Of a stretch of DNA of 64,000 nt, positions 1 through 64,000 are shown piece after piece. Position numbers and translations under genes: made by a program. The notes under the pieces were generated by a model. That model made no database searches and was not told the DNA's origin. It worked only from the letters and a program-made list of their open reading frames with translations. The stretch covers positions 806,001 to 870,000 of the forward strand of contig NZ_CP019420.1 in assembly GCF_001984215.1 (NCBI RefSeq), written 5' to 3'. Numbering within the stretch: the first letter of the stretch is position 1; each line of letters starts with the position of its first letter. The stretch is from Mycobacterium sp. MS1601 (GTDB lineage: Bacteria > Actinomycetota > Actinomycetes > Mycobacteriales > Mycobacteriaceae).

Positions 1-603
1 CTTCGAGTAGAGCTCGACGATCAGCTGTTCGGTCAGCGGCACGTCGATCTGCGCGCGCTCGGGCAGCTGGTGCACGAGGATGCGCTGACGCTCGCCGACC
101 ACCTGCAGCCAGCCCGGGATGGGCCGATCACCGGCGTTGGCTCGAGACAGCTCGAACGGCAGCGTGTTGATCGACTTGTCCTTGATGTCGATGATGTCGT
201 ACTGCGACACGCGGTAGCTGGGGATGTCGACCTTCACACCGTTGACGGTGAAGTGGCCGTGGCTGACCAGCTGACGCGCCATCCGGCGGGTACGGGCCAG
301 GCCGGCGCGGTACACCACGTTGTCCAGCCGGCTCTCCAGGATGCGCAGCAGGTTGTCACCGGTCTTGCCCGGAAGACGCACTGCCTCTTCGTAGTAGCGA
401 CGGAACTGCTTTTCCATCACGCCGTAGGTGAAGCGGGCCTTCTGCTTCTCCTGCAGCTGGTTGCGGTATTCGCTCTCCTTGATCCGCGCGCGACCGTGCT
501 GGCCGGGCGGGTAGGGGCGCTTCTCGAACGACTGATCTCCACCGACCAGGTCGACGCCGAGGCGACGCGACTTGCGGGTGGCGGGTCCGGTATAACGAGC
601 CAT
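1..603 (-). CDS. rpsD: 30S ribosomal protein S4 (stop codon just outside window)
   Basis: S4 is a primary 16S rRNA-binding protein of the small subunit and often a translational repressor. The frame opens at an ATG at 603 and runs 201 codons to base 1, ending in the typical S4 C-terminus LIVELYSK, so only the stop codon lies beyond the window edge. The N-terminus begins MARYTGPATRKSRRLGVDL, the actinobacterial form. It is the last gene visible in the block infA-rpmJ-rpsM-rpsK-rpsD; rpoA and rplQ would be expected next, outside the window. There is an 18-nt gap to rpsK. Confidence 0.97.
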   Translation of the reverse strand, partial: MARYTGPATRKSRRLGVDLVGGDQSFEKRPYPPGQHGRARIKESEYRNQLQEKQKARFTYGVMEKQFRRYYEEAVRLPGKTGDNLLRILESRLDNVVYRAGLARTRRMARQLVSHGHFTVNGVKVDIPSYRVSQYDIIDIKDKSINTLPFELSRANAGDRPIPGWLQVVGERQRILVHQLPERAQIDVPLTEQLIVELYSK

Positions 604-621
604 TTCTTAGTTCCCTCTCCC

Positions 622-1044
622 CTAGACCCGGCGCCGCTTGGGCGGACGGCAACCGTTGTGCGGCTGCGGGGTGACGTCGGAAATCGCGCCGACCTCGAGA
701 CCGGCAGCCTGCAATGAGCGGATCGCCGTCTCGCGACCCGAACCCGGTCCCTTGACGAACACGTCGACCTTCTTCACACCGTGCTCCTGCGCCTTGCGGG
801 CAGCGTTCTCGGCAGCCAACTGAGCGGCGAACGGGGTCGACTTACGCGAACCCTTGAAGCCGACGTGACCCGAGGAGGCCCAGGCGATGACGTTGCCCTG
901 GGGGTCGGTGATGGAGACGATGGTGTTGTTGAACGTGCTCTTGATGTGAGCAGCGCCGTGCGGAACGTTCTTCTTTTCCTTGCGGCGGGTGGTCTTGCCG
1001 CGCCGGGCAGCAGCGCCGCCCGCGGCCTTTTTAGCTGGAGGCAT
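622..1044 (-). CDS. rpsK: 30S ribosomal protein S11
   Basis: S11 is a platform protein of the 30S subunit that contacts mRNA near the E site. The 140-residue product has the usual basic actinobacterial N-tail (PPAKKAAGG), the core [17 protein letters not shown], and the conserved C-terminal [13 protein letters not shown]. It starts at an ATG at 1044, a few bases after the rpsM stop, and shares the minus-strand ribosomal operon. Length matches the mycobacterial protein. Confidence 0.98.
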
Positions 1045-1050
1045 GCTGGT

Positions 1051-1425
1051 TTACCTGGCCTTCTTCTTGCCGGCGATGGTGCGCTTGGGGCCCTTGCGGG
1101 TGCGCGCATTGGTCTTGGTCCGCTGGCCGCGCACCGGCAGACCACGGCGGTGCCGCAGGCCCTGGTAGCAGCCGATCTCGATCTTGCGGCGGATGTCCGC
1201 CTGCACCTCGCGACGCAGGTCGCCTTCGACCTTGAGGTTGCCCTCGATGTAGTCGCGGAGCTGGCTCACCTGATCATCGGTGAGGTCCTTGGAACGCTGG
1301 TCCCGGCTGATGCCGGTGGCGTCCAGGATCTCCTGGGAGCGGGTACGGCCGATGCCGTAGATGTAGGTCAGCGCGATCTCCATGCGCTTGTCGCGCGGGA
1401 GATCAACGCCCATGAGACGTGCCAT
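1051..1425 (-). CDS. rpsM: 30S ribosomal protein S13
   Basis: S13 sits in the 30S head and contacts P-site tRNA and 23S rRNA. The start used is the ATG at 1425 ([20 protein letters not shown]), giving 124 residues, the family length; an upstream in-frame extension to 1521 is rejected because it runs through hairpin-rich leader sequence and lacks S13 homology. The basic C-terminal tail ends [11 protein letters not shown]. The 153-nt gap before it, holding two strong hairpins, is unusually long for this operon and may be a control point. Confidence 0.97.
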
Positions 1426-1481
1426 CAGGCAGTGTTCCTTTTCGTTGCGGAGGTCTGTTCCCAGTCCGTTCCCCTCACGGG

Positions 1482-1524
1482 GTCCGGCCTCCGTGCCGGA
1501 CGTGGTGAGTGGCCTATCCACTCA
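1482..1524 (-). promoter_or_regulatory. Tandem hairpins in the rpsM leader
   Basis: Two perfect 7-bp stems lie side by side in the rpmJ-rpsM gap: GTCCGGC (1482-1488) pairs with GCCGGAC (1495-1501), and TGAGTGG (1506-1512) pairs with CCACTCA (1518-1524). A 12-bp palindrome GCTCTTAAGAGC follows at 1561-1572, just past the rpmJ stop. In E. coli S4 represses its operon by binding structured RNA ahead of rpsM, so a similar autoregulatory leader is possible here. The structures are seen directly; the role is inferred. Confidence 0.4.
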
Positions 1525-1578
1525 GTGGTACTGGGAGGTCTGCATTCAGTTGTGGGTGCTGCTCTTAAGAGCTGGGGG

Positions 1579-1692
1579 TTAGCCCTGCCGCTGCTTGTGG
1601 CGCGGATCAGAGCAGATCACCATGACCCGCCCGTGCCGGCGGATCACCCTGCACTTGTCGCAGATCGGCTTGACGCTCGGGTTCACCTTCAC
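1579..1692 (-). CDS. rpmJ: 50S ribosomal protein L36
   Basis: A 37-codon gene. It starts with GTG at 1692 and reads [19 protein letters not shown] to a TAA at 1579-1581. The C-x2-C and downstream C/H residues form the zinc-binding (C+) version of L36. It lies 48 nt after infA in the usual infA-rpmJ-rpsM order. The choice of GTG is forced, because no ATG exists in frame near the conserved N-terminus. Confidence 0.96.
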
Positions 1693-1740
1693 GGCAGTAA
1701 CGATCCTTTGTTTCTGGAAGTGGGATTGAAGTCGGACTGT

Positions 1741-1962
1741 TTACTTGTAGCGGTACACAATGCGGCCACGGGACAGGTCGTAGGGAGACAGCTCCACCAC
1801 GACGCGGTCCTCCGGCAGGATGCGGATGTAGTGCTGACGCATCTTGCCGCTGATGTGGGCGAGCACCTTGTGTCCGTTCTCCAGCTCAATGCGGAACATC
1901 GCATTGGGCAGAGGCTCGACCACGCGGCCCTCGACCTCGATGGCACCGTCTTTCTTGGCCAT
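1741..1962 (-). CDS. infA: Translation initiation factor IF-1
   Basis: IF-1 blocks the ribosomal A site during initiation. The 73-residue single OB-fold protein begins [20 protein letters not shown] at the ATG at 1962, and ends [19 protein letters not shown] plus RYK. An ATG four codons earlier (1974) is in frame, but the family starts at MAKKDG. It heads the minus-strand block that continues into rpmJ and rpsM; its promoter must lie in the 285-nt divergent region shared with the NfeD/flotillin genes. Confidence 0.97.
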
Positions 1963-2247
1963 ACGCTTCGGCAATCCTTGCTTTTTGGTTTCGTATCTAC
2001 TGCGTCCGACTGAGCGCAGCGTTCGTTCCGACTACAAAACGTGGACCGGAAGTGAGACATTCCTGAGGTTCGTGCAGACTGGTCTGCAGAACGGGCACGC
2101 AAAGAGTCGGCGCGGCAGCCGCACCATTGGTCTACGATACCCGCTCGTCGCCGATGCTCCAAAACAGCTGAACCGGGGCCGTGACCAGCAAAGGCCCGCG
2201 GATGCAAAGATCGTCACAGCAGGCCGATCGCACGTGGAGGGGGTCCA
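1963..2247. other. Divergent intergenic region infA / nfeD-like
   Basis: No gene is seen in these 285 nt. They must carry the outward promoters for infA (minus) and the NfeD-flotillin pair (plus). The one clear structure is an inverted repeat at 2073-2088, TGCAGAC and GTCTGCA separated by 2 nt, 111 nt before infA and 160 nt before the NfeD gene. It could be an operator, but nothing ties it to a regulator. A GGAGGGG ribosome-binding site lies just before the GTG at 2248. Confidence 0.5.
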
Positions 2248-2787
2248 GTGACAGCCGCGTACGTCGCCGCGTTCGCCGTCGGCGCAATCGCACTGCTGAC
2301 CGCCTTGCTGCTCGCGGACGTCGGCGGCGCGGGCCACGGTATCGAGCACGGGGGTGGACAGGACGGCTTGCCCTTCCTCAGCCTCACCAGCGTGTCGGCC
2401 GGGATCCTGGGCGCCGGCACCGGCGGGCTCCTGAGCACGTGGGCCGGCGCCGACGCCGTGGTGGCCGGCATCGTCGCCGTGGTGAGCGCGTGCACGCTGA
2501 TGCTGGCCCTCAACGGCGTCCTGATGCCCTACCTGCGCAGGCAACAGTCCAACTCCCAGCGCGGTCGCGCCTCCTACATCGGACTGCTCGGCACGGTCAC
2601 CTTGGACATCCCGCCGGGCGGCTGGGGTGAGGTGTCCTTCGCCGACGCCGACGGAAACCGCGTGCGCGCCAGGGCCGTCACCGCCGAACCCGTTGCCCTG
2701 CGTAAATCCACCCGCGTCTACATCGCCGATGTCGACGCCGACCACGTACACGTGGTGTCCGTCCCCGATCTGGAGGGCCAGCCCTGA
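2248..2787 (+). CDS. NfeD-like membrane protein with C-terminal OB domain
   Basis: A 179-residue membrane protein. Hydrophobic segments lie near residues 4-24, 45-66 and 70-90, followed by a soluble beta-rich C-terminal part (about 105-175, GLLGTVTLDIPPGGWGEVSF) resembling the OB-fold domain of NfeD-family proteins. NfeD proteins pair with flotillin/stomatin-type SPFH proteins, and this gene overlaps the flotillin start by one base (TGATG), which supports that role in membrane-domain organisation. It starts at GTG 2248 behind a strong GGAGG site. It is not the serine-protease-containing long NfeD type. Confidence 0.8.
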   Translation: MTAAYVAAFAVGAIALLTALLLADVGGAGHGIEHGGGQDGLPFLSLTSVSAGILGAGTGGLLSTWAGADAVVAGIVAVVSACTLMLALNGVLMPYLRRQQSNSQRGRASYIGLLGTVTLDIPPGGWGEVSFADADGNRVRARAVTAEPVALRKSTRVYIADVDADHVHVVSVPDLEGQP

Positions 2788-4244
2788 TGTCCACACTGAT
2801 GATCATCATCGTCGCGGCAATCGCAGCAGTGCTGCTGCTGGTTGTCGTCCCGCTGATCTACGTCAAGAACTACATCAAGGTGCCACCCAACGAAGTGGCC
2901 GTCTTCACTGGCCGCGGCGCACCCAAGGTGGTGCGCGGCGGCGCTCGCTTCCGGGTCCCGGGTATCGAGCGCGTCGACATCATGAGCCTGGAACCGTTCA
3001 ACGTCAGCATCAACCTGCAGAACGCGCTGTCCAACGACGGTGTCCCCGTCAACGTCGAGGCCGTGGGCCTGGTCCGCATCGGCTCGGCCGACGAAGCGGT
3101 ACAGACCGCGGTACAGCGCTTTTTGACCTCGGACCTCGACGCTCTGCAGAACCAGATCAACGACATCCTGGCCGGCAGCCTGCGCGGTATCACCGCGACC
3201 ATGACGGTGGAGGACCTCAACTCCAACCGCGACACCCTGGCCCGCAGCGTGGTCGAAGAGGCCGGCGCCGACCTCGCACGCATCGGCATGGAAGTCGACG
3301 TCATCAAGATCGCCGGCATCTCCGACAAGAACGGCTATCTGGAGTCCCTCGGCCAGCGGCGCATCGCCGAGGTGAAGCGCGACGCCGCCGTCGGCACCGC
3401 CGAAGCCGAACGCGACGCCCAGATCCGCTCGGCCAAGGCCCGCCAGGAAGGTGCCGTCGCACAGGCCGAGGCCGACACCGCGATCGCCACCGCCAACCAG
3501 AAACGCGATGTGGAGCTGGCCAGGCTGCGCGCCCAGACCGAGGCCGAGAACGCCGAGGCCGACCAGGCCGGCCCGCTGGCCAACGCCCGCGCGCAGAAGG
3601 ACGTCGGTATCGCCACCGAGCAGGCCGAAGCCGCCAGGGTGCAGGCCCGCATCGAGGTGGAGCAGCGCCGCGCCGAGCAGGCGCAGGCCGCGCTGCAGGC
3701 CGACGTCATCGCCCCCGCCGAAGCGCAGCGTCAGGCCGACATCGCCCGCGCCGAAGGCCAGCGTCAGGCCGCCATCCTGGCCGCCCAGGCCGAAGCCGAG
3801 TCCGCCCGCCAGGCCGGCAATGCCGAGGCCGACGCCCGCAAGGCCGCCGCCGACGCTCTGCGGGTGGAACGGCAGGCCGAGGCTGACGGCATCAAGGCCA
3901 AGCTGGTGGCCGAGGCGGCCGGCAAGAAGGAGATCGCCGCGGCGCTGAACACCTACTCCCCCGAGGCCGCCCGCCTGCAGACCCTGCCCGACGTGCTGGC
4001 GTCGGTGGTCAAGGCCACCGAGGCGGCGGCGATGCCGTTGGCGGAGATCGAGCGGCTCTCGATCATCGGCGGCCCGTCCGACGCCCAGGACGCGATGGGC
4101 GGACTGCTCGGCGTGAGCCCGCTGGCGGTGGCCAAGATCGTCGAATCCCTGCGCGCGTCGGGAATCGATCTGGCGCAGCTTCTCGGCCGCACCGACAAAC
4201 CCTCTCCCGCCACCGACGGTCAACCGGTTTCGCCCACCGAATAA
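2787..4244 (+). CDS. Flotillin-family SPFH protein
   Basis: A 485-residue flotillin-like protein. Residues 1-25 form an N-terminal hydrophobic hairpin/anchor (IIIVAAIAAVLLLVVVPLIY), about 30-190 the SPFH domain (VPPNEVAVFTGRG, then IERVDIMSLEPFNVSI), and about 190-370 a very Ala/Glu/Arg-rich coiled coil of the flotillin type. The C-terminus is Gly/Leu-rich. Flotillins scaffold ordered membrane patches and oligomerise through the coiled coil. It is translationally coupled to the upstream NfeD-like gene. The codon bias of the coiled-coil region creates long false reading frames on the other strand. Confidence 0.9.
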   Translation: MSTLMIIIVAAIAAVLLLVVVPLIYVKNYIKVPPNEVAVFTGRGAPKVVRGGARFRVPGIERVDIMSLEPFNVSINLQNALSNDGVPVNVEAVGLVRIGSADEAVQTAVQRFLTSDLDALQNQINDILAGSLRGITATMTVEDLNSNRDTLARSVVEEAGADLARIGMEVDVIKIAGISDKNGYLESLGQRRIAEVKRDAAVGTAEAERDAQIRSAKARQEGAVAQAEADTAIATANQKRDVELARLRAQTEAENAEADQAGPLANARAQKDVGIATEQAEAARVQARIEVEQRRAEQAQAALQADVIAPAEAQRQADIARAEGQRQAAILAAQAEAESARQAGNAEADARKAAADALRVERQAEADGIKAKLVAEAAGKKEIAAALNTYSPEAARLQTLPDVLASVVKATEAAAMPLAEIERLSIIGGPSDAQDAMGGLLGVSPLAVAKIVESLRASGIDLAQLLGRTDKPSPATDGQPVSPTE

Positions 4245-4295
4245 CCCTCGAGGTCGGCAGCAGGTTGTCACCGGTCAGGGGCATACTTACTGGCG

Positions 4296-5960
4296 ATGCC
4301 CGGATCAGAGTCCCAGACCCGTAAACCCGTCATTCTGAGCGTCGACGACGACCCTGCTGTCTCACGCGCCGTCGCTCGGGATCTGCGTCGCCACTACGGC
4401 GAACACTTCAGGATCGTGCGCGCCGAATCCGGTCCGGACGCCCTGGAAACCCTCAACGAACTCAAGCTGCGCGGCGAAACGGTCGCGGTTTTTGTCGCCG
4501 ACTACCGCATGCCGCAGATGAGCGGTATCGAATTCCTCGAAGCCGCCATGGACATCTTCCCCATGGCCCGGCGCGTGCTGCTCACGGCATACGCCGACAC
4601 CCACGCCGCCATCGACGCCATCAACGTCGTGGATCTGGACCACTACCTGCTCAAGCCGTGGGATCCGCCGGAAGAGAAGCTGTACCCGGTGATCGACGCG
4701 CTGATCGACGCGTGGCGCTCCACCGGCGAGCACGCCATTCCGCACACCAAGATCATCGGACACCCGTGGAACGCCCGCTCCACCGAGGTACGTGAGTTCC
4801 TGGCCCGAAACCGGCTGTACTACAGCTGGTTTCGAGCTGACGAGCCCAAGGGCAAGCAGCTGCTGGAGGCCGCGAACCTCGATGAGCTGACGCTGCCGGT
4901 GGTGATCACCGAACAGGGCGAGACCCTGGTGGATCCCACCGACGCCGAGCTGGGCGCTGTCCTGGGCCTGACCACCACTCCCGCCGACGACTTCTACGAC
5001 CTGGTGGTCATCGGCGGCGGTCCCGCCGGACTGGCGGCCGCGGTGTACGGCGCGTCCGAAGGCCTGAAGACCGTGCTGATCGAACGCACCGCCACCGGCG
5101 GGCAGGCCGGCCAGAGCTCTCGGATCGAGAACTACCTCGGCTTCCCCGACGGGTTGTCGGGCTCCCAGCTGGCCGAACGGGCCCGCAGGCAGGCCGAGAA
5201 GTTCGAGGCCGAGCTGATCACCGCCGCCGAGGTGGTGGGCTTGGACATCGACGGCTCGGCACGCACGGTGAGGCTGTCCGACGGCCGCTCCATCGGCGCC
5301 CGGTCGGTGATCCTGGCGATGGGTGTGGAGTATCGCCAGCTGCCAGCCGAGGGGTGCGCGGGGCTGACCGGAGCCGGCGTCTACTACGGCGCCACCGCGT
5401 CGGTGGCCGCGGACTGCGACAACGACGAGGTCTACGTCATCGGCGGCGCCAACTCCGCGGGGCAGGCCGCGATGCATTTGTCGCGCACCGCCAAATCGGT
5501 CAACATCGTCATCCGGCGCACCCTCGAAGACTCCATGTCCCACTACCTGATCCAGCAGATCCGGGCGCAGGACAACATCAAGGAGCTGCCCAATACCGTG
5601 GTCCATGCGGTCAAGGGCGACGGGCATCTCGAAGGCATCTGCCTGGAGAACACCAAGACCGGCGAACGTGACGAGTTCCAGTGCGGGCGCATGTTCATCT
5701 TCATCGGCGCCGAGCCACGCACCGACTGGCTCGACGGCGTGGTGGTGCGCGACGACCACGGGTTCATCCTGGCCGGACCGGACCTGCGAGACATCTCCGG
5801 GTGGACGCTGGATCGCCCGCCGCACCATCTGGAGACCAGCGTGCCCGGCGTCTTCGTCGCCGGCGACGTGCGCTCCGAGTCCGCCAAACGCGTGGCCGCC
5901 GCCGTCGGAGAAGGGTCCATGGCGGTCATGCTGGTGCACCGGTACCTGGCCGAAGCCTGA
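4296..5960 (+). CDS. Response-regulator / thioredoxin-reductase-like fusion
   Basis: A 554-residue fusion. Residues 10-140 are a receiver domain with acidic D17-D19, phospho-acceptor D69 (VADYRMPQMSG) and K120 (LLKPWDPP). Residues 145-225 resemble the glutaredoxin-like linker of this family (GHPWNARSTEVREFLARN) but lack a CxxC. Residues 233-554 are a thioredoxin-reductase-like FAD/NADPH module, with GGGPAG at 240-245 for FAD and GGANSAG at 383-389 for NADPH. The redox CxxC of true thioredoxin reductase is absent; only a lone C374 sits nearby. It precedes a sensor kinase, so it is probably the output partner of that kinase. Electron acceptor unknown. Confidence 0.85.
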   Translation: MPGSESQTRKPVILSVDDDPAVSRAVARDLRRHYGEHFRIVRAESGPDALETLNELKLRGETVAVFVADYRMPQMSGIEFLEAAMDIFPMARRVLLTAYADTHAAIDAINVVDLDHYLLKPWDPPEEKLYPVIDALIDAWRSTGEHAIPHTKIIGHPWNARSTEVREFLARNRLYYSWFRADEPKGKQLLEAANLDELTLPVVITEQGETLVDPTDAELGAVLGLTTTPADDFYDLVVIGGGPAGLAAAVYGASEGLKTVLIERTATGGQAGQSSRIENYLGFPDGLSGSQLAERARRQAEKFEAELITAAEVVGLDIDGSARTVRLSDGRSIGARSVILAMGVEYRQLPAEGCAGLTGAGVYYGATASVAADCDNDEVYVIGGANSAGQAAMHLSRTAKSVNIVIRRTLEDSMSHYLIQQIRAQDNIKELPNTVVHAVKGDGHLEGICLENTKTGERDEFQCGRMFIFIGAEPRTDWLDGVVVRDDHGFILAGPDLRDISGWTLDRPPHHLETSVPGVFVAGDVRSESAKRVAAAVGEGSMAVMLVHRYLAEA

Positions 5961-5963
5961 CGG

Positions 5964-6365
5964 GTGCCGGGCGTGTCAGACCAGTGCGATGTCGATGAAC
6001 TCCATGCTCTGTTCGTCGTCGAAGGTCTGACCGACCGGCAGTTGCACCGGCTGTGCGCCGACGCCGAGGTGGTGACGCTTCCCCCGGGGGTGCTGTGCGG
6101 CGAGGGTGATCCGGCGACCGTCTTCTACGTCCTGCCGGACGGGAAAACCGCGCTGTCCGGTGAGTGCACCGGTCGTGGCCTGGACACCGTGACGCGGATC
6201 GTGAATCGCCATCGCGGAAATCTGTGGGTGGAATCAAAACCGGGTGACACTTGTTTCACGGTGTTGCTGCCGTTGACCATCGCGCCGGATGCCGCACTGC
6301 CGGACTTCGCACCGCGACCGATCCCAGCACTGAACACCGCCGTGCCCGACACCGACGCGACATAG
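5964..6365 (+). CDS. Mini-protein: collapsed paralogue of the adjacent histidine kinase
   Basis: A 133-residue frame starting at GTG 5964, four bases after the previous stop. Residues 11-66 align with residues 8-63 of the downstream kinase (DELHALF / EELRTLF; FYVLPDG / FYVLIDG), the start of its cyclic-nucleotide-binding-like domain. Residues 68-104 then jump to kinase positions 441-477, the G2 box and end of the ATPase domain (CTGRGLD / GTGLGLD; WVESKPGDT / SVESKPGDT). About 375 codons, including the H box and N box, are missing, yet the frame stays open. It cannot be a kinase: either a decaying tandem duplicate or a retained small protein. The two copies have diverged at DNA level, so the event is not recent. 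Confidence 0.6.
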   Translation: MPGVSDQCDVDELHALFVVEGLTDRQLHRLCADAEVVTLPPGVLCGEGDPATVFYVLPDGKTALSGECTGRGLDTVTRIVNRHRGNLWVESKPGDTCFTVLLPLTIAPDAALPDFAPRPIPALNTAVPDTDAT

Positions 6366-6377
6366 GAAGGAAGCCCA

Positions 6378-7871
6378 ATGGGCGAGCAATGCCTGGCTGA
6401 GGAGTTGCGCACGCTGTTCCTGTTCGAGCATTTGACCGACGAACAGCTCGACATGTTGTGCGCGCACGGCCAGATCGAGACCTTTCCGGCCGGCAAGCTG
6501 TGCGCAGAAGGTGAGCCGGCGACGTGTTTCTACGTGCTGATCGACGGTGAGTTGGTGATGTCGAAGCGCTCCGGAGGCGTCGACATCGAGACCAACCGGA
6601 CCTCACAGCGCGGTGTCTACTGCGGCGCCTGGTCGGCGTACATCCCTGGCGAGGAGCAGATGTACCAGGCCTCGGTGCGGCTCACCCGGGAGTCCCGGAT
6701 GTTCGTGCTGGACGCCGACGCGTTCGCCCAGTTCATGCAGTCCCAGTTCCCCATGGCCGTGCATCTGCTCGAAGGCCACATGGTCGGCGGATTGCGGCAA
6801 CGCCAGATCCTCGACCAGCGCGAGAAGTTGTTGGCGCTGGGCACCATCACCGCGGGGCTGACCCATCAGCTCAACAACCCGGCGGCGGCCACCGCTCGCG
6901 CGGTCGCCGACCTGCGCGACGGCGTCTGTCACATGCGGCACAAGCTGGCCATGGTGGCCGAAGCCAAGTTCACGCCCGAGGCGCTGCGGGTGCTGATCAA
7001 CATCCAGGACCAGGTGGCCGAACAGGTCGCCAAGAACCGCGATCTGGAGCTGTCGGCACTGGAAGCCTCCGACCGCGAAGACCAGATCGGCGACTGGTTG
7101 GAAGACCACGACATCGGCCACGCGTGGGACTACGCACCCACCTTCGTCGAAGCCGGCTTGGACACCGACTGGCTGGAACGAGTGTCGGCGCTGGTGGACG
7201 AGGTGGATGCCTCGGCATCGCTGCAGTCCGCGATCGGCTGGCTGAAGTACACCATCGACAACGAGCTGCGGATGAGTGAGATCGCCGAGGCCAGCAAGCG
7301 CATCTCGGCCCTGCTCGCCGGGGCCAAGCAGTATTCGCAGATGGACCGCGGCGCCTACCAGAGCGCCGATGTCCACGACCTACTGCGCAGCACCATGATG
7401 ATGTTCGGCGACAAGATCGGGATGGCGGGCAAGGACAAACCCGTCACCATCGTCAAGGAATGGGACTCCAGCCTCCCCGAAATCCTCTGCTACCCAGGCG
7501 ATCTCAACCAGGTCTGGACCAACATCATCGACAACGCCATCCAGGCCATGGACGGCCACGGCACCCTGACGGTGCGGACCATGCGTGAAGGTGACGGCAT
7601 GGTGCGCATCGAGATCTGCGACGACGGGCCCGGCATACCCGCCGACATCATCGAGCGCATCTTCACCCCGTTCTTCACCACCAAGCCGGTGGGCAAGGGC
7701 ACCGGACTCGGGCTCGACCTGGCCTGGCGTGTCGTCGTCGAGAAGCACCACGGCAACCTGTCGGTGGAGTCCAAGCCCGGTGACACACGCTTCATCGTGT
7801 GCCTGCCGCTGCAGGCGCCCGCCCCGGAGGCCGCCACCCCCATCGAGATCATGGCGAGCGAAACGGAATAG
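6378..7871 (+). CDS. Sensor histidine kinase with N-terminal cNMP-binding-like domain
   Basis: A 497-residue soluble kinase with no membrane segments. Residues 8-130 form a cyclic-nucleotide-binding-like (Crp-type) sensor domain. About 145-320 is a helical dimerisation region with H163 in LTHQLNNPAA. The C-terminal HATPase domain shows N386 (TNIIDNAIQAM), DDGPGIP at 415-421, FTPFFTTKP, and GTGLGL at 441-446. It lies with the receiver/thioredoxin-reductase fusion, suggesting a cytosolic redox or nucleotide sensing pair. RBS GGAAGG lies ahead of the ATG at 6378. The ligand of the sensor domain is unknown. Confidence 0.9.
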   Translation: MGEQCLAEELRTLFLFEHLTDEQLDMLCAHGQIETFPAGKLCAEGEPATCFYVLIDGELVMSKRSGGVDIETNRTSQRGVYCGAWSAYIPGEEQMYQASVRLTRESRMFVLDADAFAQFMQSQFPMAVHLLEGHMVGGLRQRQILDQREKLLALGTITAGLTHQLNNPAAATARAVADLRDGVCHMRHKLAMVAEAKFTPEALRVLINIQDQVAEQVAKNRDLELSALEASDREDQIGDWLEDHDIGHAWDYAPTFVEAGLDTDWLERVSALVDEVDASASLQSAIGWLKYTIDNELRMSEIAEASKRISALLAGAKQYSQMDRGAYQSADVHDLLRSTMMMFGDKIGMAGKDKPVTIVKEWDSSLPEILCYPGDLNQVWTNIIDNAIQAMDGHGTLTVRTMREGDGMVRIEICDDGPGIPADIIERIFTPFFTTKPVGKGTGLGLDLAWRVVVEKHHGNLSVESKPGDTRFIVCLPLQAPAPEAATPIEIMASETE

Positions 7872-7891
7872 ACCCCGCCGCAGGTCAGGTT

Positions 7892-8746
7892 GTGGCAGGA
7901 GTGAGGAAACCCGATCTCGGAATCTACGGCGTTTTCGGCAGTCACTCGATGTGGGCGCAGCTGGACCCACAGCAACTGCGGGACATCGAGGCGCTGGGCT
8001 ACGGCGCCATCTGGGCCGGCGGGTCGCCTGCCGCCGAACTGTCCTGGGTGGACAGTGTCCTGGAAGTCACCGACAAACTGCAGGTGGCCACCGGAATCGT
8101 CAATGTCTGGACCGCCGAGCCGGGGCCTACCGCGGAGTCCTTCCACCGCATCGAGCAGGCCTATCCGGGGCGATTTCTCCTCGGCATCGGTGTCGGGCAT
8201 CCCGAGGCACACACCGAGTACAAGAAACCGTACGACGCTCTGACCGAGTATCTGGATGCCCTCGATCGGCACGGCGTGCCCAAGGACCGCCGGGTGGTCG
8301 CCGCGCTGGGACCGCAGGTTCTCAAACTGTCGGCACGACGCAGCGCCGGTGCGCATCCGTACCTGACAACACCGGCGCACACCGCGCAAGCCCGTGAGCT
8401 GATCGGGCCGGAGGCCTTTCTGGCACCCGAACACAAGGTGGTACTGACCACCGACGCGGACGAAGCGCGAAACGTCGGCCGAAGGATGCTGCAGGTGTAT
8501 CTGGGCCTGGCCAACTACGTCAACAACTGGAAACGTCTCGGCTTCAGTGATGAAGACGTGGCGAAACCGGGTAGTGATTCCTTGATCGACGCCGTGATCG
8601 CCTACGGCGAGGTCGACGCCATCGCGGGGAAGCTGAAAGCTCACCTCGACGCCGGCGCCGACCATGTGCCCGTTCAGGTGCTGACCGCACCTGACAAGCT
8701 GGTACCCGCACTGGCCGAGCTCGCAGGCCCGTTGGGTCTTCGATAG
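7892..8746 (+). CDS. LLM-class F420-dependent oxidoreductase (copy 1)
   Basis: A luciferase-like TIM-barrel oxidoreductase of 284 residues, resembling the mycobacterial F420-dependent family found next to rmlB. Motifs: KPDLGIYGVFG at the N-terminus, LGYGAIWAGG, LQVATGIVNVW, YPGRFLLGIGVGHPE and RSAGAHPYLTTPAHTA. It starts at GTG 7892, since the frame upstream of this overlaps the kinase and lacks homology; with this start five residues precede KPDLG, against seven in its paralogue. GTG 7901 is an alternative. It is a tandem duplicate of the next gene. Substrate unknown. Confidence 0.88.
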   Translation: MAGVRKPDLGIYGVFGSHSMWAQLDPQQLRDIEALGYGAIWAGGSPAAELSWVDSVLEVTDKLQVATGIVNVWTAEPGPTAESFHRIEQAYPGRFLLGIGVGHPEAHTEYKKPYDALTEYLDALDRHGVPKDRRVVAALGPQVLKLSARRSAGAHPYLTTPAHTAQARELIGPEAFLAPEHKVVLTTDADEARNVGRRMLQVYLGLANYVNNWKRLGFSDEDVAKPGSDSLIDAVIAYGEVDAIAGKLKAHLDAGADHVPVQVLTAPDKLVPALAELAGPLGLR

Positions 8747-8762
8747 AGATGGGATTCCCCTG

Positions 8763-9614
8763 ATGACTGACGCCGTTTCGCTCAAGCCCGATCTGGGCCG
8801 GTTCGGGGTATGGACCGGCGGGCCGGTCACCCCGGAGCAGGCCAAAGAGATCGAGCAACTGGGCTACGGCGCAGTCTGGGTGGGCGCGTCTCCGCCCGCG
8901 GATCTGAGCTTCGTCGAACCCATGCTGGAGCAGACCTCGACTCTGCAGATCGCCACCGGCATCGTCAACATCTGGTCGGCGGACGCCGACACTGTGGCCG
9001 ACTCCTACCACCGCATCGAGAAGGCCTATCCGGGACGGTTTCTCCTCGGCATCGGCGCCGGACATCCCGAACACACCCAGGAGTACGTCAAACCGTACGA
9101 CGCGCTGGTGTCCTACCTGGATGCTCTGGACGCCAAGACCGTGCCGACCAGTCGTCGGGTGCTCGCGGCGCTGGGCCCGAAAGTGCTGAAGCTGGCCCGC
9201 GACCGCAGCGCGGGTGCCCATCCCTACCTGACCACACCGGAGCACACCGCGCAGGCGCGGGAGCTGGTCGGCAACACCGTGTACCTGGCCCCCGAGCACA
9301 AAGTGGTCTTGACCACGGATGTCGAGAAGGCGCGCGAGCTGGGCCGCAAGACCGTCGAGTTCTACCTCGGCCTGAGCAACTACGTGAACAACTGGCGCCG
9401 CCTCGGATTCACCTCCGACGACGTCGAGCAGCCCGGCAGCGACAAGCTGATCGATTCCGTGGTGGCCTACGGCACCCCGGAGGCCATCGCCGCCCGGCTC
9501 ACCGAACACCTCGACGCCGGCGCCGACCACGTCTGTGTCCAGGTGCTGGGCAGCAAGGACGAGTTGGTGCCGACGCTGGCCGAGCTCGCCGGGCCCCTGG
9601 GGCTGTCCAGCTGA
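8763..9614 (+). CDS. LLM-class F420-dependent oxidoreductase (copy 2)
   Basis: A 283-residue paralogue of the preceding gene, starting at ATG 8763. It shares the family landmarks LGYGAVWVGASP, IATGIVNIWSADADT, YPGRFLLGIGAGHPEHTQEY, RSAGAHPYLTT and YLGLSNYVNNWRRLGF. The fold binds coenzyme F420 and transfers hydride to unknown substrates. A single F420-type oxidoreductase gene sits next to rmlB in M. tuberculosis (Rv3463), so this chromosome has an extra copy. The 16-nt gap to copy 1 suggests co-transcription. Confidence 0.9.
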   Translation: MTDAVSLKPDLGRFGVWTGGPVTPEQAKEIEQLGYGAVWVGASPPADLSFVEPMLEQTSTLQIATGIVNIWSADADTVADSYHRIEKAYPGRFLLGIGAGHPEHTQEYVKPYDALVSYLDALDAKTVPTSRRVLAALGPKVLKLARDRSAGAHPYLTTPEHTAQARELVGNTVYLAPEHKVVLTTDVEKARELGRKTVEFYLGLSNYVNNWRRLGFTSDDVEQPGSDKLIDSVVAYGTPEAIAARLTEHLDAGADHVCVQVLGSKDELVPTLAELAGPLGLSS

Positions 9615-9674
9615 GCCATTGAGCCTGCCGCTTCCTCCCCTGGGCTCGCCCCTCGCCCACCTCGTCGATCAGGC

Positions 9675-10673
<999 letters not shown>

Positions 10674-10674
10674 C

Positions 10675-11295
10675 ATGGTGTTTCGTGAGCTCAGGGTGCC
10701 GGGCGCGTGGGAGATCATCCCGACGCTGCGTCACGACGATCGCGGCACGTTCTTCGAGTGGTTCACCGACCACGAGTTCAGCGCCACGTTGGGACACCGG
10801 TTCGACCTACGCCAGGCCAACTGTTCGGTGTCCTCGGCAGGTGTGGTGCGCGGTCTGCACTACAGCGACGTGCCACCCGGGCAGGCCAAGTATGTGACGT
10901 GCGTGCATGGTGCGGTGTTCGACGTGGTGGTCGACGTCCGGGTGGGCTCCCCCACGTTCGGGCTGTGGGATGCGGTGATGCTGGATGACCACGAACATCG
11001 CTCGGTGTACCTTGCCGACGGATTGGCACACGGATTCCTTGCCCTGCATGATGATTCGAAGGTGATGTACCTCTGTTCCTCCGAGTACGCCCCCGACCGC
11101 GAGCACACCGTGTCACCTCTTGATCCCAGCCTGGGTATCGAGTGGCCGACGACGGTGTTCGGCGCGGAATGGGTGCTCTCGGACCGCGATCGCGACGCGC
11201 CGAGCCTGGAGCAGGCCCGCCAGGCGGGCATCCTGCCCACCTGGGCGGCGACACGGGAATTCACCGAGGCGCTGCGCAACCGGTTACGGGACTGA
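10675..11295 (+). CDS. rmlC: dTDP-4-dehydrorhamnose 3,5-epimerase
   Basis: RmlC epimerises C3 and C5 of the keto sugar made by RmlB. The cupin-fold product of 206 residues shows DDRGTFFEWF, NCSVSSAGVVRGLHYSDVP with the catalytic His, KYVTCVHGAVFDVVVDVRVG, and GLAHGFLALHDDSKVMY. The ATG at 10675 begins MVFRELRVPGAW, the family start. An in-frame upstream start at 10663 would overlap rmlB and is not needed. rmlC ends 5 nt from the convergent SDR gene. Confidence 0.96.
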   Translation: MVFRELRVPGAWEIIPTLRHDDRGTFFEWFTDHEFSATLGHRFDLRQANCSVSSAGVVRGLHYSDVPPGQAKYVTCVHGAVFDVVVDVRVGSPTFGLWDAVMLDDHEHRSVYLADGLAHGFLALHDDSKVMYLCSSEYAPDREHTVSPLDPSLGIEWPTTVFGAEWVLSDRDRDAPSLEQARQAGILPTWAATREFTEALRNRLRD

Positions 11296-11300
11296 GGAAC

Positions 11301-12050
11301 TCAGAGCATCACATCTCCGGAGTTCGGCCCCAGGGTCTGGCCCACGTACAGATTGCCGCCCGGGTCGCTGGCCAGCAGGACCGCCGACGGAGCCACTTCG
11401 TCCGGGATTCCCGACCGGCCCAGTGGCAGGCCGGCCGCTTTCCCGGCCAGGGTCTGCGGGTCCAGGTCGCGGACGAAAGAGGTGTCGACGGGTCCCGGCG
11501 CGATGGCATTGACCAGGATGTTTTCCCGGGCGAGTTCACGTCCCAGCGACTTGGTGAGTCCGATGACCCCGGCCTTCGCCGCGGCATACGGAGCAAAACG
11601 CTCACCACCCATCTGGCCCACCTGGCTGGCGATGTTGATGATGCGACCGCCGCCGCGGCGGCGCATCACCGGCACCACGGCCTGGCAGGCGTTGAAGACC
11701 CCGGTGAGGTTGATCGCGAGGTTGAGCTCCCACAGCGTCGCGCTGATCTCGTCGAGCGGGGCCTCGTGGATGAAGCCGGCGCTGTTGACCAGGATGTCCA
11801 CTGCGCCCGTTCGTGATTCCACACCCGCCAGCACCGCACGCACCGAGTGGCGGTCGGTGACGTCGATGGGCGCCCGCCATGCTCCCGGGACCTCCGGTGA
11901 TTCACCGTCGGCGCCGTAGGCTCGGTCGGCCATCGTCACCGCGGCCCCCTCCGCGATGAAGGCGTGCGCTATGGCCCGCCCGATTCCACCTGCCCCTCCG
12001 ATCACCACCGCGGAGCGGCCTGCGAGCAGCGGTTCACGATCCGACTTCAC
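11301..12050 (-). CDS. SDR-family NAD(P)-dependent oxidoreductase
   Basis: A 249-residue classical short-chain dehydrogenase. It has the GGAGGIGRA cofactor motif near residue 18, NSAG, catalytic Ser in NIASQVGQMGG and the YAAAKAG Tyr/Lys pair. It starts at GTG 12050, overlapping the stop of the upstream epimerase-like gene by four bases (GTGA). It is the last gene of the eight-gene minus-strand operon that begins with the NCS1 permease. The substrate is probably an alcohol or hydroxy acid arising from the imported compound, but the sequence does not say. Confidence 0.88.
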   Translation of the reverse strand: MKSDREPLLAGRSAVVIGGAGGIGRAIAHAFIAEGAAVTMADRAYGADGESPEVPGAWRAPIDVTDRHSVRAVLAGVESRTGAVDILVNSAGFIHEAPLDEISATLWELNLAINLTGVFNACQAVVPVMRRRGGGRIINIASQVGQMGGERFAPYAAAKAGVIGLTKSLGRELARENILVNAIAPGPVDTSFVRDLDPQTLAGKAAGLPLGRSGIPDEVAPSAVLLASDPGGNLYVGQTLGPNSGDVML

Positions 12051-12886
12051 AAGGTCTCCAGTATCTGCCGGATTCCCTCGTCCAGCGATGTCATGGTCGG
12101 TTGCCCGGTGTCGCGCAACAGAGGCGTGACATCGAAGGCGCAGGGATACGGCGGCGGGGCGGCCGCCGATTCGTCGAGAACGATCGTCGATCTCGAGAGT
12201 GCTTCTCGTACAACCGTTTCTGCAATCACCCGATGATTCTCCACCCGCTCCACCAGCTCATAACAGGCGGCGGGTTCGGCCACCTCCACCAAACCGGCCA
12301 GCAGCGTGCCGCAGTCGTCGATGTGGACCAGGGGTTCGACGGCGCGAGGATCGACCACCACCGGGTCGCCGCCGCGCGCTCGAGCGATCATCTCCATGAT
12401 GGGGTTCGAGGTGACCCGGCCTGATCCGTACACCGATCCGACCCGCACCGACGTCCAGCGCCGGCGGCCCTGACGGCGGTAGTAGTCGAGCAGGTCCTCA
12501 CCGAATCGCTTGGTGACGGCATAGATCGAGTCCGGTCCGGCGTTCTCCGACGTGCCGTCCGCATAGGCGGCCACGGACGCGGCGTAGACCACGGTCGGCA
12601 CCTCGGCACGGTGACTCGCCGCCAGCACGTTCGCGGTGCCGACACAGTTGATGTCGACCACGGCGGCTGGATCGTCGGCCAACAGCATGGGCCCGGACAC
12701 GCCACCGAGGTGCACCACCGCGTCGGGAGCACCTGCGCCGATCGCGGCGCTCACCGAGCGGGTGTCACGCAGATCCAGTCCGTCGGCGATGTCGGTGCCG
12801 ATGACATGGTGCCCTCGTTGGCGGAGCGTGCGGGTCACGCGTGAGCCGACGAATCCTGCTACACCGGTGACGAATACGGTGGCCAT
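12047..12886 (-). CDS. NAD-dependent epimerase/dehydratase family protein
   Basis: A 279-residue extended SDR. The N-terminus MATVFVTGVAGFVGSR holds the TGxxGFxG nucleotide motif, VVHLGGVSG follows, and YAVTK is the catalytic pair. It resembles uronate dehydrogenase and NAD-epimerase-like sugar enzymes. The long open frame continuing upstream to 13489 is a shadow of the ABC permease; the ATG at 12886 overlaps the permease stop by one base. Sugar or other substrate unknown. Confidence 0.85.
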   Translation of the reverse strand: MATVFVTGVAGFVGSRVTRTLRQRGHHVIGTDIADGLDLRDTRSVSAAIGAGAPDAVVHLGGVSGPMLLADDPAAVVDINCVGTANVLAASHRAEVPTVVYAASVAAYADGTSENAGPDSIYAVTKRFGEDLLDYYRRQGRRRWTSVRVGSVYGSGRVTSNPIMEMIARARGGDPVVVDPRAVEPLVHIDDCGTLLAGLVEVAEPAACYELVERVENHRVIAETVVREALSRSTIVLDESAAAPPPYPCAFDVTPLLRDTGQPTMTSLDEGIRQILETL

Positions 12887-13707
12887 CAATGCTCCGCGCG
12901 TTCGCGCCATGGGAAGGCCCGACGTTCGATCAACGTCAGCACGTAGTTGCTCAGGAGCCCCAGCACACCGATCACCGCGGCAGCGGCGATCATATCGCCG
13001 ACCCGGAACCAGATCCTCGAGAAGTTGATCAGGTAGCCCAGGCCGCTGTCGGCGGCGATGAACTCCGCACCCACCACCAGGAACCACGCGGTGGCCAGCG
13101 CCAGCCGGATCCCCACCAGGACCTGCGGGGCGATACCTCGCACCGTGACGAACCGATAGCTCTGCAGACGCGACATACCGAGGGTCTGCGCGGCGCGCAG
13201 CAGCAGTGGGTCGATCCCGCGGATCGCCTCCACGGTGGTGACGTACACGAAGAAGAACGTACTGAACGCGATCAGCATGATCTTCGACCCTTCGCCGATA
13301 CCGAACCACAGGATGAAGATGGGCAGCAGTGCGAGTGTGGGGACCGGACGCAACACCTCGATCACCGGGTCGATCAGCACGTCGAAGATCCTGGCCGACG
13401 TGGTCAACAGTGCCATCGCCACGGCCAGCGGCACCGCGATGGCCAGCCCGGCGAACACCCGGCCCGAGGACGCGGCGATCCCCGCCCACAACTGACCGTC
13501 GGCCGACAGTCGCATCAGCGCCTGCCCCACGGCTGCCGGCGAGGGCACCAACATGCCGTTGTAGAAACCGATCCGGTCGTTGATCACCGCGACGGCCTGC
13601 CAGAGCGCCACCAGCGCCACCAGTGTGAGCCCCTTGGCCGGAACGCGGATGCCGGATCGACGAGCCGAGATCCCGGGGGCCTGCACCGCGGGTGCTTCAC
13701 GCAACAT
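12886..13707 (-). CDS. ABC transporter permease (SsuC/TauC/NrtB type)
   Basis: A 273-residue inner-membrane permease with about six hydrophobic segments. The EAA cytoplasmic loop (EAIRGIDPLLLRAAQTLGMS, then RFVTVRGIAPQVL) contacts the ATPase. The family imports sulfonates, nitrate, taurine, pyrimidine precursors and similar small anions. The ATG at 13707 is chosen over an upstream start at 13806 because the first 33 codons there are Arg/Cys-rich antisense of the ATPase end. It overlaps the ATPase stop by 11 nt. Confidence 0.92.
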   Translation of the reverse strand: MLREAPAVQAPGISARRSGIRVPAKGLTLVALVALWQAVAVINDRIGFYNGMLVPSPAAVGQALMRLSADGQLWAGIAASSGRVFAGLAIAVPLAVAMALLTTSARIFDVLIDPVIEVLRPVPTLALLPIFILWFGIGEGSKIMLIAFSTFFFVYVTTVEAIRGIDPLLLRAAQTLGMSRLQSYRFVTVRGIAPQVLVGIRLALATAWFLVVGAEFIAADSGLGYLINFSRIWFRVGDMIAAAAVIGVLGLLSNYVLTLIERRAFPWRERAEH

Positions 13708-14482
13708 GGCGGCCTTCCTGCGGCGCGGCCGCCGCCTGCAACGCGCTGCGCACTGTCCGTTCCAGTTCGACGAACTCGTCGGACAGGTTGTCGCGCGGCC
13801 GGTCAAGGGGGTTGGTGATCAGCCTGGGCGCACAATCCGGATGTGCGCCCAGAACCAGGATGCGATCCGAGAGTGCCACCGCTTCCTCGACGCTGTGGGT
13901 GACGAAGAGCACCGTGCAGCGCTGTTGCTGCCAGACGGTCAACAGATCGTTCTGCATGCGTTCGCGTGTCTGCGCGTCGAGGGCCCCGAAGGGTTCGTCC
14001 ATCAGGATCACCTCGGGATCGTTGATCAGGGTGCGGGCGATCGCGACGCGTTGCCGCATGCCGCCGGAGAGTTCTCTGGGAAACATGGACCGCTGCTCAT
14101 ACAGCCCCACCCGGCGCAGCACATCGTCGACCCGGACGCGCCGCTGCTCGGCGGGCAAGCGCCGCACCCGGGGGCCCAGTTCCACGTTCTGCTCGACGGT
14201 GAACCACGGGAACAGCGCGTACTGCTGGAACACCACACCGCGGTCGGGACCGGGACCCTTGATCGGCCGGTCTCCCACCCGGATCGTTCCGCCGGTGGGC
14301 CGGGCAAAGCCCGCAACCAAATTCAACAGCGTGGACTTTCCGCAGCCGCTGGGCCCGAGGACACAGAGGAACTCATTCGGCGCCACTGTGAGCGAGAGAT
14401 CGTCGAGCACCGTTGTGGTGACGTTGCTGCGGGAGGTGAACTGCTGCCGCACCCGGTCGAAGGTCAAGGCGGCGTGTGACAT
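13697..14482 (-). CDS. ABC transporter ATP-binding protein (SsuB/TauB/NrtD type)
   Basis: A 261-residue ATPase. Walker A GPSGCGKST, Q-loop FQQYALFPW, signature LSGGMRQRVAIART, Walker B VILMDEP and the H-loop THSVEEAV are all present. The start used is the ATG at 14482 (MSHAALTFDRVRQQF); the open frame continues upstream without homology. It forms a complete importer with the permease and the lipoprotein-like binding protein next to it. Confidence 0.94.
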   Translation of the reverse strand: MSHAALTFDRVRQQFTSRSNVTTTVLDDLSLTVAPNEFLCVLGPSGCGKSTLLNLVAGFARPTGGTIRVGDRPIKGPGPDRGVVFQQYALFPWFTVEQNVELGPRVRRLPAEQRRVRVDDVLRRVGLYEQRSMFPRELSGGMRQRVAIARTLINDPEVILMDEPFGALDAQTRERMQNDLLTVWQQQRCTVLFVTHSVEEAVALSDRILVLGAHPDCAPRLITNPLDRPRDNLSDEFVELERTVRSALQAAAAPQEGRHVA

Positions 14483-14505
14483 CGGATGCTCCTGAAGTGT
14501 CTGTG

Positions 14506-15558
14506 TCAGATCTGGACGGCGTCGGGATCGAGTGTTTCGAACAGCGTGAAGTCGGTCAGGTCCAGGGGATTCCAGCTCTGGCGCAGGAACTGCTGCTGCG
14601 GAGCGGCAGCCCAGGTCAGGTAGTCGGTCCAGCCCGCGACGAACCGTTGATCGATCACCGAGTCGTAGCTGTTGGCCTGCAGGATCGGCAGCAACTGGTC
14701 CTCGGGAATGTCGAGTGGCCCTGCGATCACCGTGGCAGCCGCCGGGGTGTCGGCGTTGATGGCCTCGGTGGCGGCCAGGCACGCGCGCATCACGGCGGTG
14801 ATGACCTCGGGCGACTGCTCCATGAACGGCGCCGATGCCGTCAGTCCCGTGGTGAGGTACAGCCAGTCCACCGGGGTCTCCACCCCGGTGATGAAGGACC
14901 GGTTACCGGTGAAGTACTTCGTCCCGCCACTATCGACAGCATTCCCGATGAAGGGCTCCCAGCATGCCATCGCGTCGATGTCACCTCGCAGCAGTGCCGA
15001 CATCTGTTCCGGCGGTTCGAGATTGACAAACTCGATCGCGTTGAAGTCCACTCCGTTGGCCGCGGCCATGTTCAGCACTGCCAGTTCCACAGCGGCGCCC
15101 TTGTACATCCCCATGCGTTTGCCCGCCAGCTCGGCGGGGCTGCTGATGCCGGAGTCGGCCGCCAGCACCACACCCTGGGTATTGGAGATCTCGGAGAGCT
15201 TCATCAGCCAGCTGAAGTCGACATTCTGTTCCCGCAGCGACGCCACCATGTCCACGGTGGCCGACATCAGACCGATCTCCCCGCTGGCGGCCAGACTCGG
15301 AAGATCTGGGCCGTTGACGATGTAGCTGACCTCGACGTCGAGACCCTCCTGCTCGAACAGACCGGTCTCGGCGGCGTAGACCAGCTGTGCGGAGTGTTGG
15401 GGGTCCTTGACGCTCCATATCGTCACCTGCCCCGAACCACCCGAACCGCTGCTCGAACCGCCGGCGCAGGCGGACAACCCGATGGGCGCCGCGGCCGCGG
15501 CGCCCAGAAGTGCGGCCCCGCGGAAGAAGGAACGTCGGGAAAACGGATCACCGATCAT
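14506..15558 (-). CDS. ABC substrate-binding protein, Tat-exported lipoprotein
   Basis: A 350-residue NMT1/nitrate-sulfonate-type binding protein. The N-terminus has a twin-arginine signal (RRSFFRGAALLGAAAAAP), followed by a lipobox (LSAC) with the lipidated Cys near residue 30 and a Gly/Ser linker. The mature part binds small ligands (TIWSVKDPQHSAQLVYAAE, ASGEIGLMSATVDMVASL). The ATG at 15558 gives the correct signal; the longer frame to 15711 would bury it. Ligand unknown; neighbours suggest a nitrogen heterocycle or its breakdown product. Confidence 0.9.
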   Translation of the reverse strand: MIGDPFSRRSFFRGAALLGAAAAAPIGLSACAGGSSSGSGGSGQVTIWSVKDPQHSAQLVYAAETGLFEQEGLDVEVSYIVNGPDLPSLAASGEIGLMSATVDMVASLREQNVDFSWLMKLSEISNTQGVVLAADSGISSPAELAGKRMGMYKGAAVELAVLNMAAANGVDFNAIEFVNLEPPEQMSALLRGDIDAMACWEPFIGNAVDSGGTKYFTGNRSFITGVETPVDWLYLTTGLTASAPFMEQSPEVITAVMRACLAATEAINADTPAAATVIAGPLDIPEDQLLPILQANSYDSVIDQRFVAGWTDYLTWAAAPQQQFLRQSWNPLDLTDFTLFETLDPDAVQI

Positions 15559-15559
15559 G

Positions 15560-16540
15560 TCAGACACCGGCTTTCGCGAGTGCCGTATCGCTACCGGTTT
15601 CGAAGGACTCGTGATTGTCCAGCCACCATCGCGCGATGTCGGCGCGCGGGGCAACCCAGACGTCACCGAGGGAGAGCACGTACTCGAGAAACATCCGCAG
15701 GGCGGATGCACGGTTGGCCTGCCCCATCCAGTGGGCGTGGACGCCGATGGTCATCATCTTCGGATGCGTCTGGCCCTCCATCCGGAGGTAGTCGATTCCG
15801 TGCTTGCAGTTCTCGAAGAAGTCGCGAGGTTCGGAGTATCCCTGCGCGATCACGAAGCGGTGGTCGTTGTACACGCTGCTGTAGGGCAGGACAAGATGTC
15901 GCTTGTCCCCCACGGTGGTGAAGTAAGGGACGTCATCGGCCACCGAATCCGAGTCGTACCAGAACCCACCCTCCTCGACGACGAGTTCCCGGGTGTTGGT
16001 GGATCCACTGTGGCGCGACTGCCAGCCGACCGGACGCCGGCCCACAGCCGATTCGATCATCTCCACCGCGGCCGCGATACGTTCGCGCTCCTCCTCGCGG
16101 GACAACAGCCAGGCTTCCTCCCACCGCCAGCCGTGTGAACTGGCCTCGTGATCCGACTCCCCCACGTAGGCGGCCAGTTCCCGGTTGCGGTCGAAAGCGA
16201 CGGCACAGCCGGAGAAGGTGGCACGGACACCGAGGTCGTCGACAAGTCTTTGCAAACGCCAAATTCCAGCCCTGCCACCGAATTCCGCGACAGACTCCGC
16301 AGCCAGGTCCCGGTAGCGGTGGTCGACCTCATAGGGAAACTCGAAGATTCGGTCGTTGCGTCGATCCCCGGAAGGCCAGGATCGTTCCGCGCCGGTCTCG
16401 AAGTTGATCACCAGCGCCAGGGCCACCTTGGCGTTGTGCGGCCAGCGCGCGCGGACACCGTGCCGGCCGTAGCCGAGGAGGTCGCGGGTGGGACCGGGGG
16501 TGGGTTGGTCAGCCCACGGCAGGCTGCGGGGGTTGTGCAT
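15560..16540 (-). CDS. PuuE-type polysaccharide deacetylase / allantoinase-like hydrolase
   Basis: A 326-residue NodB-fold protein. The N-terminus (LLGYGRHGVRARWPHNAKVA, then INFETGAERS) and later SSHGWRWEE and GVHAHWMGQANR match the PuuE branch, which includes metal-independent allantoinase and related amidohydrolases, rather than chitin deacetylases; there is no signal peptide. Next to an NCS1 permease and an AroM/racemase-like protein, a role in ureide or hydantoin ring opening is likely but not proven. The start ATG at 16540 is preceded by GAGAGGA. Confidence 0.85.
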   Translation of the reverse strand: MHNPRSLPWADQPTPGPTRDLLGYGRHGVRARWPHNAKVALALVINFETGAERSWPSGDRRNDRIFEFPYEVDHRYRDLAAESVAEFGGRAGIWRLQRLVDDLGVRATFSGCAVAFDRNRELAAYVGESDHEASSHGWRWEEAWLLSREEERERIAAAVEMIESAVGRRPVGWQSRHSGSTNTRELVVEEGGFWYDSDSVADDVPYFTTVGDKRHLVLPYSSVYNDHRFVIAQGYSEPRDFFENCKHGIDYLRMEGQTHPKMMTIGVHAHWMGQANRASALRMFLEYVLSLGDVWVAPRADIARWWLDNHESFETGSDTALAKAGV

Positions 16541-16569
16541 GAAGACGTTCCTCTCGATCGGGTTGAGTG

Positions 16570-17256
16570 TCAGATGGGGGTGACCAGCGCGGCTACGGCA
16601 TGCCCGGTGACGGAGCGCGCCGAGATCACCGGGAGCCGGCTCGCCGCAGCCGCATGCGCCTCGGCCGCGCCGAAGCCAAAGCAGTCGAGAACTATTGCTC
16701 GTGAATTGCTTTCGCGGGCGCTTCGGGAAATCTCGGCCAGGTGTACCGCAGTGTCGTCACGGTTGGGAGCCACAGCGCTCACCCGTGGGCTGAAGCCCGC
16801 GTGACTCCAGTGTTTGGCCGCGTGTTCCCGCTGGCCCGGGTGTGGCACCACCACATCGATGGATCCCTCGGTGATCACCGACGCGGTGAACGCCGGTACC
16901 AGCGTGGGCGGTTCGACAAGGGGTACCGGCGCTGTGAACCGACCGAGGTCGGCGGCGCACAGCACCGCGATCAGATCAGCGCCGGCTGTGGCGAGGGTGT
17001 CGATGGCACGCTGGGCGTGCGGCCGGATGTCGTTGCGCGGCACGTCTATCGACAGTGCCCCGGTCACCGGGATGTGGACGGGGTAGTCGCCGTCGGGCCG
17101 GTGCAGCAGGGCCGCCTCGTCGTCGGACAGCTCGTCGAGCGCACCGGCCACCACCACTGGGATGTCGCGGTCGAGCAGACCGGTGACCACGGACTGGAGG
17201 GCGGTTCTGCTTCGCCGGCCCAGGACGGCGAGGCCGACTGTCACGGGGGCGGTCAT
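16570..17256 (-). CDS. AroM-family / Asp-Glu racemase-like protein
   Basis: A 228-residue protein of AroM type. The N-terminus VGLAVLGRRSRTALQSVV, the segment AGALDELSDDEAALL, DYPVHIPVTG, GADLIAVLCAADLGRF, PLVEPPTLVPA and the C-terminal IVLDCFGFG follow the AroM pattern. Such proteins share the two-cysteine Asp/Glu/hydantoin racemase fold; Cys residues stand in VLCAAD and LDCFGF. It starts at ATG 17256, overlapping the permease stop by 4 nt. Biochemistry of AroM proteins is largely unknown; a racemase role in this operon is an inference. Confidence 0.75.
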   Translation of the reverse strand: MTAPVTVGLAVLGRRSRTALQSVVTGLLDRDIPVVVAGALDELSDDEAALLHRPDGDYPVHIPVTGALSIDVPRNDIRPHAQRAIDTLATAGADLIAVLCAADLGRFTAPVPLVEPPTLVPAFTASVITEGSIDVVVPHPGQREHAAKHWSHAGFSPRVSAVAPNRDDTAVHLAEISRSARESNSRAIVLDCFGFGAAEAHAAAASRLPVISARSVTGHAVAALVTPI

Positions 17257-18716
17257 GCGGTGACCGCCGCGGTGCTGTTGATGCGTCGGTTCATCACCGC
17301 CCAGTACCCGACCGCGGCAATGGCGGCACCGATGAACCAGGAGTAGGGCGCGATGTGGGTGAATGCCGGCACCAGTGCGATGATCGCCGAGATCGCCGCG
17401 GTGGGAACGAAAATCGCGAGAGCGACGGTGTTGATGCCCTTGTAGTACCGGTACGCGCTTCCGGGCCGGGCGTCGTAGAGATCTCCGATGAGAACGGCGC
17501 GCTTCTTGATCAGGTAGTAGTCCACCATCATGATGGCGAACAGCGGACCGAGGAAGGCGCCCAGGGCGCCGAGGAAGTAGTTGATCACCACCGGTGAGGA
17601 GTAGAGCTTCCACGGCATGACGACGATCGCCAGGACCGAGGTGATGGCACCGCCCATCCTGAAGGAGATCTTCTGCGGCCAGGCGTTCGACAGGTCGTAG
17701 GCGGGCGAGACGAAGTTGGAGACGATGTTCACCCCGATGGTGGCGAAGGCGAACATGAAGACGCCCAGGACCAGCAGAGCGGTGTTCGGAACCTCTGCCA
17801 ACAGCAGGGCGGGCTCGGAAATCGCCTTGCCGTAAACGGCGACACTGCCCGCCGACACCAGCACGCTGGTGAATGCGAAGGCGGTCCAATTGAGCGGGAT
17901 ACCAAGGATATTGCCGAGCCGTACGGACTTCTCGCTGCGCGCGAACCGCCCGAAGTCGCAGTAGTTCAGCATCAGGGTGGACAGCTGAGCGACCACCAGC
18001 GCCGCTCCCGAACACATCAGCAGGATCTGTTGTGAGGTGCTGATGTCCACCACAGACTCGGTGAACGACACCTTGCCGCCGGCACTGATCAGCAGCCAGA
18101 CCGCCAAGGCGATCATCACGATCCAGAGAATCGGGCCGGCCCATTCCTGGAATCGGCGCACCATGTCCATTCCGAAGCTGATGATCAGCCATTGGCACAC
18201 CCACAGCGCCAGGAACGAGCACCATCCGAGGTGGTGCAGGCCGAGGAATTCGCGTTGGGTCCATGGTTCGAGGCCGGGGTTGATGCGCAACAGCAGGACG
18301 GTGATGGCGACAGACGCCAAGTACGTCTGGATCCCGTACCAGAAGATTGCGATGACACCGCGGATCAGCGCCGGGATGTTGGCCCCGAAGACACCCCAGC
18401 TCAACCGCGACACCACGGGGAACGGCACCCCGGTGCGCTGTCCGATGAGCCCCGACATGGTGCAGCCGACGTAGAGCACGAGCGTGCCCACCAGCACGCT
18501 GACCAGGACCTGCCAAGCGGACAGGCCAAGGACGAAGAGCCCGGCGGCGAAGGTGTAGCTACCGACGTTGTGCGCCACCGACATCCAGAGCGCGAACAGG
18601 CTGTAGGAGCCCCACGTCTTCTCGCTCGGCGGTGTGGGAGCCAGATCGTCGTTGGACAGTCGCGGATCGTGGTGCACAGTCGTTGATGTGCCCGGTTGCG
18701 GGGCGATGTTGACCAT
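17253..18716 (-). CDS. NCS1-family nucleobase/ureide permease
   Basis: A 487-residue, 12-helix transporter of the nucleobase:cation symporter-1 family (cytosine, uracil, hydantoin, allantoin, thiamine). Family landmarks are NVGSYTFAAGLFVLGLS in helix 1, the PFPVVSRLSWGVFGANIPAL region, and NYFLGALGAFLGPLFAIMM late in the protein. The ATG at 18716 is chosen; the upstream extension to 18869 is leader. First gene of the eight-gene minus-strand operon, preceded by operator O1, so uptake and metabolism are probably controlled by the divergent FCD regulator. Confidence 0.92.
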   Translation of the reverse strand: MVNIAPQPGTSTTVHHDPRLSNDDLAPTPPSEKTWGSYSLFALWMSVAHNVGSYTFAAGLFVLGLSAWQVLVSVLVGTLVLYVGCTMSGLIGQRTGVPFPVVSRLSWGVFGANIPALIRGVIAIFWYGIQTYLASVAITVLLLRINPGLEPWTQREFLGLHHLGWCSFLALWVCQWLIISFGMDMVRRFQEWAGPILWIVMIALAVWLLISAGGKVSFTESVVDISTSQQILLMCSGAALVVAQLSTLMLNYCDFGRFARSEKSVRLGNILGIPLNWTAFAFTSVLVSAGSVAVYGKAISEPALLLAEVPNTALLVLGVFMFAFATIGVNIVSNFVSPAYDLSNAWPQKISFRMGGAITSVLAIVVMPWKLYSSPVVINYFLGALGAFLGPLFAIMMVDYYLIKKRAVLIGDLYDARPGSAYRYYKGINTVALAIFVPTAAISAIIALVPAFTHIAPYSWFIGAAIAAVGYWAVMNRRINSTAAVTA

Positions 18717-18802
18717 GGTGGGGGCCCTTCCGTACTGCGCTGGTTGTCCGGGCGAACCTGCCGCCGCGAACCGTTGGCCCAAATGCTGTCGCCAGTCGCC
18801 GC

Positions 18803-18824
18803 AGTCCGTCAAACGTGACGGACT
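18803..18824. promoter_or_regulatory. Operator O1 (permease side)
   Basis: A perfect inverted repeat, AGTCCGTCA and TGACGGACT with a 4-nt spacer (AACG), lies 87-108 nt upstream of the NCS1 permease ATG. The same half-site and spacer length recur in O2 on the regulator side, so both are proposed binding sites for the divergent FCD regulator. Confidence 0.65.
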
Positions 18825-18937
18825 TGGTGGTTCACCTTGAACAGCCTGCGTTTTCGATGAGTTGTGCACGTCAGAGGCAGTGGCCGACGAAGCGCGTTAC
18901 GTCCCCGTGCCGCATGTTTTACCTCGGATTAACAGCC

Positions 18938-18961
18938 AAGTCCGTCATCATTGACACACTT
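18938..18961. promoter_or_regulatory. Operator O2 (regulator side)
   Basis: AAGTCCGTCA and TGACACACTT are separated by the 4-nt spacer TCAT. The left arm matches the O1 half-site exactly and the right arm differs at two central bases. It lies 53-76 nt before the regulator ATG at 19014, suited to autoregulation. O1 and O2 centres are 136 bp apart, close to 13 helical turns. Confidence 0.6.
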
Positions 18962-19013
18962 GAACTCACCGGTGTGGCCGGGGTTTCCCACACGACAGCG
19001 CGAAAGGAGTGCG

Positions 19014-19796
19014 ATGCGCGAGGTGATCTCGGCCCAGGAGTCGGCGTTGCTGCTGAGCCTGCGGGAGAGCGACGCTCCGATGGGTGCCCGCCAGTTGCTC
19101 GCCGCGGTGCGACTGCGGGGTGTCGAGGCCTCCGAGTCGACCATTGCGCGCCGGCTGCGAGACCTCGACGAGCAGGGATTGACGGTGCAACACGCCACCC
19201 GCGGCAGAACCCTGTCCGCGGCCGGGCATGAGCGCGCCGAGCTGGTGGCCCGGGTGGACAACAGCGCCACCGAACTCCAGGAGGCCACCCGGATTCGCAG
19301 TGCACATGATGTACTCCATTTACTGCGCGCCCGCCGCGCCATCGAGCCGGAAGCGATCGCCGATGCCGCTCGCGTGGCCACCCCACACGACATCCAGCGA
19401 TTGCGGGGCCTCATCGGTGACCATGTGACCCAACTGCACAGCCGGGGGCCCATCCCTCGTGACAAGGCACTCGAATTCCACCGCAACATCACTCGACTGA
19501 CCACCAATCCCCTGGTGCAGTCCATGCTCGCCGTGGTCCTCGACCCGTCGCTCGATCACATCGAGGGCACCCTCGACATCATCTTGGCGGCCCACGGATC
19601 CGACCGGGAGAGCGTCGACGAGCACGAGATGATGGTCGACGCCGTCGCCCGCGGCCAGGGCGAGCGCGCCGCCGAGATCATGCGGCGGCATCTGAGTCGA
19701 CTCTGCAACGAGGTCGAATCCTTCATGGACCGAAACGATCCCGAGCTGCTGCATCGCCTGCTGCAGTTGCGTGCGCCCCGACTGCCGTCTAACTGA
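19014..19796 (+). CDS. FCD-domain transcriptional regulator with winged-helix N-terminus
   Basis: A 260-residue regulator. Residues 1-70 form a winged helix (ESALLLSLRESDAPMGARQL, then ESTIARRLRDLDEQGLTV) closer to the NrpR/DUF128 type than to classic GntR. Residues about 90-235 are an all-helical FCD effector domain, with D/H residues for metal or acid binding (ALEFHRNITRL, HEMMVDAVARGQGERAAEIM). The ATG at 19014 has an AAAGGAG site 5 nt upstream. It is divergent from the NCS1 operon and probably its ligand-responsive repressor, acting at O1/O2. It ends with an 8-bp convergent overlap with the DUF1254 gene. Confidence 0.87.
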   Translation: MREVISAQESALLLSLRESDAPMGARQLLAAVRLRGVEASESTIARRLRDLDEQGLTVQHATRGRTLSAAGHERAELVARVDNSATELQEATRIRSAHDVLHLLRARRAIEPEAIADAARVATPHDIQRLRGLIGDHVTQLHSRGPIPRDKALEFHRNITRLTTNPLVQSMLAVVLDPSLDHIEGTLDIILAAHGSDRESVDEHEMMVDAVARGQGERAAEIMRRHLSRLCNEVESFMDRNDPELLHRLLQLRAPRLPSN

Positions 19797-21174
19797 GCTC
19801 CAGATCCCCGGGCTTCCAGGACCCGTCGAAGGCGGGCCCGTCAGGGCCGTAGATCCGGAAGTAGGCGAACCAACCGGCACCGGGGACGGTCTTGACCCAG
19901 CGGGTCTCGCCACCCTCGGGCGGTTCGGGGCCGAAGTGCAGCGTCACGGAATCGCCCTCTACATCGGACAATTCGAACAGCGACCGCAGCGCTGCCCGAC
20001 CCTGGTCGGTCTGCACCTGGCTGCGGGTGGTGGCGTCGTACAGTGTCACCGACCAGAACAGTTTGGCGGGCACCGGCAGCGGCACCGTCAGCGTGTAGGA
20101 ATTGGCACCGTCGAGATAGGCACCGGTGCGATCTGAGAGCGCCAGCCAGTACAGCGATCCGGCTCCGGCGTCTCGACGGAACATCGCCGGCGAGGTTGCA
20201 ATGGCCTGGAAGAACCACTTGTCCAGGGCGTAGGTATCACGGTAGTTCTCAGCGTCGAATGTGCCGTTCTCCGAACGTAATGCGACCCATTCCCACTGCC
20301 GGTCATCCCACACCAGACGCGCCGGTGTGCGGTCGGCAAAAGACTCCACCCGCATCTGCAGGTTCGCCGTCTTGGCCGCCAGCTCCAGGATCCGCGTCAT
20401 CCGCTCATCGGGTTCGAACGGCTGGCCTTTGGCGATGCCGAGAGCAGCCAGTTCGCCGTACTGCGCACGACTGTCTTCCAGGACAGGCTCGGCATCGATG
20501 ATGCGGTGCAGGGACTTCCAGAATTCGATGCTGGTCTCGATCGCCAGCGGGGTGGTGTCCTGCCCGCCGTCGGTCATGTCGATCCAGGTCGGTTCGGTCC
20601 AGTCTTCCAGCCGCTCCAGGGGGTGGACGTTGACCTTTGTGACGCGCTGCAGCGCGGCCTCGGCGTCTCCGTCGACCGGGATGGAGCGAACCGCCGCCAG
20701 GACCCGGTAGGCCTGGGCCCGGCCCACATGAAATCCCTCGGGTATGTCACCGTCGTAGCCGGGCGGCAGGATCAGGTGCTTGCCACCGGCGCCGGCGTCG
20801 GGTCCGGGCAGACCGAAGTCCAGGATCCACCGTTGATGGATGTCCAACACTGCGCCCACGAACGACCCCTCGGGCACCTCGAGCACCATCGGGCCGTCGT
20901 GCAGGTCCAGCAGGATGGCGCCGTACGGGGTGTCCGAGTTGAGCGTGAAGCCGACGTGACGGGGCTGGGTGTCGAGGTATCCGAATGCGCGGTTGGGCTG
21001 CACCCCGGCCGCCGCGGTGCCCTCGAAGATCGCGGCACCGGAGACGGACCGATAGAAGAAGCGGTACGCCTGAACAGCGCGATTGACGTCGACGGCCTCG
21101 TAAGCCAGTTGGACGGTGTCGGGCTGCGGGTAGCCACCGCGCAGCGGCTCAGCCGACTCTGGGTGTGCGGTCAT
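19789..21174 (-). CDS. DUF1254/DUF1214 domain protein
   Basis: A 461-residue protein. The N-terminal DUF1254 region (about 20-160) contains GYLDTQPRHVGFTLNSDTPY and FVGAVLDIHQRWI; the C-terminal DUF1214 region (about 340-455) contains GANSYTLTVPLPVPAKLFWS and the VKTVPGAGWFAYFRIYGP ending. Such proteins are common in mycobacteria and their function is unknown. No signal peptide or membrane helix is visible. It is divergent from mmsA, but nothing links it to valine breakdown. GTG and ATG alternatives near the N-terminus were not needed. Confidence 0.85.
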   Translation of the reverse strand: MTAHPESAEPLRGGYPQPDTVQLAYEAVDVNRAVQAYRFFYRSVSGAAIFEGTAAAGVQPNRAFGYLDTQPRHVGFTLNSDTPYGAILLDLHDGPMVLEVPEGSFVGAVLDIHQRWILDFGLPGPDAGAGGKHLILPPGYDGDIPEGFHVGRAQAYRVLAAVRSIPVDGDAEAALQRVTKVNVHPLERLEDWTEPTWIDMTDGGQDTTPLAIETSIEFWKSLHRIIDAEPVLEDSRAQYGELAALGIAKGQPFEPDERMTRILELAAKTANLQMRVESFADRTPARLVWDDRQWEWVALRSENGTFDAENYRDTYALDKWFFQAIATSPAMFRRDAGAGSLYWLALSDRTGAYLDGANSYTLTVPLPVPAKLFWSVTLYDATTRSQVQTDQGRAALRSLFELSDVEGDSVTLHFGPEPPEGGETRWVKTVPGAGWFAYFRIYGPDGPAFDGSWKPGDLELS

Positions 21175-21239
21175 GGCCGAAACTCCCTCCGATCTGAGCT
21201 GACATTAGCCCCGCGGTGACCGTTGAACGGCGATTGTGA

Positions 21240-21276
21240 CCGGGTGTCGGACGCACCCTTGCGCACCGACACCCGG
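21240..21276. promoter_or_regulatory. Inverted repeat in the DUF1254 / mmsA divergent region
   Basis: CCGGGTGTCGG (21240-21250) and CCGACACCCGG (21266-21276) form a perfect 11-bp inverted repeat with a 15-nt loop, 80-116 nt before mmsA. It lies between two divergent start codons, so a terminator role is unlikely; an operator or 5-prime UTR hairpin for mmsA is more plausible. The remaining bases of the 181-nt gap hold an AT-rich stretch near 21290-21310, likely promoter. Confidence 0.4.
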
Positions 21277-21355
21277 CATTACTAGGATATGCAAGTATCT
21301 TGTTGATCCGTATCGCGGGCGGATACCCGCGCCACTTCCGATCCTGGGATGACTC

Positions 21356-22876
21356 ATGACCACACAGATTCCGCATTTCATCGACGGCAAGCGTTCGACG
21401 TTGGGTTCCACCCGCACCGCGGATGTGCTCAACCCCAGCACCGGCCAGGTGCAAGCACAGGTCCTGCTGGCGTCGGCGGCCGATGTCGACACCGCCGTGG
21501 CCTCGGCGGTCGAGGCGCAGAAGGACTGGGCCGCCTGGAACCCGCAGCGCCGCGCCCGCGTGATGATGAAGTTCATCGCCCTGGTCAACGACAACGTCGA
21601 CGAGCTGGCCGAGCTGCTGTCCATCGAGCACGGCAAGACCGTGGCCGATTCCAAGGGCGACATCCAGCGCGGCATCGAGGTCATCGAATTCGCCATCGGC
21701 ATCCCGCATCTGCTCAAGGGTGAGTTCACCGAGGGCGCGGGCGGCGGCATCGACGTCTACTCCATCCGCCAACCCCTGGGCGTGGTCGCCGGCATCACCC
21801 CGTTCAACTTCCCCGCGATGATCCCGCTCTGGAAAGCCGGCCCCGCGCTGGCGTGCGGCAACGCCTTCATCCTCAAGCCGTCCGAGCGCGACCCCTCGGT
21901 GCCGCTGCGCCTGGCCGAACTGTTCCTCGAAGCCGGTCTGCCCGCGGGAGTGTTCCAGGTGGTCCAGGGTGACAAGGAAGCGGTGGACGCCATCCTCACC
22001 CACCCCGACGTCCAGGCCGTCGGCTTCGTCGGCTCCTCGGACATCGCGCAGTACATCTACTCGACCGCCGCCGCACACGGCAAACGCTCACAATGCTTCG
22101 GCGGCGCCAAGAACCACATGATCATCATGCCCGACGCCGACCTCGACCAAGCCGTCGATGCGTTGATCGGCGCCGGCTACGGCAGCGCCGGCGAACGCTG
22201 CATGGCCATCAGCGTCGCCGTGCCCGTCGGCGAGGAAACGGCCAACCGGCTGCGAAACCGCTTGGTGGAGCGCGTCAACCAACTCCGGGTGGGCCACAGC
22301 CTCGACCCCAAGGCCGACTACGGACCGCTGGTCACCGGCGCCGCACTCGAACGGGTACGCAACTACATCAGCCAAGGCGTCGAAGCCGGAGCCGACCTGG
22401 TGATCGACGGCCGCGAACGCACCACCGACGAACTGTCCTTCGACGACCACGACCTCTCCAACGGCTTCTTCATCGGCCCCACCCTGTTCGATCACGTCAC
22501 CACCGACATGTCCATCTACACCGACGAAATCTTCGGCCCCGTCCTGTGCATCGTGCGCGCCCACGACTACGACGAGGCCCTGCGACTGCCGTCAGAGCAC
22601 GAATACGGCAACGGCGTGGCCATTTTCACCCGCGACGGTGACGCCGCCCGCGACTTCGTCTCCCGGGTACAGGTCGGCATGGTCGGAGTCAACGTACCGA
22701 TCCCGGTACCCGTGGCCTACCACACCTTCGGCGGCTGGAAACGCTCCGGCTTCGGCGACCTCAACCAACACGGACCAGCGTCCATCCAGTTCTACACCAA
22801 GACCAAAACCGTGACCGAGCGCTGGCCCTCCGGCATCAAGGATGGCGCCGAATTCGTCATCCCGACAATGAAGTAG
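21356..22876 (+). CDS. mmsA: Methylmalonate-semialdehyde dehydrogenase (CoA-acylating)
   Basis: A 506-residue aldehyde dehydrogenase converting (methyl)malonate semialdehyde to propionyl-/acetyl-CoA, late in valine and thymine breakdown. Landmarks: ITPFNFPAMIPLWKAGPALA, ILKPSERDPSVP, FVGSSDIAQYIY, the catalytic Cys in GSAGERCMAISVAV, and the C-terminal FGGWKRSGFGDLNQHGP typical of MmsA. It heads the set mmsA / acyl-CoA dehydrogenase / mmsB, with gaps of 9 and 10 nt, so a single operon is likely. Confidence 0.95.
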   Translation: MTTQIPHFIDGKRSTLGSTRTADVLNPSTGQVQAQVLLASAADVDTAVASAVEAQKDWAAWNPQRRARVMMKFIALVNDNVDELAELLSIEHGKTVADSKGDIQRGIEVIEFAIGIPHLLKGEFTEGAGGGIDVYSIRQPLGVVAGITPFNFPAMIPLWKAGPALACGNAFILKPSERDPSVPLRLAELFLEAGLPAGVFQVVQGDKEAVDAILTHPDVQAVGFVGSSDIAQYIYSTAAAHGKRSQCFGGAKNHMIIMPDADLDQAVDALIGAGYGSAGERCMAISVAVPVGEETANRLRNRLVERVNQLRVGHSLDPKADYGPLVTGAALERVRNYISQGVEAGADLVIDGRERTTDELSFDDHDLSNGFFIGPTLFDHVTTDMSIYTDEIFGPVLCIVRAHDYDEALRLPSEHEYGNGVAIFTRDGDAARDFVSRVQVGMVGVNVPIPVPVAYHTFGGWKRSGFGDLNQHGPASIQFYTKTKTVTERWPSGIKDGAEFVIPTMK

Positions 22877-22885
22877 GGCGCACAC

Positions 22886-24046
22886 ATGCAATTGTTCGGA
22901 CTCGACGACGACGAGCGGGTCATCACCGAGACCGCGGCCGCGTTCGCGACCAAACGGCTGGCCCCGCACGCACTGGATTGGGATGCGGCCAAACACTTCC
23001 CGGTCGAGGAGCTGCGCGCGGCCGCCGAGCTGGGGATGGCGGCGGTGTACTGCAGCGAGGATGTCGGCGGCAGTGGCCTGCGGCGCATCGATGCGGTACG
23101 CATCTTCGAGCAGTTGGCCGCCGCCGACCCCACCGTGGCGGCGTTCCTGTCGATCCACAACATGTGTGCGTGGATGATCGACACCTACGGCACCCGCGAA
23201 CAACGCAAGACCTGGGTGCCGAAGCTGGCCTCGATGGAGTCCATCGCCTCGTACTGTCTGACCGAACCGGGTGCGGGTTCGGATGCCTCGGCGTTGCGGA
23301 CCAGAGCGATCCGGGACGGCGAGCATTACGTCCTGGACGGGGTCAAGCAGTTCATCTCCGGTGCCGGCAGCTCCGATGTCTACGTGGTGATGGCCCGCAC
23401 GGGAAGTGAAGGCCCGCGCGGCATCTCGACGTTCGTCGTCGAGAAAGACGTACCGGGGCTGTCGTTCGGCCCCGACGAGGTCAAGATGGGCTGGAACGCT
23501 CAGCCGACGGCCCAGGTGATCTTCGAGGGCGTCCGGGTGCCGGCCGAGAACCTGCTGGGCGGCGAGGAGGGCACCGGTTTCGGTATCGCCATGAACGGGC
23601 TCAACGGCGGTCGGATCAACATCGCCGCCTGCTCCCTGGGTGGCGCGCAGACGGCCTACGAGAAGGCCGCGGCTTATGTCCGGGACCGGGAGGCCTTCGG
23701 GGCATCGTTGCTCGACGAGCCGACCATCCGGTTCACCCTGGCGGACATGGCCACCGCGCTGCAGGCCTCACGAACGCTGTTGTGGCAGGCGGCTTCCGCG
23801 CTGGATGCCAATGACCCCGCCAAGGTGGAGTTGTGCGCAATGGCCAAGCGGTATGTCACCGACGCCTGTTACGAGGTGGCGGACAAAGCCCTGCAATTGC
23901 ACGGCGGTTACGGCTATCTCAAGGAATACGGCCTGGAGAAGATCGTCCGCGACCTGCGGGTGCATCGAATCCTCGAGGGCACCAACGAAATCATGCGCGT
24001 CGTGATCGGCAGGGCAGAAGCCGCACGCGCGCGAGCGGCGAGTTGA
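22886..24046 (+). CDS. Acyl-CoA dehydrogenase (isobutyryl-CoA type)
   Basis: A 386-residue flavoprotein dehydrogenase. Signatures include YCLTEPGAGSDASALRTRA for FAD/substrate binding, FISGAGSSDVYVVMARTG, and the C-terminal RILEGTNEIMRVVIGR, with the catalytic Glu in the LEGTNE segment. Its place between mmsA and mmsB, as in M. tuberculosis fadE9, indicates isobutyryl-CoA as substrate, giving methacrylyl-CoA in valine breakdown. It starts at ATG 22886. Confidence 0.93.
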   Translation: MQLFGLDDDERVITETAAAFATKRLAPHALDWDAAKHFPVEELRAAAELGMAAVYCSEDVGGSGLRRIDAVRIFEQLAAADPTVAAFLSIHNMCAWMIDTYGTREQRKTWVPKLASMESIASYCLTEPGAGSDASALRTRAIRDGEHYVLDGVKQFISGAGSSDVYVVMARTGSEGPRGISTFVVEKDVPGLSFGPDEVKMGWNAQPTAQVIFEGVRVPAENLLGGEEGTGFGIAMNGLNGGRINIAACSLGGAQTAYEKAAAYVRDREAFGASLLDEPTIRFTLADMATALQASRTLLWQAASALDANDPAKVELCAMAKRYVTDACYEVADKALQLHGGYGYLKEYGLEKIVRDLRVHRILEGTNEIMRVVIGRAEAARARAAS

Positions 24047-24056
24047 GAGGTAGTCA

Positions 24057-24926
24057 ATGACGACGATCGCGTTCCTGGGCCTGGGCAACATGGGCGGCCC
24101 CATGGCGGTGAACCTGGTGGGGGCCGGCCACACGGTGCGGGCCTTCGATCTGGTGCCGGCTCTGCGTGATGCGGTGGAAGCCAAGGGCGCCACGGTGTTC
24201 GACAGCGGTGCCGAAGCGGCGTCCGGGGCCGACGTGGTGATCACCTCGCTGCCCAACGGCGCCATCGTGAAGTCCTGTTACGCCGAGGCGCTGCCTGCCG
24301 CCAAACCGGGCACCTTGTTCATCGACACGTCCACCATCTCTGTCGACGATGCCCGCGAGATCAATGCCCAGGCCACCGAAGGCGGCTTCCTGCAGATCGA
24401 CGCCCCGGTCTCCGGTGGGGTCAAGGGCGCCACTGCCGGCACACTGGCCTTCATGGTGGGCGGCAGCGACGAGGCCGTCGAACGCGCCCGCCCGGTGCTG
24501 GAGCCCATGGCGGGCAAGATCATTCACTGCGGCGCCTCCGGCACCGGCCAGGCGGCCAAACTGTGCAACAACATGGTGCTGGCGGTGCAGCAGATCGCCA
24601 TCGGTGAGGCGTTTGTGCTGGCCGAGAAGCTGGGTCTGTCGGATCAGTCGCTGTTCGACGTCATCACCGGCGCCACCGGCAATTGCTGGTCGGTGCACAC
24701 CAACTGCCCGGTGCCAGGACCGGTGCCGACGTCACCGGCCAACAACGATTTCAAGCCGGGATTCGCCACCGCCCTGATGAACAAAGACCTGGGCCTGGCG
24801 ATGGCTGCGGTGTCCTCCACCGGATCCAACGCTCCGCTGGGCACCCACGCCGCCGAGATCTACGCGAAGTTCAACGAGGAGCATGCCGGCGAGGACTTCA
24901 GCGCCGTCATCAACTCGCTGCGCTGA
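24057..24926 (+). CDS. mmsB: 3-hydroxyisobutyrate dehydrogenase
   Basis: A 289-residue beta-hydroxyacid dehydrogenase that oxidises 3-hydroxyisobutyrate to methylmalonate semialdehyde, the substrate of MmsA. It shows the Rossmann motif FLGLGNMGGPMAVNLVGAGH, the substrate motif DAPVSGGVKGATAGTLAFM and KLCNNM with the catalytic Lys. It is the last gene of the valine operon and ends 9 nt from the convergent MarR gene. Confidence 0.95.
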   Translation: MTTIAFLGLGNMGGPMAVNLVGAGHTVRAFDLVPALRDAVEAKGATVFDSGAEAASGADVVITSLPNGAIVKSCYAEALPAAKPGTLFIDTSTISVDDAREINAQATEGGFLQIDAPVSGGVKGATAGTLAFMVGGSDEAVERARPVLEPMAGKIIHCGASGTGQAAKLCNNMVLAVQQIAIGEAFVLAEKLGLSDQSLFDVITGATGNCWSVHTNCPVPGPVPTSPANNDFKPGFATALMNKDLGLAMAAVSSTGSNAPLGTHAAEIYAKFNEEHAGEDFSAVINSLR

Positions 24927-24935
24927 GCCGTGGTT

Positions 24936-25445
24936 TCAGAAATCTCCCGCGCTGTGTCGCAGCGTCTCGATCGAGGCAACGAGGCGCTGCGACTCCTCGG
25001 CTGACATCCCGATATCGGCGAACACCTTCTCGTTGAGGGTGGCCGTCGCGTCCTCCACTGTGGAGCGACCCAGGTCGGTGATCTCCACCAGCGTGGTGCG
25101 CCCGTCGGTGGGGTGCGGCAGCCGTCGCACCAGTCCACCGGCCTCCAGCCGGCGAATGGCGTGCGTGACGCTGGTGACATGTACCTGAAGTCGGTCGGAC
25201 GCCTTGGTGATGGGTAGCGCGCCGGCTCGGCTGAACGCCAGCAGGCGCAGCAACTCGAACCGCGAGAAGCTCAAATCGTAGGGACGCAAGGCACTTTCGA
25301 CTCGAGCAAGCAGGATCTGATGCGCCCGCATCACCGACGTCACCGCCACCATGCCCCCGGCGACGTCACCCCATCCGGCTTTCTCCCAGTTCGCGCGGGC
25401 GGCAGCTATCGGATCTCTGGGGTCGCCGTGGCTGGAGTCGGGCAT
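24936..25445 (-). CDS. MarR-family transcriptional regulator
   Basis: A regulator of about 169 residues. The core winged helix reads DLSFSRFELLRLLAFSRAGA, then HVTSVTHAIRRLEAGGLVRR and PTDGRTTLVEITDLG with the wing. In M. tuberculosis a MarR-like gene (Rv0737) likewise follows sigL and rslA. Candidate starts are ATG 25445 (used; best fit to that length), ATG 25463 and GTG 25475; none has a strong Shine-Dalgarno. It lies downstream of rslA on the same strand and may be co-transcribed. Confidence 0.85.
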   Translation of the reverse strand: MPDSSHGDPRDPIAAARANWEKAGWGDVAGGMVAVTSVMRAHQILLARVESALRPYDLSFSRFELLRLLAFSRAGALPITKASDRLQVHVTSVTHAIRRLEAGGLVRRLPHPTDGRTTLVEITDLGRSTVEDATATLNEKVFADIGMSAEESQRLVASIETLRHSAGDF

Positions 25446-25481
25446 CAGCCCATTCAAGCGCATCGCTGCGCGCACATACGC

Positions 25482-26171
25482 TCAACGCGCGGTGGCGTCG
25501 AGGGCACGCTCCAACAGCACCTCACCGGATTCGTCATCCACCACCTGCACTGCGGCGATGTCGTCGACGGCCAGCGAGGTACTGGCATGCGGTGACGCGG
25601 TGGTTCCTGCTGTCGCATTCCACGTTGCCAAGCGTGTCCTGGTGCCGTCGTCCCCGACCGCCACCATGACAAGACGGTCGATGTCGGCCGGTTCGTCGGG
25701 CCGGTCGGCGTACGTGCAGGACATCATGATCTCGGTGCCCCAGTCATGCTCAGCCAGCCTCACCGTCGCCGAGTACGACGACGGGGTGACCGCTGTGAGT
25801 TCCAGCGCCGGCTGTCCGGCCGGCACCGACCGCCACCACACCATCGCCAAGCCCGTCGCCAATCCGATCACCAGCACCGCGGCGGCGGCAGAGGCGAACA
25901 TCAACCACGACCGGTGGCGCCGGGTCGCCGCCGCCGCCGCCGCCATCAGCGCACCGAAATCCGGCGGCAGGTCCTGGACGGGAGCGTCATCGCCCACGGT
26001 CTCGCAGTCCAGCAGCGACAGCAGGGCCGGCATGCCGCTGATCTCGGAAACTGCGGAGCGGCACTGCCGGCACGTCACCAGGTGTGCCTCGTACTCGCGT
26101 CGCTCGGCGCTGGACAGCGAACCCAGCACGTAGGCGGCGTCCCACATGGCATAAGGGTCGGCGTTCGTCAT
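25482..26171 (-). CDS. rslA: Anti-sigma factor RslA-like (zinc-binding, one membrane helix)
   Basis: A 229-residue anti-sigma factor. The cytoplasmic N-terminus carries the zinc-binding HLVTCRQC motif (H30, C34, C37) of ZAS-type anti-sigma proteins. A membrane helix lies near 87-111 (SWLMFASAAAAVLVIGLATG), and residues 112-229 form an extracytoplasmic domain. It overlaps sigL by four bases (ATGA), the usual arrangement for co-made sigma and anti-sigma proteins. In M. tuberculosis RslA binds SigL and releases it on oxidation of the zinc site; the conserved cysteines support the same behaviour here. Confidence 0.92.
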   Translation of the reverse strand: MTNADPYAMWDAAYVLGSLSSAERREYEAHLVTCRQCRSAVSEISGMPALLSLLDCETVGDDAPVQDLPPDFGALMAAAAAATRRHRSWLMFASAAAAVLVIGLATGLAMVWWRSVPAGQPALELTAVTPSSYSATVRLAEHDWGTEIMMSCTYADRPDEPADIDRLVMVAVGDDGTRTRLATWNATAGTTASPHASTSLAVDDIAAVQVVDDESGEVLLERALDATAR

Positions 26172-26671
26172 CGCGTCACCCCCATCTCCTGCAGGACCAG
26201 TCGCAGTGCCCGCACGGCGTAGTGCAGCCGCGATTTCACGGTGCCTTCGGCGATCTGCAGATCGTCGGCGATCTGGGTGGTGGACCAGCCCAAGTAGTAC
26301 GACCGGCGGATCACCGCCCGGTGGTCGGCGGACAGTTGCGCCATGGCATCGCCCAGCAGCAGCCGGTCCAGCGCCGCATTGACTTCGTCCGGGCCTGGCA
26401 GCTCGATGCCGGTGTCCGGTGACTCACGGCGGAAGCGCGCACTGCGGCGTTCGTCGATGATCATGTTGCGGGCCACGGTGAACAGCCAGGCCCTGGCGGG
26501 CCGTCGGGTGTCGTCGATCGCCTCGGGATGTTCCCAGGCTCGCAGCAGCGTCTCCTGCACCACGTCTTCGGCGCGGGCCCGATCACCGGTCAAGCGCAGG
26601 GCGTATCGCCACAGCGCGGCAGCATGCGCGTCGTACAGCGAGCGCAGCGCAACTCCATCCGCGTCGTCCAC
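26168..26671 (-). CDS. sigL: ECF RNA polymerase sigma factor SigL
   Basis: A 167-residue ECF sigma factor. Region 2 reads LWRYALRLTGDRARAEDVVQ, then ARAWLFTVARNMIIDERRSA; region 4 reads AQLSADHRAVIRRSYYLGWS, then AEGTVKSRLHYAVRALRL. These follow mycobacterial SigL closely. It starts at GTG 26671 with GGGAGG 6 nt upstream. A SigL-type promoter directly precedes it, indicating autoregulation, and rslA follows with an ATGA overlap. It lies downstream of secY-adk-map on the same strand. Confidence 0.94.
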   Translation of the reverse strand: MDDADGVALRSLYDAHAAALWRYALRLTGDRARAEDVVQETLLRAWEHPEAIDDTRRPARAWLFTVARNMIIDERRSARFRRESPDTGIELPGPDEVNAALDRLLLGDAMAQLSADHRAVIRRSYYLGWSTTQIADDLQIAEGTVKSRLHYAVRALRLVLQEMGVTR

Positions 26672-26689
26672 GAGGAACCTCCCGAGTTG

Positions 26690-26717
26690 GACACGACGTA
26701 GGTGCCCAATCGGTTCA
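26690..26717 (-). promoter_or_regulatory. SigL-dependent promoter of sigL-rslA
   Basis: On the minus strand TGAACC (26717-26712) and CGTGTC (26695-26690) are separated by 16 nt. These match the reported SigL -35 and -10 elements of M. tuberculosis. The predicted start near 26683 leaves about 12 nt before the GTG, placing the GGGAGG site at the very beginning of the transcript. Confidence 0.65.
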
Positions 26718-26766
26718 AGTGTGCTCCTTCAGCCAAGGCAGCCACCTCGGCGGACATGCAGCGGTT

Positions 26767-27570
26767 CTAGAGCTCGAGGGTCAGGATGCGGGGTCCGTCG
26801 TCGGTGGCGGCGACGGTGTGCTCCCAATGCGCGGCGCGTGTTCCGTCGGTGGTGACCACGGTCCAGTCGTCGTCGAGGATCCGGGTCTGCGTGGTGCCCA
26901 GCGTCAGCATCGGCTCGATGGCCAGCACCGAGCCGGCCACCAGCATCGGCCCCCGGCCGGGCGGGCCTTCGTTGGCCAGGAACGGGTCCATGTGCATCTG
27001 GCGACCGATGCCGTGCCCGCCGTAGCCGGCGACGATTCCGAACTTGCGGTCGTATCTGATCTCGGCTGCTCGGGTGCCGCTCTCGATGGCGTGCGAGACG
27101 TCGCCCAGCTTGTTGCCGGGCACCATCGCAGCGATTCCGGCTTCCATGGATTCCCTGGTGGCCGCCGACAGGTTCTCGTCGGCCGCGATCAGCGGGCCGA
27201 CACCGAAGGTGACGGCGGAGTCACCGTGCCAGCCGTCGACGATCGCACCGCAGTCGATGGACACCAGGTCGCCGGAGCCCAGCACTTCGGCCGCGGACGG
27301 GATGCCGTGCACCACGCGGTCGTTGACCGACGAACAGATGCTGCCCGGGTATCCGTGATAGCCCAGAAACGACGGGATGCCACCGCCGTCGCGGATGACG
27401 GATTCGGCGATGCGGTCCAGATCCAGCGTCGAGACCCCGGGGACCGCGGCCTCGCGGACCGCGCGCAGTGCCTTGGCGACCAGCGAGCCGGCCACCGCCA
27501 TGGCGTCGAGTTCACCTGGGCTGCGTTGCGGCACGACCTTTCGCCCGCGCAGCCCGGGGATCGAGACCAT
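26767..27570 (-). CDS. map: Type I methionine aminopeptidase
   Basis: MAP removes initiator methionine from nascent proteins. The 267-residue product carries the five metal ligands in their usual settings: [19 protein letters not shown] (two Asp), [16 protein letters not shown] (His), [10 protein letters not shown] (Glu) and the C-terminal [12 protein letters not shown] (Glu/His). It begins at ATG 27570, overlapping the adk stop by one base (TAATG). The secY-adk-map order is conserved across Gram-positive bacteria. Confidence 0.96.
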
Positions 27571-28115
27571 TACTTGCCGAGTGCCTGCAGTGCTCGGCCG
27601 AACACCTCGTCGAGGGATCCGACGGCGTCAACGGTCTTGAGGTCGGCGCTGTAGTGGTCCAGCAGCGGCGCCGTCTCGTCCCGGTACACCTTGAAGCGGT
27701 TGCGGATGACGTCCTCGGTGTCGTCGGCCCGGCCACGCCCTTTGAGGCGCTCCACCAGTTCCTCCTCGGGAACCCGGAACTCCACCACGGCGTCCAGCTT
27801 CAGGCCGCGCTTGCGCAGCATCTCCTCGAGCGCCACGGCCTGCTCCACCGAACGCGGGAAGCCGTCGAGGATGAAGCCGGCCGCCGCGTCCTCGTCGTCG
27901 AGCCGGTCGTCGACCAGGGCGTTGGTGAGCGAAGCCGGAACCAGATCACCGGCGTCGAGGTACTTCTTGGCCTCGATACCGAGCTCGGTGCCCGTGCTGA
28001 TGTTGTGCCGGAAGAGGTCGCCGGTCGAGATCTGCGGGACGCCGAGCTTCTCGGCGAGCTTGATGGCCTGGGTGCCCTTGCCGGCGCCGGGCGGTCCGAG
28101 CAAAACAATTCTCAA
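27570..28115 (-). CDS. adk: Adenylate kinase
   Basis: Adk interconverts AMP, ADP and ATP. The product has the P-loop [14 protein letters not shown]-binding [21 protein letters not shown] and the [18 protein letters not shown]; it is a short-LID mycobacterial type. The TTG at 28115 gives 181 residues starting at the family position (RIVLLGPPG); an alternative GTG at 28136 overlaps the secY stop by 4 nt and adds seven residues. Either way it is translationally close to secY and map. Confidence 0.93.
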
Positions 28116-28132
28116 CTTACCGAACCCTTCTG

Positions 28133-29461
28133 TCACTTGAGGAAGCCTTCGTAATTGCGCTGCATGAGCTGACTCTCGATCTGCTTCACGGTGTCCAGGC
28201 CGACGCCGATCATGATCAGCACCGCGGTACCACCGAACGGCAGATTCTGTACGCCGCCACCGCTGTTGCCGATGTCCAGGAAGACGTTGGGCAGCACGGC
28301 GATGATGCCGAGGTAGATCGAGCCGGGCAGCGTGATCCGGCTCAGCACGTAGCGCAGGTAGTCGGCGGTGGGCTTGCCCGGGCGGATGCCGGGGATGAAG
28401 CCACCGAACTTCTTCATCTCGTCGGCGCGCTCGTCGGGGTTGAAGGTGATCGACACATAGAAGTAGGTGAAGAACACGATCAGGCCGAAGTACAGCGCGA
28501 TGTAAATGGGATCAGACGGGTTGGACAGGTAGTCCGCGACGAACTTCTCCCACCAGCCTTGGCCGGGGTTGCTGCTGCCGCTCTGGATCAACTGCGTGAT
28601 CAGCTGCGGGATGTAGATCAGCGACGACGCGAAGATGACGGGGATGACGCCGGCCTGGTTGACCTTCAGCGGCAGGTAGGTCGACGTTCCGCCGTACATC
28701 TTGCGGCCGACCATGCGCTTGGCGTACTGCACCGGGATGCGGCGCTGGCCCTGCTCCACGAACACCACGCCGATGACGATGATCAGCGCCGCGATGCACA
28801 CCAGGGTGAACACCATGCCACCGCGGCTGTCGAGGATGTTCTTGCCCTCGCCGGGGATGGCGGCGGCGATACCGGCGAAGATCAGCAGCGACATGCCGTT
28901 ACCGACGCCGCGCTCGGTGACCAGCTCGCCCATCCACATCACCAGGGCGGCGCCTGCGGTCATGACGATGACGATGACGACCAGGACGAAGATGCTCTGG
29001 TCCTGGATGATGTCCAGCGCGCAGCCCTGCAGCAGGCCGCCGTTGGCGGCCAGCGCCACGATCGAGGTGGCCTGCAGAACGGCCAGCGCGATGGCGAGAT
29101 AACGCGTGTACTGCGTCATCTTGGCCTGGCCCGACTGGCCTTCCTTGCGGAGTTGTTCGAAGCGCGGGATCACCACGGTGAGCAGCTGCACGATGATGCT
29201 CGCGGTGATGTAGGGCATTACGCCCACCGCGAACACGGACAGCTGCAACAGGGCGCCGCCGGAGAACAGGTTGATCAGGGAGTAGATCTGGCCGGACTCG
29301 CCGCCACTGACCTGCTCGATGCACTGCTGCACGTTGCCGTAGTTCACCCCGGGTGAGGGCAGCGAGGCGCCGACCCGGTACAGGATGACCATCGCCAGTG
29401 TGAACAGGATCTTTCGCCTGAGGTCGGCTGTCCGTAGCGCTGAGATGAAAGCCGAGAGCAC
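28133..29461 (-). CDS. secY: Preprotein translocase subunit SecY
   Basis: The 442-residue, ten-helix core of the Sec translocon. Landmarks are [20 protein letters not shown] at the N-terminus, the plug-region segment [20 protein letters not shown] and [20 protein letters not shown]. The start is GTG 29461 with AGGAGGAAGA just upstream; the longer frame to 29575 has no homology. In most bacteria secY follows rplO directly; here rplO lies about 19 kb away, beyond the catabolic genes. Confidence 0.97.
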
Positions 29462-29741
29462 TCTTCCTCCTGGGCAGCCGGCTCTATGGCGACGTGCCGA
29501 TGGGGCTGGCCGGGCCAGCGACGGGTAAATCCTGAGTCCTACGCCGAGTACCGGCAGGCCAGAGTGGGTAACCACAGCCAGCGGCCTCGCGCGTCAAATC
29601 AGTGTACGAGAGTAACAGCCGGGTCCCCCATCGCCCGCATCGTCATGTCCCCGTCGTTCTCAGGCGCCTGTCAGTTTCACTCGCGTAGTGTCGAGACCAT
29701 CTTATTAAATCGGCTAATTAACTTCGGGAAGGGACACGACC
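29462..29741. other. Divergent region secY / UPF0677 methyltransferase with candidate secY promoter
   Basis: No gene is seen. On the minus strand a candidate secY promoter has TTGACG at 29597-29592 and TGGTTA at 29574-29569 with a 17-nt spacer, about 100 nt before the GTG; the -10 is weak. On the plus side the AT-rich patch 29700-29724 is the lowest-GC stretch nearby and probably contains the promoter of the first methyltransferase, whose AGGGA site precedes the ATG at 29742. Confidence 0.4.
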
Positions 29742-30671
29742 ATGCCGCGCACCGACAACGACACCTGGGACCTCGCCTCCAGCGTGGGCGCCACCGCCAC
29801 CATGGTGGCCGCGGCGCGGGCCATGGCCACCCAGGCCCCCAACCCGGTGATCGACGATCCGTTCGCCGAGCCTCTGGTACGCGCCGTCGGCGTCGACTTC
29901 TTCACCAAGCTGGCCTCCGGTGAGCTCAAGCCCGAGGACCTCGACCCCGGGACCGAGGCGTCGGCCCCGATGGGTGTCATGCGGTTCGTCGACGGCATGG
30001 CCGCCCGCACCCGCTTCTTCGACGAGTTCTTCCAGTCCGCCACCCGGGCCGGCGTCCGGCAGGCCGTCATTCTTGCGTCCGGCCTCGACGCGCGCGCCTA
30101 CCGGCTGACATGGCCGACTGGAACGGTCGTCTACGAGATCGACCAACCCGAGGTCATCGAATTCAAGCGCCGGGCCATCGCCGATCTGGGCGCCCACCCC
30201 ACCACCGAGCTTCGCCCGGTGGCCATCGATCTGCGCGACGACTGGGTGACGGCGCTTCGCGAGGCCGGACTCGACACCACCGAGCCCATCGCCTGGATCG
30301 CCGAGGGACTGCTGGGTTACCTGCCCGGCCAGGCGCAGGACACACTGCTGGACCAGATCACCGAGCTGAGCCCCGCCGGCAGCCGCTTCGCCCTCGAGGT
30401 GATGCCGGTCATCAGGGCCGACGAGCAGGAGGCGGCCCGCGAACGGATGCATTCGGTGACCACGAAGTGGCAGGAGCACGGGTTCGATCTGGACTTCTCC
30501 GAGCTGACCTTCCTCGGCGAGCGGGCCGACGCCTCGGCCTTTCTGGCCGAGCGTGGCTGGCAGGTGGAGGCGGTGCGGGCAAACGATCTGATCGTCGCGG
30601 CCGGCCTCATACCCGTCGAGGACGACCAGGTCGGCTTCGGCGACGTTCACTACATCACTGCGCTGCGGTGA
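29742..30671 (+). CDS. UPF0677 SAM-dependent methyltransferase (copy 1)
   Basis: A 309-residue class I methyltransferase of the family expanded in mycobacteria. Typical elements: DTWDLASSVGATATMVAAAR, DDPFAEPLVRAVGVDFF, VILASGLDARAYRLTWPTGT (SAM site), VYEIDQPEVIEFK and AEGLLGYLPGQAQD. Substrates are unknown for nearly all members. First of three tandem copies. The family next to secY is also seen in M. tuberculosis. Confidence 0.92.
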   Translation: MPRTDNDTWDLASSVGATATMVAAARAMATQAPNPVIDDPFAEPLVRAVGVDFFTKLASGELKPEDLDPGTEASAPMGVMRFVDGMAARTRFFDEFFQSATRAGVRQAVILASGLDARAYRLTWPTGTVVYEIDQPEVIEFKRRAIADLGAHPTTELRPVAIDLRDDWVTALREAGLDTTEPIAWIAEGLLGYLPGQAQDTLLDQITELSPAGSRFALEVMPVIRADEQEAARERMHSVTTKWQEHGFDLDFSELTFLGERADASAFLAERGWQVEAVRANDLIVAAGLIPVEDDQVGFGDVHYITALR

Positions 30672-31576
30672 CCACACCCGCCGGGCGCTTCGATTCCGAC
30701 ACCTGGGACCTGGCCTCCAGCGTGGGGGCGACGGCCACCATGGTCGCCGCCGCCCGCGCGCTGGCCAGCGCCGAGCCCGACGCCCTGATCAACGACCCGT
30801 TCGCCGCTCCCCTGGTGCGTGCCGTCGGGGTGGAGTTCTTCACCAAGATGGTCGACGGTTCATTGCAGGTTCCGGAGGAAGCCGCCGAGGCGGCGACTGC
30901 CATGACAACCGTGATGGCGGTCCGCACCCGATTCTTCGACGACTTCTTCATCCACTCGGGCTTGCCGCAGGCGGTCATCTTGGCCTCGGGCCTCGATTCG
31001 CGTGCCTACCGCCTGCCATGGGCGCCGGGGGCCGTCGTCTATGAGATCGATCAGCCCGAGGTGATCGACTTCAAGACCAGGACGCTGGCCGAGTTGGGGG
31101 CCGAACCCACCACGGATCGCCGCACGGTCTCGGTCGATCTGCGTGACGACTGGCCCGCCGCGTTGCGCGGCGCCGGTTTCGACGACTCTGTGCCCACCGC
31201 GTGGAGCGCTGAGGGGCTGTTGATCTATCTGCCACCCGAGGCGCAGGACCGGCTGTTCGACCACATCACCACGCTGTCGGCGCCCGGGTCGACGTTGGCC
31301 ACCGAGTACCACCGCGACGCCGGAGCCGCCATCGGGCAGCGAGCCGCCGAGATCCGACGCCAGTGGGGTGATCAGGGCTTTGATCTGGACTTCGCCGATC
31401 TGTCGTATCCGGGCGAGCGCCATCCGGTCACCGACTACCTGAGCGCCCGCGGATGGGACGTCACCGCCCGCTCGAGACCTGACGTGTTCGCCGACTACGG
31501 GCAGTGCTTCCCGACATCGGAGGCCCTCGCTCCGCTGCGCAACTCACTATCCGTGATCGCCACCAGGAGCGCCTAG
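30668..31576 (+). CDS. UPF0677 SAM-dependent methyltransferase (copy 2)
   Basis: A 302-residue paralogue. It starts with GTG 30668, overlapping the previous stop by four bases (GTGA), so translation is coupled to copy 1. Motifs: DTWDLASSVGATATMVAAAR, VILASGLDSRAYRLPWAPGA, VYEIDQPEVIDFK and AEGLLIYLPPEAQDRLF. The open frame upstream of 30668 is a shadow of copy 1. Substrate unknown. Confidence 0.92.
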   Translation: MTTPAGRFDSDTWDLASSVGATATMVAAARALASAEPDALINDPFAAPLVRAVGVEFFTKMVDGSLQVPEEAAEAATAMTTVMAVRTRFFDDFFIHSGLPQAVILASGLDSRAYRLPWAPGAVVYEIDQPEVIDFKTRTLAELGAEPTTDRRTVSVDLRDDWPAALRGAGFDDSVPTAWSAEGLLIYLPPEAQDRLFDHITTLSAPGSTLATEYHRDAGAAIGQRAAEIRRQWGDQGFDLDFADLSYPGERHPVTDYLSARGWDVTARSRPDVFADYGQCFPTSEALAPLRNSLSVIATRSA

Positions 31577-31750
31577 ATGTCGACCGGCCTCTCCGTACCG
31601 TCGGTGTGGCCGCAGGCGGCGCTCGCCGCGGACGGTCTCGCGTTCGCCGCCAAGGGTTTTGAGCTTCCCGCCGATCAGCCGGTGGAGTTCGTCGGCGACC
31701 ACTCCGGCTCTCTGACCGCCGTCCTAGAGTGGAGCCATGGCACGCACTGA
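31577..31750 (+). CDS. Possible 57-residue small ORF or gene remnant
   Basis: Directly after the copy 2 stop an ATG opens a 57-codon frame (MSTGLSVPSVWPQAALAADG, ending AVLEWSHGTH) with GC-rich third positions like a real gene. It overlaps the start of copy 3 by 14 nt and contains its proposed -10 box. I do not recognise the protein. It could be a small protein, the 5-prime stub of a lost gene, or chance. Confidence 0.3.
   Translation: MSTGLSVPSVWPQAALAADGLAFAAKGFELPADQPVEFVGDHSGSLTAVLEWSHGTH
31725..31730 (+). promoter_or_regulatory. -10 box for a leaderless methyltransferase 3 transcript
   Basis: TAGAGT fits TANNNT and ends 6 nt before the ATG at 31737. The spacing is the same as at rmlB and sppA. 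The GGAG between box and ATG is too close to the start codon to act as a ribosome-binding site. Confidence 0.45.
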
Positions 31751-32651
31751 AGGCGACTCCTGGGATCCGGCGTCGAGCGTCGGCACCACGGCCACCATGG
31801 TGGCGGCGGCCCGCGCCGCGGCCACACAAGCCGGCCGGTTCATCGAGGACCCGTGGGCCGCCCCCCTGGTCCGCGCGGTCGGCATCGACTTCTTCACCAG
31901 GATGGTCGACGGCGAGCTCGACATCGCCCAATTCCCTGACTTCACCCCCGAGCGCGCACAGCAGATGATCGACGCAATGGCGTTGCGCACCAAATTCTTC
32001 GACGACTACTTCTTGTCCGCGAGCGACGCCGGAATCCAGCAGGCGGTGATCCTGGCCTCGGGCCTGGATTCCCGCGCCTACCGGCTGCCCTGGCCGGGCG
32101 GCACCACGGTCTACGAGATCGATCAACCACAGGTCATCGATTTCAAGACATCGACGCTGACGAAGCTGGGCGCACAGCCGTCCGCGCTGCGGCGTGCCAT
32201 CGGGGTGGATCTGCGCGACGACTGGCCGGCCGCGCTGCTGGATGCGGGCTGGAGTGCCGAGCAACCCACCGCGTGGTGCGCCGAGGGGCTGTTGATCTAT
32301 CTTCCTGCCGAGGCGCAGGACCGACTGTTCGACACCATCAACGGGCTCAGCGCACCGGGCAGCATGATCGCCACCGAGTTCGCACCCGGCATCCTCGATC
32401 TGGACGCCGAGCGCGCCGCCGCGGCCTCTGCCGCGTTCGCCGGGCAGGGTCTGGATCTGGACATGGCGTCGCTGGTCTACAGCGGCCAGCGCCACAGCGC
32501 CGCGGACTACCTCGACCAGCGGGGCTGGGATGTCACCGCGGTACCGACGTCGGAGCTGTTCTCCCGCAATGGCCTTCACCCGCCACAGCCCGATGACCGG
32601 GATGCTCTCGGTGAGATCGTCTACATCAGCGCGACGTATCCCGGCGCCTGA
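31737..32651 (+). CDS. UPF0677 SAM-dependent methyltransferase (copy 3)
   Basis: A 304-residue third paralogue. Motifs: DSWDPASSVGTTATMVAAAR, EDPWAAPLVRAVGIDFF, VILASGLDSRAYRLPWPGGT, VYEIDQPQVIDFK and AEGLLIYLPAEAQDRLF. It is closer to copy 2 than to copy 1 in the SAM region. It ends in a hairpin whose 3-nt loop is the TGA stop codon, which probably terminates the methyltransferase transcript. Confidence 0.92.
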   Translation: MARTEGDSWDPASSVGTTATMVAAARAAATQAGRFIEDPWAAPLVRAVGIDFFTRMVDGELDIAQFPDFTPERAQQMIDAMALRTKFFDDYFLSASDAGIQQAVILASGLDSRAYRLPWPGGTTVYEIDQPQVIDFKTSTLTKLGAQPSALRRAIGVDLRDDWPAALLDAGWSAEQPTAWCAEGLLIYLPAEAQDRLFDTINGLSAPGSMIATEFAPGILDLDAERAAAASAAFAGQGLDLDMASLVYSGQRHSAADYLDQRGWDVTAVPTSELFSRNGLHPPQPDDRDALGEIVYISATYPGA

Positions 32652-32660
32652 GGCGCCGGG
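32640..32660 (+). terminator. Terminator-like hairpin with the stop codon in its loop
   Basis: CCCGGCGCC (32640-32648) pairs perfectly with GGCGCCGGG (32652-32660) around the TGA loop that is the stop codon of methyltransferase 3. No long T-tract follows, as is common for mycobacterial terminators. Confidence 0.6.
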
Positions 32661-32774
32661 TTCGCTTACTCGTAGACCCACAAACAACGCTTGACTCTCC
32701 CCTTGGGAGAGCCTTGAGGCTGTTGCCGTGGCAAGAAACCGGCGAAGGCGGCTCTTGACAGCAGCGCCATACCG

Positions 32775-32794
32775 ATATGCAATATATTGCGTAT
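32775..32794. promoter_or_regulatory. AT-rich palindrome upstream of the LuxR-type regulator
   Basis: A 20-bp palindrome with arms ATATGCAA and TTGCGTAT around TATA (one mismatch) lies 20-39 nt before the ATG at 32814. It is conspicuous for its low GC. It contains TATATT, which may be a -10 hexamer, so a bound protein would block transcription of the regulator. Confidence 0.5.
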
Positions 32795-32813
32795 CGCGAG
32801 AGGTGCATGCCCC

Positions 32814-35579
32814 ATGACAGAACTAATCGGTCGCAGCGTCGAACTCGGCCGGATCACACGCTTTCTCGAACAGACCCAGCACAGCGGCGACGTTCGACTG
32901 GTCCGCGGCGAACCTGGTGTCGGCAAGTCCGCGCTGCTCGCCGCCGCAGCAGCCCTGGCGCAGTCCATCGACACCCGAGTCCTACGGGCGTCCGGTTCGG
33001 AGTTCGAGGCAGACGTCAGTTACTCCGGGCTCAATCAGTTGCTCCTGCCTCTGCGCACTGAGTTGGACCGCCTGCCGCCGGGAGCTCGCGACGCATTGTC
33101 GGTTGCGCTGGGATTCGGCCCCGGTCCCCCGCCGGCTGCACTCCTTGTCTGCAACGCCGCCCTCTCCCTGGTTATCGCGGTCGCTGAGCAGCAACCGATC
33201 CTGCTGCTGGTTGACGACATCCAATGGATCGATCGAGCCAGCGCCTTTGTGCTCGGATTCATTGCCAGGCGACTCGAGGGGATTCCCGTCGGACTGGTGA
33301 TGTCCTGCCGGACGGACAGCGACAGCGTCCTCGACCGGCGCGGACTGTTCGAGCAGGTGGTCGAACCACTCGACCGCGCGGCGGCCGAACAACTGATCGA
33401 CACTCGGTTTCCGGGGCTGGCGCCGCGCATCAGACAGCGCGCGCTCGACCTCGCCCAGGGAAACCCCCTGGCGCTGACAGAGCTGCCCGTCCCACTGTCC
33501 GAGACCCCGCTGCACAACGTCGACCAGCCCGACGTCGTGCCACTGAGCGACCGGCTGCAGAAGCTGTTCGCCTCCCGCATCACGGCTCTGCCGCAAGACA
33601 CCCGCCGGCTGTTGCTCATCGCCGCCTTCGATGGCGGCAGCGACATCCGAGTGTTGCGCGAGGCGGTGGGTGAAAGTGGCAAACTGACCGACCTCGCTCC
33701 GGCCGAGCGGGCACAGTTGGTACTCATCGACGACATAGACCGGCGAATCACGTTCCGGCATCCGCTGATTCGCTCGACCATCGTTGCCATGTCCACCCAT
33801 GAGGAACGGCGGCACGCCCACCTGATCCTGGCCGATTCGCCGCACACCGAACAGCAACGGCGGGCCTGGCACCTGGCGGCAGCGGCTGTCGGGCCCGACG
33901 AAACCGCCGCCGGACTTCTCGACCGGGCCGCATGGCTGTCGATGCGTCGCGGCGATCCGCTGGGAGCCGTCTCAGCACTGGTCCGCGCCGCCGACCTGAG
34001 CACCACTACCCACGCGCGAGGACGCCGACTGGCCCAGGCCGCGTCCATCGGCGCGGAATCGGGGGGAACGCTCGGCAATCCGGAAACCCTTCTGGCAGAG
34101 GCACGTCGGGCGGGACCGGACTCCTGCGGGTCGTTACACGCAGCGAACGCCGCCACTTACCTGATGCTCAACGGCGACGGCGACGTGGACACCGCGCACC
34201 GACTACTCGTGGGGGCCATCGAGACTGCCGACCACGGTTACCGGGCCGACAATGCCGCCCTTGTCGAAGCCTTGCACACCCTGCTGTTGCTGTCCTGGTA
34301 TGCAGTCACCCCCGCGCACTGGGAACCGTTCTTCCGCGCGCTTGGGAAACTGACCCCCGAGCCGCCGGAGATCCTCGCCCTCGCCAGCACGACGTTCGCA
34401 GATCCGCTGCGTGCCGGTGTCACGTCGGCGGCTCGGTTGGACCGAGTCCTGACCGCCCTCCCGAGTGAGCGCGACCCGTCCACCATCATCAGAGTCGGTG
34501 CGGCGTCGGTCTATCTGGACCGGATGGCGCAGACACGGGAAGCGCACTGGAGGCTGGTCCACCAGGGGCGCGACGGCTCCTCCCCGCGGCGGCACATCGG
34601 CGCCCTGCTGCATCTGTGTCTCGACGACTTCCTCACCGGGCAGTGGGACGAGGCCGAAGAACTCACCCGTGAAGGTCACAAGCTCTGCGCAACCACCGGT
34701 TTCACGTTCTTCAACTGGTACTTCCAGTACACCGGCGCTGTCCTGGCCGCCGGTCGCGGTGACGTCGAAAGGGCATACGCGCTGGCAGACGAAATGAGCC
34801 GCTGGGCACAGCCACGACGGGTCACCAGCGTCCTTCTCTACGCTCACCACCCCCGCGCGCTCGCCGCGTCGGCTTCCGGCGACTTCGCCGCCGCATTCCG
34901 CCACGCCTCGGACATGAGCCCAGCTGGCACCCTCAATCCTTTTGTGCCGCACTGCACCTGGTTGATGTTCGATCTGGTGGAAGCGGCGCTACGCACAGGC
35001 CGCGACGCCGACGCGCACGCACACCTCGACGCCATGCGAGAAGCCGACGTGGCCGCGTTGTCGCCCCGGATGACTTTGATCCAGCGCGCAGTCGAGGCCC
35101 TCGTCCTCGACGACGACGAGGCAGACGACCGTCTGGACATCATCCTCGAGTCGGCGAACGCCGATCGATGGCTCTTCGAATCCTGTCGCATTCGCCTCGC
35201 CCACGCCGAGAACCTGCGAAGGCGCAAGATCGCCGACAAACCCAGACGCCACCTGCTGCTGGCGCGTGATGGTTTCGCTGCCATGGGCGCTCAGCCATGG
35301 CTTGCGCGCACCCAACAAGAACTGCGCGCCAACGGTTTGCGTCCGGCACACGCACCGCCACCGACATCAGCCTCGCTGACCGCACAGGAACTCGAAATCG
35401 CGAACCTGGCAGCCGGCGGTATGACCAACCGTCAAATCGCCGAACGCCTGTACCTGTCGCCCAGAACCGTGGGCACACACTTGTACCGGCTCTTCCCCAA
35501 GTTGGGGGTGTCCTCTCGTGCCGGGCTGCGTGATGCGCTGGCCGCATACGCATCGACGTCCGGCGCCGCCGACCCGTAG
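32814..35579 (+). CDS. Large ATP-binding LuxR-family (LAL) transcriptional regulator
   Basis: A 921-residue LAL regulator. An N-terminal AAA/STAND ATPase has Walker A GEPGVGKSAL near residue 33 and Walker B LLVDDIQWID near 139, with LIGRSVELGRITRFL before it. A long helical repeat-like middle follows (about 350-830). A C-terminal LuxR HTH (LTAQELEIANLAAGGMTNRQ, then YLSPRTVGTHLYRLF) occupies the last 65 residues. The ATG at 32814 is used rather than TTG 32787, which lies inside the palindrome. It probably controls neighbouring hydrolase genes; the inducer is unknown. Confidence 0.92.
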   Translation: MTELIGRSVELGRITRFLEQTQHSGDVRLVRGEPGVGKSALLAAAAALAQSIDTRVLRASGSEFEADVSYSGLNQLLLPLRTELDRLPPGARDALSVALGFGPGPPPAALLVCNAALSLVIAVAEQQPILLLVDDIQWIDRASAFVLGFIARRLEGIPVGLVMSCRTDSDSVLDRRGLFEQVVEPLDRAAAEQLIDTRFPGLAPRIRQRALDLAQGNPLALTELPVPLSETPLHNVDQPDVVPLSDRLQKLFASRITALPQDTRRLLLIAAFDGGSDIRVLREAVGESGKLTDLAPAERAQLVLIDDIDRRITFRHPLIRSTIVAMSTHEERRHAHLILADSPHTEQQRRAWHLAAAAVGPDETAAGLLDRAAWLSMRRGDPLGAVSALVRAADLSTTTHARGRRLAQAASIGAESGGTLGNPETLLAEARRAGPDSCGSLHAANAATYLMLNGDGDVDTAHRLLVGAIETADHGYRADNAALVEALHTLLLLSWYAVTPAHWEPFFRALGKLTPEPPEILALASTTFADPLRAGVTSAARLDRVLTALPSERDPSTIIRVGAASVYLDRMAQTREAHWRLVHQGRDGSSPRRHIGALLHLCLDDFLTGQWDEAEELTREGHKLCATTGFTFFNWYFQYTGAVLAAGRGDVERAYALADEMSRWAQPRRVTSVLLYAHHPRALAASASGDFAAAFRHASDMSPAGTLNPFVPHCTWLMFDLVEAALRTGRDADAHAHLDAMREADVAALSPRMTLIQRAVEALVLDDDEADDRLDIILESANADRWLFESCRIRLAHAENLRRRKIADKPRRHLLLARDGFAAMGAQPWLARTQQELRANGLRPAHAPPPTSASLTAQELEIANLAAGGMTNRQIAERLYLSPRTVGTHLYRLFPKLGVSSRAGLRDALAAYASTSGAADP

Positions 35580-35582
35580 CGA

Positions 35583-35638
35583 AGTCATCCGACTGCACAG
35601 CGAAGCGCTTCGCACCCCACAACCTCAGTCGAATGACT
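35583..35638. repeat. Nested inverted repeats after the LuxR-type regulator
   Basis: AGTCATCCGACTG (35583-35595) and CAGTCGAATGACT (35626-35638) pair with one mismatch over 13 bp. The 30-nt interval contains a perfect 14-bp palindrome, GCGAAGCGCTTCGC (35600-35613). The structure starts 3 nt after the regulator stop and ends 94 nt before the hydrolase start, so it may be a terminator, an operator, or both. Confidence 0.5.
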
Positions 35639-35732
35639 GATTCGCTGTCCCGTCGAGAGTGTGACAGTGATGGGGACGGGACCGAAACCGTCTCCGTTCC
35701 ACGATTCTGACAACAAAAACCGAGGCCATGCA

Positions 35733-36467
35733 GTGAAACCAACCATCGTGCTCGTTCATGGCGCCTTCGCCGAGTCCGCCAGCTGGAACGGTGTCATCCC
35801 GTTGCTGCAAAAAGCGGGCCATCGGGTGATCGCGGCGGCCAACCCACTCCGGACGCTGAGTTCCGATGCCGCCGCCATCTCCGATCTGCTGGCGGCGATC
35901 AAAGGTCCCGTGGTGCTCGCAGGCCACTCCTATGGTGGCGCGGTCATCACCAATGCCGCCCGTGGACACAGCGAGGTCACAGCGCTGGTCTACGTCGCAG
36001 GACTCGCACCCGACAGCGGCGAGACCACCCCCGATCTGCTGGGCAAGTACCCGGGCGCCACCTTGGGCGAGCATCTCTACGAGGTCCCTCTGCCCGACGG
36101 GACTGCCGACGTCTACGTCCACCAGAATGCCTATCACCAGCACTTCTGCGCCGACTTGAGCGCCGAGCAGGCCGCACTGAACGCCGCGACACAGCGCCCC
36201 TTCAACACCGCTGCCCTGCACGCAGCATCGGGCGAACCGGCGTGGCGAACCATCCCGTCCTGGTTCATCTACCCGGAACTCGACCTGGCCATCCCGGCGC
36301 AGACGTTCCGCTTCATGGCACGACGTGCCGACGCACGCAGCGTCATCGCGGTTCCCGGTGCCTCACATGCACTTCCGGCCTCACGGCCCGACGCGGTGGC
36401 CGCCGTCATTCTCGCGGCCGCCACCTGGCAGTCGCAGAGTTCATCCAATACCCGAGGAGCACAATGA
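35733..36467 (+). CDS. Cytosolic alpha/beta hydrolase (copy 1)
   Basis: A 244-residue alpha/beta hydrolase. Residues 1-20 read MKPTIVLVHGAFAESASWNG with the oxyanion region; the nucleophile Ser is in AGHSYGGAV; the catalytic His is probably in GASHALPAS near the C-terminus. It starts at GTG 35733 with GAGG 8 nt upstream; the longer frame to 35661 has no homology. It has no signal peptide, in contrast with the paralogue that follows with an ATGA overlap. Confidence 0.87.
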   Translation: MKPTIVLVHGAFAESASWNGVIPLLQKAGHRVIAAANPLRTLSSDAAAISDLLAAIKGPVVLAGHSYGGAVITNAARGHSEVTALVYVAGLAPDSGETTPDLLGKYPGATLGEHLYEVPLPDGTADVYVHQNAYHQHFCADLSAEQAALNAATQRPFNTAALHAASGEPAWRTIPSWFIYPELDLAIPAQTFRFMARRADARSVIAVPGASHALPASRPDAVAAVILAAATWQSQSSSNTRGAQ

Positions 36468-37294
36468 AAATCACCTCTACCCTCGCCAGAATGGCCGCAG
36501 GCGGCACCGTTGCCGCGTTCATGGTGGGATGCGGCGGCGCTGCCGCCGAGCTGGAACCATCGGCCCCTCCCAATCCGGGCGACCGGCCGACGGTGGTACT
36601 GGTGCACGGCGCCTTCGCCGACTCCTCGAGCTGGAACGGTGTGATCGAGGATCTGCAGCGCGACGGCTACCCGGTGATCGCCGCCGCAAATCCCCTGCGT
36701 GGCTTGCGCAGTGATGCCGAGTACATCGGTGGTGTGTTGGACAGCGTGAAGGGCCCGGTGGTGGTGGCCGGCCACTCGTACGGCGGATCGGTGATGAGCG
36801 AGGCCGCCGTCGGACGCCCGAACGTCAAAGCGCTGGTGTACATCGCGAGTTTCATCCTGGAACCCGGCGAAACGACATCACAGATGGCTGCCAAGTTTCC
36901 CGGAGCCGAACTCGGACCGGCCCTCGACGCTGTTGCGACCTCACTTCCCAACGGCGGCAGCACAAATGATCTCTACATCAAACAGGATGAGTTCCGCAGA
37001 GTGTTCGCCGCGGATGTGGCGCCGGAGATCACCGAGCTGATGGCCGCCACGCAGCGGCCCATCACGGAATCGGCGCTCAACGAACCCGCCACGGCAGCTG
37101 CTTGGAAGGACACCCCGTCCTGGAACATGGTCACCACCGAGGACCTCGCGATTCCGGCGGAGTCCATGCGTTTCATGGGTGAGCGGGCCAACTCCCACAC
37201 GGTGGAGATCCAGGCGTCCCATGCCGTCACCGTGTCTCACCCCGGGGCGGTGGCCGATGTGATCGACGAGGCTGCGGACTCGGTCGTGGCGTGA
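36464..37294 (+). CDS. Lipoprotein alpha/beta hydrolase (copy 2)
   Basis: A 276-residue paralogue of the preceding hydrolase with an added N-terminal signal: LARMAAGGTVAAFMVGCGG ends in a lipobox-like Cys near residue 23, followed by a Pro/Glu linker. The hydrolase core repeats VVLVHGAFADSSSWNGVIED, AGHSYGGSVMSEAAVG and a late QASHAVTVSHPG. A GAGGAG site precedes the ATG at 36464. The pair probably acts on related substrates inside the cell and at the envelope. Its 3-prime end overlaps the convergent MerR gene by 58 bp. Confidence 0.87.
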   Translation: MKITSTLARMAAGGTVAAFMVGCGGAAAELEPSAPPNPGDRPTVVLVHGAFADSSSWNGVIEDLQRDGYPVIAAANPLRGLRSDAEYIGGVLDSVKGPVVVAGHSYGGSVMSEAAVGRPNVKALVYIASFILEPGETTSQMAAKFPGAELGPALDAVATSLPNGGSTNDLYIKQDEFRRVFAADVAPEITELMAATQRPITESALNEPATAAAWKDTPSWNMVTTEDLAIPAESMRFMGERANSHTVEIQASHAVTVSHPGAVADVIDEAADSVVA

Positions 37295-37632
37295 GCACCG
37301 CCGAGAAGCAGGCGTAGCGAGGCCACCGCGGCTTGGGTCCGGTCGATGTGGTCCTCGAGTCGACGCAGGTGGCCCGCAATCACCTCGGCGCGAAGCCCTG
37401 GGTCGTCGGTCTGGAGAATCGCCCGGACCTCGGACAGCGGCACATCGAACTGCCGAAGCTGGTGGATGACCCGCGCGGTGGGAATCTGGTCGAATTCGTA
37501 ATACCGATAGCCGGTGCGGGGGTGTATCACTGCGGGCTCCAGCAACTCTTGCCGATGGTAGCGCCGCAGTGCCCGCACGCTCAGATGCGTCAGCGCGGCG
37601 AACTCCCCGATGCTCAGTTTCGTCTCCACCAC
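37237..37632 (-). CDS. MerR-family transcriptional regulator
   Basis: A 131-residue regulator. The N-terminal winged helix reads LSIGEFAALTHLSVRALRRY and the dimerisation helix follows RTGYRYYEFDQIPTARVIHQ. It starts at GTG 37632 behind GAGGAGG; an ATG-initiated longer frame is less likely. There is no cysteine cluster for metal sensing, so a small-molecule effector is likelier. It is divergent from the GMC oxidoreductase with 59 nt between starts and convergent with the hydrolase gene. Confidence 0.85.
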   Translation of the reverse strand: MVETKLSIGEFAALTHLSVRALRRYHRQELLEPAVIHPRTGYRYYEFDQIPTARVIHQLRQFDVPLSEVRAILQTDDPGLRAEVIAGHLRRLEDHIDRTQAAVASLRLLLGGAHATTESAASSITSATAPG

Positions 37633-37691
37633 CCATGCCTCCTCGACCCTTGACAGCTCGACTTCCCACACACGAAAACGAAAGACAAACA

Positions 37692-39218
37692 ATGACGTTC
37701 AGCAGCTACGACTATGTGATCGTGGGCGCCGGATCCGCCGGTTGTGTGATCGCCGCCCGACTCTCCGAGGATCCCGCAACCAAGGTCCTGCTCCTCGAAT
37801 CGGGCTCGCCCGACGCCCATCCCGGCATCGCCACACCACCGGCGTGGCCGTCGTTGTGGGGGACGGAGATCGACTACGCCTACCGCACGGTCGCCCAGCC
37901 GGGCACCGCCGGCGCCAGCCACAGCTGGCCACGCGGGCACACACTTGGCGGCAGTAGCAGTATCAACGCCATGGTGTACTTGCGCGGACACCCCAACGAC
38001 TTCGACGATTGGGCCAGGTCCGGTTGTGTCGGTTGGGATTACGAATCGGTACTGCCCTACTTCAAGCGCATCGAGACGGTTCGGTCCGGCGATCCGCGCT
38101 ACCGCGGTACCGACGGGCCGCTCTTCCCCGGGCCCGTGACAACCGCCGCCGCCAATCCTCTCTCCCAGGTTTTCCTGGACGCCGCAACCGCAGCCGGATT
38201 CCCCCGCACCGACGACTTCAATGGCGCCCGGGCCGAGGGAGCGGGCTGGCACGACCTCACCATCGCCGATGGGGTTCGACAGAGTACCGCCGCTGCCTAC
38301 CTGCGACCGATCCGTGACAGAGCCAACCTCACCGTCATGACGAACTCGCGCGCACACAGGTTGCGCTTCATGGGAAACCGCTGCATCGGAGTCGATTTCC
38401 GCCACGGCAGTCAACAGTTGACCGCATACTCCGACGCCGAGGTGGTGATCAGCGGCGGTGCGGTGGATTCTCCGCGGTTGTTGCTGCTCTCGGGGATCGG
38501 GCCGGCTGCCGAACTGGAAGCCGCCGGCGTGCACGTGATACACGACCTGCCCGGGGTCGGGCGCAATCTGCACGACCATCCGCTGTGCGGCGTCGTCTAC
38601 GAGTCGCTGCAACAGATCCCGCAGGGCCGCACCAACCACGCCGAGTCGTCGATGCAGTGGCGCAGCTCCGATTCTCTTGCCGGACCGGACATGCAACTGA
38701 TGTTCATTCACGTGCCGTTCCATCCTCCTCACCTTGTGGCACCGGCGAACAGCTTCACACTGGCGGTCGTGACGGTCCCGGACGCCCGGGGTTCGATACG
38801 GTTGTCAGGACCGGATCCGCAGGCTCCGCCTCTGATCGATCCGAACTACCTGGGCACCGAATCGGACATCCGCCGAATGGTCCACGGAATCAGGGTCGCT
38901 CGCGAGGTTGCCGCCGCTGAGCCGTTCACCCCGTGGCGCGGCCGCGAAGTACTGCCAGGACCCGACGTCACCGACGATGCGGCGCTGCGGTCCTTCCTGG
39001 CCCGGGGCACCAGCACCTACTACCACCCGGTGGGCAGTTGCGCGATGGGCACCGGACCCGACTCGGTGGTGGACCCCCTGCTGAGGGTGCACGGGCTGAC
39101 CGGACTGCGGGTTGCCGACGCATCGGTGATGCCGAGAATCGTTTCGGTGAACACCAATTCGGCGACAATCATGATCGGCGAGAAAGCTGCCGACCTGCTC
39201 CGCCGACACAGCCGGTGA
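37692..39218 (+). CDS. GMC-family FAD-dependent oxidoreductase (choline dehydrogenase-like)
   Basis: A 508-residue GMC flavoprotein. The FAD motif DYVIVGAGSAGCVIAARLSE is at the N-terminus; GHTLGGSSSINAMVYLRGHP and VISGGAVDSPRLLLLSGIGP are the two GMC signatures; the active-site His is in YYHPVGSCAMG and the C-terminal NTNSATIMIGEKAADLL completes FAD binding. Substrates are primary alcohols such as choline or polyethylene glycol; the true one is unknown. The ATG at 37692 is clear; an in-frame extension upstream runs through MerR. Confidence 0.93.
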   Translation: MTFSSYDYVIVGAGSAGCVIAARLSEDPATKVLLLESGSPDAHPGIATPPAWPSLWGTEIDYAYRTVAQPGTAGASHSWPRGHTLGGSSSINAMVYLRGHPNDFDDWARSGCVGWDYESVLPYFKRIETVRSGDPRYRGTDGPLFPGPVTTAAANPLSQVFLDAATAAGFPRTDDFNGARAEGAGWHDLTIADGVRQSTAAAYLRPIRDRANLTVMTNSRAHRLRFMGNRCIGVDFRHGSQQLTAYSDAEVVISGGAVDSPRLLLLSGIGPAAELEAAGVHVIHDLPGVGRNLHDHPLCGVVYESLQQIPQGRTNHAESSMQWRSSDSLAGPDMQLMFIHVPFHPPHLVAPANSFTLAVVTVPDARGSIRLSGPDPQAPPLIDPNYLGTESDIRRMVHGIRVAREVAAAEPFTPWRGREVLPGPDVTDDAALRSFLARGTSTYYHPVGSCAMGTGPDSVVDPLLRVHGLTGLRVADASVMPRIVSVNTNSATIMIGEKAADLLRRHSR

Positions 39219-39236
39219 GGTGGCGGCATCCAGACC

Positions 39237-41159
39237 CTAGCGCGCCTCAGCGGCCGGGCCCGGCAGCGCGACCTCAGATCGTTCGGCCGCCTCGGCACCC
39301 CGGCGGGTCTGGTGCACCTTCAGCGCCAGCTGCAGCGGGAACCACTCCGCCGATTCCGAGACGTCGAACCCGCAGAGCCGCGAGGCGCGGGCAAGGCGCT
39401 GAGTCAGCGTGTTCCTGTGCACGAAAAGCTCACGGGCGGAGGCACTTTGACTGCGAAAGTGCAGGAACACCGAGACGGTTTCCAGCAGCTCGGTGCCCTT
39501 CACCCGGTCATACTCCGCGATCCGCGCGATCGCGGTGGTGTAGCGATCGCGGACCGACGCCACGCTGGAGACCCGGCTGAGCAGGAGGTGCTGCCCCACG
39601 TCGTCGAGAGTGAACACCCCGCTCGGATTGTCCAGCGTCGCCCCGATCGCCATCGCCTCCCGCGCCTCGGCCAGCGCACCGGCAAACTCGTCCACCGCCT
39701 TGACGGGGCGCGAGATCCCGAACGTCAGCGGCACCCCGGCGCTCGTCCGTACCCGGGAACACAAGGACAGCAGGGCAAGACGCAGGTCGTCGACAAAGCC
39801 TTCCGAACCGCTCCAGGGAACGATGGCGACGGTCTGGTGAGCTGTCGTGGCGTAATGGGTCGACCCGGGAACTGCGGGCGACGATGCCAACAGGTCTCGC
39901 AGCGACGGTCCGGCCGGGGCCGCGGCCACCGGGACTCCAGGCAATGGTCGGGTGGCGGCGCTCCCCACGACGAAGACGTACCCGCCCGCGGCGTCCAGTC
40001 CCACCGCCACCGCGCGCCTGCGCAGCTGGTCTCCGCCGAGATGCCCGGACGACAGGTCACGCAGGAACCAGTTCACCCCGCCGCGTTCTGACGATCCGTC
40101 GGACGACAGCGCCAGCTTGAGGGCCACCGCCGCATGGTTGGCGAAGGAGGCCAATGTCGTGGCGTCCACGGTGGTGAACCGGGCCGGCCCGATCCGATAA
40201 CACACCATGAAGCCGAGTTCGGTGGCACCGGCCCTGACGGGCGCGGTGACCACGGCGCCGACCCTGCCGTCGACGGCGTGAGCCATTGCCTCCATCGCTG
40301 CGCGCCAGTTCACCCTGGCGGTCCGAATCTCCTGTTCCACCGCCAGCAGTTCACGACGAACGGAGTCGATCGACGAGTGCATCGGATGCCCGGCTCCCAC
40401 CGAAGCGGCCTTCAGGAACATCCGGTCACTGCCCGTCTCGTCCGTCGCCACCACGACAGCGAGATCGGCGTTCACTGCCACTCTGGCCAAGTCGACAGCG
40501 AACTCCACCGCCGATGACGCCGCTGTGCCCGATGCCAGCATCGACGCCAGTTCTGCTGTACCACTGGCTATTCGGGTCTGCATTTCAGCGACGTTGGCCA
40601 GCCGCTCGGTTTCGAAGACCCCCGCGACAAGAGCTGCGACCCGCTCGACGAACGGCACCTCAGCTGGGTCGAATCGATGTCCGTTGGTGGCCCACACCGT
40701 CACACAGCCCAGAAGATCGTCGTGTCGCGACACGATCGGTACCGAGAAGATCGCCCCGTAGCGCTCCTCTCCGATGCCGGGATAGGCCAGGAAATGCGGG
40801 TCCCCGGCCGGCTCCTCGGCAACCAGATAGCTCTGCCGAGAGGCCGCCACCCATCCGGTCACGCCGTCACCGTAGGCGACCCGCAGGGTGCCCACCTGGC
40901 GCGCCGCCGGACTCTCGGTTGCCCCGGTCAACACCAACTCGTTGGCGTCCTGATCGTAGGTGTACACGTACACATCGCGGTTGTCGCGGCCTGCCGCAAT
41001 CGCCTCCGCGACAGCCTGCAGAATGGTCGCGAGGTCGCCGGCCCCCGCCAGTACCCGCGCGATGTCCCGCAGCACGCGCAGTTCCACTTGCGCCGTCGCA
41101 TTCTCGATCATGGCCAATCGTAAGCCGGAACACCCGGTCCGGCCGAACTGTGCGGTCAT
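39237..41159 (-). CDS. GAF-domain CdaR/PucR-type transcriptional regulator
   Basis: A 640-residue regulator. An N-terminal GAF domain (about 45-190) has GDGVTGWVAASRQSYLVAEE and GAIFSVPIVSRHDDLLG. A second GAF-like region spans about 210-350. The C-terminal PucR/CdaR HTH (about 560-620) reads VFLHFRSQSASARELFVHRN and TLTQRLARASRLCGF. It follows the glutamine-synthetase-like gene by 3 nt and is probably co-transcribed. Start ATG 41159 is used because of that coupling; ATG 41111 is an alternative. Ligand unknown; probably the nitrogen compound handled by the neighbours. Confidence 0.87.
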   Translation of the reverse strand: MTAQFGRTGCSGLRLAMIENATAQVELRVLRDIARVLAGAGDLATILQAVAEAIAAGRDNRDVYVYTYDQDANELVLTGATESPAARQVGTLRVAYGDGVTGWVAASRQSYLVAEEPAGDPHFLAYPGIGEERYGAIFSVPIVSRHDDLLGCVTVWATNGHRFDPAEVPFVERVAALVAGVFETERLANVAEMQTRIASGTAELASMLASGTAASSAVEFAVDLARVAVNADLAVVVATDETGSDRMFLKAASVGAGHPMHSSIDSVRRELLAVEQEIRTARVNWRAAMEAMAHAVDGRVGAVVTAPVRAGATELGFMVCYRIGPARFTTVDATTLASFANHAAVALKLALSSDGSSERGGVNWFLRDLSSGHLGGDQLRRRAVAVGLDAAGGYVFVVGSAATRPLPGVPVAAAPAGPSLRDLLASSPAVPGSTHYATTAHQTVAIVPWSGSEGFVDDLRLALLSLCSRVRTSAGVPLTFGISRPVKAVDEFAGALAEAREAMAIGATLDNPSGVFTLDDVGQHLLLSRVSSVASVRDRYTTAIARIAEYDRVKGTELLETVSVFLHFRSQSASARELFVHRNTLTQRLARASRLCGFDVSESAEWFPLQLALKVHQTRRGAEAAERSEVALPGPAAEAR

Positions 41160-41162
41160 GGG

Positions 41163-42545
41163 TCACACGCGTTCGAAGTACCGCTTGAGTTCCCAGTCCC
41201 CCACCGCCTCGCGGTGCCGGTCGCGTTCCCACAGCCGCGACGCCAGGTAGTGGTCCACGAAGGTGTCTCCGAACGCAGCCCTGGCAACGCCGCCCTTCTC
41301 CAACTCCCCGATTGCCTCCGACAGCGACCTGGGCAGCGGAGTGACTGCCTGGTCATAGGCGTTTCCGACAACGGGATCCGGCGGCTGCAGCTCGTTCTCG
41401 ATCCCGTACAGCGAGCTGGCGACGCATGCTGCCAGCGCCAGGTACGGATTGGCATCCGCTCCCGGCAGCCGGTTCTCCATCCGGCAGGCGCCTTCATTCG
41501 TCGAGATCACCCGAAGTGCCGACGTCCGGTTGTCCGATCCCCAGGTAGCCGACACCGGCGACCACGAACCCGGCACGCGGCGCTTGTAGGAGTTCACCGT
41601 CGGGCAGTAGAAGACCGTCATCTCGGGCATCGCACTCAACTGCCCGGCCACCATGTGCCACATGGTCTGCGATGGCCCGTCCCCACCCCACATGGCGTTG
41701 CGATCAGGGCTGCCGAGTGGCCGCAGGCTCTGATGGATGTGCGCGCTCGAACCGGCCGAATCCGTGGCCACCTTGGCCATGAACGTGGCCAGATAACCGT
41801 GCTGTTCGGCAATACGGCGGACGCCGTTCTTGTAGATGGCCACCCGGTCGGCGGTGGTGAGCACATCGCCGTGCTCGATGTTGATCTCGATCTGTCCCGC
41901 CCCGTACTCGGTGTTGGACGCCAGAACCGGAATATCGCAGGCGCGCATGCCTTCACGGATCGCGCCGATCACCGGTTCCAGCGCGGCATGGCGTTGCAGA
42001 CTGAACGTGGCCACGCCGGGGGTGGCGGGCCGCAGGTTGCGGTAACTCTTCTGCGCTGCCGACTCCGATGTCTCCCGGTACAGGTAGAACTCCAGCTCGT
42101 AGCCCGCAGAGTAGGTGTAGCCGAGTTCGGCGGCACGTGTCACCTGCTGCTTGAGTACCGTCCTGGGCGCCACCGGCACCGGCTCACCCGAGGTGGTCAC
42201 CACGTCACACAGGACAATGGCCTGCCCCGGTTCCCACGGAATCGCCCGAATCGTCGAAAGGTCGGGCATCAAAACGATGTCCGAGTATCCCGTCTCCCAA
42301 CCGGAGAAGCTGAAGCAGTCCATCAAGGTGTCTTCGATGTCCCACCCGAAGACGATGTTGGGTATCGACGAGCCCTGCCGCACAATCGATTCCAGAAAGA
42401 ATTCGGCCGGCACGAACTTTCCTCGGACCAGGCCGTCGATGTCGGGTGCCCCGAACTGCACGGTCCGGATGTCGTGACGCGCGAAAAGTTTGCGGACCCT
42501 GTCGATGTCCTCGGTGCCGATGGTGGCCGCGTTTCCGTTCGTCAT
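41163..42545 (-). CDS. Glutamine synthetase family protein (gamma-glutamylamine ligase-like)
   Basis: A 460-residue type I glutamine-synthetase-like ligase. Metal and substrate motifs are seen: GYELEFYLYRE, QIEINIEHGDVL, GSSAHIHQSL, VNSYKRRVPGSWSP with the ATP site and MENRLPGADANPYLALA. The adenylylation Tyr region of GlnA is not evident and the context is catabolic, so it more likely ligates glutamate to an amine, like PuuA or IpuC, than assimilates ammonia. GAAGGGA precedes the ATG at 42545. Divergent from the APC permease. Confidence 0.87.
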   Translation of the reverse strand: MTNGNAATIGTEDIDRVRKLFARHDIRTVQFGAPDIDGLVRGKFVPAEFFLESIVRQGSSIPNIVFGWDIEDTLMDCFSFSGWETGYSDIVLMPDLSTIRAIPWEPGQAIVLCDVVTTSGEPVPVAPRTVLKQQVTRAAELGYTYSAGYELEFYLYRETSESAAQKSYRNLRPATPGVATFSLQRHAALEPVIGAIREGMRACDIPVLASNTEYGAGQIEINIEHGDVLTTADRVAIYKNGVRRIAEQHGYLATFMAKVATDSAGSSAHIHQSLRPLGSPDRNAMWGGDGPSQTMWHMVAGQLSAMPEMTVFYCPTVNSYKRRVPGSWSPVSATWGSDNRTSALRVISTNEGACRMENRLPGADANPYLALAACVASSLYGIENELQPPDPVVGNAYDQAVTPLPRSLSEAIGELEKGGVARAAFGDTFVDHYLASRLWERDRHREAVGDWELKRYFERV

Positions 42546-42826
42546 TGCTGCCAGTTCCCTTCGTCGATCGTGCGGTATGACTTCCAGGCTTCGTTGCCAT
42601 GTGTTTCAATTGGGTTACGCAGTGGCGCAAGGTTGAGCCCGCCACGTTGCGTCGGCTAAACGTAACGGCGCCGAACAGCTGTCGGCAGCGTGCAAGTTGT
42701 CCACATTTTCATGGCACCTGTGGCCGCCATCGAGTGCGCGAACGTACTTTCTGACCGGGTTCCGGGCATATCGGACCCGGTCCGGCACACACGTCGCCCA
42801 CGATTCAGCCACTCAGTGAGGTAACC
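42546..42826. promoter_or_regulatory. Divergent region GS-like / APC permease with inverted repeat
   Basis: No gene is seen in these 281 nt. GACCGGGT (42753-42760) and ACCCGGTC (42775-42782) form a perfect 8-bp inverted repeat, extendable by 3 bp (CCG/CGG) with one bulged base, 44-74 nt before the permease ATG. It is a candidate operator, perhaps for the CdaR-like regulator encoded next to the GS-like gene. The GS-side promoter was not pinned down. Confidence 0.4.
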
Positions 42827-44344
42827 ATGAGCATCACGCCCGAAAGCGAACACGACAAACACCCAACACCCAGCCCGCCCCAACCCGGCCCGGGCGGTGA
42901 TGACCGCGGACAGCTCGAGGACTTCGGCTATCAGGAAGTGCTCAAGCGCACCATGGGTTTCGCACGCGCCACCGCTGTCAACATCTCGACGTCGTCGGTG
43001 GCCACTGCCATCTTCACCCTCTTCGCCTACGGAATCACCACCGGCGGAACAGGTTTGTTGGTATGGACGTGGGTCATCGGCTTCGTCGTCATGCTGCTGG
43101 TGACGTTGATGTTCGCCGAACTCGGTGCGAGCATGCCGCTGGCCGGTGCGCTCTACCAGTGGTCCAGCAGGTTGATCGGGCCGCGCACCGGATACGTCAC
43201 GGGTTGGCTGTACGGCGCCTCCCAGATCGCGCTGGTCAGCGCGGTCGCCTACGGGATATCGCCCTTTGTCGCATCCCTTGCCGGTGTGGAACTGACACCG
43301 CCGCAACAGCAGGTGGCCGCCATCATCATCATCCTGGCCTCGACGGCGTTGAACCTCGTCGGAGTCATGATCGCCTCGGCCGTCGCCACCATCGGCGCCG
43401 TTGCCGAGGTGGGCGGCATGATCGTGTTGATCATCGTCTTGTTCGTCGTCGGGTTCGGCAATCAGCCGGTCACAGTGCTCGTTGAGCCGCAGGGGTTACC
43501 AGCCGACACCACGACGCTCGCGGCGTTCGGTGCAGCGATGCTGTTCGGATCCTGGGCGTGGACGGGTCTCGAGATGGCCACGGATATGGCTGAAGAAACC
43601 AAAGAGGCGTCGAAAGTCATTCCCAAGGCGGGTATCTCATCCATCGTCACCACCTTTGCCGTCGGCATCGTCTTCCTGGTGGCCGCCGTGCTGGCCATCC
43701 CCGGCAGCGTCGACGACGTTGTGGCGTCGGCCAATCCATTGCAGTCGATCATCGAAGGCAACACCGGTTCGGTCTTCTACAAGCTCATCGCCGCCATCAT
43801 CATCATCGCTGTCTTCGTCTGTGCGATGACCAACCAGGCACTGACCGCCCGGATCTTCTTCTCACTCGCCCGTGACCGGCGGGTCCCGTTCTCCGCGGCC
43901 CTGTCCAGGGTTCCCCACCGCACGCAGGTTCCGCACACCGCCACGATTCTGGTCGGCGTAATCGCCTCCGTCATCATCATCTTCATCGACGCGCTGGCGG
44001 CCATCACCACCGCCTGCCTCACCGGTTTGTTCGTCTGCTACCTGCTGGTGGTGTGGGCACAGCTGATCCAACGCCTGCGTGGCCGGTGGACCCCGCAGCA
44101 GTGGAGCCTTGGACGTTTCTCACTGCCGGTGAATGTGCTTGCCGCAGTGCTCGGTACGGCGCTGACCATCAACCTTGCGTGGCCTCGGGTCGACGACGTC
44201 TGGTACAACCGCTACTCCAGTCTGTTGTTCGTTCTGCTGGTCGCCGCCATCGCAGGGGTCTACTACCTGTGTGCCGGAACAGAGGGCCGGCGCGCAATCA
44301 ATACCGTTGACACGGGCTCGTTTTCAGAACCTTCGAAGCCGTGA
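42827..44344 (+). CDS. APC-family amino acid/amine permease
   Basis: A 505-residue amino acid-polyamine-organocation transporter. After a hydrophilic N-tail of 40 residues there are about 12 hydrophobic segments. The family pattern is seen at VLKRTMGFARATAVNISTSS, MFAELGASMPLAGALYQWSS and FAAAMLFGSWAWTGLEMATD-like text (helix 6, SWAWTG). It begins the plus-strand set permease / creatininase-like / PhyH and probably imports the amine or amide they metabolise. Confidence 0.9.
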   Translation: MSITPESEHDKHPTPSPPQPGPGGDDRGQLEDFGYQEVLKRTMGFARATAVNISTSSVATAIFTLFAYGITTGGTGLLVWTWVIGFVVMLLVTLMFAELGASMPLAGALYQWSSRLIGPRTGYVTGWLYGASQIALVSAVAYGISPFVASLAGVELTPPQQQVAAIIIILASTALNLVGVMIASAVATIGAVAEVGGMIVLIIVLFVVGFGNQPVTVLVEPQGLPADTTTLAAFGAAMLFGSWAWTGLEMATDMAEETKEASKVIPKAGISSIVTTFAVGIVFLVAAVLAIPGSVDDVVASANPLQSIIEGNTGSVFYKLIAAIIIIAVFVCAMTNQALTARIFFSLARDRRVPFSAALSRVPHRTQVPHTATILVGVIASVIIIFIDALAAITTACLTGLFVCYLLVVWAQLIQRLRGRWTPQQWSLGRFSLPVNVLAAVLGTALTINLAWPRVDDVWYNRYSSLLFVLLVAAIAGVYYLCAGTEGRRAINTVDTGSFSEPSKP

Positions 44345-44378
44345 GCCAGTTGACCGAAACGAGAGAAGGAACTGCATC

Positions 44379-45125
44379 ATGCCCAACTGGCTGGATATGA
44401 CCCGCGACGAGGTCGGCGAGGCGGCCCGCTACGGTGCTGTCGCCGTGCTGCCGGTCGGGGCCGTCGAGCAGCACGGACCTCATCTGCCCACCGGCACGGA
44501 CACACTGCTGGCCGAACACGTGGCAGGGGCTGCCGTGGCGCGCACGAATGACGTTGCGCTACCGGCAGTCAGCTACGGCTGCTCACTGGGACACACCGAA
44601 TACTGGCCCGGAACCATCTCGTTGTCGGTGTCGACAGTGATCGAGGTGATGAACGACATCGGACGCTGGGTGTACGCATCAGGATTTCGCAAACTCGTCG
44701 TGGTCAACTCCCATGCCACCAACGGCCCACCCTGCCAGAGCAGCCTGTTGACACTGCGATACGAGTTCCCCGATATGAACAGTCGCTTCATATCGCTGTA
44801 CGACGTGACCCCCGCAGCTTCTGCCGGTTATCTCATCGACGCCCAAGATCCGCATGCCAACAGCGCCGAGACATCGATGTTGATGCACATGGCGCCGGAG
44901 CTGACCCACCTCGAGCGGGCGGTTGACGAGACCGATCGCACGGTGGGGCGTGTGCTGACCTACCCCATGCCCGCCGTCACCCACAGCGGGGTTGTCGGGC
45001 GGCCCACCACTGCCAGCGCCGCGGCCGGTGGCCAGTTGTTGACCGCCATCATCGACGGGGTCACCGATGTACTCGTTCGCGCCAAGGCCGAGACCCGGCC
45101 CGAATTCACCAGGAGACAGCCCTGA
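44379..45125 (+). CDS. Creatininase-family amidohydrolase
   Basis: A 248-residue protein of the creatininase fold. Metal-binding motifs are present: PVGAVEQHGPHLPTGTDTLL (Glu, His, Asp), VVNSHATNG and DPHANSAETSMLMHMAPEL. Family members hydrolyse small cyclic or linear amides such as creatinine or formamides. It starts at ATG 44379; the open frame upstream is shadow of the permease end. It is translationally coupled to the PhyH gene that follows. Confidence 0.88.
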   Translation: MPNWLDMTRDEVGEAARYGAVAVLPVGAVEQHGPHLPTGTDTLLAEHVAGAAVARTNDVALPAVSYGCSLGHTEYWPGTISLSVSTVIEVMNDIGRWVYASGFRKLVVVNSHATNGPPCQSSLLTLRYEFPDMNSRFISLYDVTPAASAGYLIDAQDPHANSAETSMLMHMAPELTHLERAVDETDRTVGRVLTYPMPAVTHSGVVGRPTTASAAAGGQLLTAIIDGVTDVLVRAKAETRPEFTRRQP

Positions 45126-46009
45126 TGACAGTTGCTTTCCAGCTCGAGCTCACCGACGAGCAAGTGGCCGAGTTCCACACGGACGGCTTTGTGGTCGTCC
45201 AGCAGATCGCCGACCCCGATCTGGTGGCCCGGGCACTCCAGAAGTTCGAACCGATGTTCCGCGGTGAGTTCGAAACCGGTCTGTATCCCGACGAGTGGAA
45301 CTGGAAGCCCGGCAGAGACCGTGCTGATCTGACCCGCCAGATCTGTAACGGGTGGAAGGCCGATCGCGACATCGCGCGTCTGGTGTTGGGTGAGGACATC
45401 GGCCGGGCCTGCGCGCGCCTCGGGGGTTGGCCGGGCACCCGGATCAGCCAGGACAACGTGTTGTGGAAGCCGGTCGGCGGGCGCCCCTTGGGTTTTCATC
45501 AAGATGCCGCCTACGACCGCTGGGCGGTACCCGTGGACTGGGTCAGCTGTTGGATAGCTCTCGACGACACCACTGTTGACGGCGGCACACTGGAACTGGT
45601 CAGAGGCTCACACCGGTGGCGTCCCTGGGGAATGATCGAGGAGTTCCACGGTCCCGAGGATCCCGACGCCGAACTGCGGGTCGCAGCGCACACCGAAGGT
45701 CGCCAGATCGACAAGGTCGCCGTGGTGGTTCCCGCCGGCGGCGGTGTGTTCCACTCCGGTCGCACCTGGCACGGCTCCGGGGTCAATCACGCAGACCGGC
45801 CGCGACGTTCGGTGGTCGCCCACTGCACCACTTCGGAGGCGCGGTTCAGCGAACACGAGGTCGGCTACATCTACAGCCGCTACAAGAAGTTCGGAAGCAC
45901 CGAGATGGACGAGTCGTTCTTCCCCATCACCTGGCGCGAGGACGGCTATCGCTCACCGTTCCTCGCGGACTTCCTCGCCGAACGTTGCGGCTGGGCCGGC
46001 ATCTGTTGA
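45125..46009 (+). CDS. PhyH-family Fe(II)/2-oxoglutarate dioxygenase
   Basis: A 294-residue phytanoyl-CoA-dioxygenase-like enzyme. The iron triad is visible: H-x-D in LGFHQDAAYDRWA and the distal His in FHSGRTWHGSGVNH, followed by RPRRSVVAH with the 2-oxoglutarate-binding Arg. It presumably hydroxylates the imported compound or a derivative. It overlaps the creatininase-like stop by one base (TGATG). Its end is 1 nt from the convergent sppA stop. Confidence 0.9.
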   Translation: MTVAFQLELTDEQVAEFHTDGFVVVQQIADPDLVARALQKFEPMFRGEFETGLYPDEWNWKPGRDRADLTRQICNGWKADRDIARLVLGEDIGRACARLGGWPGTRISQDNVLWKPVGGRPLGFHQDAAYDRWAVPVDWVSCWIALDDTTVDGGTLELVRGSHRWRPWGMIEEFHGPEDPDAELRVAAHTEGRQIDKVAVVVPAGGGVFHSGRTWHGSGVNHADRPRRSVVAHCTTSEARFSEHEVGYIYSRYKKFGSTEMDESFFPITWREDGYRSPFLADFLAERCGWAGIC

Positions 46010-46010
46010 G

Positions 46011-47798
46011 CTAGAGCCGGGTATCGCCCAGCCACAGCACGCTGGCACCGCTGATCGTGCGCTCGGCCTGGGTGATCACCCCGGTGATCGACTGCGTGAG
46101 CACTGCGGCCACCGCCTCGGGCAGAGACGCCGCCGCGGGCTGTGACGACTGCTTGGGCCGCAGCACATCCAGCAGCGACGAGCCCGGGTAGCTGGCCAGG
46201 GTCACGTCGGCGTCGGCGTCGAAGCCGGCGAGCACCAGTGCCCGCTTGACGGCGGTGCGCAACCCACCGAGTTCGTCGACCAGACCATGCCCCAGGGCGT
46301 CGGCACCGGTCCAGATCCGACCGCGCGCCACCGCGTCAACGGCCTCGACCGACAGGTTGCGTCCGGCGGCCACCCGCGCCAGGAAGTCGTTGTAGAACAG
46401 GTCTGCCTCGGCTTCGACCTGCTGCTGCTGCGCTTCGGTGAAGGGGGCGTTGACCGACCAGGCGTCGGCATTGGCATTGGTGCGCACCGCATCCGAGCCG
46501 ATTCCCAGGCGATCCTTGAGATCGCGGGCGATCAGCTTGCCGGTCACCACCCCGATGGATCCGGTGATGGTGCCGGGGTTGGCGACAATGGTGTCGGCAG
46601 CCATCGACACGTAGTAGCCGCCGGAGGCGGCAACCGCACCCATGGACGCGACGACGGGCTTACCGGCTTCGGTGGTCCGCACCACTTCCCGCCAGATGGT
46701 CTCAGAACCCGTGACCGAACCACCCGGGCTCTCGACGCGTAGCACGATGGCGTCCACCTCGTCGTCGGCGGTGGCCTCGCGCAGCGCGGCGGCAATGATG
46801 TCGGCACCGGCGTTCGAGTTGCCGAAGGGGACGCCGGAGCCACCGCGTCCGCTGACAATGGGCCCGGCCAGCGTCACCACCGCCACCTTGGGCTTCTTCT
46901 TGCGCCCCGGCACTGGCAGCGTCGGCACGGAGTTCGCAGCAGCGGCCTTGGCGTAGCGCGACAGGTACAGCCGCGGCGGGGCGGTCTCAGCGTCGGCGCT
47001 GCCCGTCTCCGGCGAAATACCCTCGGCACCAACCAATTCGGCGATCCGCGCATAGGCCTCGTCGCGGAATCCGATCCGGTCGACAAGCTTGCCCGTCACG
47101 GCATCGTCCCGCAGCAGCGGCGCGCGGTCGGCCAGCGCGTCCATGTCCGCCGCCTCGATGCCCCGCGACTGCGCGACGGCCTGCCAGACCTGCTCATGCA
47201 GGCTCTGCAGCAGTCGGGTGTCCGCCTCGCGGTGGGCGTCGGTGTAGCTGTCCTGCGTGAAAAGGTTGGCCGCGGACTTGTATTCGCCGCGAGCCACGAA
47301 CTGGGCCTCGATACCGGCCTTGCCGAGCGCATCACGCAGGAACAGGGCGTTGCTGGCGAAGCCCACCAGTCCGACGGTGCCCGACGGCTGCATCCACACC
47401 TCCCCGAACGCCGAGGCCAGGTAGTAGGACAGGGTTCCGGGGAAGGTCTCGGCCCAGGCCAGCGACGGCTTCTCGGCGGTAAAGGCGGCGATGGCCTCCC
47501 GCAGTTCCTGTACCGGCCCGGCGGGCGCTGCGGGCACCTGGACTCGGGCGATCAGACCGGCGACCCGCGGATCCTCGGCGGCACGATGGATCGCCGCAAC
47601 AGCCTGCCGCAGCGTCATCGGCCGGCCGCCGCGGTTGAGCACCACCAGCGGATCGAAGCCGACGGTTTCCGGCGGCACGATGTCGAGGTTCAGCTCGACG
47701 ATGCAGCCACTGGGCACACCGTGATGCCGTGCGGTGTCGACCTTGCGAGCCAGTGCCCGCACGTCCTGCAGACCGGGAATTCCTGAAAGGGCGAACAT
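46011..47798 (-). CDS. sppA: Signal peptide peptidase SppA (protease IV)
   Basis: A 595-residue long-form SppA with two S49 domains (about 60-270 and 310-520). The catalytic Ser is in GAVAASGGYYVSMAADTIVA of the C-terminal domain and the probable Lys is in ARGEYKSAANLFT of the N-terminal domain, as in E. coli protease IV. No obvious N-terminal membrane anchor is seen. The ATG at 47798 lies 6 nt behind a TANNNT box. Position between rplO and the methyltransferases matches M. tuberculosis. Confidence 0.94.
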   Translation of the reverse strand: MFALSGIPGLQDVRALARKVDTARHHGVPSGCIVELNLDIVPPETVGFDPLVVLNRGGRPMTLRQAVAAIHRAAEDPRVAGLIARVQVPAAPAGPVQELREAIAAFTAEKPSLAWAETFPGTLSYYLASAFGEVWMQPSGTVGLVGFASNALFLRDALGKAGIEAQFVARGEYKSAANLFTQDSYTDAHREADTRLLQSLHEQVWQAVAQSRGIEAADMDALADRAPLLRDDAVTGKLVDRIGFRDEAYARIAELVGAEGISPETGSADAETAPPRLYLSRYAKAAAANSVPTLPVPGRKKKPKVAVVTLAGPIVSGRGGSGVPFGNSNAGADIIAAALREATADDEVDAIVLRVESPGGSVTGSETIWREVVRTTEAGKPVVASMGAVAASGGYYVSMAADTIVANPGTITGSIGVVTGKLIARDLKDRLGIGSDAVRTNANADAWSVNAPFTEAQQQQVEAEADLFYNDFLARVAAGRNLSVEAVDAVARGRIWTGADALGHGLVDELGGLRTAVKRALVLAGFDADADVTLASYPGSSLLDVLRPKQSSQPAAASLPEAVAAVLTQSITGVITQAERTISGASVLWLGDTRL

Positions 47799-47804
47799 CC
47801 CTCG

Positions 47805-47810
47805 AGCGTA
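47805..47810 (-). promoter_or_regulatory. -10 box for a leaderless sppA transcript
   Basis: On the minus strand TACGCT fits TANNNT and ends 6 nt before the ATG at 47798. The spacing equals that at rmlB and methyltransferase 3, supporting a leaderless start. Confidence 0.5.
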
Positions 47811-47897
47811 CCGACCGGTTCTCGCCGGGAAACTAAGCTGGGAAACGACTGTATGCGCCTACCTGGCGCACGGCGTGATGAAGGGAACGGGGACCTC

Positions 47898-48731
47898 ATG
47901 GATCTGCTCGTCGGCTACGACGGATCACCGGCTGCCACCACTGCGATCAGAGTCGGAACGAGGTTGTTTCCGAAAGCGCGTGCTCAGATCACCTTCGTGC
48001 AGACTCCGCCGTTTGCCAGCCCGGCGCTACGCAAGCGGTTGCGTCTGACCTCGCGCAGTGTCTCCGAGCTGTCCGAGGCCGTCGAGCGTGAGGGGAAGTT
48101 CGAGGCCCAACTGATAGCAGACACCGGGGTGGCACTGGCCACGGCCGGCGGCTGGGAGGCCGAAGCGCTGCTGAAGCAGGCCTGGGGTGGCGAAGGAATA
48201 GGCCTGGCCCAGCTGGCCGAAACAACCAAGCCCGCCGCGGTGGTGGTCGGCTCCCGCGGCCTCTCCGGCTCCGAAGCCATGCTGGGCAGCGTGTCCGAAT
48301 TGCTGGTGCTGCACTCGCCGGTGCCGGTGCTGGTGACCAAGCAGACGTTGCTGGCTACCGAGTACCAGGCGCTGGCCACCGGCCCCGTGCTGGTGGGTGT
48401 TGACGGCTCCGCGGGCGCGGCCACGGCGGTGGCCGCCGCACAGGCGCTGTTCCCGGGCCGCGAGGTGGTGGCCGTCTCGGTGTCCGACGGCTCCGGCGCC
48501 GAAGCCACCGCAGCCGACGGCGTCCGAGTGGTCACCACGGCGCCCAGCCGGGGTCGCGGCGCAGGTGCCACCGCCGACGCGCTGATCGCCTCCGCCGACG
48601 AACACGGCGCGGCGGCGCTGGTGGTGGGATCGCGAGGCCGCACCGGCCTCAAGCGGGTGCTGCTCGGCAGCGTCGCCAAGTCGTTGCTGCACACCACCTA
48701 CCGGCCCGTGGTCGTCGTTCCCTCGTCCTGA
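47898..48731 (+). CDS. Tandem universal stress protein
   Basis: A 277-residue protein of two USP domains. Domain 1 starts MDLLVGYDGSPAATTAIRVG and has the ATP site VVGSRGLSGSEAMLGSVSEL; domain 2 starts PVLVGVDGSAGAATAVAAAQ and has VVGSRGRTGLKRVLLGSVAK. Both keep the G-x2-G-x9-G(S) nucleotide motif, so ATP binding is likely. It starts at ATG 47898; the frame to 47853 is leader. The transcript ends in the bidirectional terminator shared with rplO. Confidence 0.92.
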   Translation: MDLLVGYDGSPAATTAIRVGTRLFPKARAQITFVQTPPFASPALRKRLRLTSRSVSELSEAVEREGKFEAQLIADTGVALATAGGWEAEALLKQAWGGEGIGLAQLAETTKPAAVVVGSRGLSGSEAMLGSVSELLVLHSPVPVLVTKQTLLATEYQALATGPVLVGVDGSAGAATAVAAAQALFPGREVVAVSVSDGSGAEATAADGVRVVTTAPSRGRGAGATADALIASADEHGAAALVVGSRGRTGLKRVLLGSVAKSLLHTTYRPVVVVPSS

Positions 48732-48736
48732 CACGA

Positions 48737-48780
48737 CGAGAAGCGCCCCGCACACCGAAGTGTGCGGGGCGCTTCTCGTT
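48737..48780. terminator. Bidirectional terminator between USP and rplO
   Basis: A perfect 20-bp stem (left arm 48737-48756, right arm 48761-48780) closes a CGAA loop, 5 nt after the USP stop and 7 nt after the rplO stop on the other strand. On the plus strand it is followed by a short T run. It ends the spc operon at rplO, explaining why secY must have its own promoter. Confidence 0.9.
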
Positions 48781-48787
48781 TCAGTTC

Positions 48788-49231
48788 TTACAGCTCGGTG
48801 GCGGACCCACCGGCGGCGGTGATCGCCTCGCGGGCGCTACCGGAGAACTTGTTGGCGGTGACGTCGACCTTGGCGGCCAACTTGCCGTCGCCCAGGACCT
48901 TCACCAGCACGTTCTTGCGGACCAGGCCAGCAGACACCAGATCCTCGACACCGACGATGCCGCCCTCGGGGAACGCCTTGGCGATATCGCCGACGTTGAC
49001 CACGGCGTACTCGGTACGGAACCGGTTACGGAAGCCCTTGAGCTTCGGCAGCCGCATGTGGATGGGCATCTGGCCACCTTCGAAGGTCACCGGCACGTTC
49101 TTGCGTGCCTTGGTGCCCTTGGTACCGCGACCGGCGGTCTTGCCCTTGGAGCCCTCACCGCGGCCGACGCGGGTCTTGGCGGTCTTGGAGCCGGCGGCCG
49201 GCTTCAGGTCGTGCAGCTTGATGACACTCAC
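48788..49231 (-). CDS. rplO: 50S ribosomal protein L15
   Basis: A 147-residue L15. It starts [20 protein letters not shown] and contains the conserved [20 protein letters not shown] and [20 protein letters not shown] segments. L15 is a late-assembly 23S rRNA-binding protein. It overlaps rpmD by 4 nt and is the last gene of the minus-strand spc block, directly before a strong terminator. Confidence 0.98.
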
Positions 49232-49410
49232 TTGACCTCCTCCACCTCTACCAGGTGATGAACGGCCTTGATGAGGCCACGCGTCTGAGCGTTGTCCTCG
49301 AGCACGACCGACTGACGGATCTTGCGCAGCCCCAGGGTGCGCAGGCTCTCCCGAGCCTTCCAGCGGGCGCCGATGACACCCCGCACCTGAGTGATCTTCA
49401 CTTCAGCCAT
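49228..49410 (-). CDS. rpmD: 50S ribosomal protein L30
   Basis: A 60-residue L30 ([20 protein letters not shown], ending [10 protein letters not shown]) with the QVRG..IG and TLGLRKI segments. It lies 2 nt after rpsE and overlaps rplO by 4 nt. Confidence 0.97.
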
Positions 49411-49412
49411 TA

Positions 49413-50123
49413 TCAGTGACTTCCTTCACGCGCAGCCGCAGCAGCCAGCGCTTCACTTTCGCGACGGGCGCGCAGCATGCCTGCCGGCGCGACGTCCTCG
49501 ATGGGCAGGCCACGACGGGCCGCCACCTCTTCGGGACGCTGCAGCAGCTTCAGCGCGGCAACGGTGGCGTGCACCACGTTGATCGCGTTGTCGCTGCCCA
49601 GCGACTTGGCCAGCACGTCATGCACACCGGCGCATTCCAGCACCGCGCGGCACGCGCCACCGGCGATGACACCGGTACCGGGGCTGGCGGGGCGCAGCAT
49701 GACCACACCGGCCGCGGCCTCACCCTGCACCGGGTGGGTCACGGTGCTGCCGATCAGCGGCACGCGGAAGAAGTTCTTGCGAGCTTCTTCGACACCCTTG
49801 GCGATGGCGGCCGGAACTTCCTTGGCCTTGCCGTAGCCCACGCCGACCATGCCCTTGCCGTCACCGACGATCACCAGGGCGGTGAAGCTGAAGCGCCGAC
49901 CACCCTTGACGACCTTGGAGACGCGGTTGATGGTGACGACGCGCTCGATGTACTGGCTCTTCTCGCGATCGTCGCGGCCGCCACGGCCACCACGGTCGTC
50001 GCCGCGGCCACGGCCGCGGCCACCGCGGTCGTCACGGCCGCCGCGCTGGAAATCGGTACGGGTTCCGGCACTGGGGGCGCCGGTGTTCGAGGCGCTTTCG
50101 GCGCCCGAAGTCTGCTCCGCCAT
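49413..50123 (-). CDS. rpsE: 30S ribosomal protein S5
   Basis: A 236-residue S5 with a long disordered Arg/Gly/Asp-rich N-terminal tail ([19 protein letters not shown]), longer than in E. coli. The conserved core follows: [20 protein letters not shown] and [21 protein letters not shown]5 is involved in decoding fidelity. ATG 50123 (MAEQ, the mycobacterial start) is used; an adjacent ATG at 50126 is in frame. A GGAAGGA site precedes. Confidence 0.97.
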
Positions 50124-50149
50124 CATGCGGTCCTTCCGTTGTCAGTCAT

Positions 50150-50557
50150 TTAGAACTCGAGTCCGTTCTCGCGGGCGGCGTCGGCCAGGGCCGCGATGCG
50201 GCCGCCGTAGGTGTAACCACCGCGGTCGAACACGATGGCGTTCACGCCGGCAGCCTTGGCGCGCTCGGCGATCAGCTGCCCGACGCGCACGCTCTGCGCC
50301 TTCTTGTCACCCTCGACCGCACGCACGTCGGCCTCGATGGAGGACGCCGCGGCCACGGTGGTGCCGGTCAGGTCGTTCACCAACTGCACGTGGATGTGCC
50401 GCGAGGAGCGGTTGACCACCAGGCGCGGCCGCTGCTCGGTGCCGGTGACCTTCTTGCGCAGCCGGTTGTGGCGACGGATGCGCGCCACGCGACGCGTTGC
50501 GGAGACGTTCTGGCCCACCGGCTTACGGGCGGCGGCCTGTGTAGCTGTCTGAGCCAT
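50150..50557 (-). CDS. rplR: 50S ribosomal protein L18
   Basis: A 135-residue L18, which binds 5S rRNA. Conserved segments are [40 protein letters not shown] and [20 protein letters not shown]. It follows rplF by 2 nt and precedes rpsE. Confidence 0.98.
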
Positions 50558-50559
50558 GG

Positions 50560-51099
50560 TTACTTACCTGTCTTTCCGACCTTGCGGCGGATCTGCTCGC
50601 CGGCATAGCGGATGCCCTTGCCCTTGTAGGGGTCGCTCTTCCGCAGCCGGCGGATGTTCGCCGCGATCTGGCCGACCTTCTGCTTGTCGATGCCGGTGAT
50701 CGAGAACTTGGTGGGGGTCTCCACCGCGAAGGTGACGCCCTCGGGAGCCGTGATCAGCACCGGGTGGCTGTAACCGAGGGCGAACTCCAGGTCCGATCCC
50801 TTGGCAACGACGCGGTAACCGACGCCGAAGATCTCCATCTTGATGGTGTAGCCCTCGGTCACGCCGGTCACCAGGTTGGCGATCAGCGTGCGGGACAGCC
50901 CGTGCAACGAGCGGTTCTCGCGCTCGTCGTTCGGACGGGTGACGACGACTGCGCCGTCATCGTTGCGGGAGACCGAGATCGGCGCTTTGACGTCGAGGGT
51001 CAGGGTGCCCTTGGGGCCCTTGACCGCGACGTTCTGGCCGGCGATGGTCACGTCGACACCGCTGGGGATGACGACCGGTTGCTTTCCAATACGCGACAT
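50560..51099 (-). CDS. rplF: 50S ribosomal protein L6
   Basis: A 179-residue L6 near the sarcin-ricin loop. It begins [20 protein letters not shown], has the two-domain pattern ([20 protein letters not shown]) and ends [20 protein letters not shown]. Start at ATG 51099. Confidence 0.98.
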
Positions 51100-51121
51100 G
51101 GTTTCTTCGGCTCCTGTCCCG

Positions 51122-51520
51122 CTACCAGACGTACGCGAGGACTTCGCCGCCCACGCCCGATCGTGCTGCCTGACGGTCGGTCAGCAGGCCAGAGGACGTG
51201 GAGATGATGGCCACGCCCAGGCCGCCGAGAACCCGCGGCAAGTTGGTCGATTTCGCATAGACCCGCAGGCCGGGCTTGGACACCCGTCGCAGGCCGGCGA
51301 TGCTGCGCTCACGGCTGGGGCCGTACTTGAGCTGCACCACCAAAGACTTGCCCACGCGGGCATCCTCGGTGCGGTAGTCGCTGATGTAACCCTCTTTTTT
51401 GAGGATCTCGGCGATGTTCGCCTTGATCTTCGAGTGGGGCAGCGTCACTTCGTCGTGATACGCCGAGTTGGCGTTGCGCAGACGCGTCAAGAAGTCTGCG
51501 ATCGGATCCGTCATTGTCAT
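51122..51520 (-). CDS. rpsH: 30S ribosomal protein S8
   Basis: A 132-residue S8, starting [18 protein letters not shown] and ending [14 protein letters not shown]. The conserved [10 protein letters not shown] motif near the C-terminus is present. S8 binds the central 16S domain and represses the spc operon in E. coli. ATG 51520 gives the mycobacterial length; ATG 51514 is an alternative. Confidence 0.98.
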
Positions 51521-51605
51521 GACAGGTGTGTCACCTTTCTCGCGGCGGTTCCGTGCACAGGTGCGCTGGCCTGCCGCGATTTACTTGAGTCAGGAAGGGA
51601 GGGGG

Positions 51606-51791
51606 TTACCAGCTGGACTTCTGCACGCCGGGCAGCTCGCCCGCATGAGCCATCTCACGCAGGCAGATCCGGCAGAGTCCGAACTTGCGGTAAACCGCAT
51701 GCGGGCGACCGCACCTGTTGCAACGCGTGTAGCCGCGCACCGCGAACTTGGGCTTCTTGTTGGCCTTGTTGACCAGCGCTTTCTTTGCCAT
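51606..51791 (-). CDS. rpsN: 30S ribosomal protein S14, zinc-binding type Z
   Basis: A 61-residue short S14. [20 protein letters not shown] is followed by the zinc-binding CNRC and CRIC pairs. This C+ form is the housekeeping type; zinc-free paralogues occur elsewhere in mycobacteria. It starts at ATG 51791, 4 nt after the rplE stop; the upstream frame extension to 51854 is a shadow. Confidence 0.97.
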
Positions 51792-51795
51792 CTGC

Positions 51796-52368
51796 TCAGT
51801 TCTCCTTGAACGGGAAACCGAGGGCCCGCAGCAGAGCACGCCCCTCGTCGTCATTGGTCGCCGAGGTGACGACGGTGATGTCCATGCCGCGGGGGCGGTC
51901 GATGGAGTCGACGTCGATCTCGTGGAACATCGACTGCTCGTTGAGCCCGAACGTGTAGTTGCCGGTGCCGTCGAACTGCTTGGGGCTCAGCCCGCGGAAG
52001 TCGCGGATACGGGGCAGCGCGATGGAGACCAGCCGGTCGAGGAACTCCCACATCCGGTCGTTGCGCAGTGTGACGCGCGCGCCGATCGGCATGCCTTCGC
52101 GCAGCTTGAACTGGGCGATGGACTTGCGGGCCTTGCGGATCTCGGGCTTCTGGCCGGTGATCAGCTGCAGGTCGTTGACGGCGCCGTTGATCAGCTTGGC
52201 GTCACGGGCGGCGTCACCGACACCCATGTTGACGACGACCTTGACCACGCCGGGGATCTGCATGACGTTGGCGTAGTTGAACTCTTTGTTCAGCGCGTCC
52301 TTGATTTCCTCGCGGTAGCGCAGCTTCAGCCGGGGCTGAACCTTGTCGTTGCTCTCTACTGTGGTCAT
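51796..52368 (-). CDS. rplE: 50S ribosomal protein L5
   Basis: A 190-residue L5, a 5S rRNA-binding protein contacting P-site tRNA. Conserved segments are [40 protein letters not shown] and [20 protein letters not shown]. It starts at ATG 52368, 5 nt after rplX. Confidence 0.98.
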
Positions 52369-52373
52369 GTCTC

Positions 52374-52691
52374 TCAGATGTCCTTGCCGTTGGTCTTGGC
52401 GGTGCGGACGTTCTTGCCGGTCTCCTCGTCGCGACGGACGGCGACGCGGGTCGGCTTGCCGTCGGAGTCGATGACCATCACGTTCGACACGTGGATGGGA
52501 GCTTCCTGGGTGACGATGCCGCCCGAGGATGCACCGCGCTCGTTGGCCGAGACCGCCGTGTGCTTCTTGATGCGGTTGACGCCCTCGACGAGCACACGCT
52601 CGCGCTCGGGGTACGCCACCAAAACCTTGCCCTTGGCGCCCTTGTCCTTGCCCGAGATGACGAGCACGGTGTCGCCCTTACGGACCTTCAT
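52374..52691 (-). CDS. rplX: 50S ribosomal protein L24
   Basis: A 105-residue L24 with the N-terminal KOW motif ([20 protein letters not shown]) and GVNRIKKHT. It initiates 50S assembly. It is adjacent to rplN with no gap. Confidence 0.98.
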
Positions 52692-53060
52692 TTACAAAAC
52701 CTCCGGAGCCAGCGAGACGATCTTCATGAACTTCTTCTCGCGCAGCTCGCGCCCGACCGGGCCGAAGATGCGGGTACCGCGCGGATCATTGTCGGCCTTG
52801 ATGATGACAGCCGCGTTCTCGTCGAACTTGATGTAGCTGCCGTCGGCGCGACGACGTTCCTTGACGGTGCGCACCACAACGGCCTTGACGACATCGCCGC
52901 GCTTGACGTTGCCGCCGGGGATGGCGTCCTTGACGGTCGCCACGATGACATCACCGATGCCGGCGTAGCGCCGCGACGAGCCACCGAGCACGCGGATGCA
53001 CAAGATCTCCTTGGCGCCCGTGTTGTCGGCGACCTTGAGCCGCGATTCCTGCTGAATCAC
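52692..53060 (-). CDS. rplN: 50S ribosomal protein L14
   Basis: A 122-residue L14 ([20 protein letters not shown], ending [16 protein letters not shown]). It is the first gene of the minus-strand spc block. In most bacteria rpsQ lies directly upstream; here that place is taken by about 780 nt of apparently gene-free DNA and then the amidase operon, so the S10 and spc operons are separated as in other mycobacteria. Confidence 0.98.
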
Positions 53061-53845
53061 TAGATCTCCTCAGACCTGATTTATCTGTGTGCACGCCAGA
53101 GAACCCGACCTACCCGAATTCCGGGCAGGCGAATAACCTGTCGTGCGCGGTCTTTGTTACTGAAAGGCACGCAGGGCCATCTCCTGAGAACAGGCGACAG
53201 CCGAGGTCTGCCCACGGCAACCCCTAGAGTCTAGGTGACGAGCAGCAATGCTCCAAATTGCCGTTCGCGCCGCCCGCCCTAGCGGTCGGTGAAGATTCGC
53301 TGATCGAGCAGGTGCGTACAGCCCTTGCGACGCAGACTGTGTTCCATCAGTGCGCAAGGCACATGGTCGCGCACCCAGTTTCTGACGCCGCCCGCCGACG
53401 CTGCACCGGGGCGTCGACCAGGTCGAGCGCACGATTGCGCGCCAACGGCAGGCGCCAGCAGGAACAAGAAGTCGCCATCCCATTTCCCCATTGCGCGATC
53501 GACCTACCTCAGCGTACGCATGATCCCCCGGGCGGAAACGGCAGTTTGTAGACATCGCTGGCGCGGCGCTGCCGACAGCGGCCATGACATACCGTTCGTC
53601 TCTGCGGTGATGCTGACCGAAATCGAACCCGCCGTCATCGCCGAGGCACGCACCGACCCAGTCCGGTGCGAGCACCTGCGACGCTGCTTCGACAGCACGG
53701 TGCTGCCCGTATTCGCCTGTGGCGCAGCACCTTTCGATCCGGCGGCCGCCCGCATCCTGGCCACCAACCGGGTGTCTGGATACGCTCCCCACGACGATAC
53801 GACTGTCGTAACAGTCTCCCCCACCGCGGCGATGACCTACGGTCA
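53061..53845. other. 785-nt region between rplN and the amidase gene: no convincing gene
   Basis: The part next to rplN must hold the spc promoter on the minus strand; none was firmly identified. Two short frames look partly coding. On the minus strand 53279-53491 (70 codons) ends [20 protein letters not shown] and then [10 protein letters not shown]. On the plus strand a frame from ATG 53610 reads [20 protein letters not shown] and runs on into the amidase gene. Neither matches a family I recognise, both have mixed codon use, and neither has a Shine-Dalgarno site. They may be decayed genes. Confidence 0.4.
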
Positions 53846-55213
53846 TCAACCGGCGGCAGCCGCCACGGCAGCAGCGGCGAGCACCAGGGTGTCGGCGTGT
53901 CGGCGGCCGACCAGCTGCAACCCGATGGGCGCTGCGCCGACCACTCCGGCGGGAACCGACACCGCCGGGTGCCCGGAGAGATTGAACGGGAACGTCGCCG
54001 CCAATGCACCCCAGTGATCCACGGGTGTTCCCGCGATCTCGGTCGGCATCGGCCCCTCCGCGGCGAACGCGGGTAGCTGCGTCGCGGGTGTCAGCAGCAG
54101 GTCGAAACGTTCGAAGGCCTGCGCCAGTACAGCGACCAGCTGCGCCCGGGCGGCGTGGGCGTCGAGCAGCGCCGCGAGGTCGGTGGACTCGGCGGCCTCC
54201 ACATAGCGGCGCACGGCGGGATGCACGCGCGCCCGTCCGGGTGCGGTCATGACGTCGACGTAGGCGTCCGGAGCGGTCAACGTGCGAAACGCCGGTCCGC
54301 ACGCCGCGTCGATCCGGACATCGGCGGCCACCCGACGTGCACCCGCCGCGGAGATGAATCGCTGCGCCGCCGCCTCGACGGTGGCCGCAACCTCGGGGTC
54401 GCACGGTCCATTGCCCAGACTGGCGGTGTACGCCACCCGCAATCCGCGCAGATCCGTGCTCGCCAGGGCGTCCTCGAACCCGGGCGAGGGCGCGGGCAGG
54501 GAGGCCCGGTCGTACGGGTCGTATCCGCATACGCTGTCGAGGAATCGGGCGGTGTCGCGCACCGTGCGGGTGAGCACCCCGTAGTGGTCGTTGTCGCCGA
54601 CGCCCCGGTGCCGGGGTCCGCGGGGAACCAGACCGAACGTCGGTTTGAATCCCACCAACGCGCAGTAGGACGCCGGTATCCGCAGCGACCCCGCGCCGTC
54701 GGTGCCAGTGGCCACCGGCACCATCCCACTGGCCACCGCGGCCGCCGAACCGCCGCTGGATCCGCCCGGGGTCAGCGCGGTGTTCCAGGGGTTGCGGGTC
54801 ACACCGTGCAATTCGGAGGCGGTGTAGGAGGCGCGGCCGAACTCCGGGGATGCCGTCAGCCCCACCGCAATGGCGCCGGCGGCCACCGCGCGGGACACCA
54901 GCGTGCAGGTGTGGTCCGCCACATGACCGGCATAGGACCGACTTCCTTTGCTGTATGGCCAACCGGCCACCGCGTGAAGCTCCTTGACCCCCAAAGGAAC
55001 TCCTGCCAGTGGCCCGGGATCGACACCGCGGTGCAGCATTCGGTCCAGCTCACGGGCCGCCGCCAGCGCCCCGTCGACGTCCACATGGACGAAGGCGTTG
55101 AGTTCCTCATTGCGCGCGGCGATCCGCGTCAGTGCCAGGCCCACCGTCTCCACCGCGCTGACCGCACCGGAACGCACCCGCTCGGCCGTCTCGACCAGGC
55201 CGGCATCACTCAC
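53846..55213 (-). CDS. Amidase-signature-family hydrolase
   Basis: A 455-residue amidase. The Ser-cisSer-Lys triad is readable: Lys in [20 protein letters not shown], the Gly/Ser stretch [20 protein letters not shown], and [20 protein letters not shown] with the nucleophile Ser. It hydrolyses an amide of unknown structure, possibly the final step of the pathway. It starts at GTG 55213, overlapping the permease stop by four bases. Last gene of the ten-gene minus-strand operon. Confidence 0.9.
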
Positions 55214-56685
55214 AGCAGCACCGCCGCCGCGAACGTGGTGGCCACCACCAAACCGACCACCACCGGCACGAACAACCGGCGAGCCAGATCCATCACCGAC
55301 ACCCCGGTGAGGCCGGCGACCACGATGAGCGACGACCAGATCACCAGGGTGCCACCGCCTGTCCAGCTGGCGCCGTTCTGCGCGATCGCGGCCAGGGTGG
55401 CAACGTCGACACCCGCGCTGTCGCCGAGGGAGCCCGCCAACGAACCGGTGAACGGCAGGCCCGGCCAGCCGCTGCCGTCGAGTCCGATCACCATGCCGAT
55501 CAACAGCATCGCGAACGCGGCGAACACGCCCGTCGACGGGATCAATGGCTCCACCTTCGCCACTGCGTCGAGCAGGAAGGCCGGTGTTTCGCCGTCCTCG
55601 GGCACACCCAGGATGGTTCCGGAGTAGTCCGACAGTCCGATGTAGACGAATCCGGCCACCGGGATCACCATGCCCATGGTGCGGAAGGAGAATCCGATGC
55701 CCTCGGTGAAATGCTGCCCGACATCACCGAGCCAGTTCTTGCGACTCACCAGTATCGCAACGGCCACCAGTGCCAGCGCCGCGGTGCCGCCCACCAACGG
55801 TGCGCCCAGACCTTCGTCGATATTCGGAACCAGTGTGGTGAAACGGCCCAGCAGCATGACCACCAACAGCACCGCGAACACCGCCGGCACCGCAAATGCC
55901 ACCAAACGCGCTGATCCGCTGGCATTTTCGTCGCCTCCGTCGGCCACCGCCGGCTCCGACGCCGCTTCGACGGGCAACACGACGGCGGCGGCCTGCACCG
56001 GGTCCAGCATCTTGGTGCGGACGTCACGCAGGTAAGCGATGGTCAGGGCCACCACACCGGCGATCAGCGCAATGATCGTGGCCCGCAGGGCGATAGCCCC
56101 GGCCGGCACATTCGCCCCTTCGGCGGACAAACTGGGGGCCACTCCCATCACCAGGTCCGAGCTCAGTGCCATGCCCTGCCCCGCGATGGCGATCGCCAAT
56201 GCCGCACCGAACGGCGGCAACCCCACCCGTACGGCGGCGGGCAGCAGGATCGCGGCAATCAGCGGTAACACAGGTGTCGGCCAGAAGGTCAGCGACAGCA
56301 GGAATGTGACCACCGCCAGCACCACATAGGAGATGTGTCCGTTGTGGAACAGTCGGCGCAGCGGCCGGATCATCACGGTCTCCGCACCGGCCTGCCGCAC
56401 GGCGCCCAACATCGCGGTCACCAAGGCGATGATGAGGAAGATGGGCAGGAGTTCGCGGGTGCCCACCATGGCTGCGTTGAACACCGCAGCCAATCCGGTG
56501 GTGACGCTGCCGGCGTAGACCAGACCCGTGAGGAACGTGGCGATGATCGCCGGTGCCACCACATTCTTCTTGGCTATCACGGTGACGATGAGCACCACGA
56601 GGCCGAGTAGGTACATCCAGTGCGCCGGTGACAATTCGGACCATCCGATCGGTTCGGGGAGAAGGTGAGCTGTTGTGAGAGCCAC
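55210..56685 (-). CDS. Multispanning transporter, probably ion-transporter (IT) type
   Basis: A 491-residue membrane protein with about 12 hydrophobic segments and a hydrophilic loop near residues 215-255. The segments PVLPLIAAILLPAAVRVGLP, ALAIAIAGQGMALSSDLVMG and the C-terminal NGASWTGGGTLVIWSSLIVV suggest a DcuC/CitM/gluconate-like carrier, but the family is not certain. It starts at GTG 56685. It probably imports the pathway substrate. 163 nt separate it from RidA, with no gene seen in the gap. Confidence 0.75.
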   Translation of the reverse strand: MALTTAHLLPEPIGWSELSPAHWMYLLGLVVLIVTVIAKKNVVAPAIIATFLTGLVYAGSVTTGLAAVFNAAMVGTRELLPIFLIIALVTAMLGAVRQAGAETVMIRPLRRLFHNGHISYVVLAVVTFLLSLTFWPTPVLPLIAAILLPAAVRVGLPPFGAALAIAIAGQGMALSSDLVMGVAPSLSAEGANVPAGAIALRATIIALIAGVVALTIAYLRDVRTKMLDPVQAAAVVLPVEAASEPAVADGGDENASGSARLVAFAVPAVFAVLLVVMLLGRFTTLVPNIDEGLGAPLVGGTAALALVAVAILVSRKNWLGDVGQHFTEGIGFSFRTMGMVIPVAGFVYIGLSDYSGTILGVPEDGETPAFLLDAVAKVEPLIPSTGVFAAFAMLLIGMVIGLDGSGWPGLPFTGSLAGSLGDSAGVDVATLAAIAQNGASWTGGGTLVIWSSLIVVAGLTGVSVMDLARRLFVPVVVGLVVATTFAAAVLL

Positions 56686-56848
56686 TGCCCGCCGGTCCGG
56701 TTCACGTGAACGATACGCGACGCGGTGGTACCGAACAGCTTGCCGGAAATCCTGTCAGGTCGTTCGGGCCTCGCAACACGAAATACGCTTGGTGGAACCA
56801 CCTTTGACTGTGCAACATGTCCAGGAACAACCGATTCGCACCTCGACA

Positions 56849-57268
56849 TCAGTTGACGGCGACCACCAACTGGACCTCGACCGGGGCACCCGAGGGCAGC
56901 GCCGCCACCCCGATGGCACTGCGGGCCGGGAGTGCCCCCGCACCGAGCAGGTCGGTGATGGCGGCCGATGCGCCGTCGGCCACTGCGGAGAGCGCCGTGA
57001 ACCCGGGACCGCATGCAATGAACACCGTCATCTGCAGGCATCGCAGCGCGGCGTCCTGGGATGTCACCGATCGCACCGCGGCCAACGCATTGCCCGCCGC
57101 CAACCCGGCCGCGCTGCGGGCCTCCTCGACGGTCAGGCTCTCCCCCACGATGCCGCTGACCAGGAGCTTGCCGTCGCGCCGCGGTGTCATCCCGGCGGTG
57201 TGGACGATGCCGTCGTGCAGGACAGCGGGGACGTAGTCGCCCTGCGGCGGAGGCGCCTCAGTCGACAC
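56849..57268 (-). CDS. RidA-family (YjgF/YER057c) protein
   Basis: A 139-residue RidA-like protein. GDYVPAVLHDGIVHTAGMTP begins the fold, and ARSAAGLAAGNALAAVRSVT and LPARSAIGVAALPSGAPVEV end it; the Arg of the PxRS motif that in RidA binds the imine carboxylate is present. RidA hydrolyses reactive enamines/imines from amine metabolism; related proteins act as catabolic deaminases. It starts at GTG 57268, overlapping the gamma-glutamyltranspeptidase stop by 11 nt. Confidence 0.87.
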   Translation of the reverse strand: MSTEAPPPQGDYVPAVLHDGIVHTAGMTPRRDGKLLVSGIVGESLTVEEARSAAGLAAGNALAAVRSVTSQDAALRCLQMTVFIACGPGFTALSAVADGASAAITDLLGAGALPARSAIGVAALPSGAPVEVQLVVAVN

Positions 57269-58823
57269 CGAGCGCGATGCCTTCCTGGCGAGGGTCGGCG
57301 GCGCCCAGCAGGATGCCCCGCTCGTCGCGGGAGATGACCTGCGCGCTTCCGCCGGCGCCGAGCGCGGGCTGGACGACGACGTGGTGGTTCTCCCCCAGTG
57401 CCTGCCGCACCGGTTCGGGCAGCGTCTCCTCGACGCGCAGTTCATCGGGAGCGCCGATGACGTCGGCGTCGGAGCCCGGGAAGACGGTGAAGCGCGAGGC
57501 GGCGACGGCCTCGGCCGGGTCCAGCCCGTGGTCCAGCAGATGAGACAGCAGCTGCATGTTCCACTGCACCTGCCCGTCGCCGCCCGGGGTGTTGCCCACG
57601 TGCAGGAGTTCACCTGCGTCGTCGGTGACGATCCAGGCGTTGAGGGTGTGTAGCGGTTTGCGGCGCGGGCTCACCTCGTTGGGGTGACCGTCGATCAGGT
57701 AGGCGCCGCGGCCCAGGCGGTTGTTGAGCACCACGCCGGTTCCGGGCACGGTGATCTTGGCGCCGAAAGTGAAGGCCAGCGAGTGGATGAAGCTGACGGC
57801 GCGGCCCTGCGAATCCACCGCGACGGTGGAGGTGGTGTCGCCGGCGCCGACTTCGATGGGTGCCGCATGTTCGGACCGGTCGTCGAGGTCGCGCCGCTGC
57901 GCGAGCAGCCGCTCGGGATCGAGGGTGTAGTTCGCGCCGCCATTGTCGCTGCCGCACAAGGCAAATCGATCCGCGAACGCCAGCCGCGCGGCGCGGGCCA
58001 GCCGGTCGATGGCCGGCGCGGACAGCCAGCCGTTGAATCCGACCGAGGCATCACAGAGCGCTGCCTGTTGCAGCACCATCCAGCCCGGGGTGGGCAGCGG
58101 CGTCTGGTGGATCAGCGCCCCCGCGTATCTCCCGGTGATCGCCGGCTCCGGCGTCACCGCAGCGGTGGCGGCCCACTCGTCCCCGGTGAACGGCGCGCCT
58201 GCTGCTTGCAGGGTGGCGACGGCGCGCTGGGCAAAGTCCCCGGTGTAGAACGCGGTGGGATTGTCGGCGAGGCGGCGGATGGTGGCGGCGAGGTCAGGTT
58301 GCGGGAGCAGGGTCCCCAGCCGAGCGCTCCGGTACACGGCCGCCAGTCCCTGGTCACCGGCCCGCAGCGCTTCTCCTGCGTCGCCCACCGTGCGCGCCGA
58401 GCACGGCAGCCCACGTTCGGCGGTCGCTGCGATCGGAGCCCACAGTTCGGCCAGTGACCGGGTTGCACCACCGGAGTGCAGTGCGGCCAGGGCGGCCGGC
58501 GCCCCGGGGACGGCGACGGACAGCGGGCCATCCATCGGGATGCTCGAAAGACCCTGCGCCCGATAGAAATCGGTGGTGCCACCGTCGGGCCCGAAACCGG
58601 ATCCGTTGACCGTCCAGATACGACCGTCGGGTTCACGGACCACGGCGAAGGCGTCCCCGCCGATGCCGCACTGCCCGGGCAGGGTCAGCCAGGTCATGGC
58701 CGCCATCGCCAGGGTGGCGTCGATGGCGTTGCCGCCCGCGGCCAGTACCTGCGTGCCGGCCAGGCTGGCCGCGGGGTGGCTGCTGCTGACCATCGCCGAG
58801 GCCGACAATGTGGGTGGACGCAT
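57258..58823 (-). CDS. Gamma-glutamyltranspeptidase-family protein
   Basis: A 521-residue Ntn-hydrolase of the GGT family. The N-terminal part reads MVSSSHPAASLAGTQVLAAG and GNAIDATLAMAAMTW; the self-processing, nucleophilic Thr is probably in GAGDTTSTVAVDSQGRAVSF near residue 330. There is no signal peptide, so unlike classical periplasmic GGT it should be cytosolic. Neighbouring ALDH and RidA suggest it cleaves a gamma-glutamyl-linked amine intermediate or acts as an acylase. It starts at ATG 58823, 5 nt after the Rieske stop. Confidence 0.88.
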   Translation of the reverse strand: MRPPTLSASAMVSSSHPAASLAGTQVLAAGGNAIDATLAMAAMTWLTLPGQCGIGGDAFAVVREPDGRIWTVNGSGFGPDGGTTDFYRAQGLSSIPMDGPLSVAVPGAPAALAALHSGGATRSLAELWAPIAATAERGLPCSARTVGDAGEALRAGDQGLAAVYRSARLGTLLPQPDLAATIRRLADNPTAFYTGDFAQRAVATLQAAGAPFTGDEWAATAAVTPEPAITGRYAGALIHQTPLPTPGWMVLQQAALCDASVGFNGWLSAPAIDRLARAARLAFADRFALCGSDNGGANYTLDPERLLAQRRDLDDRSEHAAPIEVGAGDTTSTVAVDSQGRAVSFIHSLAFTFGAKITVPGTGVVLNNRLGRGAYLIDGHPNEVSPRRKPLHTLNAWIVTDDAGELLHVGNTPGGDGQVQWNMQLLSHLLDHGLDPAEAVAASRFTVFPGSDADVIGAPDELRVEETLPEPVRQALGENHHVVVQPALGAGGSAQVISRDERGILLGAADPRQEGIALGVD

Positions 58824-58828
58824 GACAG

Positions 58829-59212
58829 TCAGTCTCTCCGCCGCTGTCGTCGGGTGGGTCCGGCGGGTGCCTCACCCGGTTTGAGCCCGACGAAGATCTC
58901 GCCGTCGCGTTCCTGGCACGGGAAGGTCTTGATGGGCTCGGTGGCCGGCGGGCTGATGGGTTCGCCGGTCTCCAGATCGAATGCGCTGCCGTGACAGGAG
59001 CACCCGATGCCGTCGTCGCGGAGCTTGCCCGAGGACAACAGGCAGTCCAGGTGCGTGCAGTAGTTGGAGGTGGCGTAGGCCTTGCCCTTGAGCCGGGCCA
59101 CCGCGAATTCGTGCTCACCGCAGTGGAACCGGCGCACGATGCCCTCCGGAACCTGCCCGGACCGGGCGACCCGGACGAACTCCGTTGTGGTGTCCTGTAT
59201 CTGCTCGGTCAT
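58829..59212 (-). CDS. Rieske [2Fe-2S] protein (second in operon)
   Basis: A 127-residue Rieske protein. CTH (Cys/His pair) and CSCH give C-x-H-x16-C-x2-H, the full ligand set, in YCTHLDCLLSS and IGCSCHGSAFDL. It has a longer C-terminus with a basic tail (TRRQRRRD). No membrane helix. It differs clearly from the ferredoxin encoded at 61879-62223; it may serve a different electron acceptor or act as a subunit. It sits between the aldehyde dehydrogenase and GGT genes, 1 nt from the dehydrogenase stop. Confidence 0.9.
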   Translation of the reverse strand: MTEQIQDTTTEFVRVARSGQVPEGIVRRFHCGEHEFAVARLKGKAYATSNYCTHLDCLLSSGKLRDDGIGCSCHGSAFDLETGEPISPPATEPIKTFPCQERDGEIFVGLKPGEAPAGPTRRQRRRD

Positions 59213-59213
59213 G

Positions 59214-60653
59214 TCACAGTCCTGGGTTGAGATAGACGGTTTTCTCGTTGAGGTAGAACTCGATCATCGACGCGCCCGCCTGCTCCTTGAACGTGGCGGT
59301 GGACGAGGCTTTGTAACCCCCGAACGGAGCGTTCATCGCCATGCCGGTGGTGGGCTGGTTGATCTTGACCAGCCCGGTCTTGGAGCTGCGGGAGAATTGT
59401 TGCGCCACGCTCAGGTCATTGGTGACGATCGCGGCCGACAACCCGAACTCCGTGGCATTGGCCAGCTCGATCGCGTCGTCGAGGCAGGCTGCGCGTTGCA
59501 CGGCGACCAGTGGCCCGAACACCTCCTCGTCCACGATGCGCATGCCGGGTTCGGCACCGGTGAAAACGGCTGGGCGAACGAAGAATCCGTCGGCCTCCAC
59601 AGCGTCGCCGCCACATCTGAGCGTCGCCCCGTCCTCGATTCCGGCCTGCACGTAGCCCAGGAACTTCTTGTGCTGGTCGGCGCTGGCCAGCGCGCCCATG
59701 TCGACACCTGGCTGGTCGCCGGGCCCCACCGTGAGCGCCTCGGCCCGGGCGACGAGGGCGGCCACCACCGCGTCGTGGTTGTCGTCGGTGACGATCACCC
59801 GGCTGGTTCCGGTGCAGGCCTGCCCCGACAACCCGAACGCGCCCTTGGCGATCAGCGCGGCGGCGCGCTCGGCGTCGGCGTCGGGCGCCACCACCACCGG
59901 GTTCTTGCCGCCCATCTCCAACTGCACGCGGCGGTGCGGGCCGACCTGGCTGTGGATCAGCCGCCCCACCGCGGTGGAACCGGTGAACGTCACCGCGGCC
60001 ACCCGCTCGTCGGCGGCCACGGCTGCACCGGCGGCACCGCCGCCCTGCACCAGCGCGATGACCTCGGGCGGCAGCCCGCCGGCCAGCAGCGCTTCGACCA
60101 GTCGTTGCCCCATCAGCGGGGTGATCTCGGACGGTTTGAACAGCACCGGGTTTCCCACCGCCAGGGCGGGGCCGAGTTTGCGTGACGGAATGTTGAGCGG
60201 GAAGTTCCACGGGGTGATGGCCCCGACGATGCCGATGGGCTCACGCAGTGTATAGAGCAGCGTCTCCCCCGCCACCGGATAGGTGGCCCCGCAGCTGCGG
60301 GTGGCCTCGGCGGCGTAGAACCGCAGGTTCATCGGGGTGCGGCCGACCTCCATGGTGGCCTCGGCCAGCGTCTTGCCCTCTTCGCGGACCAGCTCGCCGA
60401 TCAGCTGCTCACTGCGCGACTCGAGTTGCGCGGCAGCGGCTTCCAGAATGGTGGCACGACGCTCCGGTGAGGTGGCCGCCCAGGCGGGCGCGGCGGCGGC
60501 CAGCTTGTCCACGGCGAGGTGGACGTCGTCGGCGCCGGAGTCCGGGAACCTGCCGATGACGTCACCGGGGTCGGCGGGGTTGCTCCGGGTGAAGGTGGCG
60601 CCGGACACCGCCGGAACCCATTGGCCGCCGATGAAGTTCGAACCCTCGATCAT
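59214..60653 (-). CDS. NAD(P)-dependent aldehyde dehydrogenase
   Basis: A 479-residue aldehyde dehydrogenase. ITPWNFPLNIPSRKLGPALA, FTGSTAVGRLIHSQ, the catalytic Glu in LEMGGKNPVVVAP and the catalytic Cys in GLSGQACTGTSRVIV are all present; it resembles the alpha-ketoglutarate-semialdehyde/succinate-semialdehyde branch. It would oxidise an aldehyde released by the oxygenase step. ATG 60653 overlaps the reductase stop by 4 nt; the longer frame to 60902 is shadow. Confidence 0.92.
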   Translation of the reverse strand: MIEGSNFIGGQWVPAVSGATFTRSNPADPGDVIGRFPDSGADDVHLAVDKLAAAAPAWAATSPERRATILEAAAAQLESRSEQLIGELVREEGKTLAEATMEVGRTPMNLRFYAAEATRSCGATYPVAGETLLYTLREPIGIVGAITPWNFPLNIPSRKLGPALAVGNPVLFKPSEITPLMGQRLVEALLAGGLPPEVIALVQGGGAAGAAVAADERVAAVTFTGSTAVGRLIHSQVGPHRRVQLEMGGKNPVVVAPDADAERAAALIAKGAFGLSGQACTGTSRVIVTDDNHDAVVAALVARAEALTVGPGDQPGVDMGALASADQHKKFLGYVQAGIEDGATLRCGGDAVEADGFFVRPAVFTGAEPGMRIVDEEVFGPLVAVQRAACLDDAIELANATEFGLSAAIVTNDLSVAQQFSRSSKTGLVKINQPTTGMAMNAPFGGYKASSTATFKEQAGASMIEFYLNEKTVYLNPGL

Positions 60654-61882
60654 GCCGATACCTCTTCGATGTCTTCTTGGTTCTCGGAGTCGTACGCCAG
60701 GTCCCAGAGGTCGGTGTCCTCGTCGCCGAGCACCGTGGGGTCCAGCTCGCGTCCGAGGAGTTCGCGAGTCACCGAGATATCCTCTCCCCGTTCGACACTG
60801 AACGCGCCACACAGCGTGGAACCGTCGAGGTAGAAGGCGGTGAAGTCCATGCCATCGCGGTCGCCGCGGATCACCGGGGTGCCTCGCAACGCGCCGAGGC
60901 ACTGGATGTTGCGGCCGAACTGATCTGACCAGAACCAGTGTGGATCGTCGTTCTCCGCGTCGCGGCCCAGCATCGCCGATGCCACCGCGACGCCCTGGCG
61001 GCTGGCGTTGTCGAAGTGTTCCACCCGGATGTGGCGGCCCGCCCTGGTCGAGAAGCGCCGGGCCACGTCACCGGCGGCGTAGATGTGGGGCACGGAGGTG
61101 CGCCCGGCGGCGTCGACCACGATGCCGTCATCGACATGCAGCCCAGATGCGTTGGCTGCAGCGATGTTCGGGGTGATGCCGATGCCGACCACCACCGCGT
61201 CGAACTCCTCGTCACCGATCAGTACCCCGTCGGTGGTGGTGCGCAGGTCCGAGACGGAGGCTCCGGTGCGCACGTCGACACCGTTGTCCCGGTGCAGTTG
61301 CGTCACCAGTGTGCCCATGTCTGCGCCGATGGCACGCTCCAGCGGAATGGCAGCGGTCTCGAACACAGTGACGGCCACACCCGCCGCGGTGGCGGTGGCT
61401 GCCAGTTCCAGACCGATGAATCCGGCGCCGACGATGGCCAGCCTGCGGCCGGCACGCAGCTGCGGTGCCAGGAGTTTGGCGTCGTCGAGGCTGCGCAGGT
61501 AGTGCACCAGGTCGTGGCGCGGGCCGGGCACCGGCAGCCGGCGTGGGCTGCCGCCGGTGGCGAACAACACGGCATCCGCCACGATCGGCAGACGGCCGTC
61601 GAGTTCCACTGTGCGCGTGGCGGTATCGACCCTCATCACGGTGGCACCGGTGATCAGTTCGACATCGTTGGCGCTGCGCCACTTCTCCGGCAGGATCCAC
61701 AACGAGTCTTCGGAATCAGTGCCCGCCAGGAACTCCTTGGACAGCGGCGGGCGCTGATAGGGGGCGTAGGGCTCGTCGCCGATCAGGACGATCCGGCCGT
61801 CGAAGCCGTGCCGCCGCAGATTACGGGCGGCCACGGCAGACGTCTGGCCGGCCCCGATCAGGGCGTAGGTGGGGCGGGTCAC
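60650..61882 (-). CDS. NAD(P)H ferredoxin reductase (FAD-dependent)
   Basis: A 410-residue putidaredoxin/rubredoxin-reductase-type flavoprotein. FAD site TYALIGAGQTSAVAARNLRR, then PYAPYQRPPLSKEFL; NAD site RLAIVGAGFIGLELAATA; second FAD motif HIYAAGDVARRF. The C-terminal tail is acidic. It would reduce the Rieske ferredoxin encoded immediately upstream, with which it shares a four-base GTGA overlap at GTG 61882. Together they form an electron chain for the diiron oxidase. Confidence 0.93.
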   Translation of the reverse strand: MTRPTYALIGAGQTSAVAARNLRRHGFDGRIVLIGDEPYAPYQRPPLSKEFLAGTDSEDSLWILPEKWRSANDVELITGATVMRVDTATRTVELDGRLPIVADAVLFATGGSPRRLPVPGPRHDLVHYLRSLDDAKLLAPQLRAGRRLAIVGAGFIGLELAATATAAGVAVTVFETAAIPLERAIGADMGTLVTQLHRDNGVDVRTGASVSDLRTTTDGVLIGDEEFDAVVVGIGITPNIAAANASGLHVDDGIVVDAAGRTSVPHIYAAGDVARRFSTRAGRHIRVEHFDNASRQGVAVASAMLGRDAENDDPHWFWSDQFGRNIQCLGALRGTPVIRGDRDGMDFTAFYLDGSTLCGAFSVERGEDISVTRELLGRELDPTVLGDEDTDLWDLAYDSENQEDIEEVSA

Positions 61883-62223
61883 GCGGTGACCTCCTGCTGA
61901 AGTGTCGTGCTCTTCGACGTCAAGGAGATGTAGACGGTGCCGTCGTCGTCGACGCGCACCGGGTAGGTGGGCTGGCAGAGGTCCTGGTCGGCTTCGTAGC
62001 CGGTCTGGAGGTCGAACTGCCACTGATGGCCGGGGCAGATGACCTTGCCGTGCAGCAGTGTGCCCTTGAACAGCGAACGATCCTGGTGCACACACAGATC
62101 GGCGAAGGCGTAGACCTTGCCTTCGGCGGCGAAGAGCGCGATCGCGGTGCCGTCGACCTCGACGCGCAACTTGCGTCGTCGGCCCAGTTCCTTGGTGGTA
62201 GCTACTTCGACCCACTCAGCCAT
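61879..62223 (-). CDS. Rieske-type [2Fe-2S] ferredoxin
   Basis: A 114-residue soluble Rieske ferredoxin of the kind that feeds Rieske dioxygenases. CVH and CPGH (residues about 44-65) give C-x-H-x16-C-x2-H in DLCVHQDRSLFKG and KVICPGHQWQFDL. It has no signal peptide or membrane helix. It lies between the diiron oxidase and the ferredoxin reductase genes. An 18-bp hairpin separates it from the oxidase gene, so the two may be expressed at different levels. Confidence 0.93.
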   Translation of the reverse strand: MAEWVEVATTKELGRRRKLRVEVDGTAIALFAAEGKVYAFADLCVHQDRSLFKGTLLHGKVICPGHQWQFDLQTGYEADQDLCQPTYPVRVDDDGTVYISLTSKSTTLQQEVTA

Positions 62224-62242
62224 GTTTTTCCAATCCGATTTG

Positions 62243-62279
62243 GGCGTGATTCCGACCGCTGAGCGGTCGGAATCACGCC
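62243..62279. terminator. Intra-operon hairpin between HDO and Rieske ferredoxin genes
   Basis: The arms 62243-62260 and 62262-62279 are perfect 18-bp complements around one base (in practice a 3- to 5-nt loop). The hairpin lies 7 nt after the HDO stop and 20 nt before the ferredoxin ATG. No T-tract follows on the minus strand, so partial termination or mRNA processing is more likely than a complete stop. Confidence 0.65.
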
Positions 62280-62286
62280 GAAATCC

Positions 62287-63000
62287 CTAAACGGAAGCCA
62301 GCTCGGCGGCGACGTAGGTGTCGTAGAGACCCTTGGTGTAGGAGAACCGCATCTCCGCGCCCCAGCGCACCATCTGCAGGCAACGCTGCTGCAGCTGCGG
62401 GGTGTCGGCATGGTCGAGCACGATCTGGTAGCCGCGCTCACCGTGCACCACATCGGAAGTGATGTGCAGGTCGAAGAACTCGATCTCGTCCTCGGTGAAC
62501 TTGTACACCTCACGCAGCGGCACAATCTGCTTCATGTAGATGCTGGGCACCTGCGACTCCAGCCCCACCACCAGAGCAGCGGTGGCGACGACGAAGTGCT
62601 CACGCTGCGACACCGCGTAGCACCACGACTGCAGTCCGCGGGTGATGGCGTTCATGTTGTTCGGGTCCTCGATGCGTTCCTTGGTGGTGCCGCACGCTTC
62701 GCCGAACTTGATCAGCAGATCGGTGTGCCGGATGTCGGCCAGCTCCTCCTCGTACATGTTCTGCAGCGTGAAATCCTTGGCGCCCGTGTAGTAGTCAGGG
62801 GTGTTGGCATAGATGTTGGCCAGGTAGTCGGCGAACGGGCCGACGTAGTGGTAGTGGTTCTCGGCCCAGCGGGCGAAGTGGTGCCGCTCGAGCTTGCCGT
62901 CGGCCCAGGCTTTGGAGAACGACGCGTTCTTGGCCTCACGGCCCTTGATGGCGTTCTCGAGCTCGGCGCGGAACTCGTCGCGTCCCAGCAGTGCGGTCAT
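62287..63000 (-). CDS. Heme-oxygenase-like diiron oxidase/oxygenase (HDO; CADD/PqqC-like fold)
   Basis: A 237-residue all-helical protein of the TenA/PqqC/CADD superfamily. The six metal ligands of diiron HDOs can be placed: E85 and H92 (NMYEEELADIRHTDLL), E148 (VVGLESQVPS), H179, D183 and H186 (FFDLHITSDVVHGERG). The spacings (7, 56, 31, 4, 3) closely follow those recalled for the diiron protein CADD. Such enzymes activate O2 for N-oxygenation, C-C or C-N cleavage and related reactions. The start at ATG 63000 has AGGAAGGA upstream. The operon supplies its own ferredoxin and reductase. Substrate unknown. Confidence 0.85.
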   Translation of the reverse strand: MTALLGRDEFRAELENAIKGREAKNASFSKAWADGKLERHHFARWAENHYHYVGPFADYLANIYANTPDYYTGAKDFTLQNMYEEELADIRHTDLLIKFGEACGTTKERIEDPNNMNAITRGLQSWCYAVSQREHFVVATAALVVGLESQVPSIYMKQIVPLREVYKFTEDEIEFFDLHITSDVVHGERGYQIVLDHADTPQLQQRCLQMVRWGAEMRFSYTKGLYDTYVAAELASV

Positions 63001-63092
63001 GGATGGGGTCCTTCCTGACAATGAATGATGACGAAATGGGCTGCAGTGGTGGATATTCCGCGACAGTGCGGATACGTCACCGACGTTAGTGA

Positions 63093-63111
63093 GGTCAGCC
63101 GACCGCTGACC
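63093..63111. promoter_or_regulatory. Inverted repeat upstream of the HDO gene
   Basis: GGTCAGC (63093-63099) and GCTGACC (63105-63111) are perfect complements with a 5-nt spacer, 93-111 nt before the HDO ATG, in the 162-nt gap after the GlcG-like gene. It may be an operator for the PucR-type regulator, or a hairpin between the first and second gene. Confidence 0.4.
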
Positions 63112-63162
63112 AGGTACACAATGACCAGCCAGAGCGCACATCGGCGGTCATGGTGCACACCG

Positions 63163-63612
63163 TCAGCGAGCGACCGAAGCCGTCAGCGCCTCGAACTCCG
63201 CGAGAATGGCCGCGCCGACGGCCTTGTCCTGCTCACCGTTGCCGCCGCTGATGCCCACGCCTCCGACGATCTGACCGTCGAAGACCAGTGGGAATCCGCC
63301 GACGAAGATGGCGAACTTGCCGGGCAGCATGTGGCTGATGCCGAACGCCTCGTTGCCGGGCAGTGCCGGACCGTTGGGCGGTTCGTTGAACAGGTGCGTG
63401 GCACGCTCGTGGCCGGCGGCGGTGAACGCCTTGGCGATCGCGATGTCGACGCCGGTCAGCCGTGCCCCCGGAAGGCGGTGCAGCGCAAGCACATTGCCAC
63501 CGTCGTCGACGACACACAAGGTTTGCTTGACGCCGATCTCCTCGGCCTTCGCACGCCCGGCCGCCAGCAGCGGAAGAGCGTCGTCGAGGGTGATCCGGTG
63601 GATTTGGTGCAT
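63163..63612 (-). CDS. GlcG/HbpS-family (DUF336) protein
   Basis: A 149-residue protein of the GlcG/HbpS fold: ITLDDALPLLAAGRAKAEEI, CVVDDGGNVLALHRLPGARL, SHMLPGKFAIFVGGFPLVFD and the late GGVGISGGNGEQD segment are family hallmarks. HbpS binds heme; others accompany catabolic genes without known activity. It is the first gene of the minus-strand operon and divergent from the PucR-type regulator. No export signal is seen, so it is probably cytosolic. Confidence 0.88.
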   Translation of the reverse strand: MHQIHRITLDDALPLLAAGRAKAEEIGVKQTLCVVDDGGNVLALHRLPGARLTGVDIAIAKAFTAAGHERATHLFNEPPNGPALPGNEAFGISHMLPGKFAIFVGGFPLVFDGQIVGGVGISGGNGEQDKAVGAAILAEFEALTASVAR

Positions 63613-63801
63613 GCGCCTGCCTCGCTTTGATTCGGGGATTGTGCGATCGGTGTGAGAAAAGTTCTACCAACGCACTCCCCTGGGCGGCAGGGCCAAGTTG
63701 TCCGGTCGCAACGAGCAAACCAGGTTAAAGTGCACATAGGTCGTGTGCTGAGTTCAGGTGTACCGATTGACACCACACCCAGCCAGGAGGCGACGATTCC
63801 G
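63613..63801. other. Divergent control region GlcG-like / PucR-type regulator
   Basis: No gene is seen in these 189 nt. They must hold the promoters of the HDO operon (minus) and the regulator (plus). No clear palindrome stands out; AGGAGG lies at about 63784-63790, serving the regulator ATG at 63802. Confidence 0.4.
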
Positions 63802-64000
63802 ATGACAGCGCAGGTGAGAACAGTGCAGGCAACCAGCGACGACCACCGGCTGACCGTCGCCGGCTTGCTCGACGAGTCACTGATGGCGGGCGCCCAGGTG
63901 CTCGCGGGTGCCGACCGGCTGCACGCCGAGTTGCAGTGGGTGCTGCCGCTCAGTGAGGTGCTCTCACGCCACGACCCACTCGACGGGGTGGCTGTCTACA
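63802..64000 (+). CDS. PucR-family transcriptional regulator (5-prime part only)
   Basis: The first 66 codons of a regulator that runs off the window end. After a short tail, residues about 22-66 (LTVAGLLDESLMAGAQVLAG, then LQWVLPLSEVLSRHDPLDGV) match the N-terminal PucR ligand domain of regulators for purine, GABA and other nitrogen-source catabolism. The ATG at 63802 has AGGAGG about 12 nt upstream. Divergence from the HDO operon makes it the likely activator. The C-terminal HTH lies outside the window. Confidence 0.8.
   Translation, partial: MTAQVRTVQATSDDHRLTVAGLLDESLMAGAQVLAGADRLHAELQWVLPLSEVLSRHDPLDGVAVY

What the first reader, a model, noticed from the sequence alone, without database searches (positions are those of the whole stretch)
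53846..63612. Ten-gene operon around a diiron oxidase with its own electron-transfer chain
On one strand, with mostly overlapping genes: GlcG/HbpS, HDO, Rieske ferredoxin, ferredoxin reductase, aldehyde dehydrogenase, second Rieske protein, cytosolic GGT, RidA, transporter, amidase, with a divergent PucR-type regulator. Seen: gene order, overlaps, motifs. Known: HDO enzymes use O2 and need electrons; RidA and GGT act on amine and gamma-glutamyl intermediates. Inferred: an oxygenase-led catabolic route for an amine or amide, giving an aldehyde, that I do not recognise as described. HDOs with a dedicated Rieske ferredoxin and reductase would be a notable arrangement.
Basis: partly seen in the sequence, partly recalled or inferred. 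Interest (0 to 1): 0.82.

Follow-up and report, generated by a model that had tools for sequence, protein, structure and literature searches.

The report
Oxygenase pathway with swappable electron supply
A gene cluster shared by many soil bacteria seems to feed on a still unknown nitrogen-containing acid, using an oxygen-activating iron enzyme of a type known so far mainly from making natural products, here apparently powered by its own dedicated electron-carrier proteins.

Summary
In detail: at 53846-63612 (minus strand) lie the ten genes named, beside a divergent PucR-type regulator. The HDO has the complete 3-His/3-carboxylate ligand set in 86 of 86 loci; its closest fold is CADD, but CADD's sacrificial Tyr and donor Lys are Ser and Gln here. 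In the 80 best actinobacterial loci a Rieske ferredoxin follows the HDO in 79 of 79 testable and an HcaD-type reductase in 77 of 77. In 401 genomes of the family, HDO, GlcG and this reductase are inherited together (38, 38 and 40 genomes). Six betaproteobacterial plasmid records keep HDO, ALDH, GlcG and transporter, but carry a plant-type ferredoxin and an FNR-type reductase instead; one distant actinobacterium carries both ferredoxin types. So the HDO very probably is a multi-component, NADH-driven oxygenase in a catabolic pathway for a nitrogen-containing carboxylate; the substrate is unknown. Corrections: the 'GGT' lacks the residues that bind gamma-glutamyl, and the transporter-amidase tail is accessory. 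Closest precedents are MboA/MboB (an HDO with an FNR-type partner) and Aib monooxygenase (same logic, other fold). New variant of a known kind; nothing was assayed.

The parts
63163..63612 (-). GlcG/HbpS-family protein (149 aa)
   Evidence: PF03928 113.2 bits, cut-off 25; in 63 of 65 loci with >=7 kb flanks; present in all 6 betaproteobacterial records
62287..63000 (-). HDO: haem-oxygenase-like dimetal oxidase/oxygenase (237 aa), proposed terminal oxygenase
61879..62223 (-). Rieske ferredoxin 1 (114 aa), proposed electron donor to HDO
   Evidence: PF00355 57.6 bits; same strand, within 500 bp downstream of HDO in 79 of 79 testable loci; C-x-H...C-x-x-H found in 79 of 80 (the miss is L054, cause not examined)
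60650..61882 (-). Ferredoxin reductase, HcaD/AndAa-like (410 aa, GTG start)
   Evidence: PF07992 + PF14759; within 1.2 kb downstream of HDO in 77 of 77 testable loci; overlaps Rieske 1 by 4 bp
59214..60653 (-). Aldehyde dehydrogenase (479 aa)
   Evidence: PF00171 479.4 bits; best NCBIfam model 2,5-dioxovalerate dehydrogenase, 493.9 bits, below its cut-off 750; 64 of 65 loci
58829..59212 (-). Rieske protein 2 (127 aa)
   Evidence: PF00355 69.4 bits; 65 of 65 loci; motif intact in 76 of 76 found
57258..58823 (-). GGT-fold Ntn hydrolase homologue without glutamate-binding residues (521 aa)
   Evidence: PF01019 273.7 bits; below TIGR00066 cut-off, 210.4 vs 357.85; residue comparison with E. coli GGT chain 2e0w
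56849..57268 (-). Rid-family protein (imine deaminase family; GTG start, overlaps previous gene by 11 bp)
   Evidence: PF01042 49.3 bits, cut-off 27.3; nearest solved structure PA0814
55210..56685 (-). Membrane transporter, IT-superfamily-like fold (491 aa as the longest ORF; the alignment suggests a later start)
   Evidence: no Pfam family alone; DcuC hit in 1 of 28 relatives, E 2.6e-4; model pLDDT 83.1 matches MleN, TRAP SiaQM, NaDC3
53846..55213 (-). Amidase-signature hydrolase (455 aa, GTG start); accessory
   Evidence: PF01425 314.1 bits; amidase match in 15 of 65 loci
63802..64000 (+). PucR-type regulator, first part; continues outside the window
   Evidence: PF13556 68 bits, PF17853 49.2 bits on L002:4799-6490
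63724..63737 (-). Candidate operator ATGTGCA-N1-4-TKRMC in the GlcG/PucR intergenic region
   Evidence: found upstream of GlcG in 22 of 45 sequences (window included), mononucleotide shuffles mean 0.005; only match in the 64-kb window

Best explanation
The island encodes a catabolic pathway opened by a three-component HDO. NADH reduces the flavoprotein reductase, which reduces Rieske ferredoxin 1, which delivers external electrons to the diiron HDO for each O2 used. The HDO oxidatively cleaves a carboxylate that contains nitrogen and is imported by the IT-superfamily-like transporter and/or the MFS protein. The products are a carboxylate-bearing aldehyde, oxidised by the ALDH, and an imine or amide, handled by the Rid protein (or an OCD-family enzyme in other lineages) and the GGT-fold Ntn hydrolase; GlcG/HbpS may load or protect the labile metal site. 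PucR controls the operon. Shown: gene content, motifs, ligand set, co-inheritance, replacement of the electron chain in betaproteobacteria. Inferred: the electron route, the catabolic direction, substrate class, every reaction, and the roles of Rieske 2 and GlcG.
For: Complete ligand set in 86 of 86 loci; HDO fold. Rieske 1 downstream in 79 of 79 and reductase in 77 of 77 testable loci; among 65 loci with >=7 kb flanks: Rieske 2 65, ALDH 64, transporter 64, PucR 64, GlcG 63, Rid 63, GGT 61, MFS 60. All-or-none inheritance in 401 family genomes: HDO 38, GlcG 38, the same set, reductase 40, the same 38 plus two at 44-46% identity. In the own genome no P450 match lies nearer than about 28 kb and no other Rieske protein is near. 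Six of 6 betaproteobacterial records have HDO, ALDH, GlcG and transporter with Fer2 ferredoxin + FNR-type reductase, and 0 of 6 match Rieske 1/2, FdR, GGT, Rid or PucR at E 1e-5. L146 (HDO 74-75%) has Fer2 and Rieske ferredoxins and OCD. Five of the seven distant HDO loci (27-31% identity) were read with longer flanks: no Rieske or Fer2 match; all seven lack them within about 1.5 kb or less. Precedents: PMC13185094, PMC7782822.
Against: No biochemistry. The 80 loci are the best 80 of 511, so they are close relatives, not independent. The six plasmid records are about four distinct islands (CH34/FDAARGOS_675 match at 100%, SBC1/SBC2 share protein accessions). L146 shows no FdR or FNR-type reductase match in 17 kb. 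L149, a distant HDO, has a weak reductase match 4.6 kb away; flanks of these controls are short on some sides. One record (L113, Caballeronia) has an annotated ring-hydroxylating dioxygenase alpha/beta pair about 10 kb from the HDO. HDOs studied so far do not need a protein effector (PMC13108848), and chemical reductants or mediators support others in vitro (PMC13185094). The role of the second Rieske protein is unexplained. Substrate and reaction are unknown.
Confidence: 0.66

Rival explanations
1. The reductase and Rieske proteins serve a different terminal oxygenase (ring-hydroxylating oxygenase or P450) and the HDO is a partner-independent enzyme of the same pathway.
For: The Rieske ferredoxins and reductase resemble those of ring-hydroxylating dioxygenases; there are two Rieske proteins, so one could serve something else; L113 has a ring-hydroxylating dioxygenase pair about 10 kb from the HDO.
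Against: No other Rieske protein or P450 near in the own genome, and by eye none among the recurring gene families listed for 83 loci (first 70 families, not scanned with Pfam); HDO-Rieske 1 adjacency in 79 of 79 loci through rearrangements; L113, where the dioxygenase pair is, has no Rieske 1/FdR homologue but the Fer2/FNR chain next to the HDO.
Confidence: 0.14
2. The island is biosynthetic: the HDO makes a cofactor or natural product, as CADD or PqqC relatives do.
For: Nearest sequences and folds are CADD and PqqC; the functions listed for HDOs in the 2026 review are biosynthetic (PMC13108848, sections 4 and 11 read).
Against: CADD Tyr27 and Lys152 are Ser29 and Gln158 (alignment; both invariant in 40 of 40); below the CADD and PqqC model cut-offs; two transporters, ALDH, Rid and PucR fit catabolism; no peptide ligase or NRPS seen by eye among the recurring families; presence in 38 of 401 genomes does not fit an essential cofactor.
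Confidence: 0.1
3. The island detoxifies or repairs damaged or reactive metabolites, or protects from oxidative stress, with Rid, ALDH and HDO acting on by-products rather than on a nutrient.
For: Rid proteins have broad imine deaminase activity (PMC5619798, passages read); an HDO-like protein, DtpC, is tied to desiccation and oxidative stress (PMC13232832, passages read); GlcG/HbpS is haem/iron related by family name.
Against: Transporter-family matches in 64 (TRSP) and 60 (MFS) of 65 loci and a PucR regulator in 64 point to an external substrate.
Confidence: 0.1

Closest known systems
MboA/MboB, mangotoxin HDO acetylenase and its reductase (PMC13185094, passages read)
   Same: HDO with a dedicated, NADH-driven redox partner; 3-His/3-carboxylate ligands. 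The betaproteobacterial relatives of this island also have an FNR-type flavin/Fe2S2 reductase.
   Different: Biosynthetic, acts on a tripeptide; one reductase protein only. Here two proteins, Rieske ferredoxin + HcaD-type reductase, in a catabolic-looking island.
Aib monooxygenase AibH1H2-AibG-AibF of Rhodococcus wratislaviensis (PMC7782822, passages read)
   Same: Non-haem diiron oxygenase + Rieske ferredoxin + reductase + ALDH + transporter for catabolism of a nitrogen-containing acid in an actinobacterium.
   Different: The oxygenase is an amidohydrolase-fold heterotetramer, the reductase an FMN protein annotated with a 2Fe-2S domain; LysR regulator; no Rid, GGT or GlcG in the cluster table seen.
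CADD / NePabS self-sacrificing p-aminobenzoate synthase
   Same: Closest solved structures and sequence family; same metal ligands.
   Different: Both self-sacrificed residues are replaced (Tyr27 by Ser29, Lys152 by Gln158); folate synthesis.
HcaC/HcaD and AndAb/AndAa ferredoxin-reductase pairs of ring-hydroxylating dioxygenases
   Same: Same protein families as Rieske 1/2 and FdR.
   Different: No oxygenase alpha/beta subunits in this cluster; below the curated cut-offs.

Membership tests
HDO superfamily | Haem_oxygenas_2 family (PF14518) above cut-off | tested here: met
   118.1 bits vs 28.9
HDO superfamily | 3-His/3-carboxylate ligand set | tested here: met
   E85 H92 E148 H179 D183 H186 in 86 of 86 loci
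HDO superfamily | Seven-helix haem-oxygenase-like fold | tested here: met
HDO superfamily | Bound dimetal centre that activates O2 | not testable with these tools
   needs purified protein
CADD p-aminobenzoate synthase | Sacrificial Tyr27 | tested here: not met
   Ser29 by the alignment; invariant in 40 of 40 aligned
CADD p-aminobenzoate synthase | Amino-donor Lys152 | tested here: not met
   Gln158 by the alignment (also against 9pj4); invariant in 40 of 40 aligned
CADD p-aminobenzoate synthase | TIGR04305 cut-off | tested here: not met
   87.1 bits vs 200
PqqC | TIGR02111 cut-off | tested here: not met
   41.6 bits vs 240
Rieske ring-hydroxylating oxygenase system | Rieske ferredoxin and Reductase_C reductase | tested here: met
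Rieske ring-hydroxylating oxygenase system | Rieske/mononuclear-iron alpha subunit in the cluster | tested here: not met
   No other Rieske match on contig 1 between 205 and 1785 kb
Gamma-glutamyltranspeptidase | Fold family and nucleophile Thr | tested here: met
   PF01019 273.7 bits; Thr at the E. coli nucleophile position (by eye)
Gamma-glutamyltranspeptidase | Glutamate-binding residues of E. coli GGT (list recalled: R114, N411, Q430, D433, S462, S463) | tested here: not met
   S, A, R, R, H, T at these positions, read by eye from the alignment
Rid family | PF01042 above cut-off | tested here: met
   49.3 bits vs 27.3; TIGR00004 cut-off not reached, 27.8 vs 106.25
MboAB-type HDO-reductase pair | FNR-type flavin/Fe2S2 reductase encoded beside the HDO | tested here: not met
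   No such family among the ten genes; such a reductase is in 6 of 6 betaproteobacterial records (families of one of them)
Aib monooxygenase | Amidohydrolase-superfamily hydroxylase subunits | tested here: not met
   Pfam families of the ten genes

The most novel reading that the evidence does not exclude
A large clade of catabolic, ferredoxin-dependent HDOs in Actinobacteria and Proteobacteria (64-70% identity between the two in the sequences aligned) that opens an undescribed degradation route for a common nitrogen-containing carboxylate. The HDO is the fixed core; its electron chain (Rieske + HcaD-type reductase, or plant-type ferredoxin + FNR-type reductase, or both ferredoxins) and its imine-handling enzyme (Rid or OCD) are interchangeable modules.
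Probability: 0.5. Interest if true: 0.78.

Novelty: new variant of a known kind. Interest (0 to 1): 0.62.

Why it matters
The 2026 review counts about a dozen functionally validated HDOs, and the functions it lists are biosynthetic; their electrons usually come from chemical reductants or mediators in the test tube. A conserved system with its own NADH-ferredoxin chain would give a catalytically supported HDO to study, extend the superfamily to catabolism, and point to a nutrient used by many soil bacteria. The chain swap between phyla gives a natural experiment on what docks to an HDO.

Tried and rejected
Rejected: CADD or PqqC function (cut-offs, Tyr27 and Lys152); gamma-glutamylation route; phage carriage (no match in the phage records). 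Substrate guesses from the ALDH (2,5-dioxovalerate-like), Rid, OCD and transporter remained guesses; solved-structure look-ups and paper searches named no substrate. Promoter/terminator scan: no promoter-like sites and 2 terminator-like sites, fewer than in shuffles. Perfect palindromes upstream of GlcG: none in 12 of the 14 sequences printed of 45. The 8-mer counts led to the motif, which was chosen after seeing the data; apart from one Gordonia locus and one unnamed actinobacterial MAG it is seen in mycobacterial loci, and its shuffles ignore relatedness. The alignment (29 rows) was not used for folding; A2 (40 rows) was. Foldseek rows beyond 50 were not seen. In the 401-genome searches only the best first-look candidates were scored (4 per genome for the reductase, up to 9 for GlcG).
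Full report
OBSERVATION. Pfam and NCBIfam assign HbpS/GlcG, Haem_oxygenas_2 (HDO), Rieske, Pyr_redox_2 + Reductase_C, aldehyde dehydrogenase, a second Rieske protein, G_glu_transpept, Rid and amidase; the transporter matches no family. A PucR protein is divergent, starts at 63802 (or at an in-frame GTG at 63652) and leaves the window. Four of nine junctions overlap and two carry gaps of about 160 bp. The window is a stretch of a 6.8-Mb genome.

CO-INHERITANCE. A scan of genome contigs found 511 relatives, of which the best 80 were kept. Rieske 1 lies downstream of the HDO on the same strand in 79 of 79 loci with enough sequence and the reductase in 77 of 77. Of 65 loci with at least 7 kb on both sides, Rieske 1, reductase and Rieske 2 are in 65, ALDH, transporter and PucR in 64, GlcG and Rid in 63, GGT in 61, MFS in 60, amidase in 15 (presence means a tblastn match at E 1e-6 or better within the fetched stretch, so generic families such as ALDH, MFS and amidase may be over-counted). 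Order is rearranged between lineages, which argues for function rather than frozen order. In 401 genomes of the family, HDO occurs in 38 (E 1e-20), GlcG in the same 38 (E 1e-55) and the reductase in those 38 plus two at 44-46% identity (E 1e-85). At phylum level 8 of 396 genomes matched at E 1e-15, the own genome included; of the other seven, one is at 75% identity and six are distant.

SWAPPED ELECTRON CHAINS. All six plasmid records with the HDO (Cupriavidus, Caballeronia; 65-69% identity) carry OCD, HDO, ALDH, GlcG, an FNR-type reductase (Fer2, FAD_binding_6, NAD_binding_1 in L112), a Fer2 ferredoxin, a 106-aa protein and the transporter; none matches Rieske 1/2, the Reductase_C-type reductase, GGT, Rid or PucR at E 1e-5. 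The six are about four distinct islands. In L113 a ring-hydroxylating dioxygenase alpha/beta pair is annotated about 10 kb from the HDO. A distant actinobacterial genome (L146, HDO 74-75%) has a Fer2 ferredoxin and a Rieske protein next to the HDO, plus OCD, GlcG, ALDH, MFS and a divergent GGT-fold protein, but no reductase match in 17 kb. Of the seven more distant HDO loci (27-31% identity), none shows a Rieske or Fer2 match within the short fetched flanks; five were read with longer, partly one-sided flanks and again none did, while one has a weak reductase match 4.6 kb away. So a ferredoxin-type supply goes with this HDO clade whatever its type. Imine chemistry shows a similar pattern: Rid in one group, OCD in the other; this parallel is inference.

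OTHER PARTS. The GGT homologue keeps the Thr nucleophile but has S, A, R, R, H, T where E. coli GGT has R114, N411, Q430, D433, S462, S463 (residue list recalled; alignment, read by eye). It is better read as an Ntn amidohydrolase. The Rid protein is nearest to PA0814, a Rid1 protein with imine deaminase activity (PMC5619798, passages). The transporter model matches IT-superfamily carriers (a model of MleN, TRAP SiaQM, NaDC3; E 9e-6 to 2e-4, TM 0.4-0.6), and one of 28 relatives hits DcuC weakly, which suggests an organic anion. A motif ATGTGCA-N1-4-TKRMC lies in the GlcG/PucR gap in 22 of 45 sequences.

MECHANISM. NADH to FdR to Rieske 1 to HDO is the simplest reading; in the own genome no P450 or other Rieske protein is near. 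The HDO would cleave a nitrogen-containing carboxylate to an aldehyde, for the ALDH, and an imine or amide, for Rid/OCD and the Ntn hydrolase. None of these reactions is shown. Rieske 2 and GlcG have no assigned step; a metal-loading or protective role for GlcG is a guess from HDO metal lability (PMC13108848, section 4).

KNOWN WORK. The 2026 review (PMC13108848: abstract, passages, sections 4 and 11 read) counts about a dozen validated HDOs, and in the parts read names one redox partner, MboB. The MboA paper (PMC13185094, passages) says MboAB may be the first characterised dedicated HDO-redox partner pair. Aib monooxygenase (PMC7782822, passages) has the same pathway logic with another oxygenase fold. 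Also seen in passages: PMC11965152, PMC13232832 (an HDO-like protein linked to desiccation tolerance), PMC13118837. Ten searches listed no paper that I recognised as describing this cluster; most subscription papers and bioRxiv are not held, and only the papers named were opened, so this is not proof of absence.

VERDICT. A real, widely conserved HDO-centred island; a new variant of a known kind. The electron-chain claim is well supported by comparison but untested; the substrate is open.

Noticed in passing
window 49413-53060 and 53846-63612: In this genome the island sits directly after rplN, i.e. beside the ribosomal-protein gene cluster, and an arylsulfatase-like gene (by eye) lies beyond it (L002 10500-12851). 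An rplN-like ORF occurs within the fetched flank in 17 of the 83 loci compared, so this site recurs.
   Followed up: partly
L002 8246-9778 and 6560-7921 (window-equivalent 67246-68778 and 65560-66921): A second copy of the transporter family and an MFS protein lie beyond PucR; the copy beyond PucR seems the more widespread one, while a close match to the copy inside the window operon is seen mainly in mycobacterial loci.
   Followed up: partly
L112 10400-10720, also in L113, L114, L143-L145: A 106-aa protein without Pfam match accompanies the Fer2 ferredoxin in all six betaproteobacterial records (37-100% identity); it could be a component of that electron chain.
   Followed up: no
L113 and L144 (Caballeronia SBC2/SBC1 plasmids): ISNCY-family transposase genes lie downstream of the island on both plasmids (annotations).
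   Followed up: no
L086 13-2175: Beside the Pseudonocardia acaciae island, ORFs that look by eye like a glutamate-synthase-type FMN domain and a glutamine-synthetase-like protein; not among the recurring families printed.
   Followed up: no
L002 9783-10487: A DUF1275 membrane protein follows the second transporter; similar proteins recur (24 loci, family 11).
   Followed up: no
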